A stretch of DNA of 64,000 nt. Origin: Nitrospira sp. (GTDB lineage Bacteria > Nitrospirota > Nitrospiria > Nitrospirales > Nitrospiraceae). The stretch is from contig JACOEL010000003.1 of the NCBI GenBank assembly GCA_024998625.1, forward strand, positions 186,001-250,000. The letters run 5' to 3'. The notes beneath the pieces were generated by a model. It did no database searches. It was not told the DNA's origin and saw only the letters and a list, made by a program, of their open reading frames with translations. Shown here one piece after another: positions 1 through 64,000 of the stretch; position 1 is the stretch's first letter; every line of letters starts with the position of its first letter. The position numbers and the translations under genes are program-made.

Positions 1-1
1 G

Positions 2-1120
2 CTGTTCGACATGCCCTTGCGCAGTTACGTCGGCTTTTTTGTGAATCAAATGGAGCAGGAAGGGCAGACCTTCAATAACCTCCAGGACTTCTTCGGTACG
101 CGCGGCACGTTGGCACAGAACAGCCGCGGGACGATCCGGAACATCGGCGGACGGTTCCGGGAAGAATTGGAATTTATCCCGAAGTGGACCCTGGCCGCAG
201 GCCTCGGGTTCGAGCAATCGCAGTTGAGCGTGCAGACGATCAACTACACGGCCGGGGCGGTCAGCGGCAGGGCCGGAGCGGAACGCAGCTTCAGCAACTG
301 GGCGCCGGAACTGTCGGTCAGCTGGAAGCCGGCCGACGGGTATCGCCATTGGGTGCGCGCCTCCACCGGGTATGCCATTCCGGGGTTCGGCAATCTGTTG
401 ACCAATCCTTTTACGGGTCTCGCAGGAACTAATTTCGATTTGAAGCCGCAGAAAAACCTCAACGTCGAACTCGGCACCGAGTCCCGGTTGCACAAGACCT
501 TGACGGTGCAGTTGGTCGGCTTCGTCACGTTCGTCAAAGACGAAATCATCACTCAGGTGGTCTCCAATACCGGCGGCCAGGCTGCGATCAACGCGGACTC
601 GTCGCAATATCGAGGCATCGAGTTCTTCTACGACTGGCGGCCCTTGGACGGGTTGCGGCTCTCCGGCGCCTACACGCACATCGATGCGCGGTACATCAAT
701 TTCAGCGACCGGTTCCTCGCCGGCGGGATTCCGACGGCCTTCGTGCGGGACGGTAAAGTGGTGCCGAACGTGCCGACCGACACCCTCAATTTCAAGGAGT
801 CCTACGATCATGCCGCCAGCGGGTGGGGCGGCTGGGTGGAAGTCAACTATATGAACAGTTACTTCTTGAACAACAATAATACGGTGGGCATTCCGTCTTT
901 CGTGATCGCCAACCTGAATATCCATAAGAATTTCGAGTTCCATAACAACAAGTGGATCCGGTTCGCGAAGTTCTTCGCTGAGATCGATAACATCGCCGAC
1001 AAGAAATATGCGGCTTCCGGCAATGTTGTGGCCGATAGCACGGCCGATGCGAACAAGACGCTGTTCTTTGCCGGTTATGGCCGGTCGTTTTATGCCGGGG
1101 TGACATTGGGATTGTTCTAA
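2..1120 (+). CDS. TonB-dependent receptor, C-terminal part (5' end outside window)
   Basis: The reading frame is open to the left edge of the window, so only the C-terminal part (about 373 residues) of an outer-membrane receptor is present. It shows the alternating aromatic/polar pattern of a 22-strand beta-barrel, Asn-rich strand turns, and a C-terminus ending in Phe (YAGVTLGLF) as required for BAM-dependent insertion. The segment FAEIDNIADKKYAASGNVV is the usual penultimate-strand region of siderophore or metal receptors. Plug domain and TonB box lie upstream and cannot be inspected, so the substrate is unknown. A second receptor of the same kind starts at 2930. Confidence 0.85.
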   Translation: MFDMPLRSYVGFFVNQMEQEGQTFNNLQDFFGTRGTLAQNSRGTIRNIGGRFREELEFIPKWTLAAGLGFEQSQLSVQTINYTAGAVSGRAGAERSFSNWAPELSVSWKPADGYRHWVRASTGYAIPGFGNLLTNPFTGLAGTNFDLKPQKNLNVELGTESRLHKTLTVQLVGFVTFVKDEIITQVVSNTGGQAAINADSSQYRGIEFFYDWRPLDGLRLSGAYTHIDARYINFSDRFLAGGIPTAFVRDGKVVPNVPTDTLNFKESYDHAASGWGGWVEVNYMNSYFLNNNNTVGIPSFVIANLNIHKNFEFHNNKWIRFAKFFAEIDNIADKKYAASGNVVADSTADANKTLFFAGYGRSFYAGVTLGLF

Positions 1121-1126
1121 CCATCT

Positions 1127-1163
1127 GGCGCGAGCGGTCCCCGGATGCGGGGCCGCTCGCGCC
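1127..1163 (+). terminator. strong GC hairpin between receptor and HTH gene
   Basis: Arms 1127-1143 and 1148-1163 pair over 16 bp with one bulged base and a 4-nt loop. No T-tract follows, so it is either a factor-dependent terminator/processing hairpin or a structure in the leader of the HTH gene at 1182. A similar GAGCGGT-containing hairpin precedes the paralogous HTH gene at 8366. Confidence 0.5.
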
Positions 1164-1181
1164 CTTAACAGGGAGATTGCC

Positions 1182-1376
1182 ATGAACAAGCAACTCTTGC
1201 GGGTCGGTGAGGCGGCGGATGTGTTGGCGGTGAGCCGTTGGACGATTTATCGATGGGTGGAGGAAGGACGGTTGGAGGGCACCAAGATCGGCCGCGGGAG
1301 CCTCAGGGTGTTCCGCACGTCGCTGGACCGGTTGGTGCAAAACAATAAGACGCAGGAAATGAACCTGACCGTCTGA
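1182..1376 (+). CDS. Small HTH (excisionase/MerR-like) DNA-binding protein
   Basis: A 64-residue protein that is almost entirely a winged helix-turn-helix domain of the excisionase family (LLRVGEAADVLAVSRWTIYRW, then the wing GTKIGRGSLRVF). The N-terminal helix-turn-helix reads DNA and the beta-wing contacts the flanking groove; such single-domain proteins act as Xis-like recombination directionality factors or as small transcription regulators. AGGGAG sits 8 nt before the ATG. It lies between two TonB receptor genes, with no integrase or phage gene nearby, so a regulatory role in the receptor locus is more likely than excision. It is a close paralogue of the protein at 8366. Confidence 0.8.
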   Translation: MNKQLLRVGEAADVLAVSRWTIYRWVEEGRLEGTKIGRGSLRVFRTSLDRLVQNNKTQEMNLTV

Positions 1377-1450
1377 GGTGTGCGTTGCTGAGACTGCGAT
1401 CGGCCGGTGAAAAGGCCGATGCGATCTGTTGTGAGCGGGTAAGAGGGCCT

Positions 1451-2860
1451 ATGAGTCGCATCCTGTTGTGTCTGGTTATTTTGCTGGCCGGCTGTGCGGG
1501 CGGGACGGGTCTGTCCTCATCGTCGAAGGCCTCGCACCCGACCGGGCCGTCCGGGAGCGATTCCTACGCCTTCATCAACGGCCGATGGTTCGACGGCCGG
1601 GGGTTTCAGCCCGCCACCTGGTATTCAGTGCAGGGACGTTTGACGCGCACCCCGCCGCAGGGACGAGTCGAGACGGTGGACTTGTCCGGCCTGTTCGTCG
1701 TGCCGCCGTTCGGGGAGGCGCACAATCACAACGTGGAAGGCCCGTGGAATGTTCAGGCGGTAGCCGCGCGGTATCTCAAGGACGGCGTGTTCTATGTGAA
1801 GAATCCCAACAACGTCCGGGACTTTGCATTGCAAATTCGAAGCGCCGTCAATCAGCCGACGAGCATCGATGCGACCTTCGCCCATGCCGGACTGACGGGG
1901 CGGGGCGGCCATCCCGTGGCGTTGTATGAGGACGTCTTGCGGACGAGCCGATACGAGCCGGTGGTCGGGACCATCGAGCGGGGGTGGTTTGAGAACCGGT
2001 CCTATATGGTGCTCGACACCGACGCCGATCTGGAGACGAAATGGCCGTTGATCACGAGTGGTCAACCTGACTTCCTAAAAGTCTATCTCGTGCATTCCGA
2101 AGACGAGGACGCGCCCGGAACGTCCGGACAGTCCCCGCAACGAAGCGGTCTCCATCCGCGACTCGTGCCACAGATTGTCGCGAAGGCCCATGCCGCAGGG
2201 TTGCCGGTGACCGCCCATGTCGAAACGGCGGCGGATTTTCGCCAGGCGGTTCGCGCCGGCGTCGATGAGATCGCGCATGTGCCGGGATGGCTGGTGACCA
2301 GTGCCGCCGATGGGGAGTCCGCCCGACTCACGGAAGCGGATGCGCGGTTGGCCCTCGAACGTCACGTGCGAGTCGTGACCACCGCTGTGGCGGGAAGCGC
2401 CATGCCCTCTGTTCCGGGACATCATCCGCACGGGCATCACGAAGGGCATGCAACCGGGATGTCCGATCATCACCCGGCGGCACCGGATGAATCACGGGTA
2501 CAGATTCTCAAGGACAACATTGCGTTGCTCCATCGCGTGGGAGTGCGCGTCGTGGTCGGCAGCGACCATGCCGAGACATCGCTGGCGGAAGTGATGCAGC
2601 TGCACAGGTTCCATCTCTTCGACAACCTGACGCTGCTCAAGATGTGGTGTGAGGACACGCCGGCTTCGATTTTTCCCGACCGGCGCATTGCAAAGTTTGC
2701 CGAGGAGTACGAGGCCAGTTTTCTCGCCCTGGCGGGGAATCCCATTGAGGATTTCGATCAGGTACGGGCCATACGCCGCAGATTCAAACAGGGAGTGTCG
2801 CTGGACGGCGCCCCCACGCGAGACGCTGCCTGGTCAGCAGCGGACCAGAAGAGTCGGTAA
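1451..2860 (+). CDS. Amidohydrolase-family lipoprotein
   Basis: A 469-residue metal-dependent hydrolase carried on a lipoprotein signal (MSRILLCLVILLAGC, lipobox LAGC), so it is probably anchored in the periplasm. Family features are the metal-binding HxH (GEAHNHNVEG, near residue 95), a Lys in FLKVYLV, the His in VTAHVETA, a later IAHVPG and the Asp of VVVGSDHAE. This is the imidazolonepropionase/prolidase-like branch of the amidohydrolases. A His-rich insert (HHPHGHHEGHATGMSDHH, about residues 325-342) is not part of the fold and could bind metal. The in-frame TTG at 1385 would give a longer product, but the ATG at 1451 begins exactly at the lipoprotein signal. Substrate unknown. Confidence 0.8.
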   Translation: MSRILLCLVILLAGCAGGTGLSSSSKASHPTGPSGSDSYAFINGRWFDGRGFQPATWYSVQGRLTRTPPQGRVETVDLSGLFVVPPFGEAHNHNVEGPWNVQAVAARYLKDGVFYVKNPNNVRDFALQIRSAVNQPTSIDATFAHAGLTGRGGHPVALYEDVLRTSRYEPVVGTIERGWFENRSYMVLDTDADLETKWPLITSGQPDFLKVYLVHSEDEDAPGTSGQSPQRSGLHPRLVPQIVAKAHAAGLPVTAHVETAADFRQAVRAGVDEIAHVPGWLVTSAADGESARLTEADARLALERHVRVVTTAVAGSAMPSVPGHHPHGHHEGHATGMSDHHPAAPDESRVQILKDNIALLHRVGVRVVVGSDHAETSLAEVMQLHRFHLFDNLTLLKMWCEDTPASIFPDRRIAKFAEEYEASFLALAGNPIEDFDQVRAIRRRFKQGVSLDGAPTRDAAWSAADQKSR

Positions 2861-2929
2861 TGCGCGACGTTCCCAACCGGCGTTGCGTCAACATCCATAG
2901 CTTGGTCTGGGCATGAAAAGGAGTGCACG

Positions 2930-5185
2930 ATGGAGCGGAATGGTTGGAGTCAATGCGCGGTGGGCTGTCTGGCAGCCTTGGTATTGATGGGGGCGCCGCC
3001 TGGTGAGCTGTGGGCGGCTGATGAGCCGCAGGAGCAGGAGGCGCCGGTGGTGGTGGTCGAGGCGGTCGAGGTGAGGGGAAAACGCATTGAAAACGTCGAG
3101 GATGTGAAGCAGGAACTTGCCCGCCGGCCGGGCAGCAATATCCTGATCGAGGAAAAGCAGGTCACTGAGTCACGCGCGATCAACCTGCAAGACGTGCTGC
3201 AGTTCGCACCGGGCATCCGGTTCCAATCAAGGTTCGGTGCCGATGAAGGGCAGTTCCAAATCCGCGGCACTTCGTTGCGGAATAACTTCCACCATCGAGG
3301 GATCAACATTCTCATCAACGGAATCTTCTTCGGCGATGCCGACGGGTTTTCGGATTTCGAATCGATCGACCTCCTGGCCTACGAGCGGATCGAGGTCTAT
3401 AAGGGCGCGAACGCCCTGCGGTACGGCGCGAACAGCATCGGCGGCGCGATCAATTTCGTGCCGCGCACCGGGTATAGCGCTTCGACGCTACAGATGCGGA
3501 TGCTCGGCGGCAGCTTCGGGATGGTCAGTGGGCAGGTATCCAGCGGCAAAGTGCTAAAGCCCTTCCAGGTGGGCAACATGACCGCCACGATGGATTATTA
3601 CATCAGCGTGTCCGGCAATCGCCAGGATGGATTTCAGGATAACAGCCAGCAGGCTCGTGAACGCATCAATGCCAACATCGGTCTGCAACTCGGCAATCAC
3701 CAGGAGATCCGGGCCTATTTCCTCCAAGCCAATGTCGCCGAGCGGATTCCCGGTTCGCTCACCAATCAACAGCTGTTCTTCAACCGGCAGCAAACCGGAG
3801 GGCAGAGTCCTGCCGGGGCACCGCCGTTCTTCGCGTGCGTGTCGAGCAATCAGGCCTGTAACTGGGGCCGGTACTACACGCTGCAGCGGATCGGCATTGC
3901 CTATCACAATGAGTTCGCGCCCAATCAGTTCTTCGAGATCATTCCCTACTTCTCGAATCAATTTGTCGACCATCCGATTTTTCAGACGATCCGGCAGGAA
4001 AACAACAACGTCGGCGGTGAATTCCGCTATGTGAATTCAAACAGCCTGTTCGGCAAGAACAACTCGTTCGTTGCCGGATTCCAGCCGCGGTACGGGAATC
4101 AGCGACAGCAACGGTTCGTCAATATCAACGGCAGCATCGGGGCCATGACGCAGAACTACACGGCGAAGACCACGTACTTCGGCGTCTATGCCGAAGACGC
4201 GTTCGATGCGACCAAGGACTTCACGATCGTCATCGGCGGCCGATGGGACTACACCGGGCGGCAGGCGACCGTGGACAACTTCGGGCCGGCGGGGAATCCG
4301 TTTAACCCCAATACTCCCTCCGCGCCGACCAGCACGCAGAAGCCACTGCAACATTTCGGCGCGATCAGTCCGAAAATCGGCTTCGTCTATCGCACCACGC
4401 CGACGTCTCAGTTGTATTTCAACGCCAGCCGGGCCTACGAAGCGCCGCTCAACGTCGAGTTGTTGTCGTCGCTCAATGCGAACGGCTCCGCCAATACGGG
4501 TTTCCTGAACCTGGACGCACAACGCGCCTGGCAGTTGGAGTTGGGGCATCGGGGAACCTCGGCGGACAAGCGTTACAACTGGGATGTGACGGTGTACAAC
4601 CTGGAAATGCAGAAAGAAATTCTGGCGTCGAACATCAATAACCAGGGCACCTTCCAAAACGCCAACGGCACGCGCCACACCGGCGTCGAGGCCGGCGGCG
4701 GCGTGGTCCTGAAGAAAGGCCTCTTCGCGCAGGGCGGAGCGGGCAAGGAAGATAGCCTGCAGACGCGCGTGGCCTATACCTGGTCGCGGTTCAAGTTTAC
4801 CGACGATGTGCGCGGCGGCGGAATCGGCGGCCCCAATGTGCTGATCGCCAAAGACGGCAATACGGTGGCCGGCGCGCCGGAGCACAGCTTGAACGTGGAG
4901 GCTCGCTACGACCATCCGGCGGGCTGGTGGATCGCGCCGAATGTCGAGTGGTCGCTGTCGGGGTTCTATACGGACTACAACAACACGATCAAGAATCCGT
5001 CCTATGCGCTCATCAACGTGCGTTCCGGCTGGAACATCGATGAGCACTGGACGCTGTTTGCCGAAGGTCGCAACCTCACGAACAAAACATACGCCGGAGC
5101 CGTCGTGGTCAATGACTCGCTGAATCGTTTTGCCAATCCCGGATTCGGGATCAGCGCATTCGGAGGAGTCGAGTATAAGTTTTAA
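2930..5185 (+). CDS. TonB-dependent outer-membrane receptor
   Basis: A complete 751-residue receptor. Residues 1-30 are a Sec signal peptide ending LWAADE. The plug domain follows (about 55-175) with the typical run NLQDVLQFAPGIRFQ and ERIEVYKGANALRYGANS, then a barrel ending in EYKF. AAAGGAG lies just upstream of the ATG. The plug resembles Fe(III)-dicitrate/siderophore receptors, but ligand specificity cannot be read. It follows the lipoprotein amidohydrolase by 69 bp and precedes the S9-like protein, which suggests import plus periplasmic processing of one class of substrate. A Cys-containing extracellular loop (ACVSSNQACNWG) is visible. Confidence 0.92.
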   Translation: MERNGWSQCAVGCLAALVLMGAPPGELWAADEPQEQEAPVVVVEAVEVRGKRIENVEDVKQELARRPGSNILIEEKQVTESRAINLQDVLQFAPGIRFQSRFGADEGQFQIRGTSLRNNFHHRGINILINGIFFGDADGFSDFESIDLLAYERIEVYKGANALRYGANSIGGAINFVPRTGYSASTLQMRMLGGSFGMVSGQVSSGKVLKPFQVGNMTATMDYYISVSGNRQDGFQDNSQQARERINANIGLQLGNHQEIRAYFLQANVAERIPGSLTNQQLFFNRQQTGGQSPAGAPPFFACVSSNQACNWGRYYTLQRIGIAYHNEFAPNQFFEIIPYFSNQFVDHPIFQTIRQENNNVGGEFRYVNSNSLFGKNNSFVAGFQPRYGNQRQQRFVNINGSIGAMTQNYTAKTTYFGVYAEDAFDATKDFTIVIGGRWDYTGRQATVDNFGPAGNPFNPNTPSAPTSTQKPLQHFGAISPKIGFVYRTTPTSQLYFNASRAYEAPLNVELLSSLNANGSANTGFLNLDAQRAWQLELGHRGTSADKRYNWDVTVYNLEMQKEILASNINNQGTFQNANGTRHTGVEAGGGVVLKKGLFAQGGAGKEDSLQTRVAYTWSRFKFTDDVRGGGIGGPNVLIAKDGNTVAGAPEHSLNVEARYDHPAGWWIAPNVEWSLSGFYTDYNNTIKNPSYALINVRSGWNIDEHWTLFAEGRNLTNKTYAGAVVVNDSLNRFANPGFGISAFGGVEYKF

Positions 5186-5205
5186 CTCGGCGTGCACGTC
5201 GTCGG

Positions 5206-5235
5206 TGCGGGGCTCATCGCCAGGTGAGCCCCGCA
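5206..5235 (+). terminator. Hairpin after the TonB receptor
   Basis: Perfect 11-bp arms at 5206-5216 and 5225-5235 (TGCGGGGCTCA / TGAGCCCCGCA) with an 8-nt loop, 20 bp after the receptor stop codon. No T-run follows, so termination may be weak or factor-dependent. Confidence 0.6.
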
Positions 5236-5392
5236 TCGTGACGGCGGCTGATCCGGTCATGCGGCGACCGGCCCTCCGGCGTCTTCCGCTTGCGTGAAAA
5301 ACGGGATGGACGGCCGTCAGGCGAACATGTGATAACAGAATCCGTCGGGTATTCCCCGGCTGGACATGTCCTGGTAACTGTAGGGAGTGACC

Positions 5393-7366
5393 GTGCCGGC
5401 CATCTACGGACTTGTCACTGTTTTGCTACTTGTCTGGACCTTGGTCCCAGTCTACGCCGAGTCCGGCCCTGCTCCGCCGCCTACGGCGGTCTTCGCCTCA
5501 CTGCCTCGCATCGAATCGATTCAACTGTCTCCTTCCGGCCGGCACCTTGCCGTGCTCCGCAACCATGACGGGCAGACGTTTCTCGATATCCAAACCGTCA
5601 CGGGACAAGACGTCCACCGTGTCGTCTCGACGGACAATCGTGACTACATCATCACCTGGTTTCGCTGGGTCAATGACGAACGGCTGCTCGTGAGTATCCG
5701 GTTTGCGGCGACACGTGAATCGATCGATTCGGTCGAGACTCGATTATTGGCGGTGAATCGCGACGGCTCGGAGCAAATACCCAATTTGTTCAAGCAAAGT
5801 TCCTTTCCGTCGCTTTTTGGAAAGAAGCACTTTCCTCAATTTCAAGACCAGCTGGTCGGCACGATTCCCGGCGATCCCAGACATGTCCTGCTCGCCCTCG
5901 ATCTGGAACATCCCAATGCTCCGGATGTCTACAAGGTGGACGTGTATACCGGTGATCGGCAGTTGGTCCAGGCGAATCCCAGCGCGCAGCCGGACCCCCG
6001 AGTGATTCTGCGCTGGATTGCCGATCGGGCGGGGAGGGTGCGGGCCGGGGTCGGCCAATTTCAGACCGCCGTGCATGCGATCTTCAGGCAGCCGGAGTCT
6101 AGCCTTTGGCGCGAGCTGGCCGATTATGACCTGGCCAAAGAAACCGGGCTGGTGCCCTTGGCCTTCGATGCCGATCCCGCCTGGTTGTATGTGCGGGATC
6201 AACATCGGGGCAAGGCGGCGATTTTTAAGCTCAACGTAATGGACCTGACAGCGGATCGTATCCTCGTGGTCGCCGATCCGAAGTTCGATCTGAACGGTGA
6301 GCTGGTCTATGCGCCGGGCCGCAAGAAAGTCGTCGGTGTTCGGTACAGCGCGGCGGATGAGCGGGTGCTCTTCTGGGACTTCGACGCGCAACGCTTGCAG
6401 GCGCGGATCGATCGGGCGATTCCTGGAACAGTTAATGTCATCCACAGCAGCAGCGACGATGGTCGACTACATATCGTCAAGTCGAGCGGCGCGGCGCATC
6501 CCCCGCGCTGGTCGATCTTCGACGAACGCGATGGACGAATGGTGCTGCTCGGCAAGTCTTATCCTGATCTTGAGACGGCCGCACTGGCTGCTCCCACGAC
6601 GACCTACGTGACGGCGCGGGACGGCAAGGAACTGCAAGTCTTCCTGACCGTTCCCAAGGATCGGGACCCGCGCCAACTTCCGATGATTGTGTTTCCCCAT
6701 GGAGGCCCTGCAGCGCGAATGCCCGGTGCATTCAACTATTGGACCCAGTGGTTCGTCAGTCGCGGGTGGGCGGTGCTGGAGCCGCGTTTTCGCGGGACCG
6801 CGGGATACGGTGACGAATGGCTCCGCGCCGGTTTCCAGCGATGGGGGCTGGAGATGCAGGATGATGTGACCGACGCCGTGCAATGGGCGATTCGCTCCGG
6901 ACTCGCAAGCGCACACCGGATCTGTATCGTCGGATCAGGATACGGAGGCTATGCGGCCTTGATGGGCGCGGTGAAGACGCCGGATGTGTATCGCTGCGCC
7001 GTCAGTCTGGGCGGGGTGACCGATTTGCCGCAGGTCGTGTCCGACAGCCGTTGGTACCTGAATCAGAAACCGCTTGCCGAAATGCGTATCGGCTCCTGGT
7101 GGAACGACCGTGAGCGGCTGCGCGATACCTCGCCGGTCTTTCATGCGAAGGAGATTCGTATACCGTTGCTCCTGATGCACGGCGCCATGGATCGGGCGGT
7201 GCCGGTGTCGCATGGTCGAGACATGGCCGAGGCACTCAAGGCGGCAAACGTCACGACCTACCGGTATGTGGAACTTCCCTTCGCCGATCAGGCGTTGAGT
7301 CGCGAGCAGGACAGGATTCACGTCTTCAAAGAACTCGAACAGTTCCTCACTACTTACCTTGATTGA
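5393..7366 (+). CDS. S9 prolyl-oligopeptidase-like protein lacking catalytic Ser and His
   Basis: A 657-residue exported protein: signal peptide (about 1-23), beta-propeller region (about 35-400) and a C-terminal alpha/beta-hydrolase domain of the S9 (dipeptidyl aminopeptidase/acylaminoacyl peptidase) family, seen from FPHGGPAARM, FRGTAGYGDEW and HGAMDRAVP. The nucleophile elbow should be GxSxGG but reads GSGYGG: Gly about residue 516 occupies the Ser position. The Asp (about 600) is kept, while the catalytic His position (normally in GHGF) reads ADQAL, with Gln about 633. The protein is therefore probably not a serine peptidase and may bind peptides. I chose GTG 5393 because GTG 5387 overlaps the Shine-Dalgarno AGGGAG. 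Confidence 0.8.
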   Translation: MPAIYGLVTVLLLVWTLVPVYAESGPAPPPTAVFASLPRIESIQLSPSGRHLAVLRNHDGQTFLDIQTVTGQDVHRVVSTDNRDYIITWFRWVNDERLLVSIRFAATRESIDSVETRLLAVNRDGSEQIPNLFKQSSFPSLFGKKHFPQFQDQLVGTIPGDPRHVLLALDLEHPNAPDVYKVDVYTGDRQLVQANPSAQPDPRVILRWIADRAGRVRAGVGQFQTAVHAIFRQPESSLWRELADYDLAKETGLVPLAFDADPAWLYVRDQHRGKAAIFKLNVMDLTADRILVVADPKFDLNGELVYAPGRKKVVGVRYSAADERVLFWDFDAQRLQARIDRAIPGTVNVIHSSSDDGRLHIVKSSGAAHPPRWSIFDERDGRMVLLGKSYPDLETAALAAPTTTYVTARDGKELQVFLTVPKDRDPRQLPMIVFPHGGPAARMPGAFNYWTQWFVSRGWAVLEPRFRGTAGYGDEWLRAGFQRWGLEMQDDVTDAVQWAIRSGLASAHRICIVGSGYGGYAALMGAVKTPDVYRCAVSLGGVTDLPQVVSDSRWYLNQKPLAEMRIGSWWNDRERLRDTSPVFHAKEIRIPLLLMHGAMDRAVPVSHGRDMAEALKAANVTTYRYVELPFADQALSREQDRIHVFKELEQFLTTYLD

Positions 7367-7669
7367 ATCGTTCTTCCCGGTCGAATCCACAGGCATCCGC
7401 CGCTAGACAGGGTCGAAGGCAGCGCACGACATAACCTCGGCCTGATCTCGACCGCTCCGGCCTGGGAGCCTGAGGTGCCGGCTGTTCCTCAATCCGCCTG
7501 ACGGAACCCCCGCGTCCGGCGGCCTGGCTCATTCATGCCGGAACCAGTGACGGCGATGCGCCGGTGAATGTGAACAAGGGCTCACATTTTGTAGCAGGCG
7601 TGAGCATCCGTCGGTAGACAACTTATACGGAATGGCGTAATTGATACAGCACGCGAGAACTATCAGACC
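7367..7669. other. Intergenic region, no gene seen
   Basis: No credible coding frame. The only distinct signal is the motif at 7590-7611, described separately. The stretch just before 7670 is AT-richer and presumably carries the promoter of the next gene. Confidence 0.5.
7590..7611 (+). promoter_or_regulatory. Operator-like motif GTAGCA-N7-GCATCCGT (copy 1)
   Basis: TGTAGCA, 7 nt, GCATCCGT, ending 58 bp before the start of the small secreted protein gene at 7670. The same 15 bases with the same spacing occur at 11206-11227, ending 65 bp before the gene at 11293. Shared sequence, spacing and distance to a start codon suggest a common regulator or an alternative sigma factor site. Confidence 0.45.
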
Positions 7670-8002
7670 ATGAACCGACGAACCTCTAAAGCCACCATTG
7701 CCGGTCTCGCACTCGGAATCGTCTGGGTGTATGTGGTGCTGGCGCTCATGGCGCCGGGCTGTTCGTTCGCCCACGCCATTCCATCGGATAATCACCATCA
7801 GCACGCAGACACGGAATCCCATTCCACGCTCTGTTCCTGGGCCTGTCAGGCGACATCCGATGTCGGCCCGATCGCTCAGGGAGGTGTGGGCCTAGTCTGG
7901 GTCGCGCAATCCCAACCGTTGACGACTTCTCCGCTCCTCCTCACTTCCGGGGACCCCTCGTCCCTCCATGCCCGCGCGCCGCCGATCCCTGCGAGGGGAT
8001 AG
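7670..8002 (+). CDS. Small secreted/membrane-anchored His-containing protein (DUF2946-like)
   Basis: A 110-residue protein with one hydrophobic segment (about 11-31) and then a short periplasmic region containing clustered His (DNHHQHADTESH) and two Cys (CSWAC). The pattern resembles short DUF2946-type proteins often found beside copper genes, but the match is by eye and weak. The last 30 residues are low-complexity Pro/Leu. It stands alone between two intergenic gaps and carries the upstream GTAGCA-N7-GCATCCGT motif. A metal-related role is inference only. Confidence 0.5.
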   Translation: MNRRTSKATIAGLALGIVWVYVVLALMAPGCSFAHAIPSDNHHQHADTESHSTLCSWACQATSDVGPIAQGGVGLVWVAQSQPLTTSPLLLTSGDPSSLHARAPPIPARG

Positions 8003-8365
8003 TTCGGGCGAGGCGCGCGTCGCCACCGATCATCGCACCGAGGCATTCGAGTCCGTCCGGCGATAGCCGGATGGGAGTCTGATCGGTCCCGTGTTCCGCC
8101 ATGTCCGGGCGTTCGGCCCGAGCTATTTCACTAAGCATGATGCGTCCGAGGATGGGATTGCCCTCCGATCCCGGACCGCCCGGCAGCGCAGGCGCTTCTC
8201 CTGTGACCTCCGCTGCCGGTTCCCACGACGAGACTGTGATGTGTTGCATCGGTCCTGAATGGTGGACCCGGTTGTGCGGGAGGCTCATGCCCCTTCCTGC
8301 AGTCGGGGGAGGAGCGGTAACGGACCGCTCCTATCCACCGCCAAGGTGTTGAAGGGGTAGGCGAG
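8003..8365. other. Intergenic region with a hairpin at 8310-8332
   Basis: No convincing gene; short open frames on both strands have unrelated composition and no start signals. AGGAGCGGT (8310-8318) and ACCGCTCCT (8324-8332) form a perfect 9-bp hairpin with a 5-nt loop, 33 bp before the HTH gene, in the same position as the hairpin upstream of the HTH gene at 1182. Confidence 0.5.
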
Positions 8366-8614
8366 ATGGTGGAACAGCCGCTGTTGCGCGTGAAAGAAGC
8401 TGCGCAATTGCTCCAAGTCAGTAAGTGGACCATCTACCGGTGGATCGATGAAGGACGGCTCAACGCCACGAAGATCGGTGGAGGCAGCCTCCGCATTTTT
8501 CGTGTCTCAGTGACGGCGCTGGTGGAAGGCAATCGAACGGATCCGCGTCCCCAAGAACCGACGCCGCACCTGAAGGCGGTGCCGCTCAGTGGGCGTAGAG
8601 CGATGAAACGATAG
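8366..8614 (+). CDS. Small HTH (excisionase/MerR-like) DNA-binding protein, paralogue of 1182
   Basis: An 82-residue protein with the same one-domain architecture as the gene at 1182: LLRVKEAAQLLQVSKWTIYRW followed by the wing TKIGGGSLRIF. Identity between the two is high through the DNA-binding helix and wing and stops in the tail, which here is longer and basic. It precedes the TPR protein gene and follows a hairpin. The conserved recognition helix (S-[RK]-W-T-I-Y-R-W) suggests the two proteins bind related sites. Confidence 0.8.
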   Translation: MVEQPLLRVKEAAQLLQVSKWTIYRWIDEGRLNATKIGGGSLRIFRVSVTALVEGNRTDPRPQEPTPHLKAVPLSGRRAMKR

Positions 8615-8796
8615 ATCTGTCGGAAACGGATCCTGGGGTTGTGCACCCTTCTTCAGGATCTGCCTCCCGGGGTGAGTGGGATGGCCTCCCCCTTCACCCC
8701 GGCCCTTCGGGGCTTTCTGGGCGGTCAGTGCGGAGAGGACGGACAGGAGGGATGCAGGCAGGGAATCGACGGAGTCTGTGGAGGGAGCGGCGGACC

Positions 8797-9951
8797 ATGG
8801 TTGAGTGCACGAAAAAGAGCGCGCGGTGGTTGCCCATGGCATTGATGGCCGGCATCGCCTTGTGCGGCGTTGATAGGAGCTGGGCTGCTGAACCGGATGC
8901 CTGGCAGCAGCTGTTCGCAGACGGTGTGAAGGCCAGGGAAGCGGCGCACTATGCCGAGGCTGAGCAACTCTTGCAGCGCGCTCTCCGCGAGGCTGAGCAG
9001 GTCGGCCCCGACGACGCCCGCGTCGCCACGGCAGCCAACAATCTCGGATTGCTGTATCACGACCAGGGCCGTCTCCAGGAGGCACAATCGCTGTACACCC
9101 GTGCGCTCGCCATATGGGAACAACACTTGGGATCCGAACATGAAGATGTCGCGGCGGCCTTAAATAACCTGGCGGAAATCGCCCATGCCGAAGGCGATTG
9201 GGCTCGCGCGGAACCCCTCTATGAACGGGTGCTGACGATCGAGCGCAAGGTGCTGGGCGCGGCGCACCCCGATGTCGCGATCAGCCTGAACAACCTGGCC
9301 GAGTTGTACCGCAAAGAGGGACGGGAGACGGCGGCCGAATCGATGTACCACCTGGCCCTGATTCTCATGGAAGAGGCCCGTGGCGAGGATCACCCGGATC
9401 TGGGGCCCGTCCTCAACAACCTCGCCGGCTTGTACAAGGGGCGCGGACTCTATGTTTGGGCGGAACCGTTCTACTTGCGCGCGCTGAAGATGCGCCGCTT
9501 GCGATACGGCGATGAACATCCGGCGGTGGCGATGAGTTTGAATAACGCCGCCTGCCTCTACCAGGCCGAAGGACTCTACGCGTCGGCCCAACGATATTTC
9601 GACGAAGCCTTGGCCATTGCGGAACGAACGTCCGGCCCTCAGGCCTCCGTGACCGGCACCATCGTCGGCAATATGGCCTTTCTCGCCGATCAGCAGGGAC
9701 TGTGGACGCAGGCGCAATTGTTGTATCAGCGGGCGCTCGTCATTCAGCAGAAACAACTGGGCTTGCAGCATCCCACCGTCGGGTTGTTGGTGGAGCGCTA
9801 TGCACGCGTGCTTGACATCCTCGGGCAGCCGGTTGAAGCCGGATTGTTCGCTGCGCGGGCCGCATCGATCCGGGCGCGGGTTCGGCCGGGAGTCGTGCGG
9901 CAGGACGCGGCCATGCGTCAGGGGTCTGCGGTCGGAGAACTCACGCGATAG
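8797..9951 (+). CDS. Periplasmic tetratricopeptide-repeat protein
   Basis: A 384-residue protein with a Sec signal peptide (to about 29, SWAAE) followed by seven or more 42-residue TPR units of the kinesin-light-chain type (TPR_10/TPR_12), each with an NNLA-like core (for example AAALNNLAEIAHAEGDWARA and VAISLNNLAELYRKEGRETA). The repeats build a superhelical scaffold that binds other proteins or peptides; there is no catalytic domain. A frame open from 8641 would start earlier, but the ATG at 8797 opens the signal peptide and is preceded by GAGGGAG. The gene ends 31 bp before the P460-like gene, and the two may be co-transcribed. Confidence 0.82.
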   Translation: MVECTKKSARWLPMALMAGIALCGVDRSWAAEPDAWQQLFADGVKAREAAHYAEAEQLLQRALREAEQVGPDDARVATAANNLGLLYHDQGRLQEAQSLYTRALAIWEQHLGSEHEDVAAALNNLAEIAHAEGDWARAEPLYERVLTIERKVLGAAHPDVAISLNNLAELYRKEGRETAAESMYHLALILMEEARGEDHPDLGPVLNNLAGLYKGRGLYVWAEPFYLRALKMRRLRYGDEHPAVAMSLNNAACLYQAEGLYASAQRYFDEALAIAERTSGPQASVTGTIVGNMAFLADQQGLWTQAQLLYQRALVIQQKQLGLQHPTVGLLVERYARVLDILGQPVEAGLFAARAASIRARVRPGVVRQDAAMRQGSAVGELTR

Positions 9952-9982
9952 GGAGTGAAGGCGTCAGGATGGGAGGTGCTCC

Positions 9983-10510
9983 ATGCCGGTGAATGCTGCG
10001 GTGGCGTCACCGCGTCGTGCGGAGATGGCCCAGGGCGCTCAACAGAGGGCGGGGTTGAGCGTGGCGGTCGTGCGATTGCTGATGGTCACCCTCGATATCA
10101 GCGAGGGCTGGTCCCCGGCGCCTCCCGCGGCGACGTTATTGATTCCGTTCGGGTATCGGGACTGGCCGAGTGTGACCTCTACGGTGGAATCGCCCGGCGG
10201 GCGGAGGCGGCTCCGGTTCTACGTGTGCCCCAAGGCTCTGCTCACGCCGGACTATGAATCGTTTCCCGTGGGGACCACGTTCGTCGTGGAGTCCGAGCCC
10301 TATCCGGAAAGCCCCGGATCTTCTCGGGCCAGGCCGTCCGTGTTTGCGATGGAGAAGTGCGCCGGTCTCACGATGGACGGCGCGGGGACCAGGCAGTACG
10401 AATCATGGATGTATGCGAGTTGGGATTCGCCCGCTCAGCAGGCCATGGCGGATCGTGGCCGGTGCGGCGTCTGCCGGCTGCCCTGGCTGACGCCCGCTGA
10501 CATGCGATGA
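9983..10510 (+). CDS. Cytochrome P460-family-like protein without the CXXCH His
   Basis: A 175-residue protein. From about residue 56 it follows the cytochrome P460 pattern: PFGYRDWPSVTST, RRLRFYVC, FPVGTTFVVESEPY, then a late W-containing strand and a C-terminal Cys pair. In P460 proteins the C-terminal CXXCH binds a heme cross-linked to Lys and oxidises hydroxylamine or NO. Here the motif is CGVCR: both Cys are present and the axial His is Arg. Heme attachment is therefore doubtful. The N-terminus is not a clean signal peptide, although a hydrophobic stretch (about 25-36) could act as one from an internal start. The ATG has GGGAGG upstream. Family assignment is moderate. Confidence 0.5.
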   Translation: MPVNAAVASPRRAEMAQGAQQRAGLSVAVVRLLMVTLDISEGWSPAPPAATLLIPFGYRDWPSVTSTVESPGGRRRLRFYVCPKALLTPDYESFPVGTTFVVESEPYPESPGSSRARPSVFAMEKCAGLTMDGAGTRQYESWMYASWDSPAQQAMADRGRCGVCRLPWLTPADMR

Positions 10511-10564
10511 TCGGTGGACGGGGCTCGATGGTTGGACTGCGCTGACCACGCAGTGAGCTCCGAG

Positions 10565-10594
10565 GAGGGAAGCGTACGCCCATGCGCTTCCCTC
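10565..10594 (+). terminator. Hairpin downstream of the P460-like gene
   Basis: Perfect 10-bp arms GAGGGAAGCG (10565-10574) and CGCTTCCCTC (10585-10594), 10-nt loop. It separates the P460-like gene from the SmbP-like gene. No T-tract. Confidence 0.55.
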
Positions 10595-10658
10595 TCCCAC
10601 CATCTTCTGCTCAGTCCTGCGTTGCCCTCACGGTGAGTGCGGCCTCCTCTTTCCCTAC

Positions 10659-10687
10659 TGAACAAGACCTGGCAAATGCGGTAGAAT
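10659..10687 (+). promoter_or_regulatory. Sigma-70 promoter for the SmbP-like gene
   Basis: TGAACA (10659-10664), 17 bp, TAGAAT (10682-10687); 4/6 and 5/6 matches to consensus. It lies 45 bp before the start codon at 10733, which has a strong AGGAGG. Confidence 0.5.
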
Positions 10688-10732
10688 GCCGCCCAATCGA
10701 GCGGCACATCCACTTATCACATAGGAGGAATC

Positions 10733-11038
10733 ATGATGACGTTGTTGCGGTCAGGTATGTTCGCGTTTGCCGTGTCCGCGCTGGTGGCGACTGCGCCGGT
10801 GGGATATGCCCTGGCCGACGGCGGCGGGCATGTGAAGGAAACGATCAAGCACGCCAAGGAAGGCGTGGAACACGAGAAGGAAGCGATCAAGCATCTTGAA
10901 GAGTCGGTCAAGGCGAGCAACGATCCGCATGCCAAAGAAGCGCTGGAGCATGCGAAGGAAGCCGTGAAACATGCGGAGGAATCCCTCGCGCATGCGGAAC
11001 AGGCTTCGAGCCACAAGGGGAAGGCGAAGGGCAAGTAA
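10733..11038 (+). CDS. SmbP-like small metal-binding protein with His heptads
   Basis: A 101-residue periplasmic protein: signal peptide to about residue 28, then a helical region built from 7-residue units with His and Glu/Lys at fixed positions (VKETIKHAKEGVEHEKEAIK, repeated as ALEHAKEAVKHAEESLAHAE). This is the pattern of SmbP, the copper-binding periplasmic protein described from the ammonia oxidiser Nitrosomonas europaea. The His residues fall on one face of the helix and could hold several Cu(II) or Ni(II) ions. It has its own promoter and a strong AGGAGG. Copper buffering is known for the family; the role here is inferred. Confidence 0.75.
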   Translation: MMTLLRSGMFAFAVSALVATAPVGYALADGGGHVKETIKHAKEGVEHEKEAIKHLEESVKASNDPHAKEALEHAKEAVKHAEESLAHAEQASSHKGKAKGK

Positions 11039-11205
11039 CGCGATCTCTCCTCCAAGGGGGAGGCGAGTCCCATCCGGCGTTCCCGCTTGGAACTGTGCCG
11101 GAGGGCCTTGCACCTGCGTGAGATGACGCGCTCGGCTTCGTGAGACAGGCCAAGCCCAGTCAGGTCCCGGTCGGCTCCATACGCCTCGTTTCAACGACAC
11201 GATCC

Positions 11206-11269
11206 TGTAGCATCAGTAGGCATCCGTGAGCGCGCATCTGTAGACGGTTGAGCGTGCTGGGGCTATAAC
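11206..11269 (+). promoter_or_regulatory. GTAGCA-N7-GCATCCGT motif (copy 2) plus candidate promoter
   Basis: TGTAGCA at 11206-11212, 7 nt, GCATCCGT at 11220-11227, matching the copy at 7590. Downstream lie TAGACG (11241-11246) and TATAAC (11264-11269) with a 17-bp spacer, a plausible sigma-70 promoter for the gene at 11293. The motif would sit just upstream of the -35, the position of an activator site. Confidence 0.45.
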
Positions 11270-11292
11270 TCGACTCCCTAGGAGGGGCCCCC

Positions 11293-11637
11293 ATGCGAAA
11301 ACTCTTCGTGGCCGTGGTTCAGATCCTCATGCTGGCCGGCGGATCGGGAGTGTGGGCCGCCGACGATTCATTGGAGCGGTTGTTACGGGCGCAGGCGTTC
11401 AATCGGGAATTCGAGGGATTCGATTCGTACTATGTGAGGATCGAGGCGGATCGGCCCCAGCCTGACGGGTCGCATGAAGTGCTGGCGGTGGCCAGCGGGA
11501 AATTTTCGGACAATACCAAGCGTATGAGAGTGCTGTTTCTTATCGTCGATGGTCGCATTGTCGGCGGCCAGGTGTTGGAAGGCACCGGTCTTCCTCCGTG
11601 CCTGGCACAGGAGCATCGTCCGTCCTCATCTCTTTAA
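11293..11637 (+). CDS. Small secreted protein of unknown function
   Basis: A 114-residue protein with a clear Sec signal peptide (to VWAADD, about 23) and a short mature region of about 90 residues predicted as mixed alpha/beta (SYYVRIEADRPQPDGS, VLFLIVDGRIVGGQVLEGT). I do not recognise a family. AGGAGG precedes the ATG. The next gene (cupredoxin-like, 11654) starts 16 bp after the stop, so the two form an operon under the promoter at 11241-11269. Confidence 0.6.
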   Translation: MRKLFVAVVQILMLAGGSGVWAADDSLERLLRAQAFNREFEGFDSYYVRIEADRPQPDGSHEVLAVASGKFSDNTKRMRVLFLIVDGRIVGGQVLEGTGLPPCLAQEHRPSSSL

Positions 11638-11653
11638 CCTGACAGGAGGTTCT

Positions 11654-12133
11654 ATGTTGAGCAGGATTGCGGTCCTTTTCATGGGCGTGTTGGGCGTGTT
11701 GGCGAGTGGAACGTCTGCGTTGGCGCTACAGGCCGGCGGGGTCGAAGTCGGTGACCTCGAGACCGGTTCCGTCGTCGGTCAGCCGTTTAAGGAATTGGTC
11801 GTGGATGCGGAATTGTATGCCGTTGAAATCGGCAGCATGAAGGCGTGGTATCCGCCGACCACGGTCATCGATTTCAAAGTCCGGCCGGGTCGTCCGCTGT
11901 TGATCAAGGTCACGAATACCACCGCGACGGAGCGTGGCTTTCAAATGATCGATACCGTCAATGCGGCGTCGCCGTTTGTCTTAAAGGCCGAGGTCCGGTT
12001 GAAGCCCGGCGAGACGAAGTATATCGGCGTGCCGACCAGCGATTTGTTCAATCAAACCCAGGGCAATACGCTTGAGTATCGCGACCAGCTCAATCCTATG
12101 CAGCCCGGCGGCAAACTGGTGATGATCAAGTAA
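11654..12133 (+). CDS. Secreted beta-sandwich protein, cupredoxin-like but without metal ligands
   Basis: A 159-residue protein with a signal peptide (to about 26) and a mature domain rich in beta strands whose order (FKVRPGRPLLIKVTNTTATE, then LKPGETKYIGVPT near the end) resembles the cupredoxin fold of copper proteins. It has no His and no Cys at all, so a blue-copper or CuA site is impossible. It could be a structural or binding relative of cupredoxins; the fold call is by pattern only. I took the ATG at 11654 (AGGAGG upstream) rather than an earlier in-frame start that overlaps the previous gene. It ends before a strong terminator. Confidence 0.5.
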   Translation: MLSRIAVLFMGVLGVLASGTSALALQAGGVEVGDLETGSVVGQPFKELVVDAELYAVEIGSMKAWYPPTTVIDFKVRPGRPLLIKVTNTTATERGFQMIDTVNAASPFVLKAEVRLKPGETKYIGVPTSDLFNQTQGNTLEYRDQLNPMQPGGKLVMIK

Positions 12134-12161
12134 CAGACCCTGTCTGTCGTGTGAGTAGACG

Positions 12162-12204
12162 CGCCCCGTTCATCCGCAGGGATGGACAGGGCGTTGTCTT
12201 TTTT
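12162..12204 (+). terminator. Rho-independent terminator
   Basis: Stem 12162-12175 with 12180-12193 (12 of 14 paired plus a G-T), short loop, followed by TTTTTT at 12199-12204. It ends the 11293-12133 operon, just before the convergent slp-like gene. Confidence 0.75.
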
Positions 12205-12240
12205 GCACCGCTGTCGAGACGGCGTGCGCGCAGGGCCTGG

Positions 12241-12801
12241 CTACCAATAGTAGGGAAAGCGCCCGTAGGGGCCCCAGTAGGGATGCCAGAACGGACTGTA
12301 GTAGGGATAGGGGCGGATGCGGGACATATTCGAGTCTTGCGATGGAGTCCAGGTGCGGAACGATTTGATGTCGATCACGGGATAGGTATAGTCGGTCTCG
12401 TCGAGCGGCAAGGTCATCGAGCCGGTGAGCTCACCGGTAATGGTCAGGAACGTTCCCTGGGGAATGGTTGCCGGATCCAGAAAGTCCCGCTGGACCGCGA
12501 CAAAGCGTCCCTCCGATTTCATCAGATCGAGCGTCGGTTGTTGCGAGTCGTTGAGCGGTAACTGCAGCACTTCGATCCGTGTACCGTCTTTCATGCGTCG
12601 CGCCGCGAGCACCTGCCCACCGAGCACCAGCGTCTGTCCCTTGAACGAGTCCGGCGCGGCCTTGATTTGAGAAAACGACGGAACGTGAGGGCCGCCGTCG
12701 GCCGATTCGTGCCTGTCGCCGGACGACGCACAGGCCGCTAGGACCGCGACGAACCACCAAATGCCGATCCCCTGTAGAAGTTTCAGTCGCATCGTTGGCA
12801 T
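12241..12801 (-). CDS. Slp-family outer-membrane lipoprotein
   Basis: A 186-residue lipoprotein (signal with lipobox LAAC at about residue 24) with the Slp pattern: an initial PDSFKGQTLVLGGQVL strand, a central VLQLPLNDSQQP, the segment GRFVAVQRDFLDPATIPQGT and the late TITGELTGS. Slp proteins are starvation- or acid-induced outer-membrane lipoproteins of unclear molecular function. The C-terminal 25 residues are rich in Tyr, Pro and Trp (PYYSPFWHPYWGPYGRFPYYW region). The start could be 12801 or the Met three codons later at 12792; neither has a clear Shine-Dalgarno. It is divergent from the DsbA gene. Confidence 0.75.
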   Translation of the reverse strand: MPTMRLKLLQGIGIWWFVAVLAACASSGDRHESADGGPHVPSFSQIKAAPDSFKGQTLVLGGQVLAARRMKDGTRIEVLQLPLNDSQQPTLDLMKSEGRFVAVQRDFLDPATIPQGTFLTITGELTGSMTLPLDETDYTYPVIDIKSFRTWTPSQDSNMSRIRPYPYYSPFWHPYWGPYGRFPYYW

Positions 12802-12888
12802 TATATCAGACGCATAAGTGGACGAGCATTGTTTATAATGCCGATGAGCCTGTTGAACCGAACCCAGTTTGAAAAAGGAGTGCAGCGT

Positions 12889-13533
12889 ATGGCGAAGCGT
12901 CGTGGATGGCGGGGCAGTCTGTTGATGGGCCTGATGGCGGTGGCGGCTCTCGGGTTCGTGGGAACCGCGCAGGCCGGGAAGGCGGAGCTCAGGGGCAACT
13001 TCCAGATACTGAGCGACGAGAAATCGACACACAAGCCGGGGAAAGTGCAATTGATTGAATTCGCGGATTTCTACTGCCCGCATTGCCACCGGTTCGACGG
13101 CGAGGGGCTGGCGATTTTGGAGAAGGAATTCGGCAATAAGCTGGAAGCGGTCATGGTGGGGTATCCCGTGATTCCCGGCAAGTTGCCGACCGCCTTCGAT
13201 ATGTATGAACAGGCCAAGACCATGGGGAAAGGCGCCGAGATGAAGCGGGCGCTGTTCCGGACCATCCATAAGGACAAGATCGGCATCATCGACAAGGCGA
13301 TCCGTGAAGTGTTGATTCGTGAGGTCGGGCTCGACCCGGTGGCGTTCGAAGAAGGATTAGCCAGCGCCAAGCCGGCGAAGGCCTTCGAAGACGGGCGGAA
13401 ATGGGGCGATCGCATCAAGATTCAACAGACGCCCACTGTCCTGCTCGACGGCAACATCAAGGTTGAGCAAATCGATCCGGAGAATTTGAAGCTGATCATT
13501 CACAGCATCCTGGACGGAGACGGCAAGAAGTAA
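12889..13533 (+). CDS. DsbA-type thiol:disulfide oxidoreductase
   Basis: A 214-residue periplasmic thioredoxin-fold protein. Signal peptide to about 27 (TAQAGK), then strand and active site EFADFYCPHCHRF with CPHC at about residues 63-66, a DsbA helical insert, and the cis-Pro loop QTPTVLLDG. CPHC is the strongly oxidising motif of DsbA. It catalyses disulfide formation in exported proteins. AAAGGAG is 8 nt before the ATG, and a TATAAT (12834-12839) upstream is a likely -10. The gene lies next to a copper ATPase whose metal-binding domains are Cys-rich, but no DsbB is visible in the window. Confidence 0.87.
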   Translation: MAKRRGWRGSLLMGLMAVAALGFVGTAQAGKAELRGNFQILSDEKSTHKPGKVQLIEFADFYCPHCHRFDGEGLAILEKEFGNKLEAVMVGYPVIPGKLPTAFDMYEQAKTMGKGAEMKRALFRTIHKDKIGIIDKAIREVLIREVGLDPVAFEEGLASAKPAKAFEDGRKWGDRIKIQQTPTVLLDGNIKVEQIDPENLKLIIHSILDGDGKK

Positions 13534-13537
13534 GAGT

Positions 13538-13608
13538 CGTATCTCGTGAAGCGTGACGCGTCCCTCGGCAGGAACGAGATACGAACGACGAGATACGAGG
13601 TGCGAGTT
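13538..13608. repeat. Family A inverted heptamer array (A1)
   Basis: Three 7-bp units CGTATCT-CGTGAAG-CGTGACG (13538-13558), a 15-bp spacer, then ACGAGAT-ACGAACG-ACGAGAT-ACGAGGT and a fifth partial unit (13574-13608). CGTATCTCGT pairs perfectly with ACGAGATACG, twice. The right array runs up to the ATG of the copper ATPase and forms its leader. Confidence 0.7.
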
Positions 13609-13609
13609 C

Positions 13610-16504
<2,895 letters not shown>

Positions 16505-16572
16505 GTTCTGAGTGTGCAACCCACCGCCGCATGATAGGCTGGGGCCTGCCGTTTGAGAGGAAGGTTCGCGCG

Positions 16573-18006
16573 ATGTCGACGAGTCGGTCTCATCCCTGCC
16601 TGCTGGCCGCGGGAGTGCTCGGCGCCCTGTTGGGAGTCGAGCCGGCGGTGCCTGCCTCGTCTGCCGAATCAGTGACGATTCGCCCCTCGCGTGTGAGCAC
16701 GGTCGGCGATTTGCAGGCCCAGGTGCGGACCACAGCGGCCAAGGTGCTTCCCGCTGTCGTCAGCATCGCCTCGACGGTGATGGTGCACGATCAAGCATTC
16801 AGCGATGAAGGTCTGCCTTTCGGCATGTTCAAAGACGTGCCGCCGCGCCGACAATATGGGCAAGGCTCCGGGGTCATCGTCTCGTCGGACGGGTATATCA
16901 TCACCAACAACCACGTCGTGGCCGATGCGGTGGATGTGGAAGTCATCCTCGCGGACCGACGGCAGTTCAAGGGCCGCGTGGTCGCGACCGATCCGAAAAC
17001 CGACGTCGCGGTGGTGAAAATCAACGCCACCGGCCTGCCTACTGCCGCCTGGGGCGATTCCAGCGCGCTTGTGGTCGGTGATTTCGTTCTCGCGATCGGC
17101 AATCCCCTCGGTCTGAGCCGCACCGTCACCTTCGGCATCGTCAGCGCCGTCGGTCGCGCGGATGTGGGGGTGGCCGATGTGGAGGACTTCATTCAGACCG
17201 ATGCGCCGATCAATCCCGGGAACTCGGGCGGGGCCCTGGTGAACACCAACGGAGAGTTGGTCGGGATCAACACGGCCATTGCCAGTCCGACGGGCGGCAG
17301 CGTCGGCGTCGGGTTTGCGATTCCCAGCAACATGGCGAGAACTGCCATGCAGAGTCTCATCAAGACGGGCCGGGTCGTCCGGGGGTTTCTGGGGGCCTCC
17401 ACGCAGGATGTCACGCCGTTGCTCGCCAAGACTTTCCACCTGCCGGATGTGAAGGGCTCGATTATTACCGATCTGCAGGCCAAGGGGTCCGCCGAACGGG
17501 CGGGATTGAAGCGCGGCGATGTCGTGGTGCGCTTCGACGGGCGTGACGTCATGGACAGCGGCCATCTGCGCAATTTGATGGCCACGGCGGCCATCGGCAG
17601 CAAACACCGGATCGAGCTGCTCCGCGATGCCAAGTTGATGCAGACGGACCTCACCGTGCAGGAAGCGCCGCGGGAGCGGCCCAAGAAAACGCAGACGGCA
17701 GATGCCGCCAGTTCCACCGCACATCCGCTGTCGGGCGTGATCGTCGATGAGGTGACGCCGGCCCTGGCGCGGCAGATGGATTTGCCCGTCAACGTCGGTC
17801 TGGTCGTGACGGATATCGAAGACGGCAGCCTGGCCGAAGTCTCCGGTCTCCAGCCCGGCGATCTGCTGCTGGAACTCAATCGACAGCCCATCCCCAACTT
17901 CAGCACGTTTCAACGACTCGCCGAACCGCTCCGGTCCACCGATCTCGCGCTGTTGCTCATCAATCGTCAAGGCAGTCTGCTCTACATCCCCATCCAAAGC
18001 GAATAA
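16573..18006 (+). CDS. HtrA/DegP-family periplasmic serine protease
   Basis: A 477-residue exported protease: signal peptide (about 1-33), trypsin-like domain with His of NNHVVADA (about 113), Asp of KTDVAVV (about 144) and Ser of NPGNSGGAL (about 218), then two PDZ domains (about 270-360 and 385-475). DegP-type enzymes degrade or refold damaged envelope proteins; PDZ domains bind exposed C-termini. The ATG at 16573 has AGAGGAAGG upstream and begins a signal peptide, so it is preferred to the ATG at 16501 that overlaps copA. Position directly after copA suggests co-expression under copper or envelope stress (inference). Confidence 0.92.
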   Translation: MSTSRSHPCLLAAGVLGALLGVEPAVPASSAESVTIRPSRVSTVGDLQAQVRTTAAKVLPAVVSIASTVMVHDQAFSDEGLPFGMFKDVPPRRQYGQGSGVIVSSDGYIITNNHVVADAVDVEVILADRRQFKGRVVATDPKTDVAVVKINATGLPTAAWGDSSALVVGDFVLAIGNPLGLSRTVTFGIVSAVGRADVGVADVEDFIQTDAPINPGNSGGALVNTNGELVGINTAIASPTGGSVGVGFAIPSNMARTAMQSLIKTGRVVRGFLGASTQDVTPLLAKTFHLPDVKGSIITDLQAKGSAERAGLKRGDVVVRFDGRDVMDSGHLRNLMATAAIGSKHRIELLRDAKLMQTDLTVQEAPRERPKKTQTADAASSTAHPLSGVIVDEVTPALARQMDLPVNVGLVVTDIEDGSLAEVSGLQPGDLLLELNRQPIPNFSTFQRLAEPLRSTDLALLLINRQGSLLYIPIQSE

Positions 18007-18104
18007 GTCTGCGTTCGTCGTCATCTCGCAGTCACCGCGGCAGGTCTAGAAGGCTCAGTACGCAGTTAGGCGTAGCCCATCGCCTGTGGAAATTGCCGAA
18101 AAAA

Positions 18105-18132
18105 TTGAATTCGCGCATAGGTCCGGCATACT
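18105..18132 (+). promoter_or_regulatory. Candidate promoter for the 18184-23729 gene run
   Basis: TTGAAT (18105-18110), 16 bp, CATACT (18127-18132). Each box matches 4/6. It is the only candidate in the 177-bp gap before the lipoprotein gene. Confidence 0.3.
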
Positions 18133-18183
18133 GAGCCGGTGCCATGGAAACATTCGGGGGATTCCATCTTACAGAGGTGCAGG

Positions 18184-18558
18184 ATGTGGGCGATCTCGCG
18201 GGTGAGTTGTCTGTTCGCGCTCTGGCTATGCGCGGCTTGTACGTCTGAGCCGGCGGCAGCGCCGTCCTATCTGCTCGGGGTGTGGCAAACGGCGGCCGAG
18301 GGCTACACAGACCAACATATGTTTATCGATGAGCGCCGGATCGGATTCGGCACGAGTGCCGTCACGGCGGATGGCTATGTGATCATGCAGATCGATGAAA
18401 GCTGCGAGGGGGCCAAGACCCTCTTCGTCGTGTCCTATCAGGGTGAGGACCAGACCAAGTACCAACTGGCATTTTTTTATGAGCCGGCCGCCGGCGGCAG
18501 GATTATCTATAAGAATCAGGACCATTTGGTCTGGACGAGAAAGGCAGCGACATCATGA
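18184..18558 (+). CDS. Small lipoprotein of unknown function
   Basis: A 124-residue lipoprotein with signal MWAISRVSCLFALWLCAAC and the lipidated Cys at about 19. The mature part looks like a small beta-barrel or lipocalin-like domain (LLGVWQTAAEGYTDQHMFID, then LVWTRKA at the end). I do not recognise a named family. The ATG at 18184 has GAGGTGCAGG upstream. Its stop overlaps the next start (ATGA), so it is translationally coupled to the HAMP protein. Confidence 0.6.
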   Translation: MWAISRVSCLFALWLCAACTSEPAAAPSYLLGVWQTAAEGYTDQHMFIDERRIGFGTSAVTADGYVIMQIDESCEGAKTLFVVSYQGEDQTKYQLAFFYEPAAGGRIIYKNQDHLVWTRKAATS

Positions 18559-19190
18559 GCCGGCCACGGTTTCGACGCCATTTCCTGTGGGACACGGTGC
18601 AGCCGCGGTTTCTGGTGCTGAGCTTCTGTTACGTCCTGGTGGTGATCGTCGCCGTGTCGGCCGCGCTGTTTCTTCCGTTGATGCTTCAATTGGATCATTT
18701 GCCTGTCTCCAGCCCGGAGGCACAGCGGGTGGCCGACCAGTTTGAGCTATTGCACAGTCGCTTCTGGCCGGTGGTGGCGGTGGTGTCTCTTCTCCTGCTC
18801 GTGCACGGCGTGTTTTTTTCGCATCGGATCGCGGGCCCCCTCTATCGCTTTCGCCTGATTTTCCAGTCCGTCGCGAGCGGCGATCTGACCGTGCGCACCT
18901 CGATTCGCAAGAGCGATTATCTCCATGTGGAAGCGCAATGTTTGGGTGAAATGGTCGGCGCGTTGCGGGAGAAGATCGCCCGTATCGAGGCTCACCATGC
19001 CGACATGGCTTCGCAATTGGAGCGATTGAAGCAGGCGGCGGCGCGAGGCTCCTTTCGCGAGGTGGAGCAGGAGGCGGACCGGCTTCGATCCACCATCGAT
19101 CAACTTGCGCAGGCAATGGAGCCGTTTCAGACCAAGGCGGATGTGATCGAGACCCGGCCGGTGTCGTTGCCCTCTGCCTCGGGATTTTAG
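18555..19190 (+). CDS. HAMP-domain membrane protein without an output domain
   Basis: A 211-residue protein with two transmembrane helices (about 18-42 and 72-92), a short periplasmic loop, then a HAMP domain starting HRIAGPLYRFRLIFQSVASG (about 93-145) and a coiled coil to the end. It resembles the membrane half of a chemoreceptor or sensor kinase but has no kinase or methyl-accepting domain. It may pass a signal to the pseudopilin or the hybrid kinase nearby, or be a structural partner. It starts inside the stop of the lipoprotein gene and ends 7 bp before the pseudopilin gene. Confidence 0.75.
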   Translation: MSRPRFRRHFLWDTVQPRFLVLSFCYVLVVIVAVSAALFLPLMLQLDHLPVSSPEAQRVADQFELLHSRFWPVVAVVSLLLLVHGVFFSHRIAGPLYRFRLIFQSVASGDLTVRTSIRKSDYLHVEAQCLGEMVGALREKIARIEAHHADMASQLERLKQAAARGSFREVEQEADRLRSTIDQLAQAMEPFQTKADVIETRPVSLPSASGF

Positions 19191-19197
19191 GTCGCGT

Positions 19198-19827
19198 ATG
19201 ACGCACGGCCCCCATAACCGCGGGCAACAGGGCTTTACGATCATTGAATTGATGTTTGCCGTGGCGATTGTCGGGGCGCTGGCGGGTTTGGCGATCCCGA
19301 ACTATCTCGGCTACCTCGACAAGGCCCGACTGGCCCGATGCATCGCGGAGATTCGCTACATTGAGCGAGCGATCGATTCGTACGAAGCCGCGAATGAATC
19401 GTTGCCGAACACGCTGGCCGAAGTGGGAGCCGGTGACATGGTCGATCCCTGGGGGAATTCCTACGAATACCTCAATATCGCGGCCTTGACCCTGCCGGGT
19501 GGCGGAGGTGGAAATGGGAATGCGGGTGGCAACGGCGGTGGCGGCGGGGGTAACGGGGGCGGGGGTGGTGGGGGAAACGGCAACGGCGGCGGGAATAAGA
19601 CATCCTATTGGTTTGAGCCGGATAGCGCCTACGCGGCGGGGGCCGGGAATGGTTCGGCAGGAAGACCGCGCAAGGATCGCTTTCTCCATCCGATTAACTC
19701 CGACTACGACCTCTATAGTATGGGCAAAGACGGTGAGAGTGTGGAGCCGCTGACGGCCAAGAAAAGCCACGATGATGTGATCCGCGCCAATGACGGCAGC
19801 TTTGTCGGCTTGGCCGTCGAGTTCTAG
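19198..19827 (+). CDS. Type II secretion/pilin-like pseudopilin with Gly-Asn-rich insert
   Basis: A 209-residue protein with a type III (prepilin) signal: short basic leader, cleavage before Phe in GFTIIELMFAVAIVGALAG (Glu5 present), and a long N-terminal helix. The globular part follows GspG (AEIRYIERAIDSYEAANESL, DPWGNSYEY, DLYSMGKDG), the major pseudopilin of type II secretion. Between them sits a low-complexity Gly/Asn run (about residues 100-138), absent from typical GspG. No other secretion gene is in the window, so this is an orphan pseudopilin, coupled to sensory genes. Prepilin peptidase must be encoded elsewhere. Confidence 0.8.
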   Translation: MTHGPHNRGQQGFTIIELMFAVAIVGALAGLAIPNYLGYLDKARLARCIAEIRYIERAIDSYEAANESLPNTLAEVGAGDMVDPWGNSYEYLNIAALTLPGGGGGNGNAGGNGGGGGGNGGGGGGGNGNGGGNKTSYWFEPDSAYAAGAGNGSAGRPRKDRFLHPINSDYDLYSMGKDGESVEPLTAKKSHDDVIRANDGSFVGLAVEF

Positions 19828-19841
19828 CAGGACGAGGCCTC

Positions 19842-22601
19842 GTGCAGATCGAACGGTCGTTTCTCAGTAGTCGGGTTGCCCGCCGGGTCTTCTTTCTCTT
19901 CATCCTCTGTGCCCTCTTGCCGGTTGGGGCGTTGAGCCTGGTGTCGTTCAGCGACGTGACCGGCCAGCTTACCCAGCAGGCCGAGCGCCGGGTACGGCAG
20001 GAGAGTAAGGCCATGGGCATGGCCATCTACCAACGGCTCCTCCTGCTGGAAGCAGAACTGCTGTCGGTCAGCCGACAGCACCATGCGATCACCCCGACAT
20101 TGCCGGGTGACGTCCCAACGCAGCCGCTTCCAAGCACACCGGGGTTTCCGGGCATGGCCCACATCTCGGAAGACGGCGCGACGAGCGTCTTTCTCGGCGA
20201 GCTGCGGTCGATTCCAGCCGTATCGTCGGCGCAGTGGGCGTTGCTTCGCCAGAAAAAGACGCTGCTCACGACGGCGCCCGATGAAGCTGGAGCCGGGCGC
20301 CTGTTCCTGGTCAGGCTCTCCGATTCCGATACGTCGGCGGTGGCGGCCGAAATCAACGGCGATTATCTGTGGGACCTGGCCGGCAGCATGACACTCCCGG
20401 CGGAGATGTCCATGTGTGTGCTCGGGACCGCGCTGGAGGTCCTGTTCTGTAGCCCCTCCGCTCCCGCCACATTAAAGGAGCAGCGGGTCGGGCAGGGCGA
20501 AGGGGGCAGCACGTCCCTATTGGAATGGCGAGATGAGCAGGATTCATATATCGCAGGCTATTGGGCGATCCCGCTCCGGTACCAATTTTCGACGGCGCCC
20601 TGGACCGTGTTGTTGAGTGAATCGCGAAGTTCGGTGCTCGCGCCGCTGGCGAGCTTTCACTATCGCTTCAGCCTGGTGGTAGTGATTGCTCTGTTGTGCG
20701 TGGCATTGCTCAGCGTGAATCAAATCCGGAAAACCATGGTGCCGCTGGAGGAACTGGGCAAGGGCACCAGACGGATTGCCAAACGGAATTTTTCGACACC
20801 GGTGCAGGTCACGAGTGGGGACGAGTTTGAGGAGCTGGCGGCCTCCTTCAATGACATGGCGAGCCGGCTGAACCAGCAATTCGCCCAGTTGGCCACGATC
20901 CATGAGATCGACCGGTCGGTGCTGTCGGTGCTGGATCCCAGCCGGATTGTCGATACGGTCCTGGCCAGGTTGCGCGAGGTCTCTCCCTGCCAGGGGCTGG
21001 CCGTGTTGTTAATCGATCCATCCGAGCGTACCCGTGGGTGGCTGTATGCCAGGCTCGGACCGGAAAGCCAGCAGACGACGATGAAGGGTGTGACGGTGAC
21101 GGAGGCTGAAAGCCGGATGCTCACAGCGCACCAGGACGGCTCAACTCTGGTGCAGCCGTCCGGAGAAGGGGCGTTTGCAGACCTGAGCGGGCGGGAGAAT
21201 GAGTCCCTGTTGGTGTTACCCCTCTTCCGCTCGCACGATCTGTTAGGCGGGATTGTGTTGAGTTACCGGAAGGCGTCGGGCATGCACGAGGAGCATCTCG
21301 TGCCATTGCGTCAGTTGGCCGATCAGGTGGCGGTGGCATTGAGCAACGCCTCGGATCTTGCGGAACGGCAACGGGCGGAAACGTCCTTGCGGGAGAGCCA
21401 TACGCAGTTGGAAGCCGCCATGGCCGAACTCAAGACGACGCAACAGCAGATGGTTCAGCAGGAGCGGCTGCGGGCGCTGGGGCAAATGGCGAGCGGGATC
21501 GCGCACGATTTCAACAATACTCTGTCGCCGATCATGGGTTTCAGCGAACTCCTACTCATCGCGCCCCAGATGTCGGCGGATCCCGCGCAACTGAAGGAAT
21601 ATCTGCAGACGATCAATATGGCGGCCAAGGATGCGGCGAAGGTCGTCAGCCGGCTGCGCGATTTCTATCGCCCCCGCCTCGACGCGGACCTGGCCGGCAT
21701 CGTCGATCTGAACAGCCTGGTCCAGCAAAGTGTGAAGCTCAGCCAACCGAAGTGGAAAGACCAAGCCCTGGCGAATGGCGTGGCGATCGAGATCAAGACG
21801 GAGTTGGATTCGGTGCCCTCGGTCGCCGGACATGAATCGGAATTGCGCGAAGTGCTGACGAATCTGGTGTTTAATGCCGTCGATGCGATGCCCCAAAGCG
21901 GGTCGATTACGCTCCGCACCAAAGTCGACGGCGATGCGGTGCGCTTGGAAGTCAGCGACACCGGCACGGGGATGACGGAAGAAGTGCGTCAACGCTGCCT
22001 CGAACCGTTCTTTTCCACGAAGGGCGAACAGGGGTCCGGTTTGGGATTGGCCATGGTATACGGCATCATCCGGCGGTTGCGAGGCACCATCGATATCACG
22101 AGTGCCGTCGGCGTGGGGACGACGTTCAGCATCCGCCTCCCGATTCAAGCGGAGGCGGGTACCGGCACAGACCATCACGGCCACAACATGGACGGGGTCC
22201 GGTTACAGGTCCTGGTCGTAGACGACGATCCTCTGGTGGGCCGTGTGACGGGCGAATATCTCCGAGTGGCCGGGCATAGCGTGGAAGTAGTCGGCGGTGC
22301 GGCTGAGGCGATCAAGCGGTTCAGTCCCGAGCGGGTGCATCTGGTGGTGACCGATCACGGGATGCCGCACATGACGGGCCGCCAGTTGGCCGATGTGATC
22401 AAAAAAGTGTCTCCCAACACGCCGGTGCTTCTTCTTACGGGAGGCGATCAGATCGAGCAGGAGGACACAGTGTCGCGGGCAGTCGATGCCGAATTGAGCA
22501 AGCCGCTGACGATGGGCGCGCTCCGGCAGGCGTTGTCCACGCTCCGGTATCCCAAATCACTTCCTGCCCAGAGCCAGAAAGAAATTGGTGATGCGGCATG
22601 A
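19842..22601 (+). CDS. Hybrid sensor histidine kinase (HAMP-GAF-HisKA-HATPase-REC)
   Basis: A 919-residue hybrid kinase. An N-terminal TM (about 14-36), a periplasmic sensor (about 37-270), a second TM (about 272-293), HAMP (about 295-350), GAF (about 360-510), a short coiled coil, HisKA with the phospho-acceptor His in MASGIAHDFNNTL (about 554), HATPase with N box NLVFNAVDAMP, G1 DTGTGM and G2 GSGLGL, then a receiver (about 788-905) with acceptor Asp in LVVTDHGMP (about 837). All catalytic motifs are intact. Start is GTG 19842 with GGACGAGG upstream, 14 bp after the pseudopilin stop. The HD-GYP regulator follows by 54 bp and is the likely phosphotransfer partner. Confidence 0.9.
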   Translation: MQIERSFLSSRVARRVFFLFILCALLPVGALSLVSFSDVTGQLTQQAERRVRQESKAMGMAIYQRLLLLEAELLSVSRQHHAITPTLPGDVPTQPLPSTPGFPGMAHISEDGATSVFLGELRSIPAVSSAQWALLRQKKTLLTTAPDEAGAGRLFLVRLSDSDTSAVAAEINGDYLWDLAGSMTLPAEMSMCVLGTALEVLFCSPSAPATLKEQRVGQGEGGSTSLLEWRDEQDSYIAGYWAIPLRYQFSTAPWTVLLSESRSSVLAPLASFHYRFSLVVVIALLCVALLSVNQIRKTMVPLEELGKGTRRIAKRNFSTPVQVTSGDEFEELAASFNDMASRLNQQFAQLATIHEIDRSVLSVLDPSRIVDTVLARLREVSPCQGLAVLLIDPSERTRGWLYARLGPESQQTTMKGVTVTEAESRMLTAHQDGSTLVQPSGEGAFADLSGRENESLLVLPLFRSHDLLGGIVLSYRKASGMHEEHLVPLRQLADQVAVALSNASDLAERQRAETSLRESHTQLEAAMAELKTTQQQMVQQERLRALGQMASGIAHDFNNTLSPIMGFSELLLIAPQMSADPAQLKEYLQTINMAAKDAAKVVSRLRDFYRPRLDADLAGIVDLNSLVQQSVKLSQPKWKDQALANGVAIEIKTELDSVPSVAGHESELREVLTNLVFNAVDAMPQSGSITLRTKVDGDAVRLEVSDTGTGMTEEVRQRCLEPFFSTKGEQGSGLGLAMVYGIIRRLRGTIDITSAVGVGTTFSIRLPIQAEAGTGTDHHGHNMDGVRLQVLVVDDDPLVGRVTGEYLRVAGHSVEVVGGAAEAIKRFSPERVHLVVTDHGMPHMTGRQLADVIKKVSPNTPVLLLTGGDQIEQEDTVSRAVDAELSKPLTMGALRQALSTLRYPKSLPAQSQKEIGDAA

Positions 22602-22655
22602 GGATGGTAGGGTAGGGTCGGCAGGGTTTCGAGAGCCAGGAGTATAGGTATTGCA

Positions 22656-23729
22656 ATGTCGGATCTTGACGTGAGCGCCGTCAAACTGCTGCTGATTGAT
22701 GATGAGCTGCCTAGCCTCAAACTGATGGAAGCGATCCTCAAACAGGCCGGCTACGAAAAAATTACGACGACGACAGACCCTCGCCAGGCCGTGCAATTAT
22801 GCCAAGAGGTGAAGCCGGATCTGATCGCGACGGACATGCGTATGCCGCATATGGATGGATTTGAGGTAATGCGACAGCTGGCCTCGGTCATTCCGGCCGG
22901 TGACTACCTCCCGATTCTCGTCATTACCGGCGAGCTCGATGGCCCAACGAAGCACAGGGCATTGGCGGAGGGCGCCAAGGATTTCCTGAACAAGCCGGTG
23001 GATGCCACTGAAGTCGTGCTCCGCATCAAAAACCAATTGGTCACGAGGCAACTTCATCGACAGCTGCGCATGCACAATGAACATTTGGAAGCGCAGGTGC
23101 GTCTGCGTACCAAAGTCGTGGAGCAAACTCAGTTGGACCTGCTCAATCGTCTTGCGCTGGCCTCCGAGTATCGCTATGACCCGACCGGAAGGCATGCCTG
23201 GCGTGTCGGGCGGATGGCCGTGTTCCTGGCGGAGCTGAAGGGATTGCCTGCGGATCAGGTGGAGATGATCAAGAAGACCGCCCCGTTGCACGATGTGGGG
23301 AAAGTCGGCCTGTCCGATGCCGTGATTCTGAAGAACGGGCCCTATGATGCGGTTGATTGGTCGGCGATGAAGCAACACACCAAGATCGGCTCGCGATTGT
23401 TGTCGGATAGCCGGGCTCCTCTCTTGATGATGGCGCGCGAAATTGCCCTGACGCATCATGAGCGGTGGGATGGAACCGGCTATCACGGGATTAAGGATGT
23501 GCAGATCCCACAGGCGGCGCGGATCGTCGCGCTGGCCGATGCGTTCGATATCATGACGCATCCCTGCTCATACAAAGCGTCGATGACGCTCAGTGAAGCC
23601 AGGGGTGAAATTCAAACGCAGGCGGGCAAACAATTCGATCCCGAGTTGAGCGCCTTATTTATACAGCTCATCGATCGTGAAGGCGAGAAGCTGTTGGCTG
23701 CAACGGGCCCGCTTCAGTTGGTCGCGTAA
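22656..23729 (+). CDS. HD-GYP response regulator (RpfG-like c-di-GMP phosphodiesterase)
   Basis: A 357-residue protein with a receiver domain (about 8-130; acidic pair IDDE, acceptor Asp in IATDMRMP about 58, ITGE, KPVD) and a C-terminal HD-GYP domain (about 155-345): HAWRVGR, the HD pair in LHDVGKVG (about 212), THHERWDGTGY and VALADAFD. HD-GYP enzymes hydrolyse cyclic di-GMP. The family motif GYP reads GYH here; the HD and other metal-binding His residues are kept, so activity is likely but not certain. It follows the hybrid kinase in the same direction. Together they would convert the kinase signal into lower c-di-GMP. Confidence 0.88.
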   Translation: MSDLDVSAVKLLLIDDELPSLKLMEAILKQAGYEKITTTTDPRQAVQLCQEVKPDLIATDMRMPHMDGFEVMRQLASVIPAGDYLPILVITGELDGPTKHRALAEGAKDFLNKPVDATEVVLRIKNQLVTRQLHRQLRMHNEHLEAQVRLRTKVVEQTQLDLLNRLALASEYRYDPTGRHAWRVGRMAVFLAELKGLPADQVEMIKKTAPLHDVGKVGLSDAVILKNGPYDAVDWSAMKQHTKIGSRLLSDSRAPLLMMAREIALTHHERWDGTGYHGIKDVQIPQAARIVALADAFDIMTHPCSYKASMTLSEARGEIQTQAGKQFDPELSALFIQLIDREGEKLLAATGPLQLVA

Positions 23730-23794
23730 CAACTCTCTTTCCGGTCCGATTCCTCCCGCTGGGGTCGGCTCACGAAACATTCTCCTCAGGCCCG

Positions 23795-23853
23795 TTGACG
23801 CATCTGCGCCGGGCTCTGTATTATCCGTGTTACGATAATGAATTTCGTAACAC
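23795..23853 (+). promoter_or_regulatory. nikR promoter with NikR operator
   Basis: TTGACG (23795-23800), 18 bp, TATTAT (23819-23824) make a good sigma-70 promoter. Directly downstream, 23827-23853, lies GTGTTACGA-N9-TCGTAACAC, a perfect 9-bp inverted repeat. Written as GTGTTAC-N13-GTAACAC it equals the NikR site pattern reported for several non-enteric bacteria. The operator covers the expected transcription start, so Ni-NikR would repress nikR and the receptor gene behind it. Confidence 0.8.
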
Positions 23854-23866
23854 TGACATCACAGCC

Positions 23867-24283
23867 ATGAAGCCGCTTGCGCGATTCGGCGTGTCGCTCG
23901 ACCAGGATCTTCTTGCCGATTTCGACCGTCTGATCGAACGGCGCCGCTATACGAATCGCTCCGAAGCGATCCGCGACTTGATCCGGGACAATCTGGTCGA
24001 GCAGCAATGGGACGAGAATAAGGAAACCGTCGCCACGATCACATTCGTGTACGACCATCACGTGCCGGGTTTGACGGGGAAACTTACTCACATCCAGCAC
24101 GATTTTCAGGGACACATCATGGCCGGAATGCATGTGCATCTCGACCACGATCACTGTCTGGAGGTGTTGGTGGCCAAGGGCAAAGGGGCTGTCATTCGCA
24201 AGGTGGCCGACGCGTTGCTGAGCGTCAAGGGCGTGAAGCACGGCAAACTCACCATGACGACGACGGGTAAGGGGTTGCGGTGA
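23867..24283 (+). CDS. nikR: Nickel-responsive transcriptional regulator NikR
   Basis: A 138-residue protein with an N-terminal ribbon-helix-helix (ARFGVSLDQDLLADFDRLIE, RYTNRSEAIRDLIRD) and a C-terminal ACT-like nickel domain containing HxHxxxxxC (MHVHLDHDHCLEV), which aligns with the Ni ligands His87, His89 and Cys95 of E. coli NikR. Length matches the family. The ATG at 23867 follows the operator; a longer frame would start upstream of the promoter. The downstream TonB receptor starts 8 bp after the stop, so NikR very likely controls nickel uptake across the outer membrane. Confidence 0.93.
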   Translation: MKPLARFGVSLDQDLLADFDRLIERRRYTNRSEAIRDLIRDNLVEQQWDENKETVATITFVYDHHVPGLTGKLTHIQHDFQGHIMAGMHVHLDHDHCLEVLVAKGKGAVIRKVADALLSVKGVKHGKLTMTTTGKGLR

Positions 24284-24290
24284 TCGGTCG

Positions 24291-26333
24291 GTGAATCGGG
24301 CCGTTCTCCTCTTCGTATTGCTTGTCCTGTTGTTCCGGGTCACTCCTCTCAGGGCCCACGATCCCGACGCGCCGGATCTCGACGTGCCTGAGGTGACTGT
24401 CGAAGCCGACCGTCCGCTCGCAGCCTCTTCGCAGCAATTCATCCCCGACAAGGAGTATCTCCTCCAGCCGCAAGGACGTCCGGCCCAGGTGCTCCGCCTC
24501 ATCCCGGGATTTATTGCCGTCGAACATTCCGGTGGCGCCGGCAAGGCCGATCAATATTTTCTGCGCGGGTTCGATGCGGACCACGGCACGGATGTCGCGT
24601 TTTTTGCCGACGGTATGCCGATCAACCTGCGTTCCCATGCGCATGGCCAGGGGTATACCGACCTCAATTTCATCATCCCGGAAACCATCGAGGGCCTCGA
24701 TGTCTACAAGGGGGCCTATCAGCCGGAGTATGGTGATTTTGCCACAGCGGGGGCGGTCAATTTCAGGACGCGGGAGGCGGTGAAGGAGGGCGTGGTGCAG
24801 TCGGCCGGGGGGGACTTCCAGATGCAGCGCCACCTGCTGATGTTCTCCCCGACGACGGACCGTGTTCGCTCGCTGATTGCCGCCGAGGGATACTACACGA
24901 ACGGACCGTTTCAACAGGACAACCGTTACTTCAGGGGTAATCTGCTCGGAAAGGCGACGATGAATCCGAGTGCCCGGTCGGAGCTGTCGGTCACCGGGAC
25001 CTTTCACAAGTCTCAATGGAATGCATCGGGAGAGATCCCCTTGCGCGCCGTGCAGGACGGGTCGCTGGATCGGTTCGGCGCGGTCGATCCTTCTGAGGGC
25101 GGGCGAACGATGCGCAGTACCGGTCGGCTTAATTATCACTACGACACGACGTCGCGCGGCCGTTTTTTTGTCAATGCCTATGCGCAATACTACCGCTTCG
25201 ATCTCTTTACGAATTTTACGTTCTTCCAAAACGATCCCGTCAACGGCGACGGGTTTCAGCAGTCCGATCGGCGGGTCATGTATGGCGGAGACATCGGGTA
25301 CAAACAGACCGCACGATGGTTCGACATGGATGGCGCCGCCACCGTTGGGGTGCAATCCCGGGTCGATCACATTCATGCGCGGCTCGGGCCGCAAGTGCTC
25401 AGAAATCCGCTCGGGAGCACGAGCGATACGGATATGACCGAAGCCTCTTATGCCCCTTTTCTCAAACTGGAAGTGCAACCGACACCCTGGATGCGCCTGG
25501 CCGGCGGCCTACGCAGCGAGGTGTTTACCTTCGATGTACGCAATCATTGTCAGGCCTGCGTGGCGCAACCGTCCGGGACCGCCGATTCCGGTCTGGTGTT
25601 GCCGAAGGCGAACCTGATCCTCGGACCTTGGTTGAGAACGGAACTCTTTCTGAACTATGGCGAGGGGTACCATAGCAACGATGCGCGCTCGGCGGTGACT
25701 CCGGCCGCTTCACCGCTGGCGCGAGCCAAGACTTATGAGGTCGGCTTTCGATCAAGACCCTGGGGTTCGGACGGTATTGAACTGACGGCCACGCTCTGGG
25801 CCCTGGATATGAAGCAGGAACTGGTGTTTGTCGGTGATGAGGGAACGACGGAGATTCGTGGAGCTTCCCGTCGGCGCGGTATGGAGGTCGGAGCGCGCGG
25901 GCAGGTCTGGGGGCCGGTGTATTTCAACGGCAGTATCACCTGGACCCAGGCGGAGTTCCGCAACGGCGATGCCATTCCCCTGGCGCCGGAAGTGACGGCT
26001 TATGGCGCGCTGCTGCTGCGGTGGCCGGAAGGATTGACCTCACAGCTGCAAGCCACCTATCTTGGTGTCCGCCCGCTGACGGAGGATCGCAGCATTCGCG
26101 CGCCCTCCTGGATCGATGTCGATTTGTCCGAACGGTACCAGATCCCGATCAAGCTGGCGCATGGGCGACTGGAAGCGTTTCTCTTCGTGCAGAATGTACT
26201 CAATACGAAATGGGAGCAGGCGGTCTTTGCCTTTGAGTCGAGACTCAGGAATGAGGCAACGGGTGTCACGGACATCCACTTCGTGCCTGGGAATCCGAGG
26301 ATGGTGATGGGGGGCATTGCGTGGTATTTTTAG
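24291..26333 (+). CDS. TonB-dependent receptor, probably for nickel
   Basis: A 680-residue receptor: signal peptide (about 1-22, ending LRAHD), a short Asp/Pro-rich N-terminus, plug domain (about 55-165; LRLIPGFIAVEHSGGAGKA, FLRGFDADHGTDVAFFADGM) and a barrel ending IAWYF. The plug region is His-rich (RSHAHGQGYTDL), and two Cys lie in CQACVAQP. Start is GTG 24291, 8 bp after nikR, sharing its promoter and operator. Nickel (or a nickel chelate) as substrate is inferred from that linkage, as in other NikR-regulated receptors. Nickel would serve a hydrogenase or urease not present in this window. Confidence 0.85.
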   Translation: MNRAVLLFVLLVLLFRVTPLRAHDPDAPDLDVPEVTVEADRPLAASSQQFIPDKEYLLQPQGRPAQVLRLIPGFIAVEHSGGAGKADQYFLRGFDADHGTDVAFFADGMPINLRSHAHGQGYTDLNFIIPETIEGLDVYKGAYQPEYGDFATAGAVNFRTREAVKEGVVQSAGGDFQMQRHLLMFSPTTDRVRSLIAAEGYYTNGPFQQDNRYFRGNLLGKATMNPSARSELSVTGTFHKSQWNASGEIPLRAVQDGSLDRFGAVDPSEGGRTMRSTGRLNYHYDTTSRGRFFVNAYAQYYRFDLFTNFTFFQNDPVNGDGFQQSDRRVMYGGDIGYKQTARWFDMDGAATVGVQSRVDHIHARLGPQVLRNPLGSTSDTDMTEASYAPFLKLEVQPTPWMRLAGGLRSEVFTFDVRNHCQACVAQPSGTADSGLVLPKANLILGPWLRTELFLNYGEGYHSNDARSAVTPAASPLARAKTYEVGFRSRPWGSDGIELTATLWALDMKQELVFVGDEGTTEIRGASRRRGMEVGARGQVWGPVYFNGSITWTQAEFRNGDAIPLAPEVTAYGALLLRWPEGLTSQLQATYLGVRPLTEDRSIRAPSWIDVDLSERYQIPIKLAHGRLEAFLFVQNVLNTKWEQAVFAFESRLRNEATGVTDIHFVPGNPRMVMGGIAWYF

Positions 26334-26460
26334 CAGGTGGCTGAAAAATCCCGCCAGCGTCGTTCTCGCCTCGGTACCGTCCTCAACGTAGCCAATGGGC
26401 TACGCCTCCGGCGGTACCATCGGCTGCGGCCTTGCTGAACGGACTTTTTGAGCCGCCTGC
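26333..26460. repeat. Family B palindromic element (B1)
   Basis: Terminal inverted repeats at 26333-26351 and 26441-26460 (about 18 of 20 match), with an internal palindrome GGTACC...CAACGTAGCC/GGGCTACGCC...GGTACC. The whole 128 bp can fold into one long hairpin. It begins at the receptor stop codon and may end its transcript. Core words CGTTCTCG, CTCAACGTA, TACGCCTC and GCGGCCTTGCTGAA recur in copies at 30573 and 41946. Confidence 0.75.
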
Positions 26461-26506
26461 TATCCGATCGGCGTCATCTCACATGGGGGAACACAAAGGA
26501 TTTCCA

Positions 26507-27076
26507 ATGAGTCGACTGAACCGGAAGATCCTGGATCGTTCCTACTTTAGCTGTTCAACCGTCGAAGTCGCGCGGTCGTTGATCGGCAAGTACCTCGTAC
26601 GGGACAACGGGGCAGAGCTGATGGCCGGACGTATCATTGAGGTCGAGGCTTACGTCGGCCCGGAGGACAAGGCCTGCCACGCGTCGAAAGGACGGACGGC
26701 CAGGACGGAGGTGCTCTTCGGGCCGGCCGGGATTGCCTATGTGTATCTCTGCTACGGGATGCACGAGATGTTGAACGTTGTGACCGAGCAGGACGGCTAT
26801 CCGGCGGCCGTCCTGTTGAGGGCGGTGGAGTTCGACGGAATGCTCATCGACGGACCGGGCCGGCTGACCCGCGCGTTCGGCATCGATCGCCGGTTGAACC
26901 GGTGGGATCTCACGGCCGGGGATATGCTCTGGTTTGAGGATCGCGGGGACTCGTTGTCACAAGACGCGCTCAAAACCTATCCGAGGATCGGGGTCGATTA
27001 CGCGGGGGAATGGGCGAAGAAACCGTGGCGGTTCCGATTGCAGGGGGAGGCCGGTTCAGTTCGAAAGAGACGTTAG
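26507..27076 (+). CDS. 3-methyladenine DNA glycosylase (MPG/AAG family)
   Basis: A 189-residue protein of the alkyladenine glycosylase family: GRIIEVEAYVGPEDKACHAS, TEVLFGPAGIAYVYLCYGMH (Tyr and Glu of the active site), NVVTEQDGYPAAVLLRAVE. These enzymes excise alkylated and deaminated purines in base-excision repair. Length fits the family (about 190-210). The ATG at 26507 has AAAGGA upstream; the Met at 26483 is the alternative. It is a single gene between a family B element and a terminator. Confidence 0.9.
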   Translation: MSRLNRKILDRSYFSCSTVEVARSLIGKYLVRDNGAELMAGRIIEVEAYVGPEDKACHASKGRTARTEVLFGPAGIAYVYLCYGMHEMLNVVTEQDGYPAAVLLRAVEFDGMLIDGPGRLTRAFGIDRRLNRWDLTAGDMLWFEDRGDSLSQDALKTYPRIGVDYAGEWAKKPWRFRLQGEAGSVRKRR

Positions 27077-27102
27077 GGACATATTCAGACAGCAAAATAA
27101 AC

Positions 27103-27130
27103 GGGGCCGTTGTTGTGAGACAACGGCCCC
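27103..27130. terminator. Terminator between convergent genes
   Basis: GGGGCCGTTGT (27103-27113) and ACAACGGCCCC (27120-27130) form a perfect 11-bp stem with a 6-nt loop. An A-rich run precedes (AGCAAAATAAA) and GCTTTCGTT follows, so it can serve both the glycosylase and the reverse gene at 27154. Confidence 0.75.
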
Positions 27131-27153
27131 GCTTTCGTTCCATCGAATGGAAA

Positions 27154-27522
27154 CTAGTCGATCTTACGGTCGCCAGTGATCTTGGTGGCAGAGGTGACCG
27201 GTGGCTCGATCTTGATTTGCGGACCCTGCACGTTCGGCAACCGACCGGCGCCCTGGCCTTCGGTAATCCGCGCGTTGTCCGACTTCACCAATTTCTGTTC
27301 CGCATGTTTGCTGGAGGAATCGGCGGACTTCAGCAGGGTGGACTCGCCGCCCGCTGCCTTCTGGCCCGGGTCATTGGCCGTCGGCTGTCCGTTCACCGGG
27401 CTGCCGTCGTTCTTCATCGGATAACCTTCGTGCTTCGGCAACAGCGCCGGATTTGCGGAGGCCATCGAACACATAACCAATACACCTGCAAGGGTCGCGA
27501 CGCTGCCGATCACGAATTTCAT
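27154..27522 (-). CDS. Small secreted protein of unknown function
   Basis: A 122-residue protein with a Sec signal peptide (MKFVIGSVATLAGVLVMCSM, cleavage about ASANP) and a hydrophilic, disorder-prone mature part rich in Lys, Pro, Ser and Gly (HEGYPMKNDGSPVNGQP). AAAGGAG precedes the ATG. No family recognised and no catalytic motif. Confidence 0.6.
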   Translation of the reverse strand: MKFVIGSVATLAGVLVMCSMASANPALLPKHEGYPMKNDGSPVNGQPTANDPGQKAAGGESTLLKSADSSSKHAEQKLVKSDNARITEGQGAGRLPNVQGPQIKIEPPVTSATKITGDRKID

Positions 27523-27645
27523 ACCCCTACTCCTTTGAAAGAATGTGAAAGTATGGTGGTCGATTATAGACGTTAAAAGCCTGATGAGTGCGGGAATCTT
27601 AGCTATCTGAAGAAGCCGTGTCAAGGATAAAGGGGTGAGGGCGGT

Positions 27646-27929
27646 GACAGGCGTGGGAGCCTCCTTTGCTCACGCAACGCGCGGCCCTAAAGGGCCCTCG
27701 TTGAACGTGCGCAGGAGGAGGCTCACCCCGCCTGTCTGTTGAAGGTGACGGGCAGAGTGCATTCTGCCGATGCGCGCAGCTGGACGGCCTCAATGACCAC
27801 CCGCAGGTGTCGATGGCGAGTGGTTCGGAGAAGCGTGGACTCAGAAGCCCTCGTTGGACGCCCGCAGGAGGCGGCCTCCTAACCTATCGCTAAACCGGAG
27901 AAAAAGATGTGCTCGGCCGATGCGCACAA
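27646..27929. repeat. Family C repeat cluster (one full element plus half-copies)
   Basis: The 509-bp gap 27523-28031 holds no gene. The full element at 27646-27736 has arms GACAGGCGTGGGAGCCTCC and GGAGGCTCACCCCGCCTGTC around the core GCTCACGCAACGCGCGGCCC...CTCGTTGAACGTGCGCAG. Half-copies follow at 27756-27779 (GCATTCTGCCGATGCGCGCAG), 27838-27880 (TCAGAAGCCCTCGTTGGACG) and 27906-27929 (GTGCTCGGCCGATGCGCACA). The region looks like a site of repeated insertion or decay of one element type. Confidence 0.65.
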
Positions 27930-28031
27930 TTCGCCAGGCTTAGGACGTGACGTTGTTTGGTGCGGGGGAGGCGCACTGAAAGCACCGGTTCCGAGGGGGA
28001 ACCTCCCGAGCCCTGAGAACTATAAGAGGAA

Positions 28032-29864
28032 TTAGGAAGCGGCGGTCGGGCGGCGTGGCGGACGGCGTCCGCGCCCTCGATACCGATGGGCCGGACCCCG
28101 GCTGACACCGGGCAGACGGATCGTCACCGTGGTCCCTTCGCCGGGCGTACCGGAAATGCCGATACTGCCCTGATGTTCCTCGACGATTTTTTTCACGGTG
28201 GCGAGGCCCAGGCCGGTGCCGGACCGCTTCGTCGTAAAGAACGGCTCGAAGACCTTGTCCACATGTTCGGGAGGAATCGGCGCCCCGTTGTTCTTGATCA
28301 GGATCTGGACTTCCAGATGTCGTCCGGCGCGTTGGTTGCTCATGGAAATAGTCAGGATGCCACCCGGGGTCATCGCCTCGATCGCATTCTTGAAAATGCT
28401 GAGGAAGACCTGCTGCATCTTGGCTTCGTCGGCCCGTACTGGGGCGAGGAGCCCTGCATACTCCTTGACCACTTGAATGCGGGTGGCTTCGAGCTCCGTG
28501 GCCACCACGGTCAACGCATTTTCGACCATTTCCGGAACGCGGCAAAGCCGGCGCATGAGGTCGAGCGGTTTGGCGAAGTCGAGGATTTCGTTGAGAATCG
28601 CTTCGATGCGGATCAGGTCCCGCATGGCATTTTCGACACGGGTTTGGGGATCGAAGTCGAGGATGCCCTCAGCCGTGACCTCCTCCAACTGCGCCCGAAT
28701 CGAGCCTAGCGGTTCACGGATTTCAGTCGCGAGGAAGGCGCTAAACTCTCCGATGGCCGCCTGCCGTTCCTGTTTTCTGATCACCGGTTCCGCCGAGATC
28801 AACGCGGTTGAGCCTGCTGCCGCGTCTGGTGAGCCTTCGGCTTTGGCGGCGCCCGGAGCTGCGGGTGGCGCGGCCTGGAGCAGGTCGACCAACTTGAGAT
28901 TGATCGGTTCGAGCAGGCGGGCATCGGTCACCGCAAACCGGTCCGCTTCTTTCGAGGCTAGCGTGATGGTGCCGCCGACCTGGCCGCGCAGGAAGAAGGG
29001 CAGGACCAGCGACGACTGGAACCGGTCTTTGTACAGATGTTTGTGATCGAGGAAGCGGCCCTGAGTCGAAGCGAGATCGTGATCGACCCGTGGTTTGCGG
29101 TGGCGCACCACCCATCCGGCGGCGGAGGCATCGAGCGTCAGGCGCTGGCCTGCTTTGAGATCCTTTTTCTGGTCTTTCGGGTCGGTCTTTTGCTCTCCGG
29201 CGATCCCGAGCACTTCGACGTTGCCGGCGAGCGGGTCATAGGCTCCGATCCAGGCGCGGTCGAAGGCCAGGGTCTGCCCCAGCTCATTCAGCAGCACGAC
29301 GATTTTTTCCTGGATCTCCGGGGTCGCATGGGAGGTCGGCGCGTTGTAGACATCCGGGGTCGCGATGACCGGTTGCGGCTCCTGCACGACGAGCGGGCGG
29401 CTCAGCAGCACGTTGAGATCGAAGAGGCTGTCCCGTTCGAGCGCCTTGGTAATGTCGTCGCCGGCCTGCTCCAGCATCGTTTTGTCTTTTTTGGCATAGA
29501 CGGCATTGTCTTTCCGGCCGATCACCAAGAAGCCGAAGGTGCGTTGACGGTGGCGGAGCGGCACGCCCAGCAGCGACTTGGCACCCGGCGTGACCAGACG
29601 AAGGCGCATGGTGCGTGAGGCCTCGGGATCGTTGCCGACGGGGACGGAGGTCAGCACCTTCTGCGACGAGAGTGTGCGGACGATCGATTGGACATCCCGG
29701 GGGGTGAATCCACGATGCACCTGTGTCGTGAGCGGTCCCTGCTCCTGGTGGAAAATCGCGACCAGGGCGGCATCGGCGGGTAATCCGTTGACGACGGAGG
29801 TCAAGGTGCGTTGCAGGTGCGTTTCGGCGGCGGTTCTTTTGTCTGATTCGGCTGGGGGACTCAT
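28032..29864 (-). CDS. GAF-containing histidine-kinase-like protein lacking the phospho-acceptor His
   Basis: A 610-residue soluble protein: two GAF-like domains (about 15-160 and 190-330), an Ala/Pro-rich linker, HisKA-like helices and a HATPase domain (about 465-590). In HisKA the expected LAHEIRNPL reads LATEIREPL: the phospho-acceptor His is Thr (about 380). In the HATPase domain the N box Asn (FKNAIEAM) and G2 box (GTGLGL) are kept, but the G1 box DxGxG reads NNGAP. It may bind ATP yet cannot autophosphorylate on His at the usual site, so it could act as a sensor scaffold. It ends in an Arg-rich tail. No partner regulator is adjacent. Confidence 0.82.
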   Translation of the reverse strand: MSPPAESDKRTAAETHLQRTLTSVVNGLPADAALVAIFHQEQGPLTTQVHRGFTPRDVQSIVRTLSSQKVLTSVPVGNDPEASRTMRLRLVTPGAKSLLGVPLRHRQRTFGFLVIGRKDNAVYAKKDKTMLEQAGDDITKALERDSLFDLNVLLSRPLVVQEPQPVIATPDVYNAPTSHATPEIQEKIVVLLNELGQTLAFDRAWIGAYDPLAGNVEVLGIAGEQKTDPKDQKKDLKAGQRLTLDASAAGWVVRHRKPRVDHDLASTQGRFLDHKHLYKDRFQSSLVLPFFLRGQVGGTITLASKEADRFAVTDARLLEPINLKLVDLLQAAPPAAPGAAKAEGSPDAAAGSTALISAEPVIRKQERQAAIGEFSAFLATEIREPLGSIRAQLEEVTAEGILDFDPQTRVENAMRDLIRIEAILNEILDFAKPLDLMRRLCRVPEMVENALTVVATELEATRIQVVKEYAGLLAPVRADEAKMQQVFLSIFKNAIEAMTPGGILTISMSNQRAGRHLEVQILIKNNGAPIPPEHVDKVFEPFFTTKRSGTGLGLATVKKIVEEHQGSIGISGTPGEGTTVTIRLPGVSRGPAHRYRGRGRRPPRRPTAAS

Positions 29865-30102
29865 CGACCTCTATGCAGGATGCTACCGACTACGCAGGGG
29901 GCTACCGACGGTGTTCCGGTATGGATGACTCCGATGGTGAGTCACGGCCCGCAGCATGTTCGGAAAACATGGTGCTCGTTATAGGTTGTGCGCTCTCGGC
30001 GGTGAATAGCGAGCGTCGGGCGGCATTGTAGCAGCCGGATCAAGGTAACTCAAGGAAGAGAAGAGCTTAATGCATATGGCCTACGCAATCAGCGCTTCTC
30101 TG

Positions 30103-30561
30103 TCAGTTCGGGTTGATGATCGTGGGCGGGCGTTGGGAATGATCGTGCCGTTCCACACGGGTATGTTCCACCACCAGGACCATGTTGAGCAGGTTGCTCA
30201 CAAGGCTGATGACGAGCGCGCCCCAGAAGGAGGCGCCGAATCCAACCACGGTAAAGCCTTTGACAAGGGCGGCGGTCAGCTGCAGCAAGAGGGCGTTGAT
30301 CACTACCATGAATAGGCCCAGCGACACGACGATCAGCGGGAGCGCCAGCAGGTAGAGCAGCGGCCGGATCAGCGTATTCAGCACCGTCAGCACGAGCACG
30401 GCTGCCAGACCGGCGCCGAAGCTCTCCGATTCGATGCCGGGCACGATAGTCACGGCGAGAAAGACGGCCAGCCCCATCACCAGCACCCGCGTGACAAAGG
30501 GGCGCACTCCGCCGCTACCGCTCGCGCTGTGCTGGCTTCCCTGCAACTGAAACACTCGCAT
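30103..30561 (-). CDS. Four-TM phage-holin-family (YvlD-like) membrane protein
   Basis: A 152-residue membrane protein with four predicted helices (for example VLVMGLAVFLAVTIVPGIES, VLVLTVLNTLIRPLLYLLAL, LIVVSLGLFMVVINALLLQL, ALVISLVSNLLNMVLVVEH). The core NTLIRPLLYLLALP is typical of the 'phage holin family' / YvlD-like proteins, which are chromosomal and not linked to lysis. Tail hydrophilic. Function unknown. A family B element starts 12 bp upstream of its start codon. Confidence 0.75.
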   Translation of the reverse strand: MRVFQLQGSQHSASGSGGVRPFVTRVLVMGLAVFLAVTIVPGIESESFGAGLAAVLVLTVLNTLIRPLLYLLALPLIVVSLGLFMVVINALLLQLTAALVKGFTVVGFGASFWGALVISLVSNLLNMVLVVEHTRVERHDHSQRPPTIINPN

Positions 30562-30572
30562 ACGATTCTCTC

Positions 30573-30692
30573 AGGATGTTGAAAACGTCCGCCAGCTTCG
30601 TTCTCGCATCATTCAGAGGCTCAACGTACCGAAGCGTACGCCTCGCCTCTTCGTTCGCTGTGGCCTTGCTGAATGGCCGTTTTGAACATCCT
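30573..30692. repeat. Family B palindromic element (B2)
   Basis: AGGATGTTGAAAACG (30573-30587) and CGTTTTGAACATCCT (30678-30692) are perfect inverted ends. The interior shares CCGCCAGC, CGTTCTCGC, CTCAACGTACC, GCGTACGCCTCG and GTGGCCTTGCTGAA with B1. Total 120 bp. It separates two same-strand genes. Confidence 0.75.
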
Positions 30693-30734
30693 CTAGCATT
30701 GCCGCCCTCTCCTCAACCGGCAGCTGTTGGCTAT

Positions 30735-31055
30735 TTATTGTGCCTCTTTGGGCTTGGAGTCCGAGTAGTGGACTTCCGTGGCGGTCAGGCCGTCGGTGCC
30801 CTTCTCGGCTTCGATGACGACCCGGTCGCCCACCTGCGGCGGACTTTTCGGGCGGCGAAGGTTCCGCACCTTGTATTGCGTCTTGTCGGTGATTCGTACC
30901 GAGACCACCTGGCCCTTGGGGGTTTTGACCTCGATGTGGGTCGCGTCGATGGCGGCCACGACGCCGAGCACATGCTGTCCGCTCCCATGGGCGGCCACCA
31001 CGGCCGGGGCGCAGAGCAGAAGGAACGCCGCAATGAAGAGTCGAAGGAATGTCAC
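30735..31055 (-). CDS. Small periplasmic beta-barrel protein (DUF5666-like)
   Basis: A 106-residue protein with a signal peptide (to about 24, VVAAHG) followed by one small beta-barrel: VLGVVAAIDATHIEVKTPKG, VSVRITDKTQYKVRN, VGDRVVIEA and ATEVHYSD. This strand pattern is like DUF5666/OB-type domains, which are often found with metal or redox proteins. GTG 31055 is preceded by AAAGGA and opens the signal peptide, so it is preferred to an upstream start. It lies 22 bp after the cytochrome c gene, same strand, so probably one operon. Confidence 0.6.
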   Translation of the reverse strand: MTFLRLFIAAFLLLCAPAVVAAHGSGQHVLGVVAAIDATHIEVKTPKGQVVSVRITDKTQYKVRNLRRPKSPPQVGDRVVIEAEKGTDGLTATEVHYSDSKPKEAQ

Positions 31056-31077
31056 GGGTCGTCCTTTCGTTGACGAA

Positions 31078-31695
31078 TTAATGATGATGCGATCCGGCGG
31101 CCTTGGAGGCTGCGGCGTCGTCACCGCCCAGAAACTGGTCGAACAGGGCTTCTTCCTGGAGTTCTTTCTTGGTCTTTGGATTCAAGTCGGCCATTTCCTG
31201 CAATTCTTCTTCGGTCAGGCTGGGAAGATGGCGGATGAAATGCACGAGTTGCCAGCTGCCGCTGTCCTTGGCAGGATCGCCGGTGCCCCAACCGGGCATG
31301 GCGGTGAAGCGAATGCCGTGCTGAATGATGAAAAACAATTCTCCGTCCGACATGGTCTGCGTGTCCCGTAGGCGAAGGTCCGGCGCTTTGGGGTAGACGT
31401 TCCTGCCGATCACGGTCTGACCGCTGCCGTTGTTGGCATGGCACGAGGCGCAATGGTCGGCGAAGTGGGCGCGGGCTTCCTTCATGAGCTCCTGCGTGAC
31501 GGGCAGGGGGTTGCGGAGTTGCCGATTCTCATACGGAATGGCCAGGTGCCGGAGTTGCCTGGCGATCAGCACCTCCAGCTCGTTCGGGTCGGCCTTGGCG
31601 CTAAAGCCGGTGCTGTAGGACTGATACCCGAACCACCCGATGATTCCCAGGGTGGCGAGGAAACCAATCATCAATAGTCCGCACAATTTCTTCAT
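31078..31695 (-). CDS. Mono-heme c-type cytochrome, membrane-anchored
   Basis: A 205-residue protein with an N-terminal transmembrane/uncleaved signal segment (MKKLCGLLMIGFLATLGIIG) and one class I cytochrome c domain: heme motif CASCH in HFADHCASCHANNGSG (about 95-99) and the distal Met in RFTAMPGWG (about 145). Tail ends in GSHHH, a possible metal-binding end. It would carry electrons at the periplasmic face of the inner membrane; partner unknown. The Met at 31695 begins the hydrophobic segment; a longer in-frame start adds 14 polar residues. The DUF5666-like gene follows. Confidence 0.87.
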   Translation of the reverse strand: MKKLCGLLMIGFLATLGIIGWFGYQSYSTGFSAKADPNELEVLIARQLRHLAIPYENRQLRNPLPVTQELMKEARAHFADHCASCHANNGSGQTVIGRNVYPKAPDLRLRDTQTMSDGELFFIIQHGIRFTAMPGWGTGDPAKDSGSWQLVHFIRHLPSLTEEELQEMADLNPKTKKELQEEALFDQFLGGDDAAASKAAGSHHH

Positions 31696-31802
31696 CAGAG
31701 ACAGACTTTCCCCTTTAGGCGCAACGCCTATCCACACTATACAGTCTCGCTCAAATGAATGCCAATGACGCCGGTGTTCGAGCGGCGGCGTCTCGAGTGT
31801 AT

Positions 31803-32615
31803 CTAGGCAGCTGGTGTAGCAGGCGTGAGCAGGCGTAGGAATAGGACAGCGGTGATCGGCACATACATCAGAAGACCGGTGGTGCCTTGAAGGGTTTCGC
31901 CGATCCAGAACGTCATGGCCAGGTTAAATGCCAGCACTCCATAATAGAGCCCGCCGCCCAACAGCAGGCGATGCGTGGTTGAAGGGCGGTGTTGCGGCAA
32001 GGGCTGGTCGAGCCGCCGGTCTAGTGGGAAGTAGATCAACAGGGAGATGGCGCCGACGACCGCCCAGCCGGCATAGTTTGCCATTGGCACACCGAAATGC
32101 ACGCCAGGGTCCGGGTAATAGTAAATCTTACCCAGAAACCAACGGTCACCTCGCAATGCGACCGGATCGATCACCATATCGATGAAGGCGAAGAACAGCA
32201 CGGTCAGGGCAAACACCGGCCAACTCGTCCGGAACGGCAGATCGAACTTCAGATCGGGAAGCCGTGGTGCCGTGTCGGTGTTGGCGCCTGCCCGTATTGG
32301 CAAGAGGAACAATAGGGCCAGGCAATAACTGGCGAACAGCAGGAAGGAAAACGAGATCGAATCCATGAAGGGGATGTTGGAGAAATAGAGCTCCTGCCCG
32401 ACCGTCGAGCCGTTGTAGAAGTACCAGCCGAAGGGCATGCCGTTGCGGGTGGACGAATATTCGCAAACGAAGGCGGTGATCCAGCTGATGAGCCAGAATC
32501 GCCAGGTCCGCGGCCAGCCGATGAGCGCAATGGCTGACACCAGAAATGCGGCAAGGAAGGCAAAGACGTAGGGGCGGAGGAGCAGTGTTTTGAGGAGTAG
32601 GGTTGGAATTTCCAC
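31803..32615 (-). CDS. Carotenoid biosynthesis membrane protein (CruF/DUF422-like)
   Basis: A 270-residue protein with seven or so transmembrane helices. Conserved family words include SWITAFVCEYSSTRNGMPFG, YFSNIPFMDSISFSFL, DMVIDPVALRG and GVHFGVPMANYAGW, typical of PF04240 carotenoid hydratases such as CruF (gamma-carotene 1',2'-hydratase). It adds water to the psi end of acyclic carotenoids; the acidic residues in FIDMVIDP are part of the proposed site. GTG start 32615. It sits next to HpnA-like and prenyl-synthase genes, a terpenoid neighbourhood. Confidence 0.82.
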   Translation of the reverse strand: MEIPTLLLKTLLLRPYVFAFLAAFLVSAIALIGWPRTWRFWLISWITAFVCEYSSTRNGMPFGWYFYNGSTVGQELYFSNIPFMDSISFSFLLFASYCLALLFLLPIRAGANTDTAPRLPDLKFDLPFRTSWPVFALTVLFFAFIDMVIDPVALRGDRWFLGKIYYYPDPGVHFGVPMANYAGWAVVGAISLLIYFPLDRRLDQPLPQHRPSTTHRLLLGGGLYYGVLAFNLAMTFWIGETLQGTTGLLMYVPITAVLFLRLLTPATPAA

Positions 32616-32631
32616 CGTCGCGGGCCTTGAT

Positions 32632-32717
32632 CGTCAACCGTCATTCGTCAAACGGGACCGTAATTGCTGACCGATATTCTTTCTCGATCGGCACGATTGA
32701 CGGATGACGAGTGACGT
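32632..32717. repeat. Family A inverted heptamer array (A2)
   Basis: CGTCAAC-CGTCATT-CGTCAAA (32632-32652), 44-bp spacer, TTGACGG-ATGACGA-GTGACGT (32697-32717). The two arrays are inverted with respect to each other. Confidence 0.7.
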
Positions 32718-32730
32718 GGCACGGCTGCAT

Positions 32731-33714
32731 TTACACGTAGCCATGTGATCGGAACCACCGTACCGCTTTTTCCAAAGCAACCTCGACCGGCGTTTGTGGC
32801 AGGCCGAGTTCCCGGATCGCTTTGCCGCAGTCGTAATGCATCTTGTATTTGGCCATCTTCACGCCTTCGAGCGGAATGCGCGGAGGCGCCCCCGTAAGAT
32901 TCGAGATCCACTGATTCGCATAGGCCAGCGGCAGAATGGCGAGGCGCGGCAACTTGATGGTCGGAGCCTTCACGCCCGTAATCCGACTGAGGATCTGGAA
33001 CACTTCATTGAGGAGCAGATTCTTGTTGCCGAGAATGTAGCGTTCGCCCTGCCGGCCCTTCTGCATGGCGAGCAGGTGGCCTTGGGCCACGTCGTCCACG
33101 TCGATCAGGTTCATGCCGGTTTCGATGTAGGCGGGCATCCGGCCCTTCATGAAGTCCACGATGATCTGCCCGGTGGGGGTGGGCTTCACGTCCGCTTCCC
33201 CGACCGGCGCGCTGGGGTTCACGATCACGACCGGCAGGCCTTCGCGCGCGAGTTTCAGCACTTCCTGCTCGGCCAGATATTTTGAACGTTTGTAATGGCC
33301 GGCCATCTGCTCCAGCGACACCGGCGTCTCTTCTGTTCCCAGCCCCCCGCCCGGCGGCAGGCCGATCGCGCCGATGGTGCTGCAATAGACGGTCCGTTCG
33401 ATGCCGACCTCGCGGGCTGCCTCCAGCAGGGTTCTTGTGCCGGTGACGTTGATGTCGTAGAAGATCGACGGGTCTTTCGCCCAGAGGGCATAATGCGCCG
33501 CCACATGGTAGAGGTGCCGGCAACCGGTGAGGGCGCGCCGCAGCGACTCGGGGTTGCGCAGGTCTCCATCCACCTGCTCGACGGGGAGTCCGGTGAGGTT
33601 TTGGAGGTCTGCACCTTTTCGAGCGAGCACGCGGACTTCGACCCCGCGCTTGACCAGGGCGCGCGCCACAGCCCCGCCGACAAAACCCGTTGCGCCGGTG
33701 ACGAGAGCTTTCAT
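32731..33714 (-). CDS. hpnA: NAD-dependent epimerase, hopanoid-associated (HpnA-like)
   Basis: A 327-residue extended short-chain dehydrogenase: Rossmann motif VTGATGFVGGAVARAL at the N-terminus, CSTIGAIGLPPGG, the catalytic YKRSK (Tyr about 142, Lys 146), and INPSAPVG-like NPSAPVGEADVKPTPTG. The NPSAPVGxxDxKPTPTG run is characteristic of hopanoid-associated sugar epimerases (HpnA). These act on nucleotide sugars or steps linked to hopanoid side chains. It lies between the carotenoid gene and the prenyl synthase gene, all on the minus strand, but squalene-hopene cyclase is not in the window. Confidence 0.83.
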   Translation of the reverse strand: MKALVTGATGFVGGAVARALVKRGVEVRVLARKGADLQNLTGLPVEQVDGDLRNPESLRRALTGCRHLYHVAAHYALWAKDPSIFYDINVTGTRTLLEAAREVGIERTVYCSTIGAIGLPPGGGLGTEETPVSLEQMAGHYKRSKYLAEQEVLKLAREGLPVVIVNPSAPVGEADVKPTPTGQIIVDFMKGRMPAYIETGMNLIDVDDVAQGHLLAMQKGRQGERYILGNKNLLLNEVFQILSRITGVKAPTIKLPRLAILPLAYANQWISNLTGAPPRIPLEGVKMAKYKMHYDCGKAIRELGLPQTPVEVALEKAVRWFRSHGYV

Positions 33715-33721
33715 GGGGAAG

Positions 33722-33818
33722 ACGTAAAAGGAGAAACGTGAAAGGTGAAAGGTATGTTGGGAGAGATGATGGTCTGGAAGAGGGGGTCGCGTTTCACGTC
33801 TTACGTTTCACGCCTCAC
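33722..33818. repeat. Family A inverted heptamer array (A3)
   Basis: ACGTAAA-AGGAGAA-ACGTGAA-AGGTGAA-AGGTATG (33722-33756), 34-bp spacer, GTTTCAC-GTCTTAC-GTTTCAC-GCCTCAC (33791-33818). The left array lies directly before the hpnA start (minus strand), the right array 2 bp after the stop of the prenyl synthase gene. Confidence 0.75.
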
Positions 33819-33820
33819 GG

Positions 33821-34744
33821 TTAATTTTTCCGCGAGGTGATGTAGCGAGCCAACTCACGGAGTGGATCGGCTTTTGTGCCGAAGGAGGCGAGCCGGTCGT
33901 TGGCGCGGGTCACACAATCTTCCGCCAGTCGCTTGGCTCCCTCGACGCCGTAAAACGTCGGATAGGTTTTTTTGCCGCGTTGGGCGTCGGTGTTGGGATT
34001 CTTGCCGAGTTCCTCGCGCGTGCCGGTGACGTTCAGCACATCGTCGGCGATTTGGAAGGCCAGGCCGATCTGTTCGGCATAGAAAGTCAGGTCGTCGAGT
34101 TGTGCGGGCGTTGCCCCGGCGGTGATCGCCCCCATCCGCACGGCGGCTCGAATCAGCATGCCGGTCTTGTGCTTGTGGATGGACTGCAACGTGGCGAGGT
34201 CGATGTCTTTATTCTCGGCTTGAATGTCGAGGACTTGACCGCCGACCATCCCGACATTGCCGGACCCGACGGCCAGTTCCCGGATCAGTTGGACCTGACG
34301 CGCGGCATCGAGACTGTGCTCGGCATTCGCACGGGCGCAGAGTTCAAACGCCATGGTCAGCAGGGCGTCGCCGGCCAGGATCGCCATCGCTTCGCCGTAG
34401 ACTTTGTGGTTGGTCGGTTTCCCGCGGCGAAAATCGTCGTTGTCCATCGCCGGGAGATCGTCGTGAATGAGGGAATAGGTGTGGATCAATTCCAGTGAAG
34501 ACGCGACGGGCAAAACGGCCTTGCCTGCATGGCCGACCGCTTCGGCTGCGGCGATGGCCAGAATGGGCCGGACCCGCTTCCCGCCTGCGAACAGGCTGTA
34601 CCGCATGCTCTCATGCAGCGTTGTGGGCATGGTCTCGGCACTCGGAATGACCGATTGCAGATACTGATCCACCTCCTCGCGTTTCCGTTCGAGGTACTGG
34701 CGGATGTCCAGACCGGTCGGGGTCAGTTGGCCCGTGGGGCTCAT
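33821..34744 (-). CDS. ispA: Polyprenyl (farnesyl/geranylgeranyl) diphosphate synthase
   Basis: A 307-residue trans-prenyltransferase with both Asp-rich motifs: FARM in HDDLPAMDNDDFRRGKP and SARM in FQIADDVLNVTG, plus GGKRVRP (IPP-binding) and KTGMLIRAA. It condenses IPP with allylic diphosphates to make FPP or GGPP, the precursor of hopanoids and carotenoids. The frame stays open far upstream, but MSPTGQLTPTGLD at 34744 fits the family N-terminus. Chain length cannot be read with certainty; the residues before FARM (ELIHTYSLIHDD) resemble bacterial IspA. Same-strand neighbours are hpnA- and cruF-like genes. Confidence 0.88.
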   Translation of the reverse strand: MSPTGQLTPTGLDIRQYLERKREEVDQYLQSVIPSAETMPTTLHESMRYSLFAGGKRVRPILAIAAAEAVGHAGKAVLPVASSLELIHTYSLIHDDLPAMDNDDFRRGKPTNHKVYGEAMAILAGDALLTMAFELCARANAEHSLDAARQVQLIRELAVGSGNVGMVGGQVLDIQAENKDIDLATLQSIHKHKTGMLIRAAVRMGAITAGATPAQLDDLTFYAEQIGLAFQIADDVLNVTGTREELGKNPNTDAQRGKKTYPTFYGVEGAKRLAEDCVTRANDRLASFGTKADPLRELARYITSRKN

Positions 34745-34830
34745 GCCGGAGTGCTCAGGGGGCTGTGCGTCTTCATGTGCGCGAGAGAGTAACAAAGGGG
34801 TTCGGGGAGTGTCAAACGGGGGAGGGGGGA

Positions 34831-34927
34831 AGAAGGGATGCCGGGGGCCCTCCGTGCTCGCGGAACGCGCGGCCTCAGAAGGCTCTCGTTCGACGCGCGC
34901 AGTTGGAGGGCCCCCGGCACCCCTTCT
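34831..34927. repeat. Family C palindromic element (C2)
   Basis: Arms AGAAGGGATGCCGGGGGCCC... (34831-34853) and GGAGGGCCCCCGGCACCCC... (34905-34927) enclose the core TGCTCGCGGAACGCGCGGCC / TCAGAAGGCTCTCGTTCGAC / GCGCGCAG (about 34854-34902). This is the best-preserved copy and the reference for the core. Confidence 0.7.
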
Positions 34928-35303
34928 TGAGGGAGTCAAGAAAACAAGCAAGCTTGGAAGGATCGTCACCATGTTTGGAGAGGGGTAGGGGCGGCGTGCG
35001 CAATCGTGACGCTCGTTATTCCTCGCGTCGCGCACCTCGCGGAACGCGCGCCCTAGGAAGGGCCTCGCTTGGGTGAATGGCACGTCTCGGCGTGCTAGTG
35101 GGTTGGGTGGGTAAGAAGGTTGCGCGCAGTTGAGGATTGCTGGACACCGCCCCCTGTGGCAATAAGGTTGGGGCCGGCTTGGAGGGTCGGGAAGATGAGT
35201 TGGATGAATGAAAAGGAGATGCATCTGCGTTGATAGCGGCCTTGGTTGATTTCCCGATGGGAAAGGGGTATCCCTCAGCGGCGATGAGCCATCGGAACGT
35301 CCT
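34928..35303. other. Intergenic region with a partial family C core (35036-35072)
   Basis: No gene seen. CTCGCGGAACGCGCGCCCTA, then GGAAGGGCCTCGCTTGG (35036-35072) is a degenerate family C core without clear arms. The rest up to the mod start is unremarkable. Confidence 0.5.
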
Positions 35304-36923
35304 ATGCCCACATTGAATTGGATTGGGAAAGAAGCGGTGGTCAATCACCACCGGCAGGTGCCGTTTCACTTGCTGAAAGACGTGCCCGATCTCGCCTGCG
35401 GCGAGCCGGGCGCGGGGAACCTCATTGTGCAGGGCGACAACCTCGTCGCGCTCAAGGCGCTCCTGCCCTATTACGCGGGCCAGGTGAAGTGCATTTACAT
35501 CGACCCGCCGTACAACACGGGCAACGAGAATTGGGTCTACAACGACAATGTGAACAGCCCGTTAATGCGAGAGTGGCTGGGCAAGGTTGTTGGCAAAGAG
35601 GGTGAGACGCTCGATCGTCACGACCGCTGGCTCTGCATGATGTACCCGAGGCTCGCGCTGTTGCGGCAGTTTCTGCGTGAAGATGGCGCGATCTTTATCA
35701 GTCTCGACGACAACGAGATTCATGCGGTGCGCTATGCAATGGATGAAATCTTTGGTCCCGACACCTTCATCACTACCGTGTTGTGGCAGAAGGTGTATTC
35801 CCCGAAGAATTCGGCGCGTCACTTTTCCGAAGATCACGACTATATAGTCGTTTATGCCAAGAACGCAGACGTGTGGAAACCGAACCTGGTCCCTCGAAGC
35901 GAAGACCAGGATTCTGCATACAAAAACCGAGACAATGATCCACGAGGGGCTTGGAAGACCAGCGATCTCTCGGCAAGGAACTTCTACAGCCAAGGAACGT
36001 ACGAGATTCATTGTCCCTCTGGTCGTGTCATCCCTCATCCCCCGAAGGGAATGTATTGGCGGGTCTCAAAGGAGAAGTTCGCTGAACTTGACCAAGATAA
36101 GCGAATTTGGTGGGGGAAAACGGGCAACTCGATTCCTCAACTAAAGAGATTCTTGTCCGAAGTGAAGCAAGGCGTTGTCCCGCAAACGATGTGGTTCTAC
36201 GGTGATGTTGGCCACACCCAGGATGCAAAGAAAGAGCTGCTACAGCTCGTCGAGTTTCCTGATTCAGAATCTGTTTTTGTCACACCAAAGCCCACGCGAT
36301 TGATCGAGCGAATAGTCCAAATTGCTACTAGCCCAGGAGATTTGGTCCTCGACTCCTTCGCTGGTTCTGGCACAACCGGCCATGCGGTTCTGAAGCTTAA
36401 TCAAGCCATGGTGGATCAGGCGCCGCGCCGCTTTATCCTCGTCGAGATAGAAGCGAAGATCGCAAGGCAAGTTACTACTGAGCGTGTGCGGCGCGCTGCA
36501 TCCGGCTATGCAAATACGAATGGTGAGAATGTGGAAGCTCTCGGCGGTGGGTTCCGCTACTGCGAACTCGGCGAGTCACTGTTTGATGAGAGCGGCAAGA
36601 TCCGTGAGACCGTGAGCTTTGCCGATTTGGCAAGGCATGTCTATTTCACCGAAACGGGCGAGCCCTTGCCGCGTGGGCGCGTGACCAAGTCGCCGTTCCT
36701 GGGTGAGTGTCGCGGCGTGGGGGTCTATCTGCTCTACAACGGCATCCTTGACGATAAAAGTGCTCAAGGAGGCAACGTGCTGACCCGCGCAGTGTTGGCG
36801 AAGCTTCCGAAATTCGACGGGCAGAAAGTGATCTATTGCGCCGGTTGCCTGTTGGGGAAAGACCGGCTGCAGGCGGAGCGGATTCTGATCAGGCAGACGC
36901 CCTACGAGATCAAGGTGAGTTGA
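35304..36923 (+). CDS. Type III restriction-modification methyltransferase (Mod)
   Basis: A 539-residue adenine-N6/cytosine-N4 DNA methyltransferase of the beta class: motif IV DPPYNTGNENWVYNDN comes first (about 72-87), and motif I VLDSFAGSGTTGHAVL later (about 349-364). The middle (about 160-310, including YSPKNSARHFSEDHDY and GMYWRVSKEKF) is the target-recognition region; its DNA is visibly more AT-rich and differs in codon choice from flanking genes, as in mosaic type III mod genes. It methylates one strand of an asymmetric site. The ORF6N gene follows by 3 bp and the helicase-nuclease subunit after that. Confidence 0.9.
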   Translation: MPTLNWIGKEAVVNHHRQVPFHLLKDVPDLACGEPGAGNLIVQGDNLVALKALLPYYAGQVKCIYIDPPYNTGNENWVYNDNVNSPLMREWLGKVVGKEGETLDRHDRWLCMMYPRLALLRQFLREDGAIFISLDDNEIHAVRYAMDEIFGPDTFITTVLWQKVYSPKNSARHFSEDHDYIVVYAKNADVWKPNLVPRSEDQDSAYKNRDNDPRGAWKTSDLSARNFYSQGTYEIHCPSGRVIPHPPKGMYWRVSKEKFAELDQDKRIWWGKTGNSIPQLKRFLSEVKQGVVPQTMWFYGDVGHTQDAKKELLQLVEFPDSESVFVTPKPTRLIERIVQIATSPGDLVLDSFAGSGTTGHAVLKLNQAMVDQAPRRFILVEIEAKIARQVTTERVRRAASGYANTNGENVEALGGGFRYCELGESLFDESGKIRETVSFADLARHVYFTETGEPLPRGRVTKSPFLGECRGVGVYLLYNGILDDKSAQGGNVLTRAVLAKLPKFDGQKVIYCAGCLLGKDRLQAERILIRQTPYEIKVS

Positions 36924-36926
36924 AGC

Positions 36927-37520
36927 ATGGCTACTCGCAAGAAATCGCCCCCGCATGGCTCCCTAGAGCCGTTGATTCTTGTCATCAGGAATCAGCGCGT
37001 GATTCTTGATGCAGACTTGGCTCGTCTCTATGGAGTAACGACAAAACGATTCAATGAGGCATTCAAACGGAACCGACAGCGGTTCCCGCATGATTTCGCC
37101 TTTCAACTGACGACTACTGAGTTCGGCAACTTGAGGTCGCAATTTGCGACCTCAAGTTTGCAATATGCTGAATCGACGGAGGTTCATCCGAGGTGGTCAC
37201 AGATTGTGACCACCTCCCACGGCGGGCGTCGGTACTGCCCCTGGGCTTTCACGGAACATGGTGCCGTGATGGCCGCGAACATTCTTCGCAGCGAGCGGGC
37301 GGTCCAGATGAGTGTGTTTGTGGTGCGGGCGTTTGTCCGCCTGCGCGAGCATGTTGCCGCGAATCACGCCATTCTGAAACGTTTGGCCGAAATCGATCGC
37401 ACGTTGCTAGAGCACGACACGGCCTTGCTGGACGTCTACGAGAAGCTGTTGCCACTGTTACAGCCGCCTCCGGATGCTCCCACACGCCGCATCGGCTTTC
37501 AGTCGAAGGGCAAGGCGTGA
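36927..37520 (+). CDS. ORF6N-domain DNA-binding protein
   Basis: A 197-residue protein with an N-terminal ORF6N domain (ILVIRNQRVILDADLARLYG, VTTKRFNEAFKRNRQRFP, FAFQLTTTE) and RYCPWAFTEHGAVMAANIL, followed by a C-terminal helical coiled coil. ORF6N/KilA-N proteins come from phages and mobile elements and bind DNA or regulate. It is placed between mod and res, 3 bp after mod and overlapping the start of res by 4 bp (ATG at 36927; GTG of res at 37517), so it is translated as part of the module. Its role there is unknown; transcription control or specificity are possibilities. Confidence 0.85.
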   Translation: MATRKKSPPHGSLEPLILVIRNQRVILDADLARLYGVTTKRFNEAFKRNRQRFPHDFAFQLTTTEFGNLRSQFATSSLQYAESTEVHPRWSQIVTTSHGGRRYCPWAFTEHGAVMAANILRSERAVQMSVFVVRAFVRLREHVAANHAILKRLAEIDRTLLEHDTALLDVYEKLLPLLQPPPDAPTRRIGFQSKGKA

Positions 37521-40194
37521 TTACGCTCAAAGACTATCAGGAGCGGGTGTTGGAGTCGTTAGGCGACTTCTTTCGCCTCACTGCCCAGACCAAAAAGCCG
37601 GAGGTCGCCTTTCGGGAAGTCACGCGTCGATTCGGTGAGGCAGCGCCATACTTTCCGGTCCCGGCTGCAGGGCTTGGGCCGGACATGCCCTATGTCTGTT
37701 TGCGCGTGCCGACCGGGGGCGGCAAGACCTTGCTCGCCTGTTATGCGGCTGGATTGGCCCAGCGCCAGTTTATGCGGGCCGAGCGAGCGGTGGTGCTCTG
37801 GCTGGTGCCGAGCAATACGATTCTGGATCAAACGGCGGATGCCTTGCGTGATCCACACCATCCGTATCGCCGTGCGCTGGAATTGGCTTGCGGGGCGGTC
37901 GAAGTGATGACCATCGACGAAGCGTTGCGTTTGTCGCGTGCAGTCATCGATGGGCAAACGGTGGTGATCGTGTCCACCATTCAATCGTTCCGGGTCGAGG
38001 ACACGACCGGGCGCCGGGTCTATGACCAGAATGGCTCGTTTTCTGACCATGTAGCGCAAGTGCCTCCCGACCGCCTTGCGGACCTATTCCCCGGTGCGGA
38101 CGGAAAGCCCAAACCATCGTTAGTCAACGCGCTACGGCTTCGGCGGCCGATTGTCATCGTGGATGAGGCGCACAATGCCCGGACCGACCTGTCCTTTGCG
38201 ACGCTCGGCAACGTCTTGCCCTCCTGCATCGTCGAGTTTACGGCGACGCCGGCGCGCGAAAAGACTCCTTCCAACGTGCTGCATCGTGTTTCGGCGGCGG
38301 AGCTGAAAATTGCGCAGATGGTGAAATTGCCGTTGCGGGTCGTCACCAGACACCCGAGTCAGCGGGACCAACTGCTGGCGGAAGCCATCACGCTTCGAGC
38401 CGATCTGGAAAGGCTCGCCGTTCTGGAAGAGCAGCAGACGGCCGAATATATCCGTCCCATTCTCTTGATTCAGGCTGAGCGGGTCGATGCCTGTGAACCG
38501 CTGCGTGATCGGTTGGTGCGCGAGTTCGGGCTTTCAAACGACGAGGTGAAAATCTCGGTCGGCAGGCTCGATGAACTCAAAGGGGTGAGGGACATCGCCT
38601 CGCCGAAGTGCCCGGTTCGGATGATCATTACGGTGGAGAAATTGCGCGAGGGATGGGATTGCCCCTTTGCCTATGTGCTCTGCAGCTTGAAGGAAACCTG
38701 GTCAGCCACGGCGATTGAGCAAATTGTCGGGCGCATTCTTCGGCTGCCGAATGCGCAGGCGAAGCGGCATCCTGACCTGAATTGCGCCTATGCCTTCTCC
38801 GTCTCGGATTCGATTACAACAGTATTGGCGGAACTGCGCGAGGCGTTGGAACACAATGGGTTCACGAAGGCAGAGGCCGAACGGATCATTCTTTCCGTGC
38901 CGCAAGGCACGCTGCCGCTCGGTGTGCAACCGCAGACTGTGACCGTTGGTCCTGCCGAGATCGATCCCACAGTTGCTCAGGTCCAGGAGGCCGCGCTTGG
39001 TGGAAAAGTGCGGATCGATGCCGCCAGCGGCGCCATCACCATAGTCGTACCGCTCGACCGCGATGACCTGGAAAAAGTGCAAAGCTGTGTCACGACTCCG
39101 GACGCCAAAGCCAGGCTCGCGGAAGCCGCGGAGATGGTCCGTCAGGCGGAGCAAGCCTTCGGCGGAAGCGGAAAGCCGAGAAAGCCGTCGCCGTATGAGC
39201 AGCAATTGGACTTTCTTGTGCCGCTGCTCTGCTTTGCCGAGAACGGCATGCTGTACGAGTTCGAAAGCACCTTTTTGCTCGACCACCCCTGGAAGCTGAG
39301 CGAGAAAGATGCGTCGTTGCCTGCGGCGTATAACCCGCTGGCTCGTCCGTATGGGAATGTGGGGGTGATCGATGTCGGACAGAAGGGCGACGTCCAGACG
39401 ACGCTGCTGGGCGATACAGGCGATGCCGATTTTGTCGGCACGCTGCACCAACAGATGTTTCAATTCAGCGGTCAAGGCGACTGGTCATTAGAAAGGCTCG
39501 TCGCCTGGCTGGATCGGGAAATCGATCACCACGACATTCCCGTCGGGGAATCGGCAGAGTTTCTTCGGAAAGTTATTCGTGGACTGATGGCGAAGCATGG
39601 GATTGCGGACATCGGTACTCTGGCGCTCGATCGATTCCGGCTCCGCGATGAGATTGCGGCGCGTATTCAGGACCATCGAGAGGGTGAGCGGAAGGCGTCT
39701 TTTCAGCTGTTGCTTCTTTCCGACTCACCGCTCACTGTGACTGAAGAGCGAGCGATTAACTTCAAGACCATGGGCTATGAACCGAGCCGTGTGTATGAGG
39801 GAGGCTTTCAGTTTCAGAAGCATTACTTCGGACCCAAGCCCGGTGAGTTGACAGAAAAGACGGCCGAAGGGCGATCACAGAGGAGTTTCAGTGTGCGCAG
39901 TTTCTGGATGGTCTTTCGACTGTGCAGTTCTGGGTCAGGAATCTTGCTCGCAAAACGACTTCTTTTCGTCTCCAAACCTCCAAGGACTGGTTCTACCCGG
40001 ATTTTCTCTGCCAATTAACGGATGGCCGTACGCTGGCGGTCGAATATAAGGGCAAACATCTCTTCGACGGCATCGATGCCGAAGAGAAGCGAGCGGTCGG
40101 GGAGGTGTGGGCTGCCCGAAGCAGGGGCCGCTGCCTCTTCGTGATGCCGACCGCCGGCGACTTTTCTGGAATCGGCAAGGTGATCGACACATAA
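37517..40194 (+). pseudogene. Type III restriction subunit (Res), frameshifted before the nuclease domain
   Basis: From GTG 37517 the frame encodes a DEAD/DEAH-type helicase: Walker A VPTGGGKTLLACYA, IVDEAHNART, FTATPAREK and REGWDCPFAYVL. This frame runs to 40018 but its last 50 residues or so are out of register. The expected C-terminus (EEFQCAQFLDG, then QFWVRNLARK, FYPDF and AVEYKG, the PD-x-EYK nuclease motif) is read in the next frame, up to 40194. The slip lies at about 39866-39882. One base lost (or two gained) would explain it. If real, the endonuclease domain is not made and the module methylates without cutting. A sequencing error would give the same picture. Confidence 0.85.
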
Positions 40195-40309
40195 AGCCAT
40201 GATCGGAATACCGCCCTGATGGGAATCATTGAGTTGCAGAGATTCCCACAGGTTGTAGAGTTTCTCAATGTGGCGTAGGATTTTCACGGAGTGGAGCCGA
40301 TGATGACCC

Positions 40310-40531
40310 TTGCCCTGTATTGAAAAACAGGCCCGGAAGCTTTCGTCGACGGAGCGTGAACGGTTGGTTGAGGGACTCATGGCAGGGATGACCGTCGAAC
40401 GCCTGACCTCAGTGGATGAAGCCTGGGTCGCAGAGGCAGAACAACAATTTTCCGCCTGGAAGCGAAAGCTTACTACGCCGCTGTCAGCCGCCAAGTCGTT
40501 GCGCGATATCCGCAAGGATCTCCATTTATAA
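40310..40531 (+). CDS. Putative addiction-module antitoxin, no toxin adjacent
   Basis: A 73-residue protein in the 'putative addiction module component' family (RelB-like antitoxin): a first helix ARKLSSTERERLVEGLM, then VDEAWVAEAEQQFSAW and a C-terminal ...LRDIRKDL. The proposed start is TTG 40310 with GGAG at 40293; another start is possible. The partner RelE-type toxin is normally immediately downstream, but 40532-40786 carries only a repeat element and no such frame. This is therefore an orphan or a remnant next to the restriction module. Confidence 0.55.
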   Translation: MPCIEKQARKLSSTERERLVEGLMAGMTVERLTSVDEAWVAEAEQQFSAWKRKLTTPLSAAKSLRDIRKDLHL

Positions 40532-40649
40532 AGTTTGTAAATCTTTGGTGTTGCACCTCGCCATTTTCCCCTCGGGAGGGGTGGCCTGGTGGTTCCCCCA
40601 ACTGCGCGCGTCCAAGCATTTCCGCCATTGCTCCACGAGGGAGTCGCCT

Positions 40650-40721
40650 GGCGGTCCTTCACTGCGCGCATCGGACGAGCACATTCTGATCGTGCGCGTT
40701 CTGCGAGCAAGAAGGATCGCC
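40650..40721. repeat. Family C palindromic element (C4, reverse orientation)
   Basis: GGCGGTCCTTC (40650-40660) and GAAGGATCGCC (40711-40721) are arms; the core between is the reverse complement of that in C2 (CTGCGCGCATCGGACGAGCA, then CATTCTGATCGTGCGCGTTC, TGCGAGCA). A half-copy (CCAACTGCGCGCGTCC) lies just upstream near 40598-40613. It ends 65 bp before the next gene. Confidence 0.65.
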
Positions 40722-40786
40722 GGGTGGCTCCCGCTCTCCCCTCCCTCCTTGTTTTTTCTTGGACCCCTTCGCTATACTCCCGCGCT

Positions 40787-41077
40787 ATGAGTATTCGTAA
40801 AGCCGCCGGTGAGTGGGAACCTATGCTGCTGGGGATCGAGCCCCGCAACTGCAAAGTCTGTCAGCAGGGCCTCTACCGTGATAAGACGATGTTGCGCGGC
40901 GGCTGGTCGCGCTGCGCGGTGTGCGATGAGTTTGTGCACTATAGTTGTCTCGCCAGCGGCAAGATCAGTTTTCTCAAGCAGCGCCCGCGCATCTGCAAAA
41001 CCTGCCGGACCGCCGAGGAACAGGCGAAGCAAACCGTTCCGCCGCCCTCCAGCCAACCCGCACCAGTCGGGTCATGA
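40787..41077 (+). CDS. Small Cys-rich zinc-binding protein
   Basis: A 96-residue soluble protein with three CxxC pairs and an intervening HxxxC: NCKVCQQGLY, SRCAVCDEFVHYSCLAS and RICKTCRTA. This pattern suggests two zinc ions bound in a cross-brace, as in RING/PHD-like or zinc-ribbon domains. No family recognised. The tail is Pro/Ser/Gln-rich. The stop overlaps the start of the next gene (ATGA at 41074), so the two are coupled. Confidence 0.6.
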   Translation: MSIRKAAGEWEPMLLGIEPRNCKVCQQGLYRDKTMLRGGWSRCAVCDEFVHYSCLASGKISFLKQRPRICKTCRTAEEQAKQTVPPPSSQPAPVGS

Positions 41078-41409
41078 CCCTCTTACTCGATCCGCAGCAA
41101 CGATCCGCCAGACCTGTCTGGCACATCTACTTTTCCCACACCCTTCGCTATGTGCTTGCGCCGCTCCTGTTTCTCTCCAGCGGCTTCTTTACGGCCAATT
41201 TCATCGTGAGCGGGCACTACACCTGGCCTCGTACGAGTCGGGTCTTCGTGCTGACCCTCACGCTGCTGATTCTCGCCTACGAGTTCATTTACAAAGATCA
41301 TACCGTTCGATCGACTTCGCCGGAGCGAGCCTTCAATGCCGTGCTGTATTCCTGTATGATTCCCTACGCCCTCGGAGTGCTCATGATGCTGGGGTTGGCA
41401 AAACTGTAG
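41074..41409 (+). CDS. Small membrane protein, about three TM helices
   Basis: A 111-residue protein with three hydrophobic segments (LAPLLFLSSGFFTANFI, VFVLTLTLLILAYEFI, VLYSCMIPYALGVLMMLGL). No recognised family. Start overlaps the previous stop. Coupling to the zinc-binding protein suggests a shared function. Confidence 0.55.
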   Translation: MTLLLDPQQRSARPVWHIYFSHTLRYVLAPLLFLSSGFFTANFIVSGHYTWPRTSRVFVLTLTLLILAYEFIYKDHTVRSTSPERAFNAVLYSCMIPYALGVLMMLGLAKL

Positions 41410-41411
41410 CG

Positions 41412-41436
41412 GCGTAAAATGTGAAACGTATTTCGC
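41412..41436. repeat. Family A heptamer array, single (A4)
   Basis: GCGTAAA-ATGTGAA-ACGTATT and TCGC, three units of the family A type with no clear inverted partner nearby. Confidence 0.45.
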
Positions 41437-41570
41437 TGGGGGAAGAGCGTATGGCTGGGAGCATAGTGTTGATGGCAAATGCGGTCACTCTCGATTTCTG
41501 AGTTACGCTATGAGCTCCACGCCATAGGTTCTTTTGGCCCTTCTGTTCTATTCTGTTTTATTAGGTGGCT

Positions 41571-41945
41571 ATGGGGCAGCGATTTCAAAGCGGCGCCTTC
41601 GTGCAACAGTGTTTCGCCGTCCATCCTCTATGCCTGTCGCTCAAGCGAATCGATGAGGAGGGGCGGCTGATCATCGCCTGTACGTCCTGCCGCATGATGC
41701 ATCACATGGCGCCGGACCAGGTGGTGGCACGGGTGGCGGCGGTGCCGGTTGACGGCGACATGTCGGGTGCCAAGGCGCTCCCGACGGCGAAGGAACTACT
41801 GGAGGCCTGCCTTCAGGCGCATCCCGTGTCCGTCACCATTCGCGAATTGGACGTGATCCGGGACAGCGTAGGCCTGCGTTGCGCCGACTGTCGCCGGATA
41901 TTCGATTTGCAGGTGTCGGTGTTCGAATCCCACCAGAAGTCCTAG
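41571..41945 (+). CDS. Small protein with two CxxC pairs, unknown function
   Basis: A 124-residue soluble protein with CTSCRMMHH near the middle and CADCRRIFDLQ near the C-terminus, enough ligands for one zinc ribbon. An in-frame GTG two codons earlier (41565) is also possible; AGGTGG overlaps this region. No family recognised. It is followed directly by a family B element. Confidence 0.55.
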   Translation: MGQRFQSGAFVQQCFAVHPLCLSLKRIDEEGRLIIACTSCRMMHHMAPDQVVARVAAVPVDGDMSGAKALPTAKELLEACLQAHPVSVTIRELDVIRDSVGLRCADCRRIFDLQVSVFESHQKS

Positions 41946-42126
41946 GAGTCTGTCCGAGTCATGCCGTTCTGCTGCGGCAAACGAGCTGCCGGCATCTGCG
42001 TCGTTCTCGGCCCGAAAAAATCCTCAACGTATTCCAGCGAATACACCTCCGGTTTTTTCGCGCCTGCGGCCTCGCATCTACCGGCAGGTCCTTCACCTCG
42101 CAACGAAGGATGACTCGGACAGACTC
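41946..42126. repeat. Family B palindromic element (B3) and adjoining half-copy
   Basis: GAGTCTGTCCGAGTCAT (41946-41962) and ATGACTCGGACAGACTC (42110-42126) are perfect 17-bp ends. The core has CGTTCTCG, CTCAACGTA, ACACCTCCGG and TGCGGCCTCGC as in B1 and B2. Just beyond, about 42137-42155, TGCTGAAAAAGTCCGCCGG repeats the B1 left end, so a second decayed copy abuts it. Confidence 0.72.
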
Positions 42127-42169
42127 CTCGCCGGTGCTGAAAAAGTCCGCCGGCCTCTCGCGCAACAGC

Positions 42170-42197
42170 CGTGAAACGTGAAATGTAAAACGTGAAA
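42170..42197. repeat. Family A heptamer array (A5)
   Basis: CGTGAAA-CGTGAAA-TGTAAAA-CGTGAAA, four units; no inverted partner is obvious within 100 bp. It lies 39 bp before the next start codon. Confidence 0.65.
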
Positions 42198-42236
42198 CGT
42201 ACCTTGCCGGACGCGACCCGTCACGGATCACGAACG

Positions 42237-42866
42237 ATGGCTTCTCCGTCACAAGACTCCTCGCTGACACCCGTTGAACTCGCCTTGGTTGCGGACGGAG
42301 AGCTGTTTCGTGCCAAGGAGCGTATCATCCTCAAGGTGCGCGATCTGCTGACCGAACTCCAGGCCGGGTTGCAGGAAGACCTAAGTCGGACCGCGTTGCT
42401 GGTGCCGCCCGGGTTCGATCCCTCAAAAATGCAGGTTGTGAAGGGTGAGCGGCTTGAAGACTGCCCCTACCAATATCTGGATTATCCCAAACATTTCCTC
42501 GGGGGCGACAAGTTCACCTTTCGCTCGCTCTGCTGGTGGGGACATCATCTCGTCTTTGCCATGATTCTGGAAGGGGGGCAGGTCAAACAGTGCAAGAAGA
42601 ACTTCTTTGATCGATTCCACCGGTTGGCTGGTCAGGGGTTGGAGCTGTCCCTCGCTCCCACGTTCTGGGAATGGAAGCGGGGCGAAGGCTACACCCTGCC
42701 GATCACCCACGACCGCAAGGCGCAATTGGCGGCCGTCTTGTCCGGCCGTGCCTGGTTCAAGATTGCCCGGTTCGTGCCGTTGGATCAGCCGGCTATGTCC
42801 GAAGGCCGGCTGCCGGAGGTGGGCCGTGAGACCTTCCGGAGCCTCCTGCCGCTCCTGACGCCTTGA
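42237..42866 (+). CDS. Conserved-looking soluble protein of unknown function
   Basis: A 209-residue protein, no signal peptide or TM. Notable words: FRSLCWWGHHLVFAMILEGG and APTFWEWKRGEGYTLPI. The Trp/His-rich centre suggests a folded enzyme or binding domain, but I cannot assign a family. A longer GTG start (42192) is possible but would read the family A array as coding. Confidence 0.5.
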   Translation: MASPSQDSSLTPVELALVADGELFRAKERIILKVRDLLTELQAGLQEDLSRTALLVPPGFDPSKMQVVKGERLEDCPYQYLDYPKHFLGGDKFTFRSLCWWGHHLVFAMILEGGQVKQCKKNFFDRFHRLAGQGLELSLAPTFWEWKRGEGYTLPITHDRKAQLAAVLSGRAWFKIARFVPLDQPAMSEGRLPEVGRETFRSLLPLLTP

Positions 42867-43035
42867 TTGGCCCTGCATTCGACTGTTTCCGGCCGTGCGT
42901 TTCCTCCGCCACCGGCATTCAGCGAGCAACGCCGACGCGTTTCTTCCAGACCTCCTTCCCGTTTGTCATCCGGCTTCGAGTTGGGTAGACTGTGCCCGTC
43001 TTTGGGGAACGTCACTTACGGACAGGGAGGCATGT

Positions 43036-43686
43036 GTGATTGCACAGGGATGTCGTATTGTAGGTCAGTTCTGTGTCGCAGTGGGTCTGGCATTGCTGCT
43101 GGGCTGTGCAGGAACCGGAGAAATGGTCTCGCTGAATCTTCAGACGCAACAGCCGTTCGCGCAGAGCAGCCAGACTGAGCCGTTGAAGATTGTGATCGAA
43201 CCGTTTGAAGATTTGCGAACGGACCGGTCGAAGATCGGGCAACGCACCCATCTGGGCGGCGGGGTTACGAATTTCAACGTCAGCGGAGGCGCACCGGGAG
43301 TGACGATTGCCGAGGCGCTGGCCGAAACGCTGCGTCAGCGGGGATGGAATCGCCGCGGGTGGGACGCGCGCGTCGTGCAGGCGGGCGTCGGAGTATCAGG
43401 CGCGGATATCGTGATCGGAGGGGAAATCCGTGACTTCTCGACGAACGCGAAGAGCCGGGTCTTCAATACCAAACTGACCGGCGAGAGCCGGTTGGTGATC
43501 AAGGCCAGGAATCTCGCGGACGACAGCAGCACCGTGCGAAACATTCAGGGCGAACAGACCAAGCTGGTGTTCTGGTTCACCAGCGAAGATGTCGAGACAC
43601 TCATGTCCGGCCTCCTGCAAGACGGGATTGAGCGGTTTATCACCGACACCAAAATCGAGGGCCGCACGCTGAAGTCAGCCAAGTGA
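43036..43686 (+). CDS. YajG-like lipoprotein
   Basis: A 216-residue lipoprotein: hydrophobic signal with lipobox LLLGCAG at about residues 22-27. The mature part has EPLKIVIEPFEDLRTDRSKI, IAEALAETLRQRGW and ADIVIGGEIRDFSTN, a pattern shared with YajG and other lipoproteins of the Curli/TolB-like N-terminal type. Starting at GTG 43036 (GGGAGG 5 nt upstream) gives a clean signal; an earlier frame start would put it in the middle. Function unknown; outer-membrane location probable. It is followed by another unknown gene. Confidence 0.6.
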   Translation: MIAQGCRIVGQFCVAVGLALLLGCAGTGEMVSLNLQTQQPFAQSSQTEPLKIVIEPFEDLRTDRSKIGQRTHLGGGVTNFNVSGGAPGVTIAEALAETLRQRGWNRRGWDARVVQAGVGVSGADIVIGGEIRDFSTNAKSRVFNTKLTGESRLVIKARNLADDSSTVRNIQGEQTKLVFWFTSEDVETLMSGLLQDGIERFITDTKIEGRTLKSAK

Positions 43687-43731
43687 CGCAGTCCGGTTTC
43701 GGCCGTCACGTGGCGAGTGCGGAGGGTTGTT

Positions 43732-44793
43732 GTGCGTGAACGGCGGTGGGAGACCTCGGGCCGATTGACCTTTCGTGAGGTGCTGGCGGTCGGCGAGCGG
43801 CTGGCGGCCCAGGGCCTGAAGCCTGCGCATCCGGCTAAGGACGTGATCTGCTACGTGGAGGATTGGGCGGTCGATTCTCCCGACGCGTTCGACCAACTCG
43901 ATCACTGGGCGACGGAAGACGTCACGCTCCTGCATATCCGCGAGGCCTGGCAGGGCGATTTTTTTCTGCTCGCCGGCGGCTACCACACGATCTATCAACG
44001 GTTTCAGGACGTCGGCACCTACTGCTCCATCAGCCATCCCTGGCGCACGAAACCCGGTCTGCGGTTTCATCACCCCGCGTGCATGTTCTGGCTGGGTTTC
44101 CGGCATAACCATGCCTTTATCCGTGTGCGCCTGCATACCCGGGAGGTGGTGACGCCGGGGGAAACACGCGAGGATGCGCGGCGGGCCGAATGGATCGATG
44201 AGCGGCGGGCGATCTTTCTCGACGCCATCGGGATGTTGGACCTGCCGGTGGAAACCTCCGTGGAGAAGGGCGGCCTGGTGTTGAGGCCGGCGGATCCGGC
44301 GACGCCGTTTTTCTGTTCCTGGCCGGATGCCTTCGGCCCCTGTCAGTTCGAATACAACTCCCTGGATGCCTACGAGTTTCTCGTGCCGGCGAGCCGGTTG
44401 GCGGCCACCTTCGCGCCGCAGCCGGCCGCGGTGCGCGCCTACCTGACGGGTTTTTCGGAGCCGGCGTTGAACGCATTTGCGGCGGTACAGCCCGGCGCCC
44501 GTTCGGTATATCGCTGTTCCGTGCATTGTGCATTGGGCGAATTGCCGGAAGTGCTCGCTACGATTGAGCCCCAGGGCCGCCTGTATAGCACCCTCTGTGA
44601 ATTTCAGACTCAGGAATTGATGCCGGAGGGCAGCGACGCCTCGGCCATTATCGGGATCGTCGGCACCGCAGGGGGCTTTCAATTGGAGGCCCGCTTGAAT
44701 CGCGCGCCCTTGCCTGAAGAACATATGGCCGGGTGGCTGGAACGACTGCTGGGATATGAAGTGACGTATGCGCCGCTCCCACCGTTCGTCTGA
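43732..44793 (+). CDS. Uncharacterised soluble protein
   Basis: A 353-residue protein, no export signal. I do not recognise a family. Visible features: several conserved-looking Cys/His words (ICYVEDWAVD, YHTIYQRFQDVGTYCSISHP, FHHPACMFWLGFRHNHAF, CSVHCALGELPEV), a linker of DE/R in the middle, and a C-terminal ferredoxin-like stretch. The GTG at 43732 has GGAGGG 5 nt upstream. It may be co-transcribed with the lipoprotein at 43036 (45-bp gap). Confidence 0.5.
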   Translation: MRERRWETSGRLTFREVLAVGERLAAQGLKPAHPAKDVICYVEDWAVDSPDAFDQLDHWATEDVTLLHIREAWQGDFFLLAGGYHTIYQRFQDVGTYCSISHPWRTKPGLRFHHPACMFWLGFRHNHAFIRVRLHTREVVTPGETREDARRAEWIDERRAIFLDAIGMLDLPVETSVEKGGLVLRPADPATPFFCSWPDAFGPCQFEYNSLDAYEFLVPASRLAATFAPQPAAVRAYLTGFSEPALNAFAAVQPGARSVYRCSVHCALGELPEVLATIEPQGRLYSTLCEFQTQELMPEGSDASAIIGIVGTAGGFQLEARLNRAPLPEEHMAGWLERLLGYEVTYAPLPPFV

Positions 44794-44840
44794 TTCATCT
44801 CTTCGTTTGACAATCGCGCGCGGCTCCTGAAATCTAGCCC

Positions 44841-45953
44841 ATGGTCTCGATGCAACGGTTCCAATCGGTGTTGGGGAAACCTTTCCTTCCCCCACTGTTT
44901 TTCTTCAGCGGGGTGACGTATGACACGCTGGTGTTGACGCGGATCGATCGTCTGCGGGACAACCTGCTGCTGTTGGCATACCTGAGCCTGCTGGGCTTTC
45001 TGATCGTCCTGACCGGGCGTTTGGGGACGCAGGAAGCCACGGTCGACGACCTCCCGCCGGATGCGCCGTTCTTCATGAAATGGGTCGTGCGGGCCAAGCC
45101 TTATGCGCCGATGGCCATTCAGTTCCTGCTGGGCAGTCTCTTCAGCGCCTACGCGATCTTCTATTCCAAGAGCGCGACGTTCGCCGGCACGGCGGTGTTT
45201 TTCTGCCTGTTGGTGGCGTTTCTGGTGGCCAACGAATTTCTCCGCAGCCGGCTGTCGAACGTGCAGCTGCTGGTGAGTCTCTACGCCCTCGTTTGTTTCG
45301 CGTTCTTTACCTTCTTCTTCCCGGTGATGACCGGCTGGATGAATGCGGCGATTTTTCTGACCGGAGCGGCGGTGACGGTGCTGGTCGTCCTCCGGGTCGT
45401 GCGGTTGATCTATTGGAACAACTCCGATCGCACGAAGCGCGAGGCGATGTTGGCCGGGGCGCCGGCTCTCGGCTTGGTCGGGTTGTTGGTCGGGTTCTAT
45501 TTTCTGAATTGGATTCCGCCGGTGCCGCTCTCCCTCAAGTACGGCGGGATGTATCACGAGGTGAAACGCTCGGGGGATCGGTTTGAATTGAGTTTCGAAA
45601 AGTCCTGGTACGAGGTTTGGAAAAGCTCGGACAGCGTCATCCCGGCCGACGATCCGGTCTATTGCTTCACGGCCGTCTTCGCGCCCGTGGCGCTCAAGAC
45701 CACGATCTATCACCACTGGTATTACCGCCCTGACTCCGGTCAGCCCTTCACCAATGCCGACCGCATTCCGCTCAAGATTTCCGGTGGGCGGGAAGGAGGC
45801 TATCGCGCCTATACCTTCAAGGAGGGACTTGATCCGGGGGATTGGCGGGTCGATGTGGAAGCCGAAGACGGCCGCGTCATCGGTCGGGTGGCGGTCAAGG
45901 TGTTGGACAAGACGGCGGTCGGGCCGCTGTCATTGACAACGGTGGTGTACTGA
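44841..45953 (+). CDS. DUF2914-like membrane protein
   Basis: A 370-residue protein with six or seven TM helices in the first 230 residues (PLFFFSGVTYDTLVLTRIDR through VGLLVGFYFLNWIPP) and a C-terminal extracytoplasmic beta domain (about 275-370; VYCFTAVFAPVALKTTIYHH, WYYRPDSGQPFTNADRIPLK, VEAEDGRVIGRVAVKV), which matches the DUF2914 pattern. DUF2914 is an Ig-like module often attached to membrane proteins. Function unknown. ATG at 44841; an ATG three codons later is possible. Confidence 0.7.
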   Translation: MVSMQRFQSVLGKPFLPPLFFFSGVTYDTLVLTRIDRLRDNLLLLAYLSLLGFLIVLTGRLGTQEATVDDLPPDAPFFMKWVVRAKPYAPMAIQFLLGSLFSAYAIFYSKSATFAGTAVFFCLLVAFLVANEFLRSRLSNVQLLVSLYALVCFAFFTFFFPVMTGWMNAAIFLTGAAVTVLVVLRVVRLIYWNNSDRTKREAMLAGAPALGLVGLLVGFYFLNWIPPVPLSLKYGGMYHEVKRSGDRFELSFEKSWYEVWKSSDSVIPADDPVYCFTAVFAPVALKTTIYHHWYYRPDSGQPFTNADRIPLKISGGREGGYRAYTFKEGLDPGDWRVDVEAEDGRVIGRVAVKVLDKTAVGPLSLTTVVY

Positions 45954-46186
45954 CCGGTCAACTGGAGTCGCACATGCGACGGAGTAAGGGACTGAGGCTA
46001 CTTGATGAATAGGAAGGGCTGGCGCCCGGGCTCGATATTCAGACGGCCCCAACTAGTTTTGAATCCGTATGCGCGACGAATACGATAAGATGATCCAGTC
46101 ATGATCTTACAATTTCGACAGCGACCATGTGTTGCTCTTGTTTCCGCACGCCAAGATAAAAGCAGGCGGTAGAAGGAGGTCTGATT

Positions 46187-47080
46187 ATGGTGGGGCATCA
46201 GTTGAGGCTCATGGCGGTGATCGTTCTGGCGCTATGCGCGCCGACGTTGCCCGCCATCGCGGATGAGCCGAAACCGTCCGCGCTTCCCTGGCTGGTGGGG
46301 CCCGCCGCCGCCAAGTTGGGCGATCAGGCTCTGTTGAAACTTCCTCAGGGTTATCGGTTCCTTGGTGGACCAGAGACGCAACAATTGTTGAAACAAATGG
46401 GGAACTTTCCGTCGGGTTCCGAGTTGGGATTGATCACCGCGATGGGTGAGCGGGAGCAGTGGTTCATGGTGGTCCGGTATATCGATGCGGGCTATGTGAA
46501 GGATGACGAGGCGGCCAACTGGGACGCCGATGCGCTGATGACCTCCATCAAAGAGGGGACAGACGAGGATAACAAAACCCGACAGGCCCAGGGCTTTCCC
46601 CCGCTGATCATCCGTGGATGGGAAGAAAAGCCGTATTACGACAAGACCGCGAACAAGGTGGTCTGGGCGATCTCGGCGCAGGAACGGGAAACTGTGGGGG
46701 TCAATTACAACACTCTGTCGTTGGGGCGGCAGGGGTACCTGAGCATGAACATGGTGGGTTCCCTGGAACAGTTGCCGCTGCTGAAACCGCACGTCGGCCT
46801 CTTGTTGTCCAATGTGGAGTTCGTCGAGGGGAAGCGGTACACCGACTTCAACAGCACGACCGACAAGGTGGCCGCGGTCGGTTTGTCGGCGCTCATTGCC
46901 GGCGCAGCGATCAAGTCCGGCTTGTTGGCCAAGCTGTGGGGGTTCATCATTCCGCTGGTGATTGCGGGGAAGAAGGTGCTGATGTTGCTGGTGATCGCGC
47001 TCGGCGGGTTGGCCGCCAAGTATTTCAATAAGAAATCCAAACCGGAGCAGGCGGGCGGGGGCGGAGGATTGTCTTCGTGA
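46187..47080 (+). CDS. DUF2167-family exported membrane protein
   Basis: A 297-residue protein with a signal peptide (to about 24), a periplasmic domain (DQALLKLPQGYRFLGGPETQ, REQWFMVVRYIDAGYVKDDE, PPLIIRGWEEKPYYD, VWAISAQ) and two C-terminal TM helices. This sequence of motifs is that of DUF2167 (PF09935). Tail ends in a Gly run. AAGGAGG precedes the ATG. The M50 protease gene starts at its stop codon. Function of DUF2167 is unknown. Confidence 0.8.
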   Translation: MVGHQLRLMAVIVLALCAPTLPAIADEPKPSALPWLVGPAAAKLGDQALLKLPQGYRFLGGPETQQLLKQMGNFPSGSELGLITAMGEREQWFMVVRYIDAGYVKDDEAANWDADALMTSIKEGTDEDNKTRQAQGFPPLIIRGWEEKPYYDKTANKVVWAISAQERETVGVNYNTLSLGRQGYLSMNMVGSLEQLPLLKPHVGLLLSNVEFVEGKRYTDFNSTTDKVAAVGLSALIAGAAIKSGLLAKLWGFIIPLVIAGKKVLMLLVIALGGLAAKYFNKKSKPEQAGGGGGLSS

Positions 47081-47787
47081 AAGTCCTCCTCCTGCTCCTC
47101 GGTGGTCTCAAGCTGGGTAAGATCGCGCTCACCGGCGGCACCATGCTGCTGTCGATGGTGGTCTATAGTTTTGTGTTCGGCTGGCGATATTCGGTGGGGT
47201 TCGTGCTGCTGATCCTCTTTCATGAGTTGGGACATTATGCCGCCGCCAAGCAACGCAATCTCAATGTCGGGGTTCCCACCTTTATTCCCTTCGTGGGCGC
47301 CTGGATTCAGCTCAAGGAGCAGCCGATGGATGTTGAAACCGAGGCCTATGTCGGCATCGCCGGTCCGGTGGCGGGAACCGTTGCCGCGATGGCCTGCTAC
47401 TACGCGGCAGAATACACGCATAGTCAGTTGCTGCTGGCCCTGGCCTATGCCGGGTTCATGATCAATCTGTTCAACCTCATTCCCCTCTCACCGCTCGATG
47501 GCGGGCGCATCACAGCCATCATCTCGCCGAAGGTCTGGTGGCTGGGTGTGCCGATCCTCATGGGGCTCTTTGCCATGAATCACAGCCCCATGCTCCTATT
47601 GATCGCGATCATGGCCATTCCACACGTGATGTCGACCTTCCGGGGCGGTCCCCATGGCCTGCCGGAACGGTACTACGATGTGCCGCTCTCAACCAGGGTG
47701 AGCTACGGCCTGTACTACCTCGGGCTGGCGGCGTTTCTTGGTATCATGAGTTATGAAACGCATCTCCTGCTCCCTTCCCGTAACTGA
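47077..47787 (+). CDS. Site-2 protease-family (M50) intramembrane metalloprotease
   Basis: A 236-residue membrane protein with six TM helices. The zinc-binding HELGH lies in LLILFHELGHYAAAK (about 48-52) and the third ligand Asp in LIPLSPLDGGRI (about 147). These are the hallmarks of rhomboid-unrelated S2P proteases that cut single-pass proteins in the membrane. It starts with GTG 47077 inside the stop of the DUF2167 gene, so the two are coupled and may interact. There is no PDZ domain. Confidence 0.85.
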   Translation: MKVLLLLLGGLKLGKIALTGGTMLLSMVVYSFVFGWRYSVGFVLLILFHELGHYAAAKQRNLNVGVPTFIPFVGAWIQLKEQPMDVETEAYVGIAGPVAGTVAAMACYYAAEYTHSQLLLALAYAGFMINLFNLIPLSPLDGGRITAIISPKVWWLGVPILMGLFAMNHSPMLLLIAIMAIPHVMSTFRGGPHGLPERYYDVPLSTRVSYGLYYLGLAAFLGIMSYETHLLLPSRN

Positions 47788-47813
47788 TCACCAGTGCCAA
47801 CGGGTAGAATCCT

Positions 47814-48530
47814 GTGCACACGTTCGTAGCTGAAGTGAGTCGTATTCAGGATCTCACGCACGACGTGCGCGAGATCGAATTGCGCCTCCTGGAGCCGTCC
47901 AGTATCACGTTTAAGCCCGGGCAGTTCGTGTCATTCGAAGTGCCGAAGGAGGGGCAGCCTCGGCCGGTGACCAGGCCCTATTCCATTGCTTCGCCGCCGG
48001 GTCAGCGGGACCGGATCTTGCTCGTGCTGAATCTCGTTCAGGGTGGACCGGGGTCAAGTTATCTGTTCGGCTTACGGGAAGGAGAGCGAACCTCTTTCAA
48101 GGGGCCGGCAGGGGCCTTCTATCTGCGGGACGATGGGGCGAGAGACCTGTTGTTCGTCGCGACGGGAACCGGGATTGCTCCGCTCCGCAGCATGATCCTG
48201 GCGCAATTGGAGCGTGGGGAGTCGCGATCCGTCACTCTGTTCTGGGGGCTCCGAAGCCGGCGGGACCTGTATTGGCAGGAGGAGCTGATGCAGCTGGCCG
48301 CGGCCCATGCCAATTTTGCCTCTGTGACCACGCTCTCCAGGCCGGACCCGGGGTGGGAGGGGGTGAACGGGCGGGTAACGGCGCTGGTCGAGGCGCGGGT
48401 CTCCTCCGTCGGGAATCTTGCGGTCTATCTGTGTGGGGGGAGCGGGATGATCAAGGACGTGACGGCCAGGCTCAATGCCAAAGGGCTGTGTCCGATCTAT
48501 AGAGAGAAATATTACGATTCTTCCTCGTGA
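47814..48530 (+). CDS. Ferredoxin-NADP(+) reductase-family flavoprotein
   Basis: A 238-residue FAD/NAD oxidoreductase: FAD-binding barrel with RPYSIASPP (about 61-69) and GPGSSYLFGL, NAD-binding domain with LLFVATGTGIAPLRSM (about 115-130), FWGLRSRRDLY, and the late VYLCGGSGMIKDV. The C-terminus YREKYYDS is typical of the reductase group that includes benzoate dioxygenase reductase. No ferredoxin domain, so an external carrier is needed. GTG start 47814 lacks a strong Shine-Dalgarno. Confidence 0.85.
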   Translation: MHTFVAEVSRIQDLTHDVREIELRLLEPSSITFKPGQFVSFEVPKEGQPRPVTRPYSIASPPGQRDRILLVLNLVQGGPGSSYLFGLREGERTSFKGPAGAFYLRDDGARDLLFVATGTGIAPLRSMILAQLERGESRSVTLFWGLRSRRDLYWQEELMQLAAAHANFASVTTLSRPDPGWEGVNGRVTALVEARVSSVGNLAVYLCGGSGMIKDVTARLNAKGLCPIYREKYYDSSS

Positions 48531-48541
48531 GGCAGGTGGAT

Positions 48542-48630
48542 CGTCACTCTTCATACGTCAACAGGGTCACAGGAAGATCTCAGCCCGGTGAAGGGCCTCT
48601 CCAAGACGTGTGACGAATGACGGTTGACGT
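48542..48630. repeat. Family A inverted heptamer array (A6)
   Basis: CGTCACT-CTTCATA-CGTCAAC (48542-48562), 47-bp spacer, GTGACGA-ATGACGG-TTGACGT (48610-48630). Same unit types as A2 and A7. Confidence 0.72.
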
Positions 48631-48635
48631 CTGTG

Positions 48636-48824
48636 CTACTTGGGGGCGCGCTTGGTGGTATGCTGAAACACGCACTTGGGGCAGGTGTAGTGAATGAACT
48701 GGCCGCCGGCGACCAGACGCTTGGTCATGGGGACCTTGCACCAGGTGCAGAGACGTTCCGGCAATTCGGCGGTTGATGCGGAAGGATTGGATTGGGGTGT
48801 CGACGTATCAGCCATGGTCGGCAT
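48636..48824 (-). CDS. Small zinc-ribbon protein
   Basis: A 62-residue protein with RLCTWCKVPM and YTCPKCVFQH, a four-Cys zinc ribbon, and a basic tail (TTKRAPK). The Met at 48815 (third codon after the first) is an alternative start. Function unknown; such mini-ribbons often bind nucleic acid or protein. Confidence 0.55.
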   Translation of the reverse strand: MPTMADTSTPQSNPSASTAELPERLCTWCKVPMTKRLVAGGQFIHYTCPKCVFQHTTKRAPK

Positions 48825-48887
48825 TCTCGCTAAGGGGTCGAGAGTTTGTCAATGTGCGAGAAACACGAGAAATTTCGGAGATAAATA

Positions 48888-48916
48888 TTTACAGGGTTTC
48901 AAACGTTCAGTATATT
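48888..48916 (+). promoter_or_regulatory. Strong sigma-70 promoter for the AdoMetDC-like gene
   Basis: TTTACA (48888-48893), 17 bp, TATATT (48911-48916); each 5/6. The surrounding DNA is unusually AT-rich for this window. It lies 52 bp upstream of the start at 48969. Confidence 0.65.
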
Positions 48917-48968
48917 GCAAACATGTGTTCTCACCCCCACCATTCCCAACAGAAAGGTCGTATCGCAT

Positions 48969-49412
48969 ATGCACAACGCAGAAGGTGCCACCTCCGACGA
49001 CATCTCATCATCTTCAGCCAGGGTTGCTGACTCCGCAGTCCATCCGGACTCTGTCGGACCCGGCAAAGCCTGGGGCATTTGCACCTCCGTTGACCTCCAC
49101 GATTGCATCCCCGAACGCATTCGCGACGCCAAACAAATCGAAGCCTACGTGGTGCAGCTCTGCGAACTGATCGAAATGAAGCGGTATGGCGCCTGCCAGA
49201 TCGTGAATTTCGGAGAAGGCCGCGTGGCGGGCTACAGCATGGTGCAGTTGATCGAGACCTCCTTGATCAGCGGCCACTTCGCCGACGACACCAACAGCGC
49301 CTATCTCGACATTTTCAGTTGCAAGGGTTATGAGCCGGCCGTCGTCGAGGAATTCTCCAAGGCCTTTTTCGGCGCCCGTCGTTCGAGCCATCGGGCCATG
49401 TTGCGGTACTAG
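48969..49412 (+). CDS. S-adenosylmethionine decarboxylase-like protein
   Basis: A 147-residue protein. From residue 34 it follows the prokaryotic AdoMetDC fold: GKAWGICTSVDLHDC, QIVNFGEG, GYSMVQLIETSLISGH and SAYLDIFSC. The spacing places Ser90, Ser98, His103 and Cys118 at the positions of Ser55, Ser63 (the pyruvoyl precursor), His68 and Cys83 of the Thermotoga enzyme. The residue before the cleavage Ser is Thr instead of Glu, with Glu one further back (ETS versus ES). Spermidine synthase is not in the window. The N-terminal 33 residues are an extra, Ser-rich extension. ATG at 48969 with AAAGG upstream. Confidence 0.7.
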   Translation: MHNAEGATSDDISSSSARVADSAVHPDSVGPGKAWGICTSVDLHDCIPERIRDAKQIEAYVVQLCELIEMKRYGACQIVNFGEGRVAGYSMVQLIETSLISGHFADDTNSAYLDIFSCKGYEPAVVEEFSKAFFGARRSSHRAMLRY

Positions 49413-49432
49413 ACCAAGGACACAGATACGTC

Positions 49433-49468
49433 CGGTTCCCGGCAGGAGGCGTTGTCTTGCCGGAACCG
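49433..49468 (+). promoter_or_regulatory. Hairpin around the SCP2 gene ribosome-binding site
   Basis: CGGTTCCCGGCA (49433-49444) pairs with TGCCGGAACCG (49458-49468) with one bulge. The loop holds the Shine-Dalgarno AGGAGG (49444-49449), and the TTG start (49457-49459) enters the right stem. Folding would affect initiation, so the element could be a translational switch. Confidence 0.5.
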
Positions 49469-49819
49469 CATGCGATGAATTCGACACCACCTAAAACCGT
49501 GCGGGCGTTTTTCTCCACGCTCGCCGACAAGCTGGATCCTGAAGCCGCCGAAGGACTGGATGCGGTCTACCAGTTCAATCTGAACGGCGCCGATGGAGGA
49601 CAGTACCAATTGCAGATCCGGGACGGTGCCTGTCAGGTTTCTGAAGGCACCCACCCGGATCCGCACGTGACCCTGGCGATGTCGGGGGAGGATTGTCTGA
49701 AGGTGTTGAACGGTCAGGTCAGCGGCACCATGGTGGCCATGACCGGGCGGCTGCGTATCAGTGGTGACATGGGCCTAGCCATGCAGCTGGCCTCCCTCTT
49801 TCCCAGTCTCCGCCCGTAA
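49457..49819 (+). CDS. SCP2 sterol-carrier-domain protein
   Basis: A 120-residue single SCP2 domain: VYQFNLNGADGGQYQLQI, HVTLAMSGEDCLKVLNG and GRLRISGDMGLAMQL. These domains bind lipids in a hydrophobic tunnel. The TTG at 49457 has AGGAGG with a 7-nt gap; an ATG at 49475 lacks any. It follows the AdoMetDC-like gene by 44 bp, in the same direction. Confidence 0.75.
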   Translation: MPEPHAMNSTPPKTVRAFFSTLADKLDPEAAEGLDAVYQFNLNGADGGQYQLQIRDGACQVSEGTHPDPHVTLAMSGEDCLKVLNGQVSGTMVAMTGRLRISGDMGLAMQLASLFPSLRP

Positions 49820-49897
49820 CCCCTCGCGAACAACAGGCTGCGCTTCGGCGCTCTGACTCTAAACCCGGCTCCTTATCCTCACCGCAATAGCGGCAAT

Positions 49898-49973
49898 CGT
49901 CAACCGTCATACGTCAACAACGGAAGTCGTTGGGCACAGGTCTGCGACGCGAGCGACGGATGACGATTGACGG
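49898..49973. repeat. Family A inverted heptamer array (A7)
   Basis: CGTCAAC-CGTCATA-CGTCAAC (49898-49918), 34-bp spacer, GCGACGG-ATGACGA-TTGACGG (49953-49973). Between convergent SCP2 and RND genes. Confidence 0.75.
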
Positions 49974-50001
49974 CATTGGGGTTATTGACGGCGTGCGTGG
50001 C

Positions 50002-53000
50002 CTACGCCGGTTGCGTCGAGGGTGCGTCTGGCGTGGCATCTGCCGCGGCCAGCTGGTCCGCGCTCCGAGGAAAGCGCTCTTCCAACATGGCATAGACGGT
50101 AGGCACGAGGAACAGGGTCAGGATCGTCGAGACCGTGAGTCCTCCCACGACGGCGCGCGCGAGCGGGGCATTGGTTTCACTGCCGGTGCCGAGTCCGAGG
50201 GCCATGGGCATCAGTCCGACCACGGTGGCGAGTGAGGTCATGAGAATGGGACGCAGTCTGGTGCGCGAGGCCGTCACGACGGCGGCGGCGAGGTTCAGGC
50301 CCCGGCGTCGCAGCACATTGGTGTAGTCCACCAGCAGGACGCCGTTGGAGACCACGATTCCCAACATCATGATGATGCCCATCAGCGAGGACGTGGAGAT
50401 GGTGGTGTTGGTCAAATAGAGGATGACGATTACGCCGGGGATTCCCATCGGGACGGAAAACATGATGATGAAGGGGTCGATCAACGATTTGAACTGTGCC
50501 GCCATCACCATGTACACCAGGATCAATGCCAGGGCGCTGGCATAGGTGAGGCCTTCGAACGTCTCGCGCTGCTGCTGGATCTGTCCGGCGAGCCGGATGC
50601 TGAATCCCGGCGGCAGTTGCATCTGGGTGAACGCCGACTCCAGGTCCTGGGCAATCGAGCCGAGATCGCGGCTGACGGGGTTGGCGGTAATGTGGACGAC
50701 GCGCTGGAAGTATTTGCGCTCGATCTTCACGGGACCGGCATTCAGTTTCAGGGTAGCCAGGTTCTTCAGGAGCACCGGCTCTCCGTTTTTCGTCGTCAGC
50801 AGGACATGCTCGATGGCCGACAGGTCCTTGCGATGTTCTTCAGCGAGCCAGGCGCTGATGTAATATTCATTGCCGTTCTGGGGGTCGGTGAAGATGATCG
50901 GATCGGTCTGGCCGTTCCCGTTCAATGAATACAGGACGGCATTGGCCACGTCCGTTTCGCTGATCCCCAGCAGCGCGGCCTTTTCCCGATCCACGACCAC
51001 GTTGACCTCAGGGTAGTTTTCCTCCCGGCTGACCTCGATGTCGGCTATACCCGGAATCTTGTGCATGGCAGCTTGCACTTGGTGGATGACGGTGCGGGCC
51101 TTTTCAAAATCGTAGCCGTAAATCTCGACATCGATGGATTTTTGGGAGCCGAAGCTCGTCACGCGTTTCACCAGCCCTCCCGGATCGAAGAACATCGCGA
51201 CGCCGGGGAAGAGCTTGATGACCGCCGGTCTGACGGCGTTCATGATCTCGACCTGGTTCCGCCGGCGCTTGTCCGGAGACACCAAATAGACGGAAATAAC
51301 CGACGTGTGCGGCCCGGTATTTGGATTGAACAGCGACGAGCGTCCTTGAGCCAGCACGCCGGTGCTGGAGGCGATCGCTTCCAGTTCATCCGGGGGAATC
51401 TTTTCCCTGAGCACACGCTCGACCTCGGCGACCTGATCGACGGTTTTTTCCACCCGCTGGCCGACCGGACCGCGGAGTACGATCCGGAACTGGCTTTCGT
51501 CGGAAACCGGGAGAAATTCGGTGCCGATGAAGGGCAGCAACATCAGTGACCCGACGAAAATCGTGATCACTGAAACCAGCAAGGTGCGCCGGTGTGCCAG
51601 CACCCAGCGCAGGCTGCGTTCGTATCCTTCATCGAGCGCGTCGTACCGGCGCTGGCTCCACTGCATGATGCTCGCGAACCAGGAGGGCAAGGAACGGTGC
51701 GCCTCCTGTTCCGATTTCAAGAAGCGATAACAGAGCGCCGGGGTCACCGTGCGAGAGACGAAGAACGAGGTGAACAGGGCGATGGCGATCGTCAGGGTCA
51801 ACGGAATGAGCAGGAGCCGCGCGATCCCGACGATGAAAAACATGGGCAGGAAGACGACGACGGTAGTGACCGTCGAGGCGAAGATCGGCATGGCGACTTC
51901 GCGAGCGGCGTTCACGATGGCGTCCCAGCGGTTCCGGTCGACGTTCAAATGGCGCTGAATATTTTCCAATTCCACGATGGAGTCGTCCACGAGGCGGCCG
52001 ATGCCCAGGGCCAGGCCGCCCATCGTGAAGACATTCAGCGTCTGGTTGGTGAAGTAGAGGACGATAAAGGTCACGAGAATCGACAGCGGAATGGCGATGG
52101 AGATGATCAGCGTGCTCGTGAGATTTCTCAGGAACAGGAGAATGACCGCTGCTGCCAGCAGCGAGCCATGGAGGGCCTGCTCGATGAGGTTCTTGATCGA
52201 TTGCCGGATATAGATCGATTGGTCGAAGGAGATGCCCAATTGCACGCCCGGCGGAATGCCGATCATTTTGGGGATCGCCTTCCGCAAGGCATCGACGACT
52301 TCCACCGTGTTGGCGATCGGCTGCTTGTTCACCCGCAGGTAAACGGAGCGTTTGCCGTCCGTGCGGACCACGTTGGTTTGAATGTCCGAGGAGTCGCTGA
52401 GGACGCCGACATCCCGCACGCGCACCGGATTGCCGCGTTGGTCGATTTTCACGATGACGTCGTTGATGGGCTCCACCGTCTTGAATTGCGTGTTGGTGAA
52501 GACGTTGTAGTCGAGGTTCCCGGCTTTGATGTCGCCGGACGGTAGAATCAGGTTGGAGGCCTTGACTGCGTTGACCACGTCGAGGATAGAGAGGCCGCGC
52601 GCCTGGAGCAGGGCTGGGTCAAGGTTGATGTTGATCTGCCTGATCTTGCCGCCTTCGACGGTGGCTGCCGCCACGTTGGAGATCTGTTCGATCTGCGGGG
52701 CGATCGTGTTGTAGGCCAGGTCGTAGAGGGCTCGCTCATCCAGATCGCCACCGGATGCCGTCACGAAGGCGACGGGAATGTTCGAGACATCGAACTTGAC
52801 AATGAACGGCTGCAGAATCCCTGGCGGCAGGCTGTTGAGAATTTGGGTGATGCGCTGCATCACCTCCATCTGGCCCACGTTGATGTCCGCGCCCCAATTG
52901 AACCAGACCTGCACCGCCCCGATGCCCTGTTTGGCGAAGGACTCGACATGTTCGACGTTCGAGGCGGAACTGACGGCCTTCTCGATGGGATAGACCACGC

Positions 53001-53184
53001 TCTGTTCGATGTCGAGAGGGGGCGCCCCTTTATAGATGACGCCGACAAACGCGACCGGGACTTGAATGTTGGGGAAGAGATCGACCGGGAGCCGTTCGAG
53101 GGAGGCGGCCCCCAGGATCACCATGGCCAGGGACAGCATCAAGATGCCGATGCGATTGCGCAATGCGAGAAGTGTCAGCCACAT
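50002..53184 (-). CDS. RND efflux transporter, inner-membrane pump (HAE1/AcrB-like)
   Basis: A 1060-residue RND permease with the family layout: TM1, a large porter loop, TM2-7, a second loop and TM8-12. Motifs include the N-terminal LLALRNRIGILMLSLAMV, LERLPVDLFPNIQVPV, GGLALGIGRLVDDSIVELEN (TM4, Asp pair), and GIIMMLGIVVSNGVLLVDYT. Such pumps expel drugs, solvents or lipids using proton flux. Membrane fusion and TetR genes precede it on the same strand; the outer-membrane channel is not in the window. Confidence 0.93.
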   Translation of the reverse strand: MWLTLLALRNRIGILMLSLAMVILGAASLERLPVDLFPNIQVPVAFVGVIYKGAPPLDIEQSVVYPIEKAVSSASNVEHVESFAKQGIGAVQVWFNWGADINVGQMEVMQRITQILNSLPPGILQPFIVKFDVSNIPVAFVTASGGDLDERALYDLAYNTIAPQIEQISNVAAATVEGGKIRQININLDPALLQARGLSILDVVNAVKASNLILPSGDIKAGNLDYNVFTNTQFKTVEPINDVIVKIDQRGNPVRVRDVGVLSDSSDIQTNVVRTDGKRSVYLRVNKQPIANTVEVVDALRKAIPKMIGIPPGVQLGISFDQSIYIRQSIKNLIEQALHGSLLAAAVILLFLRNLTSTLIISIAIPLSILVTFIVLYFTNQTLNVFTMGGLALGIGRLVDDSIVELENIQRHLNVDRNRWDAIVNAAREVAMPIFASTVTTVVVFLPMFFIVGIARLLLIPLTLTIAIALFTSFFVSRTVTPALCYRFLKSEQEAHRSLPSWFASIMQWSQRRYDALDEGYERSLRWVLAHRRTLLVSVITIFVGSLMLLPFIGTEFLPVSDESQFRIVLRGPVGQRVEKTVDQVAEVERVLREKIPPDELEAIASSTGVLAQGRSSLFNPNTGPHTSVISVYLVSPDKRRRNQVEIMNAVRPAVIKLFPGVAMFFDPGGLVKRVTSFGSQKSIDVEIYGYDFEKARTVIHQVQAAMHKIPGIADIEVSREENYPEVNVVVDREKAALLGISETDVANAVLYSLNGNGQTDPIIFTDPQNGNEYYISAWLAEEHRKDLSAIEHVLLTTKNGEPVLLKNLATLKLNAGPVKIERKYFQRVVHITANPVSRDLGSIAQDLESAFTQMQLPPGFSIRLAGQIQQQRETFEGLTYASALALILVYMVMAAQFKSLIDPFIIMFSVPMGIPGVIVILYLTNTTISTSSLMGIIMMLGIVVSNGVLLVDYTNVLRRRGLNLAAAVVTASRTRLRPILMTSLATVVGLMPMALGLGTGSETNAPLARAVVGGLTVSTILTLFLVPTVYAMLEERFPRSADQLAAADATPDAPSTQPA

Positions 53185-53191
53185 GATTGAG

Positions 53192-53288
53192 ACGTGAGAG
53201 GTGAAACGTTAGATGTGAAACGACGTGAGCACACCGTCAACGCAGGAGGTCCCTTCACGTGGTACCTTTTACGACTCGTGTTTCACGG
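53192..53288. repeat. Family A inverted heptamer array (A8), partly coding
   Basis: ACGTGAG-AGGTGAA-ACGTTAG-ATGTGAA (53192-53219), 34-bp spacer, TTCACGT-GGTACCT-TTTACGA-CTCGTGT-TTCACGG (53254-53288). The right array includes the stop codon and last six codons or so of the membrane fusion protein gene. Confidence 0.72.
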
Positions 53289-54462
53289 CATCCATCGGCT
53301 GCGTCTGAACCGGCGCGCCTTCGCTGACCAGGTCTTTGCCGGAGACAATCACCTGTTCGTCTCCCGTGAGGCCCTTCACCACTTCGACGCGATTGTCTGA
53401 GCGGGCTCCTAGCTCAACCGGGATCTGATGGGCCTTCCCGTCCTTGACGACATAGACGTATTGCGACTCTTCGAGCCGGCTCACCGCATCGAGAGGAATC
53501 TGAATCGCCTGGGGATGCTTCCCGACCAAGACCTCGACGCGGGCGAACATGCCACCCTTGAGCCGATGGTCTTTGTTGGGGAGGTCGACCTCGACGGTCA
53601 TGGTGCGGGTAGCGCGATTGAGGGCCTGCACGATGCGGGTCACCCTGCCCTCGAAGACTTCATTCGGGTAGGCTTCGGCGCGCACATCTGCGCGTTGCCC
53701 GACCTTCACCAGCGGCACGTCCTTCTCCACGACTTCGATCAGAGTGCGGACGGTTTCGACGTCATGCACACTCAAAATTCCACGCGACATCGTGGACGTG
53801 CTGGCGGTGGTGCCGCTCACATACGAGCCGGGATCCAGGTTCCGTTCCGCGATATAGCCGGCAAACGGGGCTCGGATGGACGCATAGGCCAGATTGGTTT
53901 CGGTCTGGGCCAGGGCGACCTCCATCTGTTGCACCTGCGCGCGCAAGGAGTCCTGCAAGGCCAGCGCCGCGTCGCGGTTTACCAGCGCGGTATCCAAGTC
54001 CTGCTGCGAGACGAACTGGTCCTTGATCAAGGCCTGCATACGGTCGAGCGTGAGGGCGGCGTTGCGCACGGCCGCCTCCTGCTGCACGACCTTGGCCTTT
54101 GCGGACAGGAGATTAGCCTTGGCCTGATTTACCGCGTGCACATAGTCGGTGTGATCGATTTCGACGAGCAGTTGATTGGCTTTCACCAGGTCGCCTTTAT
54201 CCACGTAGATCTTGGCGATGTAGCCGTCCACGCGTGAAAAGATATTCACGAGTTGGTTGGGGATGAGGTCGGCGGTGTACGTCAACCGGACGTCGAGGTC
54301 CTGCTTGATGGGGCTCATCGTGCCAACGGTGAGGATGCGGTTTTTCCGGGGATCGCTCTTGGCTCCGCTGCTGAGGCGGAGCGCAACCAACGCTACGACG
54401 GCCACAAACAGCATGATGCCGAGGGTCACGATCGGATGCCGTCTGATGAGATTAGCGGACAC
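53269..54462 (-). CDS. RND efflux membrane fusion protein
   Basis: A 397-residue periplasmic adaptor with an N-terminal membrane anchor (IVTLGIMLFVAVVALVALRL), two lipoyl half-motifs flanking a coiled coil (VDKGDLVKANQLLVEIDHTD, ...SIRAPFAGYIAERNLDPGSY), a beta-barrel domain and a membrane-proximal domain. It links the RND pump to an outer-membrane channel. GTG 54462 overlaps the tetR stop by 11 bp. The C-terminal residues HES come from a family A repeat. Confidence 0.9.
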   Translation of the reverse strand: MSANLIRRHPIVTLGIMLFVAVVALVALRLSSGAKSDPRKNRILTVGTMSPIKQDLDVRLTYTADLIPNQLVNIFSRVDGYIAKIYVDKGDLVKANQLLVEIDHTDYVHAVNQAKANLLSAKAKVVQQEAAVRNAALTLDRMQALIKDQFVSQQDLDTALVNRDAALALQDSLRAQVQQMEVALAQTETNLAYASIRAPFAGYIAERNLDPGSYVSGTTASTSTMSRGILSVHDVETVRTLIEVVEKDVPLVKVGQRADVRAEAYPNEVFEGRVTRIVQALNRATRTMTVEVDLPNKDHRLKGGMFARVEVLVGKHPQAIQIPLDAVSRLEESQYVYVVKDGKAHQIPVELGARSDNRVEVVKGLTGDEQVIVSGKDLVSEGAPVQTQPMDAVKHES

Positions 54463-55099
54463 GTGACAGCCCTCGCTTCCTGGGTGTGGCGGAACGCCGC
54501 AATCCGTTCAGGAACAATTCCACGTAGGTGGAGACAATCTCCTTGTGCGGGCAGTGCAACGGGACATCGAAAATATCATGCAGCAGCCGGTGGTGGACGA
54601 CCATCCCGATGAAGGCGCGGGCGGCCAGCAGCGGATCGATCTCGCGGAACGCGCCTTCCTCGATCCTGGTCCGAATGTATCCCGCCAGGTAGTCGTAGAA
54701 CACGCGGTGCTGCTTGCCGAAAAACATGTCGGCTAGTTCGTGGCCTTCCAACGCGCTGAAGAGCAGCAGTCGCAGCATGGTGGGGTCGGCGCCGGGGCGG
54801 ATGCGGTACCCGGCGATGAGCGTGAAGACCCGCTGGTCGTCACGTTTGCGGGCCACTTCTTCGACGGCGCTCAGCAACTCGCTGAGCGGGGCTTTTTCGG
54901 CGAGGATGGCAGTGTACAGCGCCCGCTTGGTCGGGAAATATTTGAACACCAGGGCTTCGCTGACGCCGGCGGCGCGCGCGATGGCTTTAGTGGTCGTGCC
55001 CTTGAATCCCTTGGCTGCGAACAGACGGGCGGCCGAGGCGATCAGGCTGGCCTGGCGGTCTTGGCCAGGATTGCGGGAGAGGGCGGTCGTCGGCTTCAT
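54452..55099 (-). CDS. TetR-family transcriptional regulator
   Basis: A 215-residue regulator: N-terminal TetR helix-turn-helix (ASLIASAARLFAAKGFKGTT, TKAIARAAGVSEALVFKYFP) and a ligand-binding C-terminal domain. It heads the operon tetR-MFP-RND, with the operator 55112-55137 in front, so it probably represses the pump until a substrate binds. The Arg-rich tail (RKRGLSRVR) overlaps the MFP gene start. Confidence 0.9.
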   Translation of the reverse strand: MKPTTALSRNPGQDRQASLIASAARLFAAKGFKGTTTKAIARAAGVSEALVFKYFPTKRALYTAILAEKAPLSELLSAVEEVARKRDDQRVFTLIAGYRIRPGADPTMLRLLLFSALEGHELADMFFGKQHRVFYDYLAGYIRTRIEEGAFREIDPLLAARAFIGMVVHHRLLHDIFDVPLHCPHKEIVSTYVELFLNGLRRSATPRKRGLSRVR

Positions 55100-55111
55100 G
55101 CGCTCGTCGAT

Positions 55112-55137
55112 CAGGTGAGTGAGTGGTTACTCACCTG
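55112..55137. promoter_or_regulatory. TetR-type operator upstream of the efflux operon
   Basis: CAGGTGAGT-N8-ACTCACCTG, a perfect 9-bp inverted repeat, 12 bp before the tetR start codon. An extra GAGTGG in the spacer extends the TGAGTGA pattern common to TetR/AcrR-family operators. Confidence 0.7.
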
Positions 55138-55226
55138 TCAGGCTATCATGTGCCGGCGAAACAAGACAAGGATGTCGAGCATTCCAGCTTGCGGCGGTGG
55201 TGAGTGAGCAACTCGTAAAGCGGTCG

Positions 55227-55766
55227 TTAAAACGCGGAGGGCGAGTTGCCCTCGTTGAACTTGGCGCGAAACGCTTCGCTCTCGAAGAAGATGACGCCCT
55301 GGCTGGTGCGCAGGTCATAGCGGAGGATGATTTCACTCTCGTCTCCCTGCCAGTTGAAGAACTTCACGGCGCCGCTCGCGACCTGGCCGGGAGTCCGGTC
55401 AAGCGGGCCGAATCGTTCCTGCAGGTAACTCAGTATCCGGTCGTGGGCCTCTTTGCCGCTGTATCGCACCATGACTCGCGCGAATTTCCCATCGACTGTG
55501 CTGAACTTCATCGAATCGACCGCCGCCGGCCCCAGTGTCCGGCCGGTGGTTTTCAGTTCATAGGTCTGTACCCGGCCCGTGTCTTCGACCTTCACGAACG
55601 TGTCGGATTCCGAGAACGACGCACCCCAAGGAATGCCTTCGAACCCATTCGGGTCGTTTTGCATGGGGACGGCCAGCGCCAGCGCGACCGGGAGCAGCAG
55701 CGTAGCGATGAATGTGGTGAGGGCCGTGGGCCATCGCCGAGGATTAACGCAGAGGTGTTGAGCCAT
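55227..55766 (-). CDS. Secreted protein of unknown function, paralogue of the gene at 55768
   Basis: A 179-residue protein with a signal peptide (to about 32) and a mature domain beginning QNDPNGFEGIPWGASF, with DSMKFSTVDGKFARVMVRYS, SGKEAHDRILSYLQERFGPL and FFNWQGDESEIILRYD. This matches the gene at 55768 in the same order (NDPHGFDHLTWG, VDDQFARVTIRYS, YTWRGPDTEISLTYE). The domain looks like a small alpha/beta fold that takes part in an envelope function; no family name known. The start at 55766 is 1 bp after the upstream gene's stop. Confidence 0.6.
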   Translation of the reverse strand: MAQHLCVNPRRWPTALTTFIATLLLPVALALAVPMQNDPNGFEGIPWGASFSESDTFVKVEDTGRVQTYELKTTGRTLGPAAVDSMKFSTVDGKFARVMVRYSGKEAHDRILSYLQERFGPLDRTPGQVASGAVKFFNWQGDESEIILRYDLRTSQGVIFFESEAFRAKFNEGNSPSAF

Positions 55767-55767
55767 G

Positions 55768-56310
55768 TTACTCCGCCGTATCCGACATCCGGTCTTGAAA
55801 TCTCGGCGCGAGGTTGCGACTTTCAATAAAGATAAAGCCCCGGTCCCGGTTCGCCTCATAGGTGAGGCTGATCTCGGTATCCGGCCCCCGCCAGGTATAT
55901 TGCTGGTTGAGACCCCGCATCATCTGTCCGGGGATCCGCTCGATCTTGCCATAGGACTGTTCGAGAAATTGCAGCACCTGCGCATGGGCCTTCGCGCCGC
56001 TGTAGCGAATGGTCACCCGTGCGAACTGGTCGTCGACGGTCGAGAGGTGAACGCTCTCAACCGGAATATCGGCATAGACCGGCGGACGATCACGAAATTG
56101 GTAATCGATCGTATGCGAGTTGGATCGGGTCACCGTCAGTTCCGGAATGTTGGTGAGGGGTATCCCCCAGGTGAGATGGTCGAAACCATGAGGATCGTTC
56201 GCCATCGTGATGGCAAAGGCGGGCACGGCCAGGATGAAGATGAGCACAACGAGAAGTCCCAGGCGGCGCGCCATACGGAGAGGGGAGCATATCCAAAACG
56301 CGTTGGGCAT
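55768..56310 (-). CDS. Secreted protein of unknown function, paralogue of the gene at 55227
   Basis: A 180-residue protein with signal peptide (to about 33, PAFAIT) and mature domain MANDPHGFDHLTWGIPLTN. It is a tandem duplicate of 55227-55766. Start Met 56310 (GAAGG upstream) or Met at 56274. Divergent from the phosphonate genes, 144 bp away. Confidence 0.6.
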   Translation of the reverse strand: MPNAFWICSPLRMARRLGLLVVLIFILAVPAFAITMANDPHGFDHLTWGIPLTNIPELTVTRSNSHTIDYQFRDRPPVYADIPVESVHLSTVDDQFARVTIRYSGAKAHAQVLQFLEQSYGKIERIPGQMMRGLNQQYTWRGPDTEISLTYEANRDRGFIFIESRNLAPRFQDRMSDTAE

Positions 56311-56379
56311 GGCCTTCAATCGTTTCTCAACAAACGCTATCACGGTTCTCGCGGTGACAGCAACTCGTCGGCGCTGTTC

Positions 56380-56408
56380 TTGTGAATGGAGGACCCCTTG
56401 GCTATAAT
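56380..56408 (+). promoter_or_regulatory. Promoter of the phosphonate gene run
   Basis: TTGTGA (56380-56385), 17 bp, TATAAT (56403-56408, 6/6). It lies 46 bp before the start at 56455. Confidence 0.65.
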
Positions 56409-56454
56409 GCGCCTCTTGTGCCTGGGGCCGGTGAGACAAGAGGAGCAGGGGGGC

Positions 56455-56952
56455 ATGATCGAGAGCGATGTGTTTGTGCAAGCGCTCGAGAATCTGGGCG
56501 TGAATTTTTTCACGGGTGTGCCGGATTCGTTGCTCGGCGGCATTATCGAAGAGTTGTTGACGCGCAAGCTCTACACCCCTGCGGTGCGTGAGGATGAAGC
56601 GGTCGCTATGGCGGCGGGTGCTTACATGGCCGGGAACGTTCCCGCCGTGCTCATGCAGAATTCCGGGCTCGGGACGTCGTTGAATACGCTCATTTCGTTG
56701 AACATGATATATCACCAGCCCTGTATCCTTCTCGTGTCCTGGCGGGGGTTTGAAGGCAAAGACGCCCCAGAACATCTGGTGATGGGCGAGACGATGCCGC
56801 AGTTGCTCGAGACTGTGAGAATTCCGTACCGGACGCTGTCGGAGCCGACGATGATGGACGACCTCCGGTGGGTGGGGCAGACCGCGATGAAGCAGCGCAT
56901 TCCCGTCGCGCTCCTGATCAAGAAGGGCATTATCAAGGGGTTGCATCCATGA
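56455..56952 (+). CDS. Phosphonopyruvate decarboxylase, N-terminal (PYR) subunit
   Basis: A 165-residue ThDP-enzyme alpha subunit: FFTGVPDSLLGGIIEEL, the ThDP-activating Glu in REDEAVAMAAGAYMAG (about 45), MQNSGLGTSLNTL and LVSWRGFEGKDAPEH. The same split alpha/beta design occurs in sulfopyruvate decarboxylase (ComDE); the aminotransferase next door makes phosphonopyruvate (to phosphonoacetaldehyde plus CO2) the better choice. The ATG at 56455 is the family start; an earlier frame would include the promoter. The beta-subunit gene overlaps the stop by 4 bp. Confidence 0.85.
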   Translation: MIESDVFVQALENLGVNFFTGVPDSLLGGIIEELLTRKLYTPAVREDEAVAMAAGAYMAGNVPAVLMQNSGLGTSLNTLISLNMIYHQPCILLVSWRGFEGKDAPEHLVMGETMPQLLETVRIPYRTLSEPTMMDDLRWVGQTAMKQRIPVALLIKKGIIKGLHP

Positions 56953-57527
56953 GGCCCGAACAAGGTACCATGCAGAGTCGGGCGCAGGCCATGGCGGCGC
57001 TCCTCGAATTGTTGACCGATCAGCCGGTTATCATCTGCAACGGATTTCCCTCGCGGGAAGCTCACAAGCTTGCCGATCGCCCGACCCATTTTTACATGAT
57101 CGGGTCGATGGGGAATGCGCCGGCTATCGCACTCGGCGTGGCGCTTTCCAAACCGGGCAAGCAGGTGATTGTATTCGACGGCGACGGCAATGTCCTCATG
57201 GGGATGGGCACGTTGGCCACCGTGGGCGCCTTGAAGCCAAAAAATTTCATCCATGTGGTGTTCGACAATGAAGTCTATGGTTCCACTGGAAATCAGCCGA
57301 CCATCTCGAATGTCGTGCAGTTGGAGAAAGTGGCCAGGGCGGCAGGGTACGTCAATGTCGAGCGTGTGCTGGACCGGGACGACCTCGTCTACGAATTTAA
57401 AGACATGTTGAAAAAACCCGGCCCCAGCATGTTGCTGGTCAAGGTCAACGAGTTTGTCGAGGATGCCGGACGGGTGGCGCTTGAGCCGCCTGCCATCACG
57501 GCTCGATTCATGAGGGCGATTGAATAG
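56949..57527 (+). CDS. Phosphonopyruvate decarboxylase, C-terminal (PP) subunit
   Basis: A 192-residue ThDP-binding subunit with the Mg-ThDP motif GDGNVLMGMGTLATVGA through FDNEVYGSTGNQ (about 75-115) and the GFPSREAH substrate region. It completes the active site with the alpha subunit. ATG 56949 lies in the upstream stop (ATGA). Phosphoenolpyruvate mutase, which makes the substrate, is not in the window. Confidence 0.87.
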   Translation: MRPEQGTMQSRAQAMAALLELLTDQPVIICNGFPSREAHKLADRPTHFYMIGSMGNAPAIALGVALSKPGKQVIVFDGDGNVLMGMGTLATVGALKPKNFIHVVFDNEVYGSTGNQPTISNVVQLEKVARAAGYVNVERVLDRDDLVYEFKDMLKKPGPSMLLVKVNEFVEDAGRVALEPPAITARFMRAIE

Positions 57528-57590
57528 CACCGATGTGCTGAGTGCGATGTGTGGGGCCGCTCCGCTCAGTCCCGATCCACAGCCTGAGGC

Positions 57591-58691
57591 ATGAACATGA
57601 TACTTCTGAATCCAGGTCCGGTGAACGTGAGCGAACGGGTGCGGCAGGCGTTGTTGCGTCCGGATATCTGCCATCGCGAGTCCGAGTTTACGGATCTCCT
57701 GGGCCGTATCCAGCATAAGCTGTTGGCGGCGTTTGTGCCCGGGGCCGAATCCGACTATGTGGCCGTGTTGTTGACGGGTTCAGGCACGGCGGCGGTGGAA
57801 TCCGCGGTCATGTCCTGTCTGCCGATGGCCAAGCGCATGTTGGTCCTCAACAACGGCGTCTACGGCGAGCGGTTATCCAGCATGGTCGGACTCCATCGAC
57901 TCGGAGTCTCAGAACTCAAGTCGGAGTGGCACATCAAGCCTGATCCTGAGCGAGTCCGTTTGGCGCTACGCCAGCACCCTGAGGTGCATGCGGTCTCCAT
58001 GGTGCACCATGAAACGACCACCGGGTTGATCAATCCGGTGAAAGAAATCGCAGAAGTCGTCGATAGTCTGAATCGGGTCTTTGTGCTCGACTCCGTCAGC
58101 GGCCTGGCCGGGGAACCGATCGATATCGCCGGATCCCACATCTACATGGTGGCGGGGACCGCCGGCAAATGCATCCAGGGATTCCCGGGTGTGTCGTTCG
58201 TCCTGCTGCGCAAAGGATTCCTGGAGCGGATGCGCAACTACCCCAAGCGATCCTGGTACCTCAACTTGACCCACTATATCGATGACCAGGGCAAAGGCAT
58301 GGTGCCCTTTACCCCGGCCGTTCAAATTTACTATGCCTTTGAAGAAGCTTTGAACGAGTTGCTGGAAGAGGGCGTTGCCAATCGGTTCCAGCGCTACAAG
58401 CGGGCGGCGGTACGCATTCGGGAACGGATGGCGAACCTGGGGGTCAAGACGTTGTTGCCGTCGGATTCGCTCTCGAATACGATCACAGCCTTTCACTTGC
58501 CTCCCGGCATCAGTTACGCCACGCTGCACGATCAATTGAAGGCACGCGGGTATGTCATCTACGCCGGACAGGGCCAACTGGAATCCAAGATCTTCCGTAT
58601 CGCCAACATGGGCGCCTTGACCGAGTTGCAGATCGATGGGTTCCTGGGGGCCTTTGAGGAGGTGGTGACGGGAGCGGTTGCCCGCGCATGA
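57591..58691 (+). CDS. phnW: 2-aminoethylphosphonate aminotransferase (PhnW-like)
   Basis: A 366-residue fold-type I PLP enzyme: N-terminus ILLNPGPVNVSERVRQALLR, CHRESEF, LTGSGTAAVESAV, VHHETTTGLINPV, FVLDSVSGLAGEPIDI (Asp that binds the pyridine N) and the Schiff-base Lys in TAGKCIQGFPG (about 197). It moves an amino group onto phosphonoacetaldehyde to give 2-aminoethylphosphonate (in the biosynthetic direction). Start ATG 57591 or the second Met at 57597. The downstream gene starts inside its stop. Confidence 0.88.
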   Translation: MNMILLNPGPVNVSERVRQALLRPDICHRESEFTDLLGRIQHKLLAAFVPGAESDYVAVLLTGSGTAAVESAVMSCLPMAKRMLVLNNGVYGERLSSMVGLHRLGVSELKSEWHIKPDPERVRLALRQHPEVHAVSMVHHETTTGLINPVKEIAEVVDSLNRVFVLDSVSGLAGEPIDIAGSHIYMVAGTAGKCIQGFPGVSFVLLRKGFLERMRNYPKRSWYLNLTHYIDDQGKGMVPFTPAVQIYYAFEEALNELLEEGVANRFQRYKRAAVRIRERMANLGVKTLLPSDSLSNTITAFHLPPGISYATLHDQLKARGYVIYAGQGQLESKIFRIANMGALTELQIDGFLGAFEEVVTGAVARA

Positions 58692-59407
58692 AAGCGATCA
58701 TCCTTGCCGCCGGAGTGGGGAAACGTCTCTGGCCGGTGACCCAGCACAAACCGAAATGCCTGATCGAAATCGGGGGGCAGACTCTGCTGTCTCGGTATCT
58801 CGAATCCCTGGCATCGGTGAAGATCCGGCAGGCCACCATTGTGGTCGGCTATAAGCAGGAAATGATCAGGGCCGCAGTCGGCTCGCATTGCCACGGGGCC
58901 GATATTTCCTATCTGGTGAACGAGGAGTTTCACCGGGGCAGTATTTCGTCGTTGTGGATCGCGAGGACGGCATTGTCCGACGACGTAGTGATCATGGATG
59001 CGGATGTCTTGTTTCATCGCGAGATTCTGCGTCGGTTGGTGACCTCGCCCCACGAAAACTGTCTGCTGATGGACGATACGGTGAAGCAAACCGGCGAGGA
59101 ATGTATGGTCGTGGTGCAGGGCGATCGGGTGGTTGCCTTGAGCAAAAAGATGCCGGAACGGTACGATCTTGCAGGTGAGGGGGTCGGGTTCCTCCGGGTG
59201 CGTCGGGCCGATACGGCCCACGTGATCGGCTCGCTCAAGGGTTACATCGATCAGGACCGCTGGGACATGGAATACGAAGACGGGTTGTTGGAGTATTTCC
59301 GGGACGTGAAGGTCGGACATGAAAAAATCGGCGGGTTGCCGTGGACGGAGATCGATTTCCCAGAGGACGTGACGAAGGCGGAGCGGGAGGTTCTGCCGCG
59401 GCTGTAA
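58688..59407 (+). CDS. Nucleotidyltransferase, probably phosphonate cytidylyltransferase (PntC-like)
   Basis: A 239-residue MobA-like NTP transferase: KAIILAAGVGKRLWPVTQHK, PKCLIEIGGQTLLSRYLESL and the acidic metal site DVVIMDADVLFHREIL. Sugar and choline-phosphate cytidylyltransferases (LicC, PntC) share this layout. Coupled by ATGA overlap to phnW, so CMP transfer to 2-aminoethylphosphonate is the likely reaction. NTP preference cannot be seen. Confidence 0.8.
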   Translation: MKAIILAAGVGKRLWPVTQHKPKCLIEIGGQTLLSRYLESLASVKIRQATIVVGYKQEMIRAAVGSHCHGADISYLVNEEFHRGSISSLWIARTALSDDVVIMDADVLFHREILRRLVTSPHENCLLMDDTVKQTGEECMVVVQGDRVVALSKKMPERYDLAGEGVGFLRVRRADTAHVIGSLKGYIDQDRWDMEYEDGLLEYFRDVKVGHEKIGGLPWTEIDFPEDVTKAEREVLPRL

Positions 59408-59430
59408 ACGGAGGTTCGCCTCGCGCGAAT

Positions 59431-59532
59431 CGTGAAGCGTATTTCGTGAAACAAGGTGCCCATACGCACGCGATCGCTATCGACCGCGAGTTTTTTTGCG
59501 AGATACGAATGATGAGAGACGAACCACGTGAT
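59431..59532. repeat. Family A inverted heptamer array (A9)
   Basis: CGTGAAG-CGTATTT-CGTGAAA (59431-59451), 46-bp spacer, GCGAGAT-ACGAATG-ATGAGAG-ACGAACC-ACGTGAT (59498-59532). It splits the phosphonate gene run and makes up the leader of the gene at 59538. Confidence 0.72.
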
Positions 59533-59537
59533 CGACG

Positions 59538-60989
59538 ATGAGTGAACGTACACTGCAACGCGGGGCGGAACTTCAGGGATTGAGCACGGCTATTCTATTG
59601 CCGGGCGCCGGGCTGTTTGGCAATCGGCCGGGTCGTGGTCTGACCGACGTCGGTCCCTTGACTCCTATCGGAGGGTTGAGCCTGTTTCAACGCACGGTGC
59701 TCACCCTGCAGCGGGGCGGCATGCGCCAATTGATCGTGCTGGCGGGAGCCGATGAAGAGTTGCTCAAGCACGCCTTGGCACGGGGCGCCAGGGTGACGAT
59801 TCCTGTGCGTTGGATGCCGGTGCGGGAGTTCCCGCTTGATGATCCGCGGACCTGGGAATCGCTGGCCTCCGAAGTGCGGGGATTTTGTCTGATTGCAGGG
59901 GTGCAGGCTGTGTTCTCCAAGGGCTTGATCGAGCACTTGCGGCAGTCCGTGCGAGACGGCGAGGCGCTCGTTGTGACGCGGGAAGCCGGTCCGGTTGAGC
60001 CGGCCATGGGCCGCCGCAATCCCGCAGTCGCGCTTCAGGAAGGGCGGCTGATCTCGTTTCACAATCATCCGGGACAGGAAGGCCACCAGGTCGCCGCCGA
60101 TTTGGTGGTGTTGCCGGCCAGTATTTTGACTCCGCAGAACGAAGCGGCCACATCCCCATCCGGTGCCGCAGAGCCGACGGGCATGATTCCCGTACGACGC
60201 TGGCTGGAACGGGCGGCGGTGGAAGGGCGTGTGCGGGTGGTGGCGGCTGCGGCTCATGCGGGTCTGTGGTACCGGGACGTATGGGATCATACCAGCGCCG
60301 GATTGGCGGAGCGGACCCTCTTCCGTTCGTTGAAGGGCGAAGCCGAGGGATTCGTCGATCGCTATTTCAATCGGACCTTCTCGCGGCTGTTGACGCGACT
60401 GTTTCTGCGGATGAAATGTTCGCCCAACGCGATCACCATGGTGGCGACGGCGGTCGGGATTCTGTCTGCGGTGGGGTTCGGCATCGGGACGTACTCGGCC
60501 GGGATCGTGGCCGCGCTGCTCTTTCAATTGGCGGCGGTCATCGATTGTTGCGATGGTGAGGTGGCTCGGCTCACGTTTACCGAATCGCCGTTCGGTGCCT
60601 GGTTGGATATCGCCATGGACAACGTGGTGCATATCGCCATCTTCGCCGGAATCGCCTGCGGCGCGTATCTCCGGCAGGCCGATACCGAGGACGCCTGGGT
60701 TCAGTTGGCGTTGGGTGGGGCAGCGGTGTTCGGCAATATCATGTCCTTCTGGCTGGTCACAAAGGCACAAAAAATCGACGCCACGCGTGGCTGGAATACA
60801 CCCAAGCAGGCGGCCTGGTCGGACTTCATTCTGAAGAACGTCGCAAGTCGCGATTTTTCCGTGGTGGTCTTTTTCTTTGCGCTGCTGGATAAGCTGGACT
60901 GGTTTCTGTGGATGGCCGCACTCGGCTCAACCGTCTTCTGGTTGATGATGGTTTGGGTGATTCGTCCCTCGGCACGGGCCCGTGCTTAA
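59538..60989 (+). CDS. Fused nucleotidyltransferase-like / CDP-alcohol phosphatidyltransferase
   Basis: A 483-residue protein. The C-terminal half (about 265-475) is a CDP-alcohol phosphatidyltransferase: membrane helices and the active site D-x2-DG-x2-AR-x8-G-x3-D-x3-D (DCCDGEVARLTFTESPFGAW, LDIAMDN). The N-terminal half is a nucleotidyltransferase-like domain, but the GxGxR...K signature is altered (LLPGAGLFGNRPG, PLTPIGG). The layout resembles bifunctional inositol-phosphate cytidylyltransferase / phosphotransferase. With the gene at 58688 it would join CMP-activated 2-aminoethylphosphonate to an alcohol such as diacylglycerol, giving a phosphonolipid (inference). The next gene overlaps by 8 bp. 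Confidence 0.8.
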   Translation: MSERTLQRGAELQGLSTAILLPGAGLFGNRPGRGLTDVGPLTPIGGLSLFQRTVLTLQRGGMRQLIVLAGADEELLKHALARGARVTIPVRWMPVREFPLDDPRTWESLASEVRGFCLIAGVQAVFSKGLIEHLRQSVRDGEALVVTREAGPVEPAMGRRNPAVALQEGRLISFHNHPGQEGHQVAADLVVLPASILTPQNEAATSPSGAAEPTGMIPVRRWLERAAVEGRVRVVAAAAHAGLWYRDVWDHTSAGLAERTLFRSLKGEAEGFVDRYFNRTFSRLLTRLFLRMKCSPNAITMVATAVGILSAVGFGIGTYSAGIVAALLFQLAAVIDCCDGEVARLTFTESPFGAWLDIAMDNVVHIAIFAGIACGAYLRQADTEDAWVQLALGGAAVFGNIMSFWLVTKAQKIDATRGWNTPKQAAWSDFILKNVASRDFSVVVFFFALLDKLDWFLWMAALGSTVFWLMMVWVIRPSARARA

Positions 60990-61977
60990 GGCCGCCCTCC
61001 TTCTGCTCGGGGCCCTGACGCTCTCTGTACTGGTCTGGCATATCGGTATCGGGCGGATCTATGAGGCGGTTACGCAACTCGGTCCCGCCGCCATGCTGGT
61101 GATTCTCCTCCCTTCCCTGCTCATGTACATCCTGGAAGCCTACGGATGGCTGGTCACGCTCGGCGCGTGGGCGAAAAACGTACCCTTCTGGCGAGTGCTG
61201 GCGATTCGAACTGCCGGGGAGGTGGTGAATATGACGACCCCCACGGCCTACGTGGGCGGGGAGCCGCTTAAGGCGTTCCTGCTCAAACGGCAGGGCGTGC
61301 CGATCGTGGAAGGGCTGGCCTCGGTGGTGACGGCCAAGACCACGATGACGATCGCCCAGATTCTCTTTATCCTGTCCGGCATCGGGCTCGCGTTTTGGCT
61401 GTTGGGGGCGGGAGGATCGACGGGACAAACCGCCATGGCCGGCCTTGTGTCTGTGGGCCTGCTGGGATTCGGGGTCGGAGCGTTCGTGGTGGTGCAACGC
61501 CAGGGCATGTTCGGGTGGATCCTGAAGATGCTGCGGCGCCTCGGTCTGCGCATCCAATACCTGGAATCGCGTGAGCAACAACTGCTCGATTTGGATCGCA
61601 CTATCGCCGGATTTTATGCGACGCAGCGGGCGGCCTTTCTGCTGTCGACCGGGTTGTTCCTGCTGGGGTGGCTCGCGGAAGCACTGGAAGTGTTCGTCAT
61701 GATCCTCTGTCTGGGCCAACCGGTCACAGTGTTGTCGGCCCTGGCAATCGGAGCCCTCGCGGTGCTGATCAAAGGGGGCACCTTCTTTATCCCGGGGAGC
61801 TTAGGCGCGCAGGATGCCGGCAATCTCTTGCTGCTGACAGCGTTCGGGTATGGAGATGTGACCGGAATCACCTTTGCCCTGTTGCGGCGCTTTCGTGAAT
61901 TCGTCTGGATTGCCATTGGGTTGGCGTGTCTTGCCATGCTCCCAAAGGGTGAAGAGCCTCCAGTTCCTGCCCCCTGA
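60982..61977 (+). CDS. LPG-synthase-TM/UPF0104 flippase-like membrane protein
   Basis: A 331-residue protein with eight or nine TM helices. The run TAGEVVNMTTPTAYVGGEPL and LLKRQGVPIVEGLASVVTAK is typical of the lysylphosphatidylglycerol synthase TM domain (UPF0104) family, many of which translocate lipids. GTG 60982 is inside the upstream gene. Lipid flipping fits its place after the phosphotransferase gene. Confidence 0.8.
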   Translation: MLKAALLLLGALTLSVLVWHIGIGRIYEAVTQLGPAAMLVILLPSLLMYILEAYGWLVTLGAWAKNVPFWRVLAIRTAGEVVNMTTPTAYVGGEPLKAFLLKRQGVPIVEGLASVVTAKTTMTIAQILFILSGIGLAFWLLGAGGSTGQTAMAGLVSVGLLGFGVGAFVVVQRQGMFGWILKMLRRLGLRIQYLESREQQLLDLDRTIAGFYATQRAAFLLSTGLFLLGWLAEALEVFVMILCLGQPVTVLSALAIGALAVLIKGGTFFIPGSLGAQDAGNLLLLTAFGYGDVTGITFALLRRFREFVWIAIGLACLAMLPKGEEPPVPAP

Positions 61978-62204
61978 TCTGTATTCCGGCCGTCGTCCAT
62001 TTGACACAACAATACCTGTCCTTTTTCCTACACCCGCCTGGTTACGGGACGATGTTTGTCGCCTATCCAAACCATTTTTTGCGCGTTATCGCGTGAACTG
62101 GATGAAAACGATTCTCTTGCTACACTTATGTGGTTGGAGATTTCTTGTGCCGACCGATGGCGCGGCTGTCGGGAGACCGAAGGCCTGGCATTGTAGGGAA
62201 AATC
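61978..62204. other. Intergenic region with a TTGACA box
   Basis: No gene. TTGACA at 62001-62006 is a perfect -35, but no good -10 follows at the usual spacing. AGGGA lies 6 nt before the next ATG. Confidence 0.4.
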
Positions 62205-63368
62205 ATGCACCCACCATATAAGCACGCTCCTCCAGTCCCACCGGCTGTGCAGGCGCGTAAGACTGTGACCAGTGCGGATCGGGTCGGCGACCGAATGCTG
62301 CCGCCGTTGGAGGACCCGGCCGAGGCCTTGCGGTTTTGTCGCGCCGTGGCTTCGGCGCTTGAACCTGCCTCTGACAGTGAGAGACATGCCCTCACACGGG
62401 CAAACTTCTCGGCCATGATGGGACAGGCGGAGCCATCAATCGGGCGACCTGAGCTCTCCGTGATCATTCCGGTGTTCAATGAGGCAGAGAACCTCCCCAC
62501 GTTGCATGGCCGCCTCACCAGGGCGTTGGTGAATCTGGGAATGGAGTATGAAATCGTTCTAGTGGACGACGGCAGTCAGGACCAGAGCCCGGGCATCTTG
62601 CGAAGGATGGAGGCGGAGGATCAACGGATCGTCATCGTGGAGTTTGCGCGGAATTTCGGACATCAGGTGGCGATCAGCGCCGGGCTTGAGCAGAGCCGCG
62701 GACGAGTCGTTTGCATTATGGACGCGGACCTGCAGGATCCTCCCGAGGTGTTGCACACCTTTCTGGACAAGTGGCGGGAGGGCTGGGAGGTCGTCTATGC
62801 CGTCCGGACCAAGCGGAAGGAATGGTGGGGGAAGCGACTGGCCTATGCGGGATTTTATCGCCTGTTGCAGCGGGTGGCCAATATCGATATCCCATTGGAC
62901 GCCGGAGATTTTTGTGTCATGGACCGGCGAGTGGTGGATCTCCTGGTGCGCATGCCGGAGCGCAATCGTTTTGTCAGGGGGATTCGGAGCTGGGTGGGGT
63001 TCAAACAAATCGGCGTGCCCTACGAACGCCACACCCGCCATGCGGGGGCGCCTAAATACACGTTCAGGAAGCTCCTCTATCTCGCGCTGGATGGGTTGAT
63101 CTCCTTCAGCCATATGCCGCTGCGCATCATTACCCTCCTTGGATTCACCGTGTCTTTCCTATCGTTCCTTGTAGCGCTGTTCTATCTGGTCAAGAAGTTC
63201 ACGTTGGGCACCGGCGTGCCAGGTTTTACCACACTGGTCGTCTCCATCTTCTTGCTCGCGGGCATTCAACTCATGACGATCGGGGTCATCGGCGAATACA
63301 TCGGCCGGATTTCCGATGAGGTCAAGCAGCGTCCTCTCTATGTGACCCGTCGTGTAACGAGGAGATAG
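62205..63368 (+). CDS. Family 2 glycosyltransferase (DPM1/ArnC/GtrB-like)
   Basis: A 387-residue membrane glycosyltransferase: ELSVIIPVFNEAENLPTLHG, LVDDGSQD, VCIMDADLQDPPEV, NRFVRGIRSWVGFKQ, and two C-terminal TM helices (IITLLGFTVSFLSFLVALFY and the next). It transfers a sugar from a nucleotide donor to polyprenyl phosphate. The ATG at 62205 gives an unusual 80-residue N-terminal extension; the Met at 62415, closer to the GT2 domain, is an alternative. Confidence 0.85.
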   Translation: MHPPYKHAPPVPPAVQARKTVTSADRVGDRMLPPLEDPAEALRFCRAVASALEPASDSERHALTRANFSAMMGQAEPSIGRPELSVIIPVFNEAENLPTLHGRLTRALVNLGMEYEIVLVDDGSQDQSPGILRRMEAEDQRIVIVEFARNFGHQVAISAGLEQSRGRVVCIMDADLQDPPEVLHTFLDKWREGWEVVYAVRTKRKEWWGKRLAYAGFYRLLQRVANIDIPLDAGDFCVMDRRVVDLLVRMPERNRFVRGIRSWVGFKQIGVPYERHTRHAGAPKYTFRKLLYLALDGLISFSHMPLRIITLLGFTVSFLSFLVALFYLVKKFTLGTGVPGFTTLVVSIFLLAGIQLMTIGVIGEYIGRISDEVKQRPLYVTRRVTRR

Positions 63369-63373
63369 CCGCC

Positions 63374-64000
63374 ATTCGCATCCTCATGTTCGATAATGAA
63401 TTTCCTCCGCTGGGAGGCGGCACCGGCGTGGTGAATTATCACCTGTTGCAGGAGATGGCGTCGCATCGGGATGTGTCCGTAGACCTGGTGACCTCCTCCC
63501 GAACCAGGGCGAGTTATGAGACCGAGCGGTTCGCGGAACGGATCACGATCTACAAGGTTCCTGTCGACAATCGGAATATCCACCATGCGACCAACCGCGA
63601 GTTGGTGTGGTACAGCTGGCGTGGCCTGCGCATGGCGCAGCGCCTTCTGCGCGCCCACCGATACGATATCAGCTTTGCCTTTGCCGGAGTGCCGGCGGGG
63701 GCGATCAGTTATCTGTTGCGGTTGACCCACGGTCTGCCGTACGTGTTGTCGCTCCAAGGGCCGGACGTGCCCGGCTTCGAGGCCCGATATGCGTACCTCT
63801 ATCCGGTGCTCACACCGTTGATCAAACGGATCTGGCGGAGTGCGGGAGCCGTAACGGCCATTAGTGCGGAGCAGGAAGCCTTGGCGCATCGTACGATGCC
63901 GGGTTTGCCGTTAGCGACGATTCCCAACGGGGTCGATACCACGCGTTTCACTCCCGCCCCAAAGCAGTCCAAACGACCGTTCACGATTGTCTGCGTCGCG
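63374..64000 (+). CDS. Family 4 glycosyltransferase, partial, probable ATT start
   Basis: The last 627 bp encode the N-terminal half of a GT4 (GT-B) enzyme: RILMFDNEFPPLGGGTGVVN, DLVTSSRT, YVLSLQGPDVPG, AISAEQEALA and IPNGVDTTRFTPA. The first ATG is 63386, but GT4 proteins begin with MRIL[MV], and here the codons are ATT-CGC-ATC-CTC-ATG with a Shine-Dalgarno GAGGAG 9 bp before the ATT, versus 21 bp before the ATG. ATT 63374 is therefore the likely start. The 3' end is outside the window. Confidence 0.85.
   Translation, partial: MRILMFDNEFPPLGGGTGVVNYHLLQEMASHRDVSVDLVTSSRTRASYETERFAERITIYKVPVDNRNIHHATNRELVWYSWRGLRMAQRLLRAHRYDISFAFAGVPAGAISYLLRLTHGLPYVLSLQGPDVPGFEARYAYLYPVLTPLIKRIWRSAGAVTAISAEQEALAHRTMPGLPLATIPNGVDTTRFTPAPKQSKRPFTIVCVA

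Follow-up and report, generated by a model that had tools for sequence, protein, structure and literature searches.

In this study, we analyzed a 64,000-nucleotide stretch of DNA from Nitrospira sp. (GCA_024998625.1, contig JACOEL010000003.1, positions 186,001-250,000 of the forward strand; hereafter the window, whose coordinates are used below) and found that it encodes a protein of the S9 fold family that, judging from its sequence, is an S9 homologue by descent yet no S9 peptidase. Classical serine-hydrolase catalysis has very probably been lost in this protein, which presumably binds instead of cutting. On the whole, we lean slightly toward the explanation that it would be exported and non-catalytic, acting as an accessory binding or scaffold protein of TonB-dependent uptake.

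Fold and catalytic residues of the window protein

The gene and its features, all on the + strand, are as follows:

5393..7366, +, ORF of the S9C pseudo-peptidase (GTG start, 657 aa plus stop; the mechanically called ORF starts at GTG 5387)
5393..5458, +, signal-peptide-like N-terminus MPAIYGLVTVLLLVWTLVPVYA without a lipobox Cys (sequence; helix at residues 2-16 in the AlphaFold model)
5483..6586, +, beta-propeller domain, about residues 31-398 (beta strands in the AlphaFold model)
6593..7363, +, alpha/beta-hydrolase domain, about residues 401-657 (PF00326 at 449-658 in the numbering from GTG 5387; AlphaFold model)
6698..6709, +, HGGP oxyanion-side motif, residues 436-439, kept (present in most of the inactivated clade and in nearly all intact relatives)
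6932..6949, +, nucleophile elbow G-S-G-Y-G-G, with Gly at the nucleophile codon 6938-6940 (sequence, orthologue comparison)
7190..7192, +, triad Asp600, kept (codon GAT, within HGAMDR)
7289..7291, +, triad His position, here Gln633 and Q/E/H/Y among orthologues (codon CAG, within LPFADQALSREQD)

We took GTG 5393 as the sensible start, as an earlier sequence-only reading of this DNA had done, because it has a better-spaced AGGG than GTG 5387 and because in most orthologues the frame is first open at the codon that follows 5387; residue numbers are counted from it. Export of the predicted protein is supported by its signal-peptide-like, cleavable-looking N-terminus.

A Pfam search gave PF00326 a score of 123.5 bits (curated cut-off 22.6), and the nearest solved structures by sequence were S9C acylaminoacyl peptidases, with 4wjl scoring far lower. 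Structure prediction and comparison with acylaminoacyl peptidase, the check proposed in the sequence-only reading, revealed an intact two-domain S9C fold: the AlphaFold model (64 family sequences; mean pLDDT 88.9, pTM 0.87) matched 5l8s with a Foldseek E-value of 1.3e-32 and the acylaminoacyl peptidases 3o4h/1ve6/5l8s with Z of about 32 across residues 27-657. By the PF00326 score and the propeller/hydrolase fold, the protein is a member of the prolyl oligopeptidase superfamily S9 by descent.

Both substitutions described in that reading were found again at the codon level, GGA (Gly516, within IVGSGYGGYA) at the nucleophile and CAG at the His position, and its statement that the Asp and the fold motifs are kept also held, with Asp600 invariant in all tree rows. 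The reading had itself named a nucleophile Ser one residue earlier as a case that would contradict it. This candidate was rejected, as 17 of 28 orthologues have Ser at the position before 516 and the other 11 have Ala. Sequencing error was likewise rejected as the source of the substitutions, since independent genomes agree. Of the triad of an active S9 serine peptidase, only the Asp is thus present, and the serine-hydrolase mechanism appears to be unavailable because Ser and His are missing. Inactivation is well supported by these sequence comparisons and, given the fold, the triad loss across orthologues and the constraint described below, the protein is by sequence a pseudo-peptidase (non-peptidase S9 homologue).

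Clade-wide loss and persisting constraint

A genus search detected the pseudo-peptidase in 27 of 29 genus genomes and in two sister genera. The inactivated clade includes N. defluvii FP929003, and the gene was missing from G009 and from G018, which is 84% complete; G009 is the one complete genus genome that does not carry it. The sequence-only reading had left it to be checked whether orthologues keep the same substitutions. Among the 28 orthologues (genomes with the nucleophile column covered), this stood for the nucleophile, which was never Ser (Gly 26, Asp 1 in L023, Asn 1 in L027), but not for the His position, which varied (Gln 13, Glu 8, His 6, Tyr 1). The substitution goes beyond chance, because the nucleophile was Ser in all 70 relatives examined outside the clade and in none of the 28 inside. 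One orthologue (L023:1498-3477, genome G004) combines an Asp nucleophile with His and Asp, the arrangement found in alpha/beta-hydrolases with an Asp nucleophile.

In a 96-row tree, the inactivated clade formed one side of a branch with an SH-aLRT of 100 and was therefore monophyletic; the loss of Ser mapped as one change and the His column as four. The simplest reading is that Ser would have gone first and once, with His decaying later, in steps and in several lineages. The nucleophile codons, AGY in the intact relatives listed and GGN, GAC or AAC in the inactivated clade, fit this order. Sequence comparison places the Ser loss before the ancestor that the Nitrospira clade shares with its nearest sister genera.

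The sequences indicate that the gene is under persisting purifying selection. The median pairwise dN/dS was 0.155 in the inactivated clade versus 0.171 in the intact Nitrospira paralogue (Nei-Gojobori method; values are rough, as median dS was near 1), and 45 of the 55 positions conserved at 95% or more in intact relatives persist in the clade. The strongest losses among the 55 were Ser516, Asn465, His633 and Ser469; Asn465 (99% in intact relatives) has mostly become Arg and Ser469 mostly Thr. The hydrolase:propeller divergence ratio was 0.99 (95% CI 0.84-1.16) in the inactivated clade versus 0.69 (0.58-0.84) in the intact paralogue, implying that constraint was relaxed on the hydrolase domain relative to the propeller. 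Residues fixed specifically in the inactivated clade showed no concentration in the hydrolase domain by count. The sequence-only reading had tentatively proposed a peptide-binding protein, which this one may be. A relaxed hydrolase and a constrained propeller fit binding of a partner or scaffold at least as well as binding of a peptide in the old cleft.

Association with TonB-dependent receptors

The genes upstream of the pseudo-peptidase in the window are:

11..1120, +, TBDR1, a second TonB receptor present here with its C-terminal part, the full gene beginning before the window
1385..2860, +, AMH, amidohydrolase-like protein and old partner of TBDR2 (matches to PF01979 and to NCBIfam Xaa-Pro dipeptidase, weak and under the cut-off in both cases)
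2930..5185, +, TBDR2, TonB-dependent receptor directly upstream of the pseudo-peptidase (Pfam Plug and barrel; synteny)
5206..5235, +, GC-rich hairpin TGCGGGGCTCA/TGAGCCCCGCA without a T run, in the gap that separates TBDR2 from the pseudo-peptidase (sequence)

This order (TBDR1, AMH, TBDR2, pseudo-peptidase) is the usual one. A same-strand TonB-dependent receptor lay directly upstream in all 27 genomes with the neighbor on the contig (TBDR2 in 23, TBDR1 in four), although these neighborhoods share inherited synteny and are not 27 independent cases. Together with the signal-peptide-like N-terminus, the S9C fold and the clade-wide triad loss, this bears out the description of an exported pseudoprotease beside a TonB receptor given in the sequence-only reading. 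TBDR2 was 85-95% identical across the genus and generally more conserved than the neighboring AMH and pseudo-peptidase. We claim no operon for TBDR2 and the pseudo-peptidase, because the gap between them is about 200 nt and often holds a hairpin, as seen in many orthologues.

The linkage to receptors as such is conserved, but obligate co-occurrence with one particular receptor was not observed. An obligatory bond with TBDR2 was rejected: G009 keeps AMH-TBDR2 elsewhere in its genome without the pseudo-peptidase, and G012, G017 and G021 show the reverse. A bond with TBDR1 was also rejected, as TBDR1 is missing in G001 and G007, which keep the pseudo-peptidase, and is truncated in G009, which does not have it. 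The TBDR1 match in G009 (G009:C1:1328750-1329949, L172) covers only the first 391 of 784 residues. The AMH-TBDR2 pair occurs across the order, in several genera, without the pseudo-peptidase and is the older unit.

Upstream of TBDR1, just before the window (G000:C25:179531-183809; L167:1531-2757 and 4532-5809), two BNR-repeat proteins carrying the Cys-rich motifs CPCCRP / CVCCRT and ACPHR flank a TonB gene, and a thioredoxin-like gene and TBDR1 come after; relatives also turn up close to the TBDR2 cluster elsewhere in the order (L161, L166). Downstream, the window encodes a TPR protein, a protein that weakly matches cytochrome P460, a DsbA-like protein and, beyond these, a P-type ATPase in which YHS-like and heavy-metal-type motifs were seen by eye. 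These downstream genes hint at metal handling, which is no evidence of the ligand. The P460 match belongs to a small protein (9983-10510; 21.5 bits in Pfam, below cut-off) whose gene several Nitrospira genomes retain next to the cluster. A conserved exported protein at 11549-12133, cupredoxin-like by eye, had no Pfam or NCBIfam match and is found near TBDR2 even in sister genera.

Possible function and alternative explanations

A binding or scaffold role in uptake is suggested by the conserved fold, by export and by the linkage to receptors. The exported, catalytically dead S9C prolyl-oligopeptidase-type protein would work through binding, without cleavage, and would serve TonB-dependent uptake as a periplasmic or outer-membrane accessory. 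Its propeller and former active-site pocket would bind either another protein as partner or a peptidic ligand that the adjacent receptors handle, for example a peptide or a peptide-type metal carrier. The propeller is more likely to be the working surface and, because constraint has shifted to it, a protein partner there is weakly favored relative to a cleft-bound small ligand. The uptake role, like the ligand and the partner, is read from gene position only, and we consider its chances about even.

The same gene position could also reflect merely inherited synteny around a conserved binding role unrelated to the neighboring receptors. The greater age of TBDR2-AMH and its occurrence without the pseudo-peptidase are in keeping with this explanation, as are the 200-nt gap and hairpin and the lack of a window-like TonB-dependent receptor near intact relatives in Herbaspirillum and other bacteria checked. 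However, the pseudo-peptidase stays in a receptor cluster where AMH-TBDR2 is missing (G012, G017, G021) and even where gene order is altered (G042), and four of the seven intact Nitrospira paralogues also lie near a different TonB-dependent receptor; the cluster of one of them, L032, contains FecI/FecR-like, TonB-like and ExbB/D-like genes by eye. An unrelated role is unlikely in our view, though it deserves serious weight.

That the protein is still an enzyme, acting through another residue or a non-covalent route, is improbable. The retained Asp600 and HGGP motif and the Asp-His-Asp layout of L023 would agree with a changed mechanism, but in the window protein Gly and Gln occupy the Ser and His positions, orthologues have Ser or Ala just before the nucleophile position and Q, E, H or Y in the His column, and Asn465 and Ser469 have mostly been replaced as well; in the hydrolase domain of the inactivated clade, no Ser, Cys or His that became newly fixed suggests itself as a substitute. 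Regulation of an intact S9 paralogue, as the dead subunit of a mixed oligomer, would be plausible insofar as S9C enzymes are often oligomeric and about seven genus genomes also carry a 45-48% identical intact-type paralogue. However, most of the genus does not, and in the window genome the only strong PF00326 match was the pseudo-peptidase itself (127 bits, next 31), so this very improbable role was rejected there as far as the PF00326 search reaches. Finally, a decaying gene heading for loss is hardly credible: both catalytic residues are gone and the gene is absent from G009 and the incomplete G018, but it persists in the other 27 of 29 genomes, all orthologues have open frames without internal stops, and Gly is kept at the nucleophile through the synonymous codons GGA/GGC/GGG. 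A pseudogene was rejected on these open frames and the dN/dS of about 0.15.

Comparison with known systems

If the binding protein favored here serves TonB-dependent uptake, it bears on metal or peptide acquisition by Nitrospira, a dominant nitrifier. Annotated by family only, it would be called a peptidase and credited with a non-existent proteolytic step. Many non-peptidase homologues of S9 are catalogued in MEROPS, and S9 pseudo-peptidases are best known from mammals. In the literature, which we covered in part, we found nothing direct on bacterial S9 pseudo-enzymes or Nitrospira TonB/S9 links, nor a report of the inactivated clade. Its readable order of loss (Ser once, His later and repeatedly) and relaxed catalytic domain make it a testable case of a protease turning into a binding protein.

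The intact Nitrospira paralogue (L036 in N. defluvii; L032) resembles the pseudo-peptidase in its two domains, export and occasional proximity to a TonB receptor, but it keeps GGSYGG, Asp and GDHxLSR and its nearby receptor is another one; L032 is lipoprotein-like, unlike the pseudo-peptidase. Another intact-type copy, L037 (G006), has an internal TAG and appears broken. The S9C acylaminoacyl peptidases (5l8s, 3o4h/1ve6) share the fold over residues 27-657, HGGP and Asp, but are proven enzymes with a Ser-Asp-His triad. AtxE2-type lasso peptide isopeptidases are S9-type peptidases often encoded near TonB receptors; they are active enzymes, and the match of the window protein to the Atxe2 model NF033523 (NCBIfam) was 41.3 bits, far below the 400-bit cut-off.

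The closest parallel in kind is provided by DPP10 and DPP6, inactive S9B proteins with GKGYGG and with Asp at the nucleophile, respectively, that act as Kv4 channel subunits and in which restoring Ser did not restore activity (PMC4350108; PMC4873792). They (4wjl) have a propeller and a hydrolase domain, and the same two replacements of Ser, Gly or Asp, recur in Nitrospira (GSGYGG, GSDYGG). Both are accessory to a membrane transport protein (PMC4350108), a role that gene position suggests for the Nitrospira protein. On the other hand, they are eukaryotic, with a type II membrane anchor and Kv4 partners, and DPP10 keeps the His that the Nitrospira clade has mostly lost; the window protein is bacterial, has a cleavable-looking signal peptide and best matches S9C acylaminoacyl peptidases, which places it outside the DPP6/DPP10 group. 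By analogy, a bacterial S9 pseudo-peptidase might have become dedicated to a TonB-dependent transporter as its non-catalytic subunit, a tentative and rather doubtful parallel to DPP6/DPP10 with ion channels. The best reading of the Gly and Asp replacements in Nitrospira is that they arose independently of, and convergently with, those of DPP10 and DPP6.
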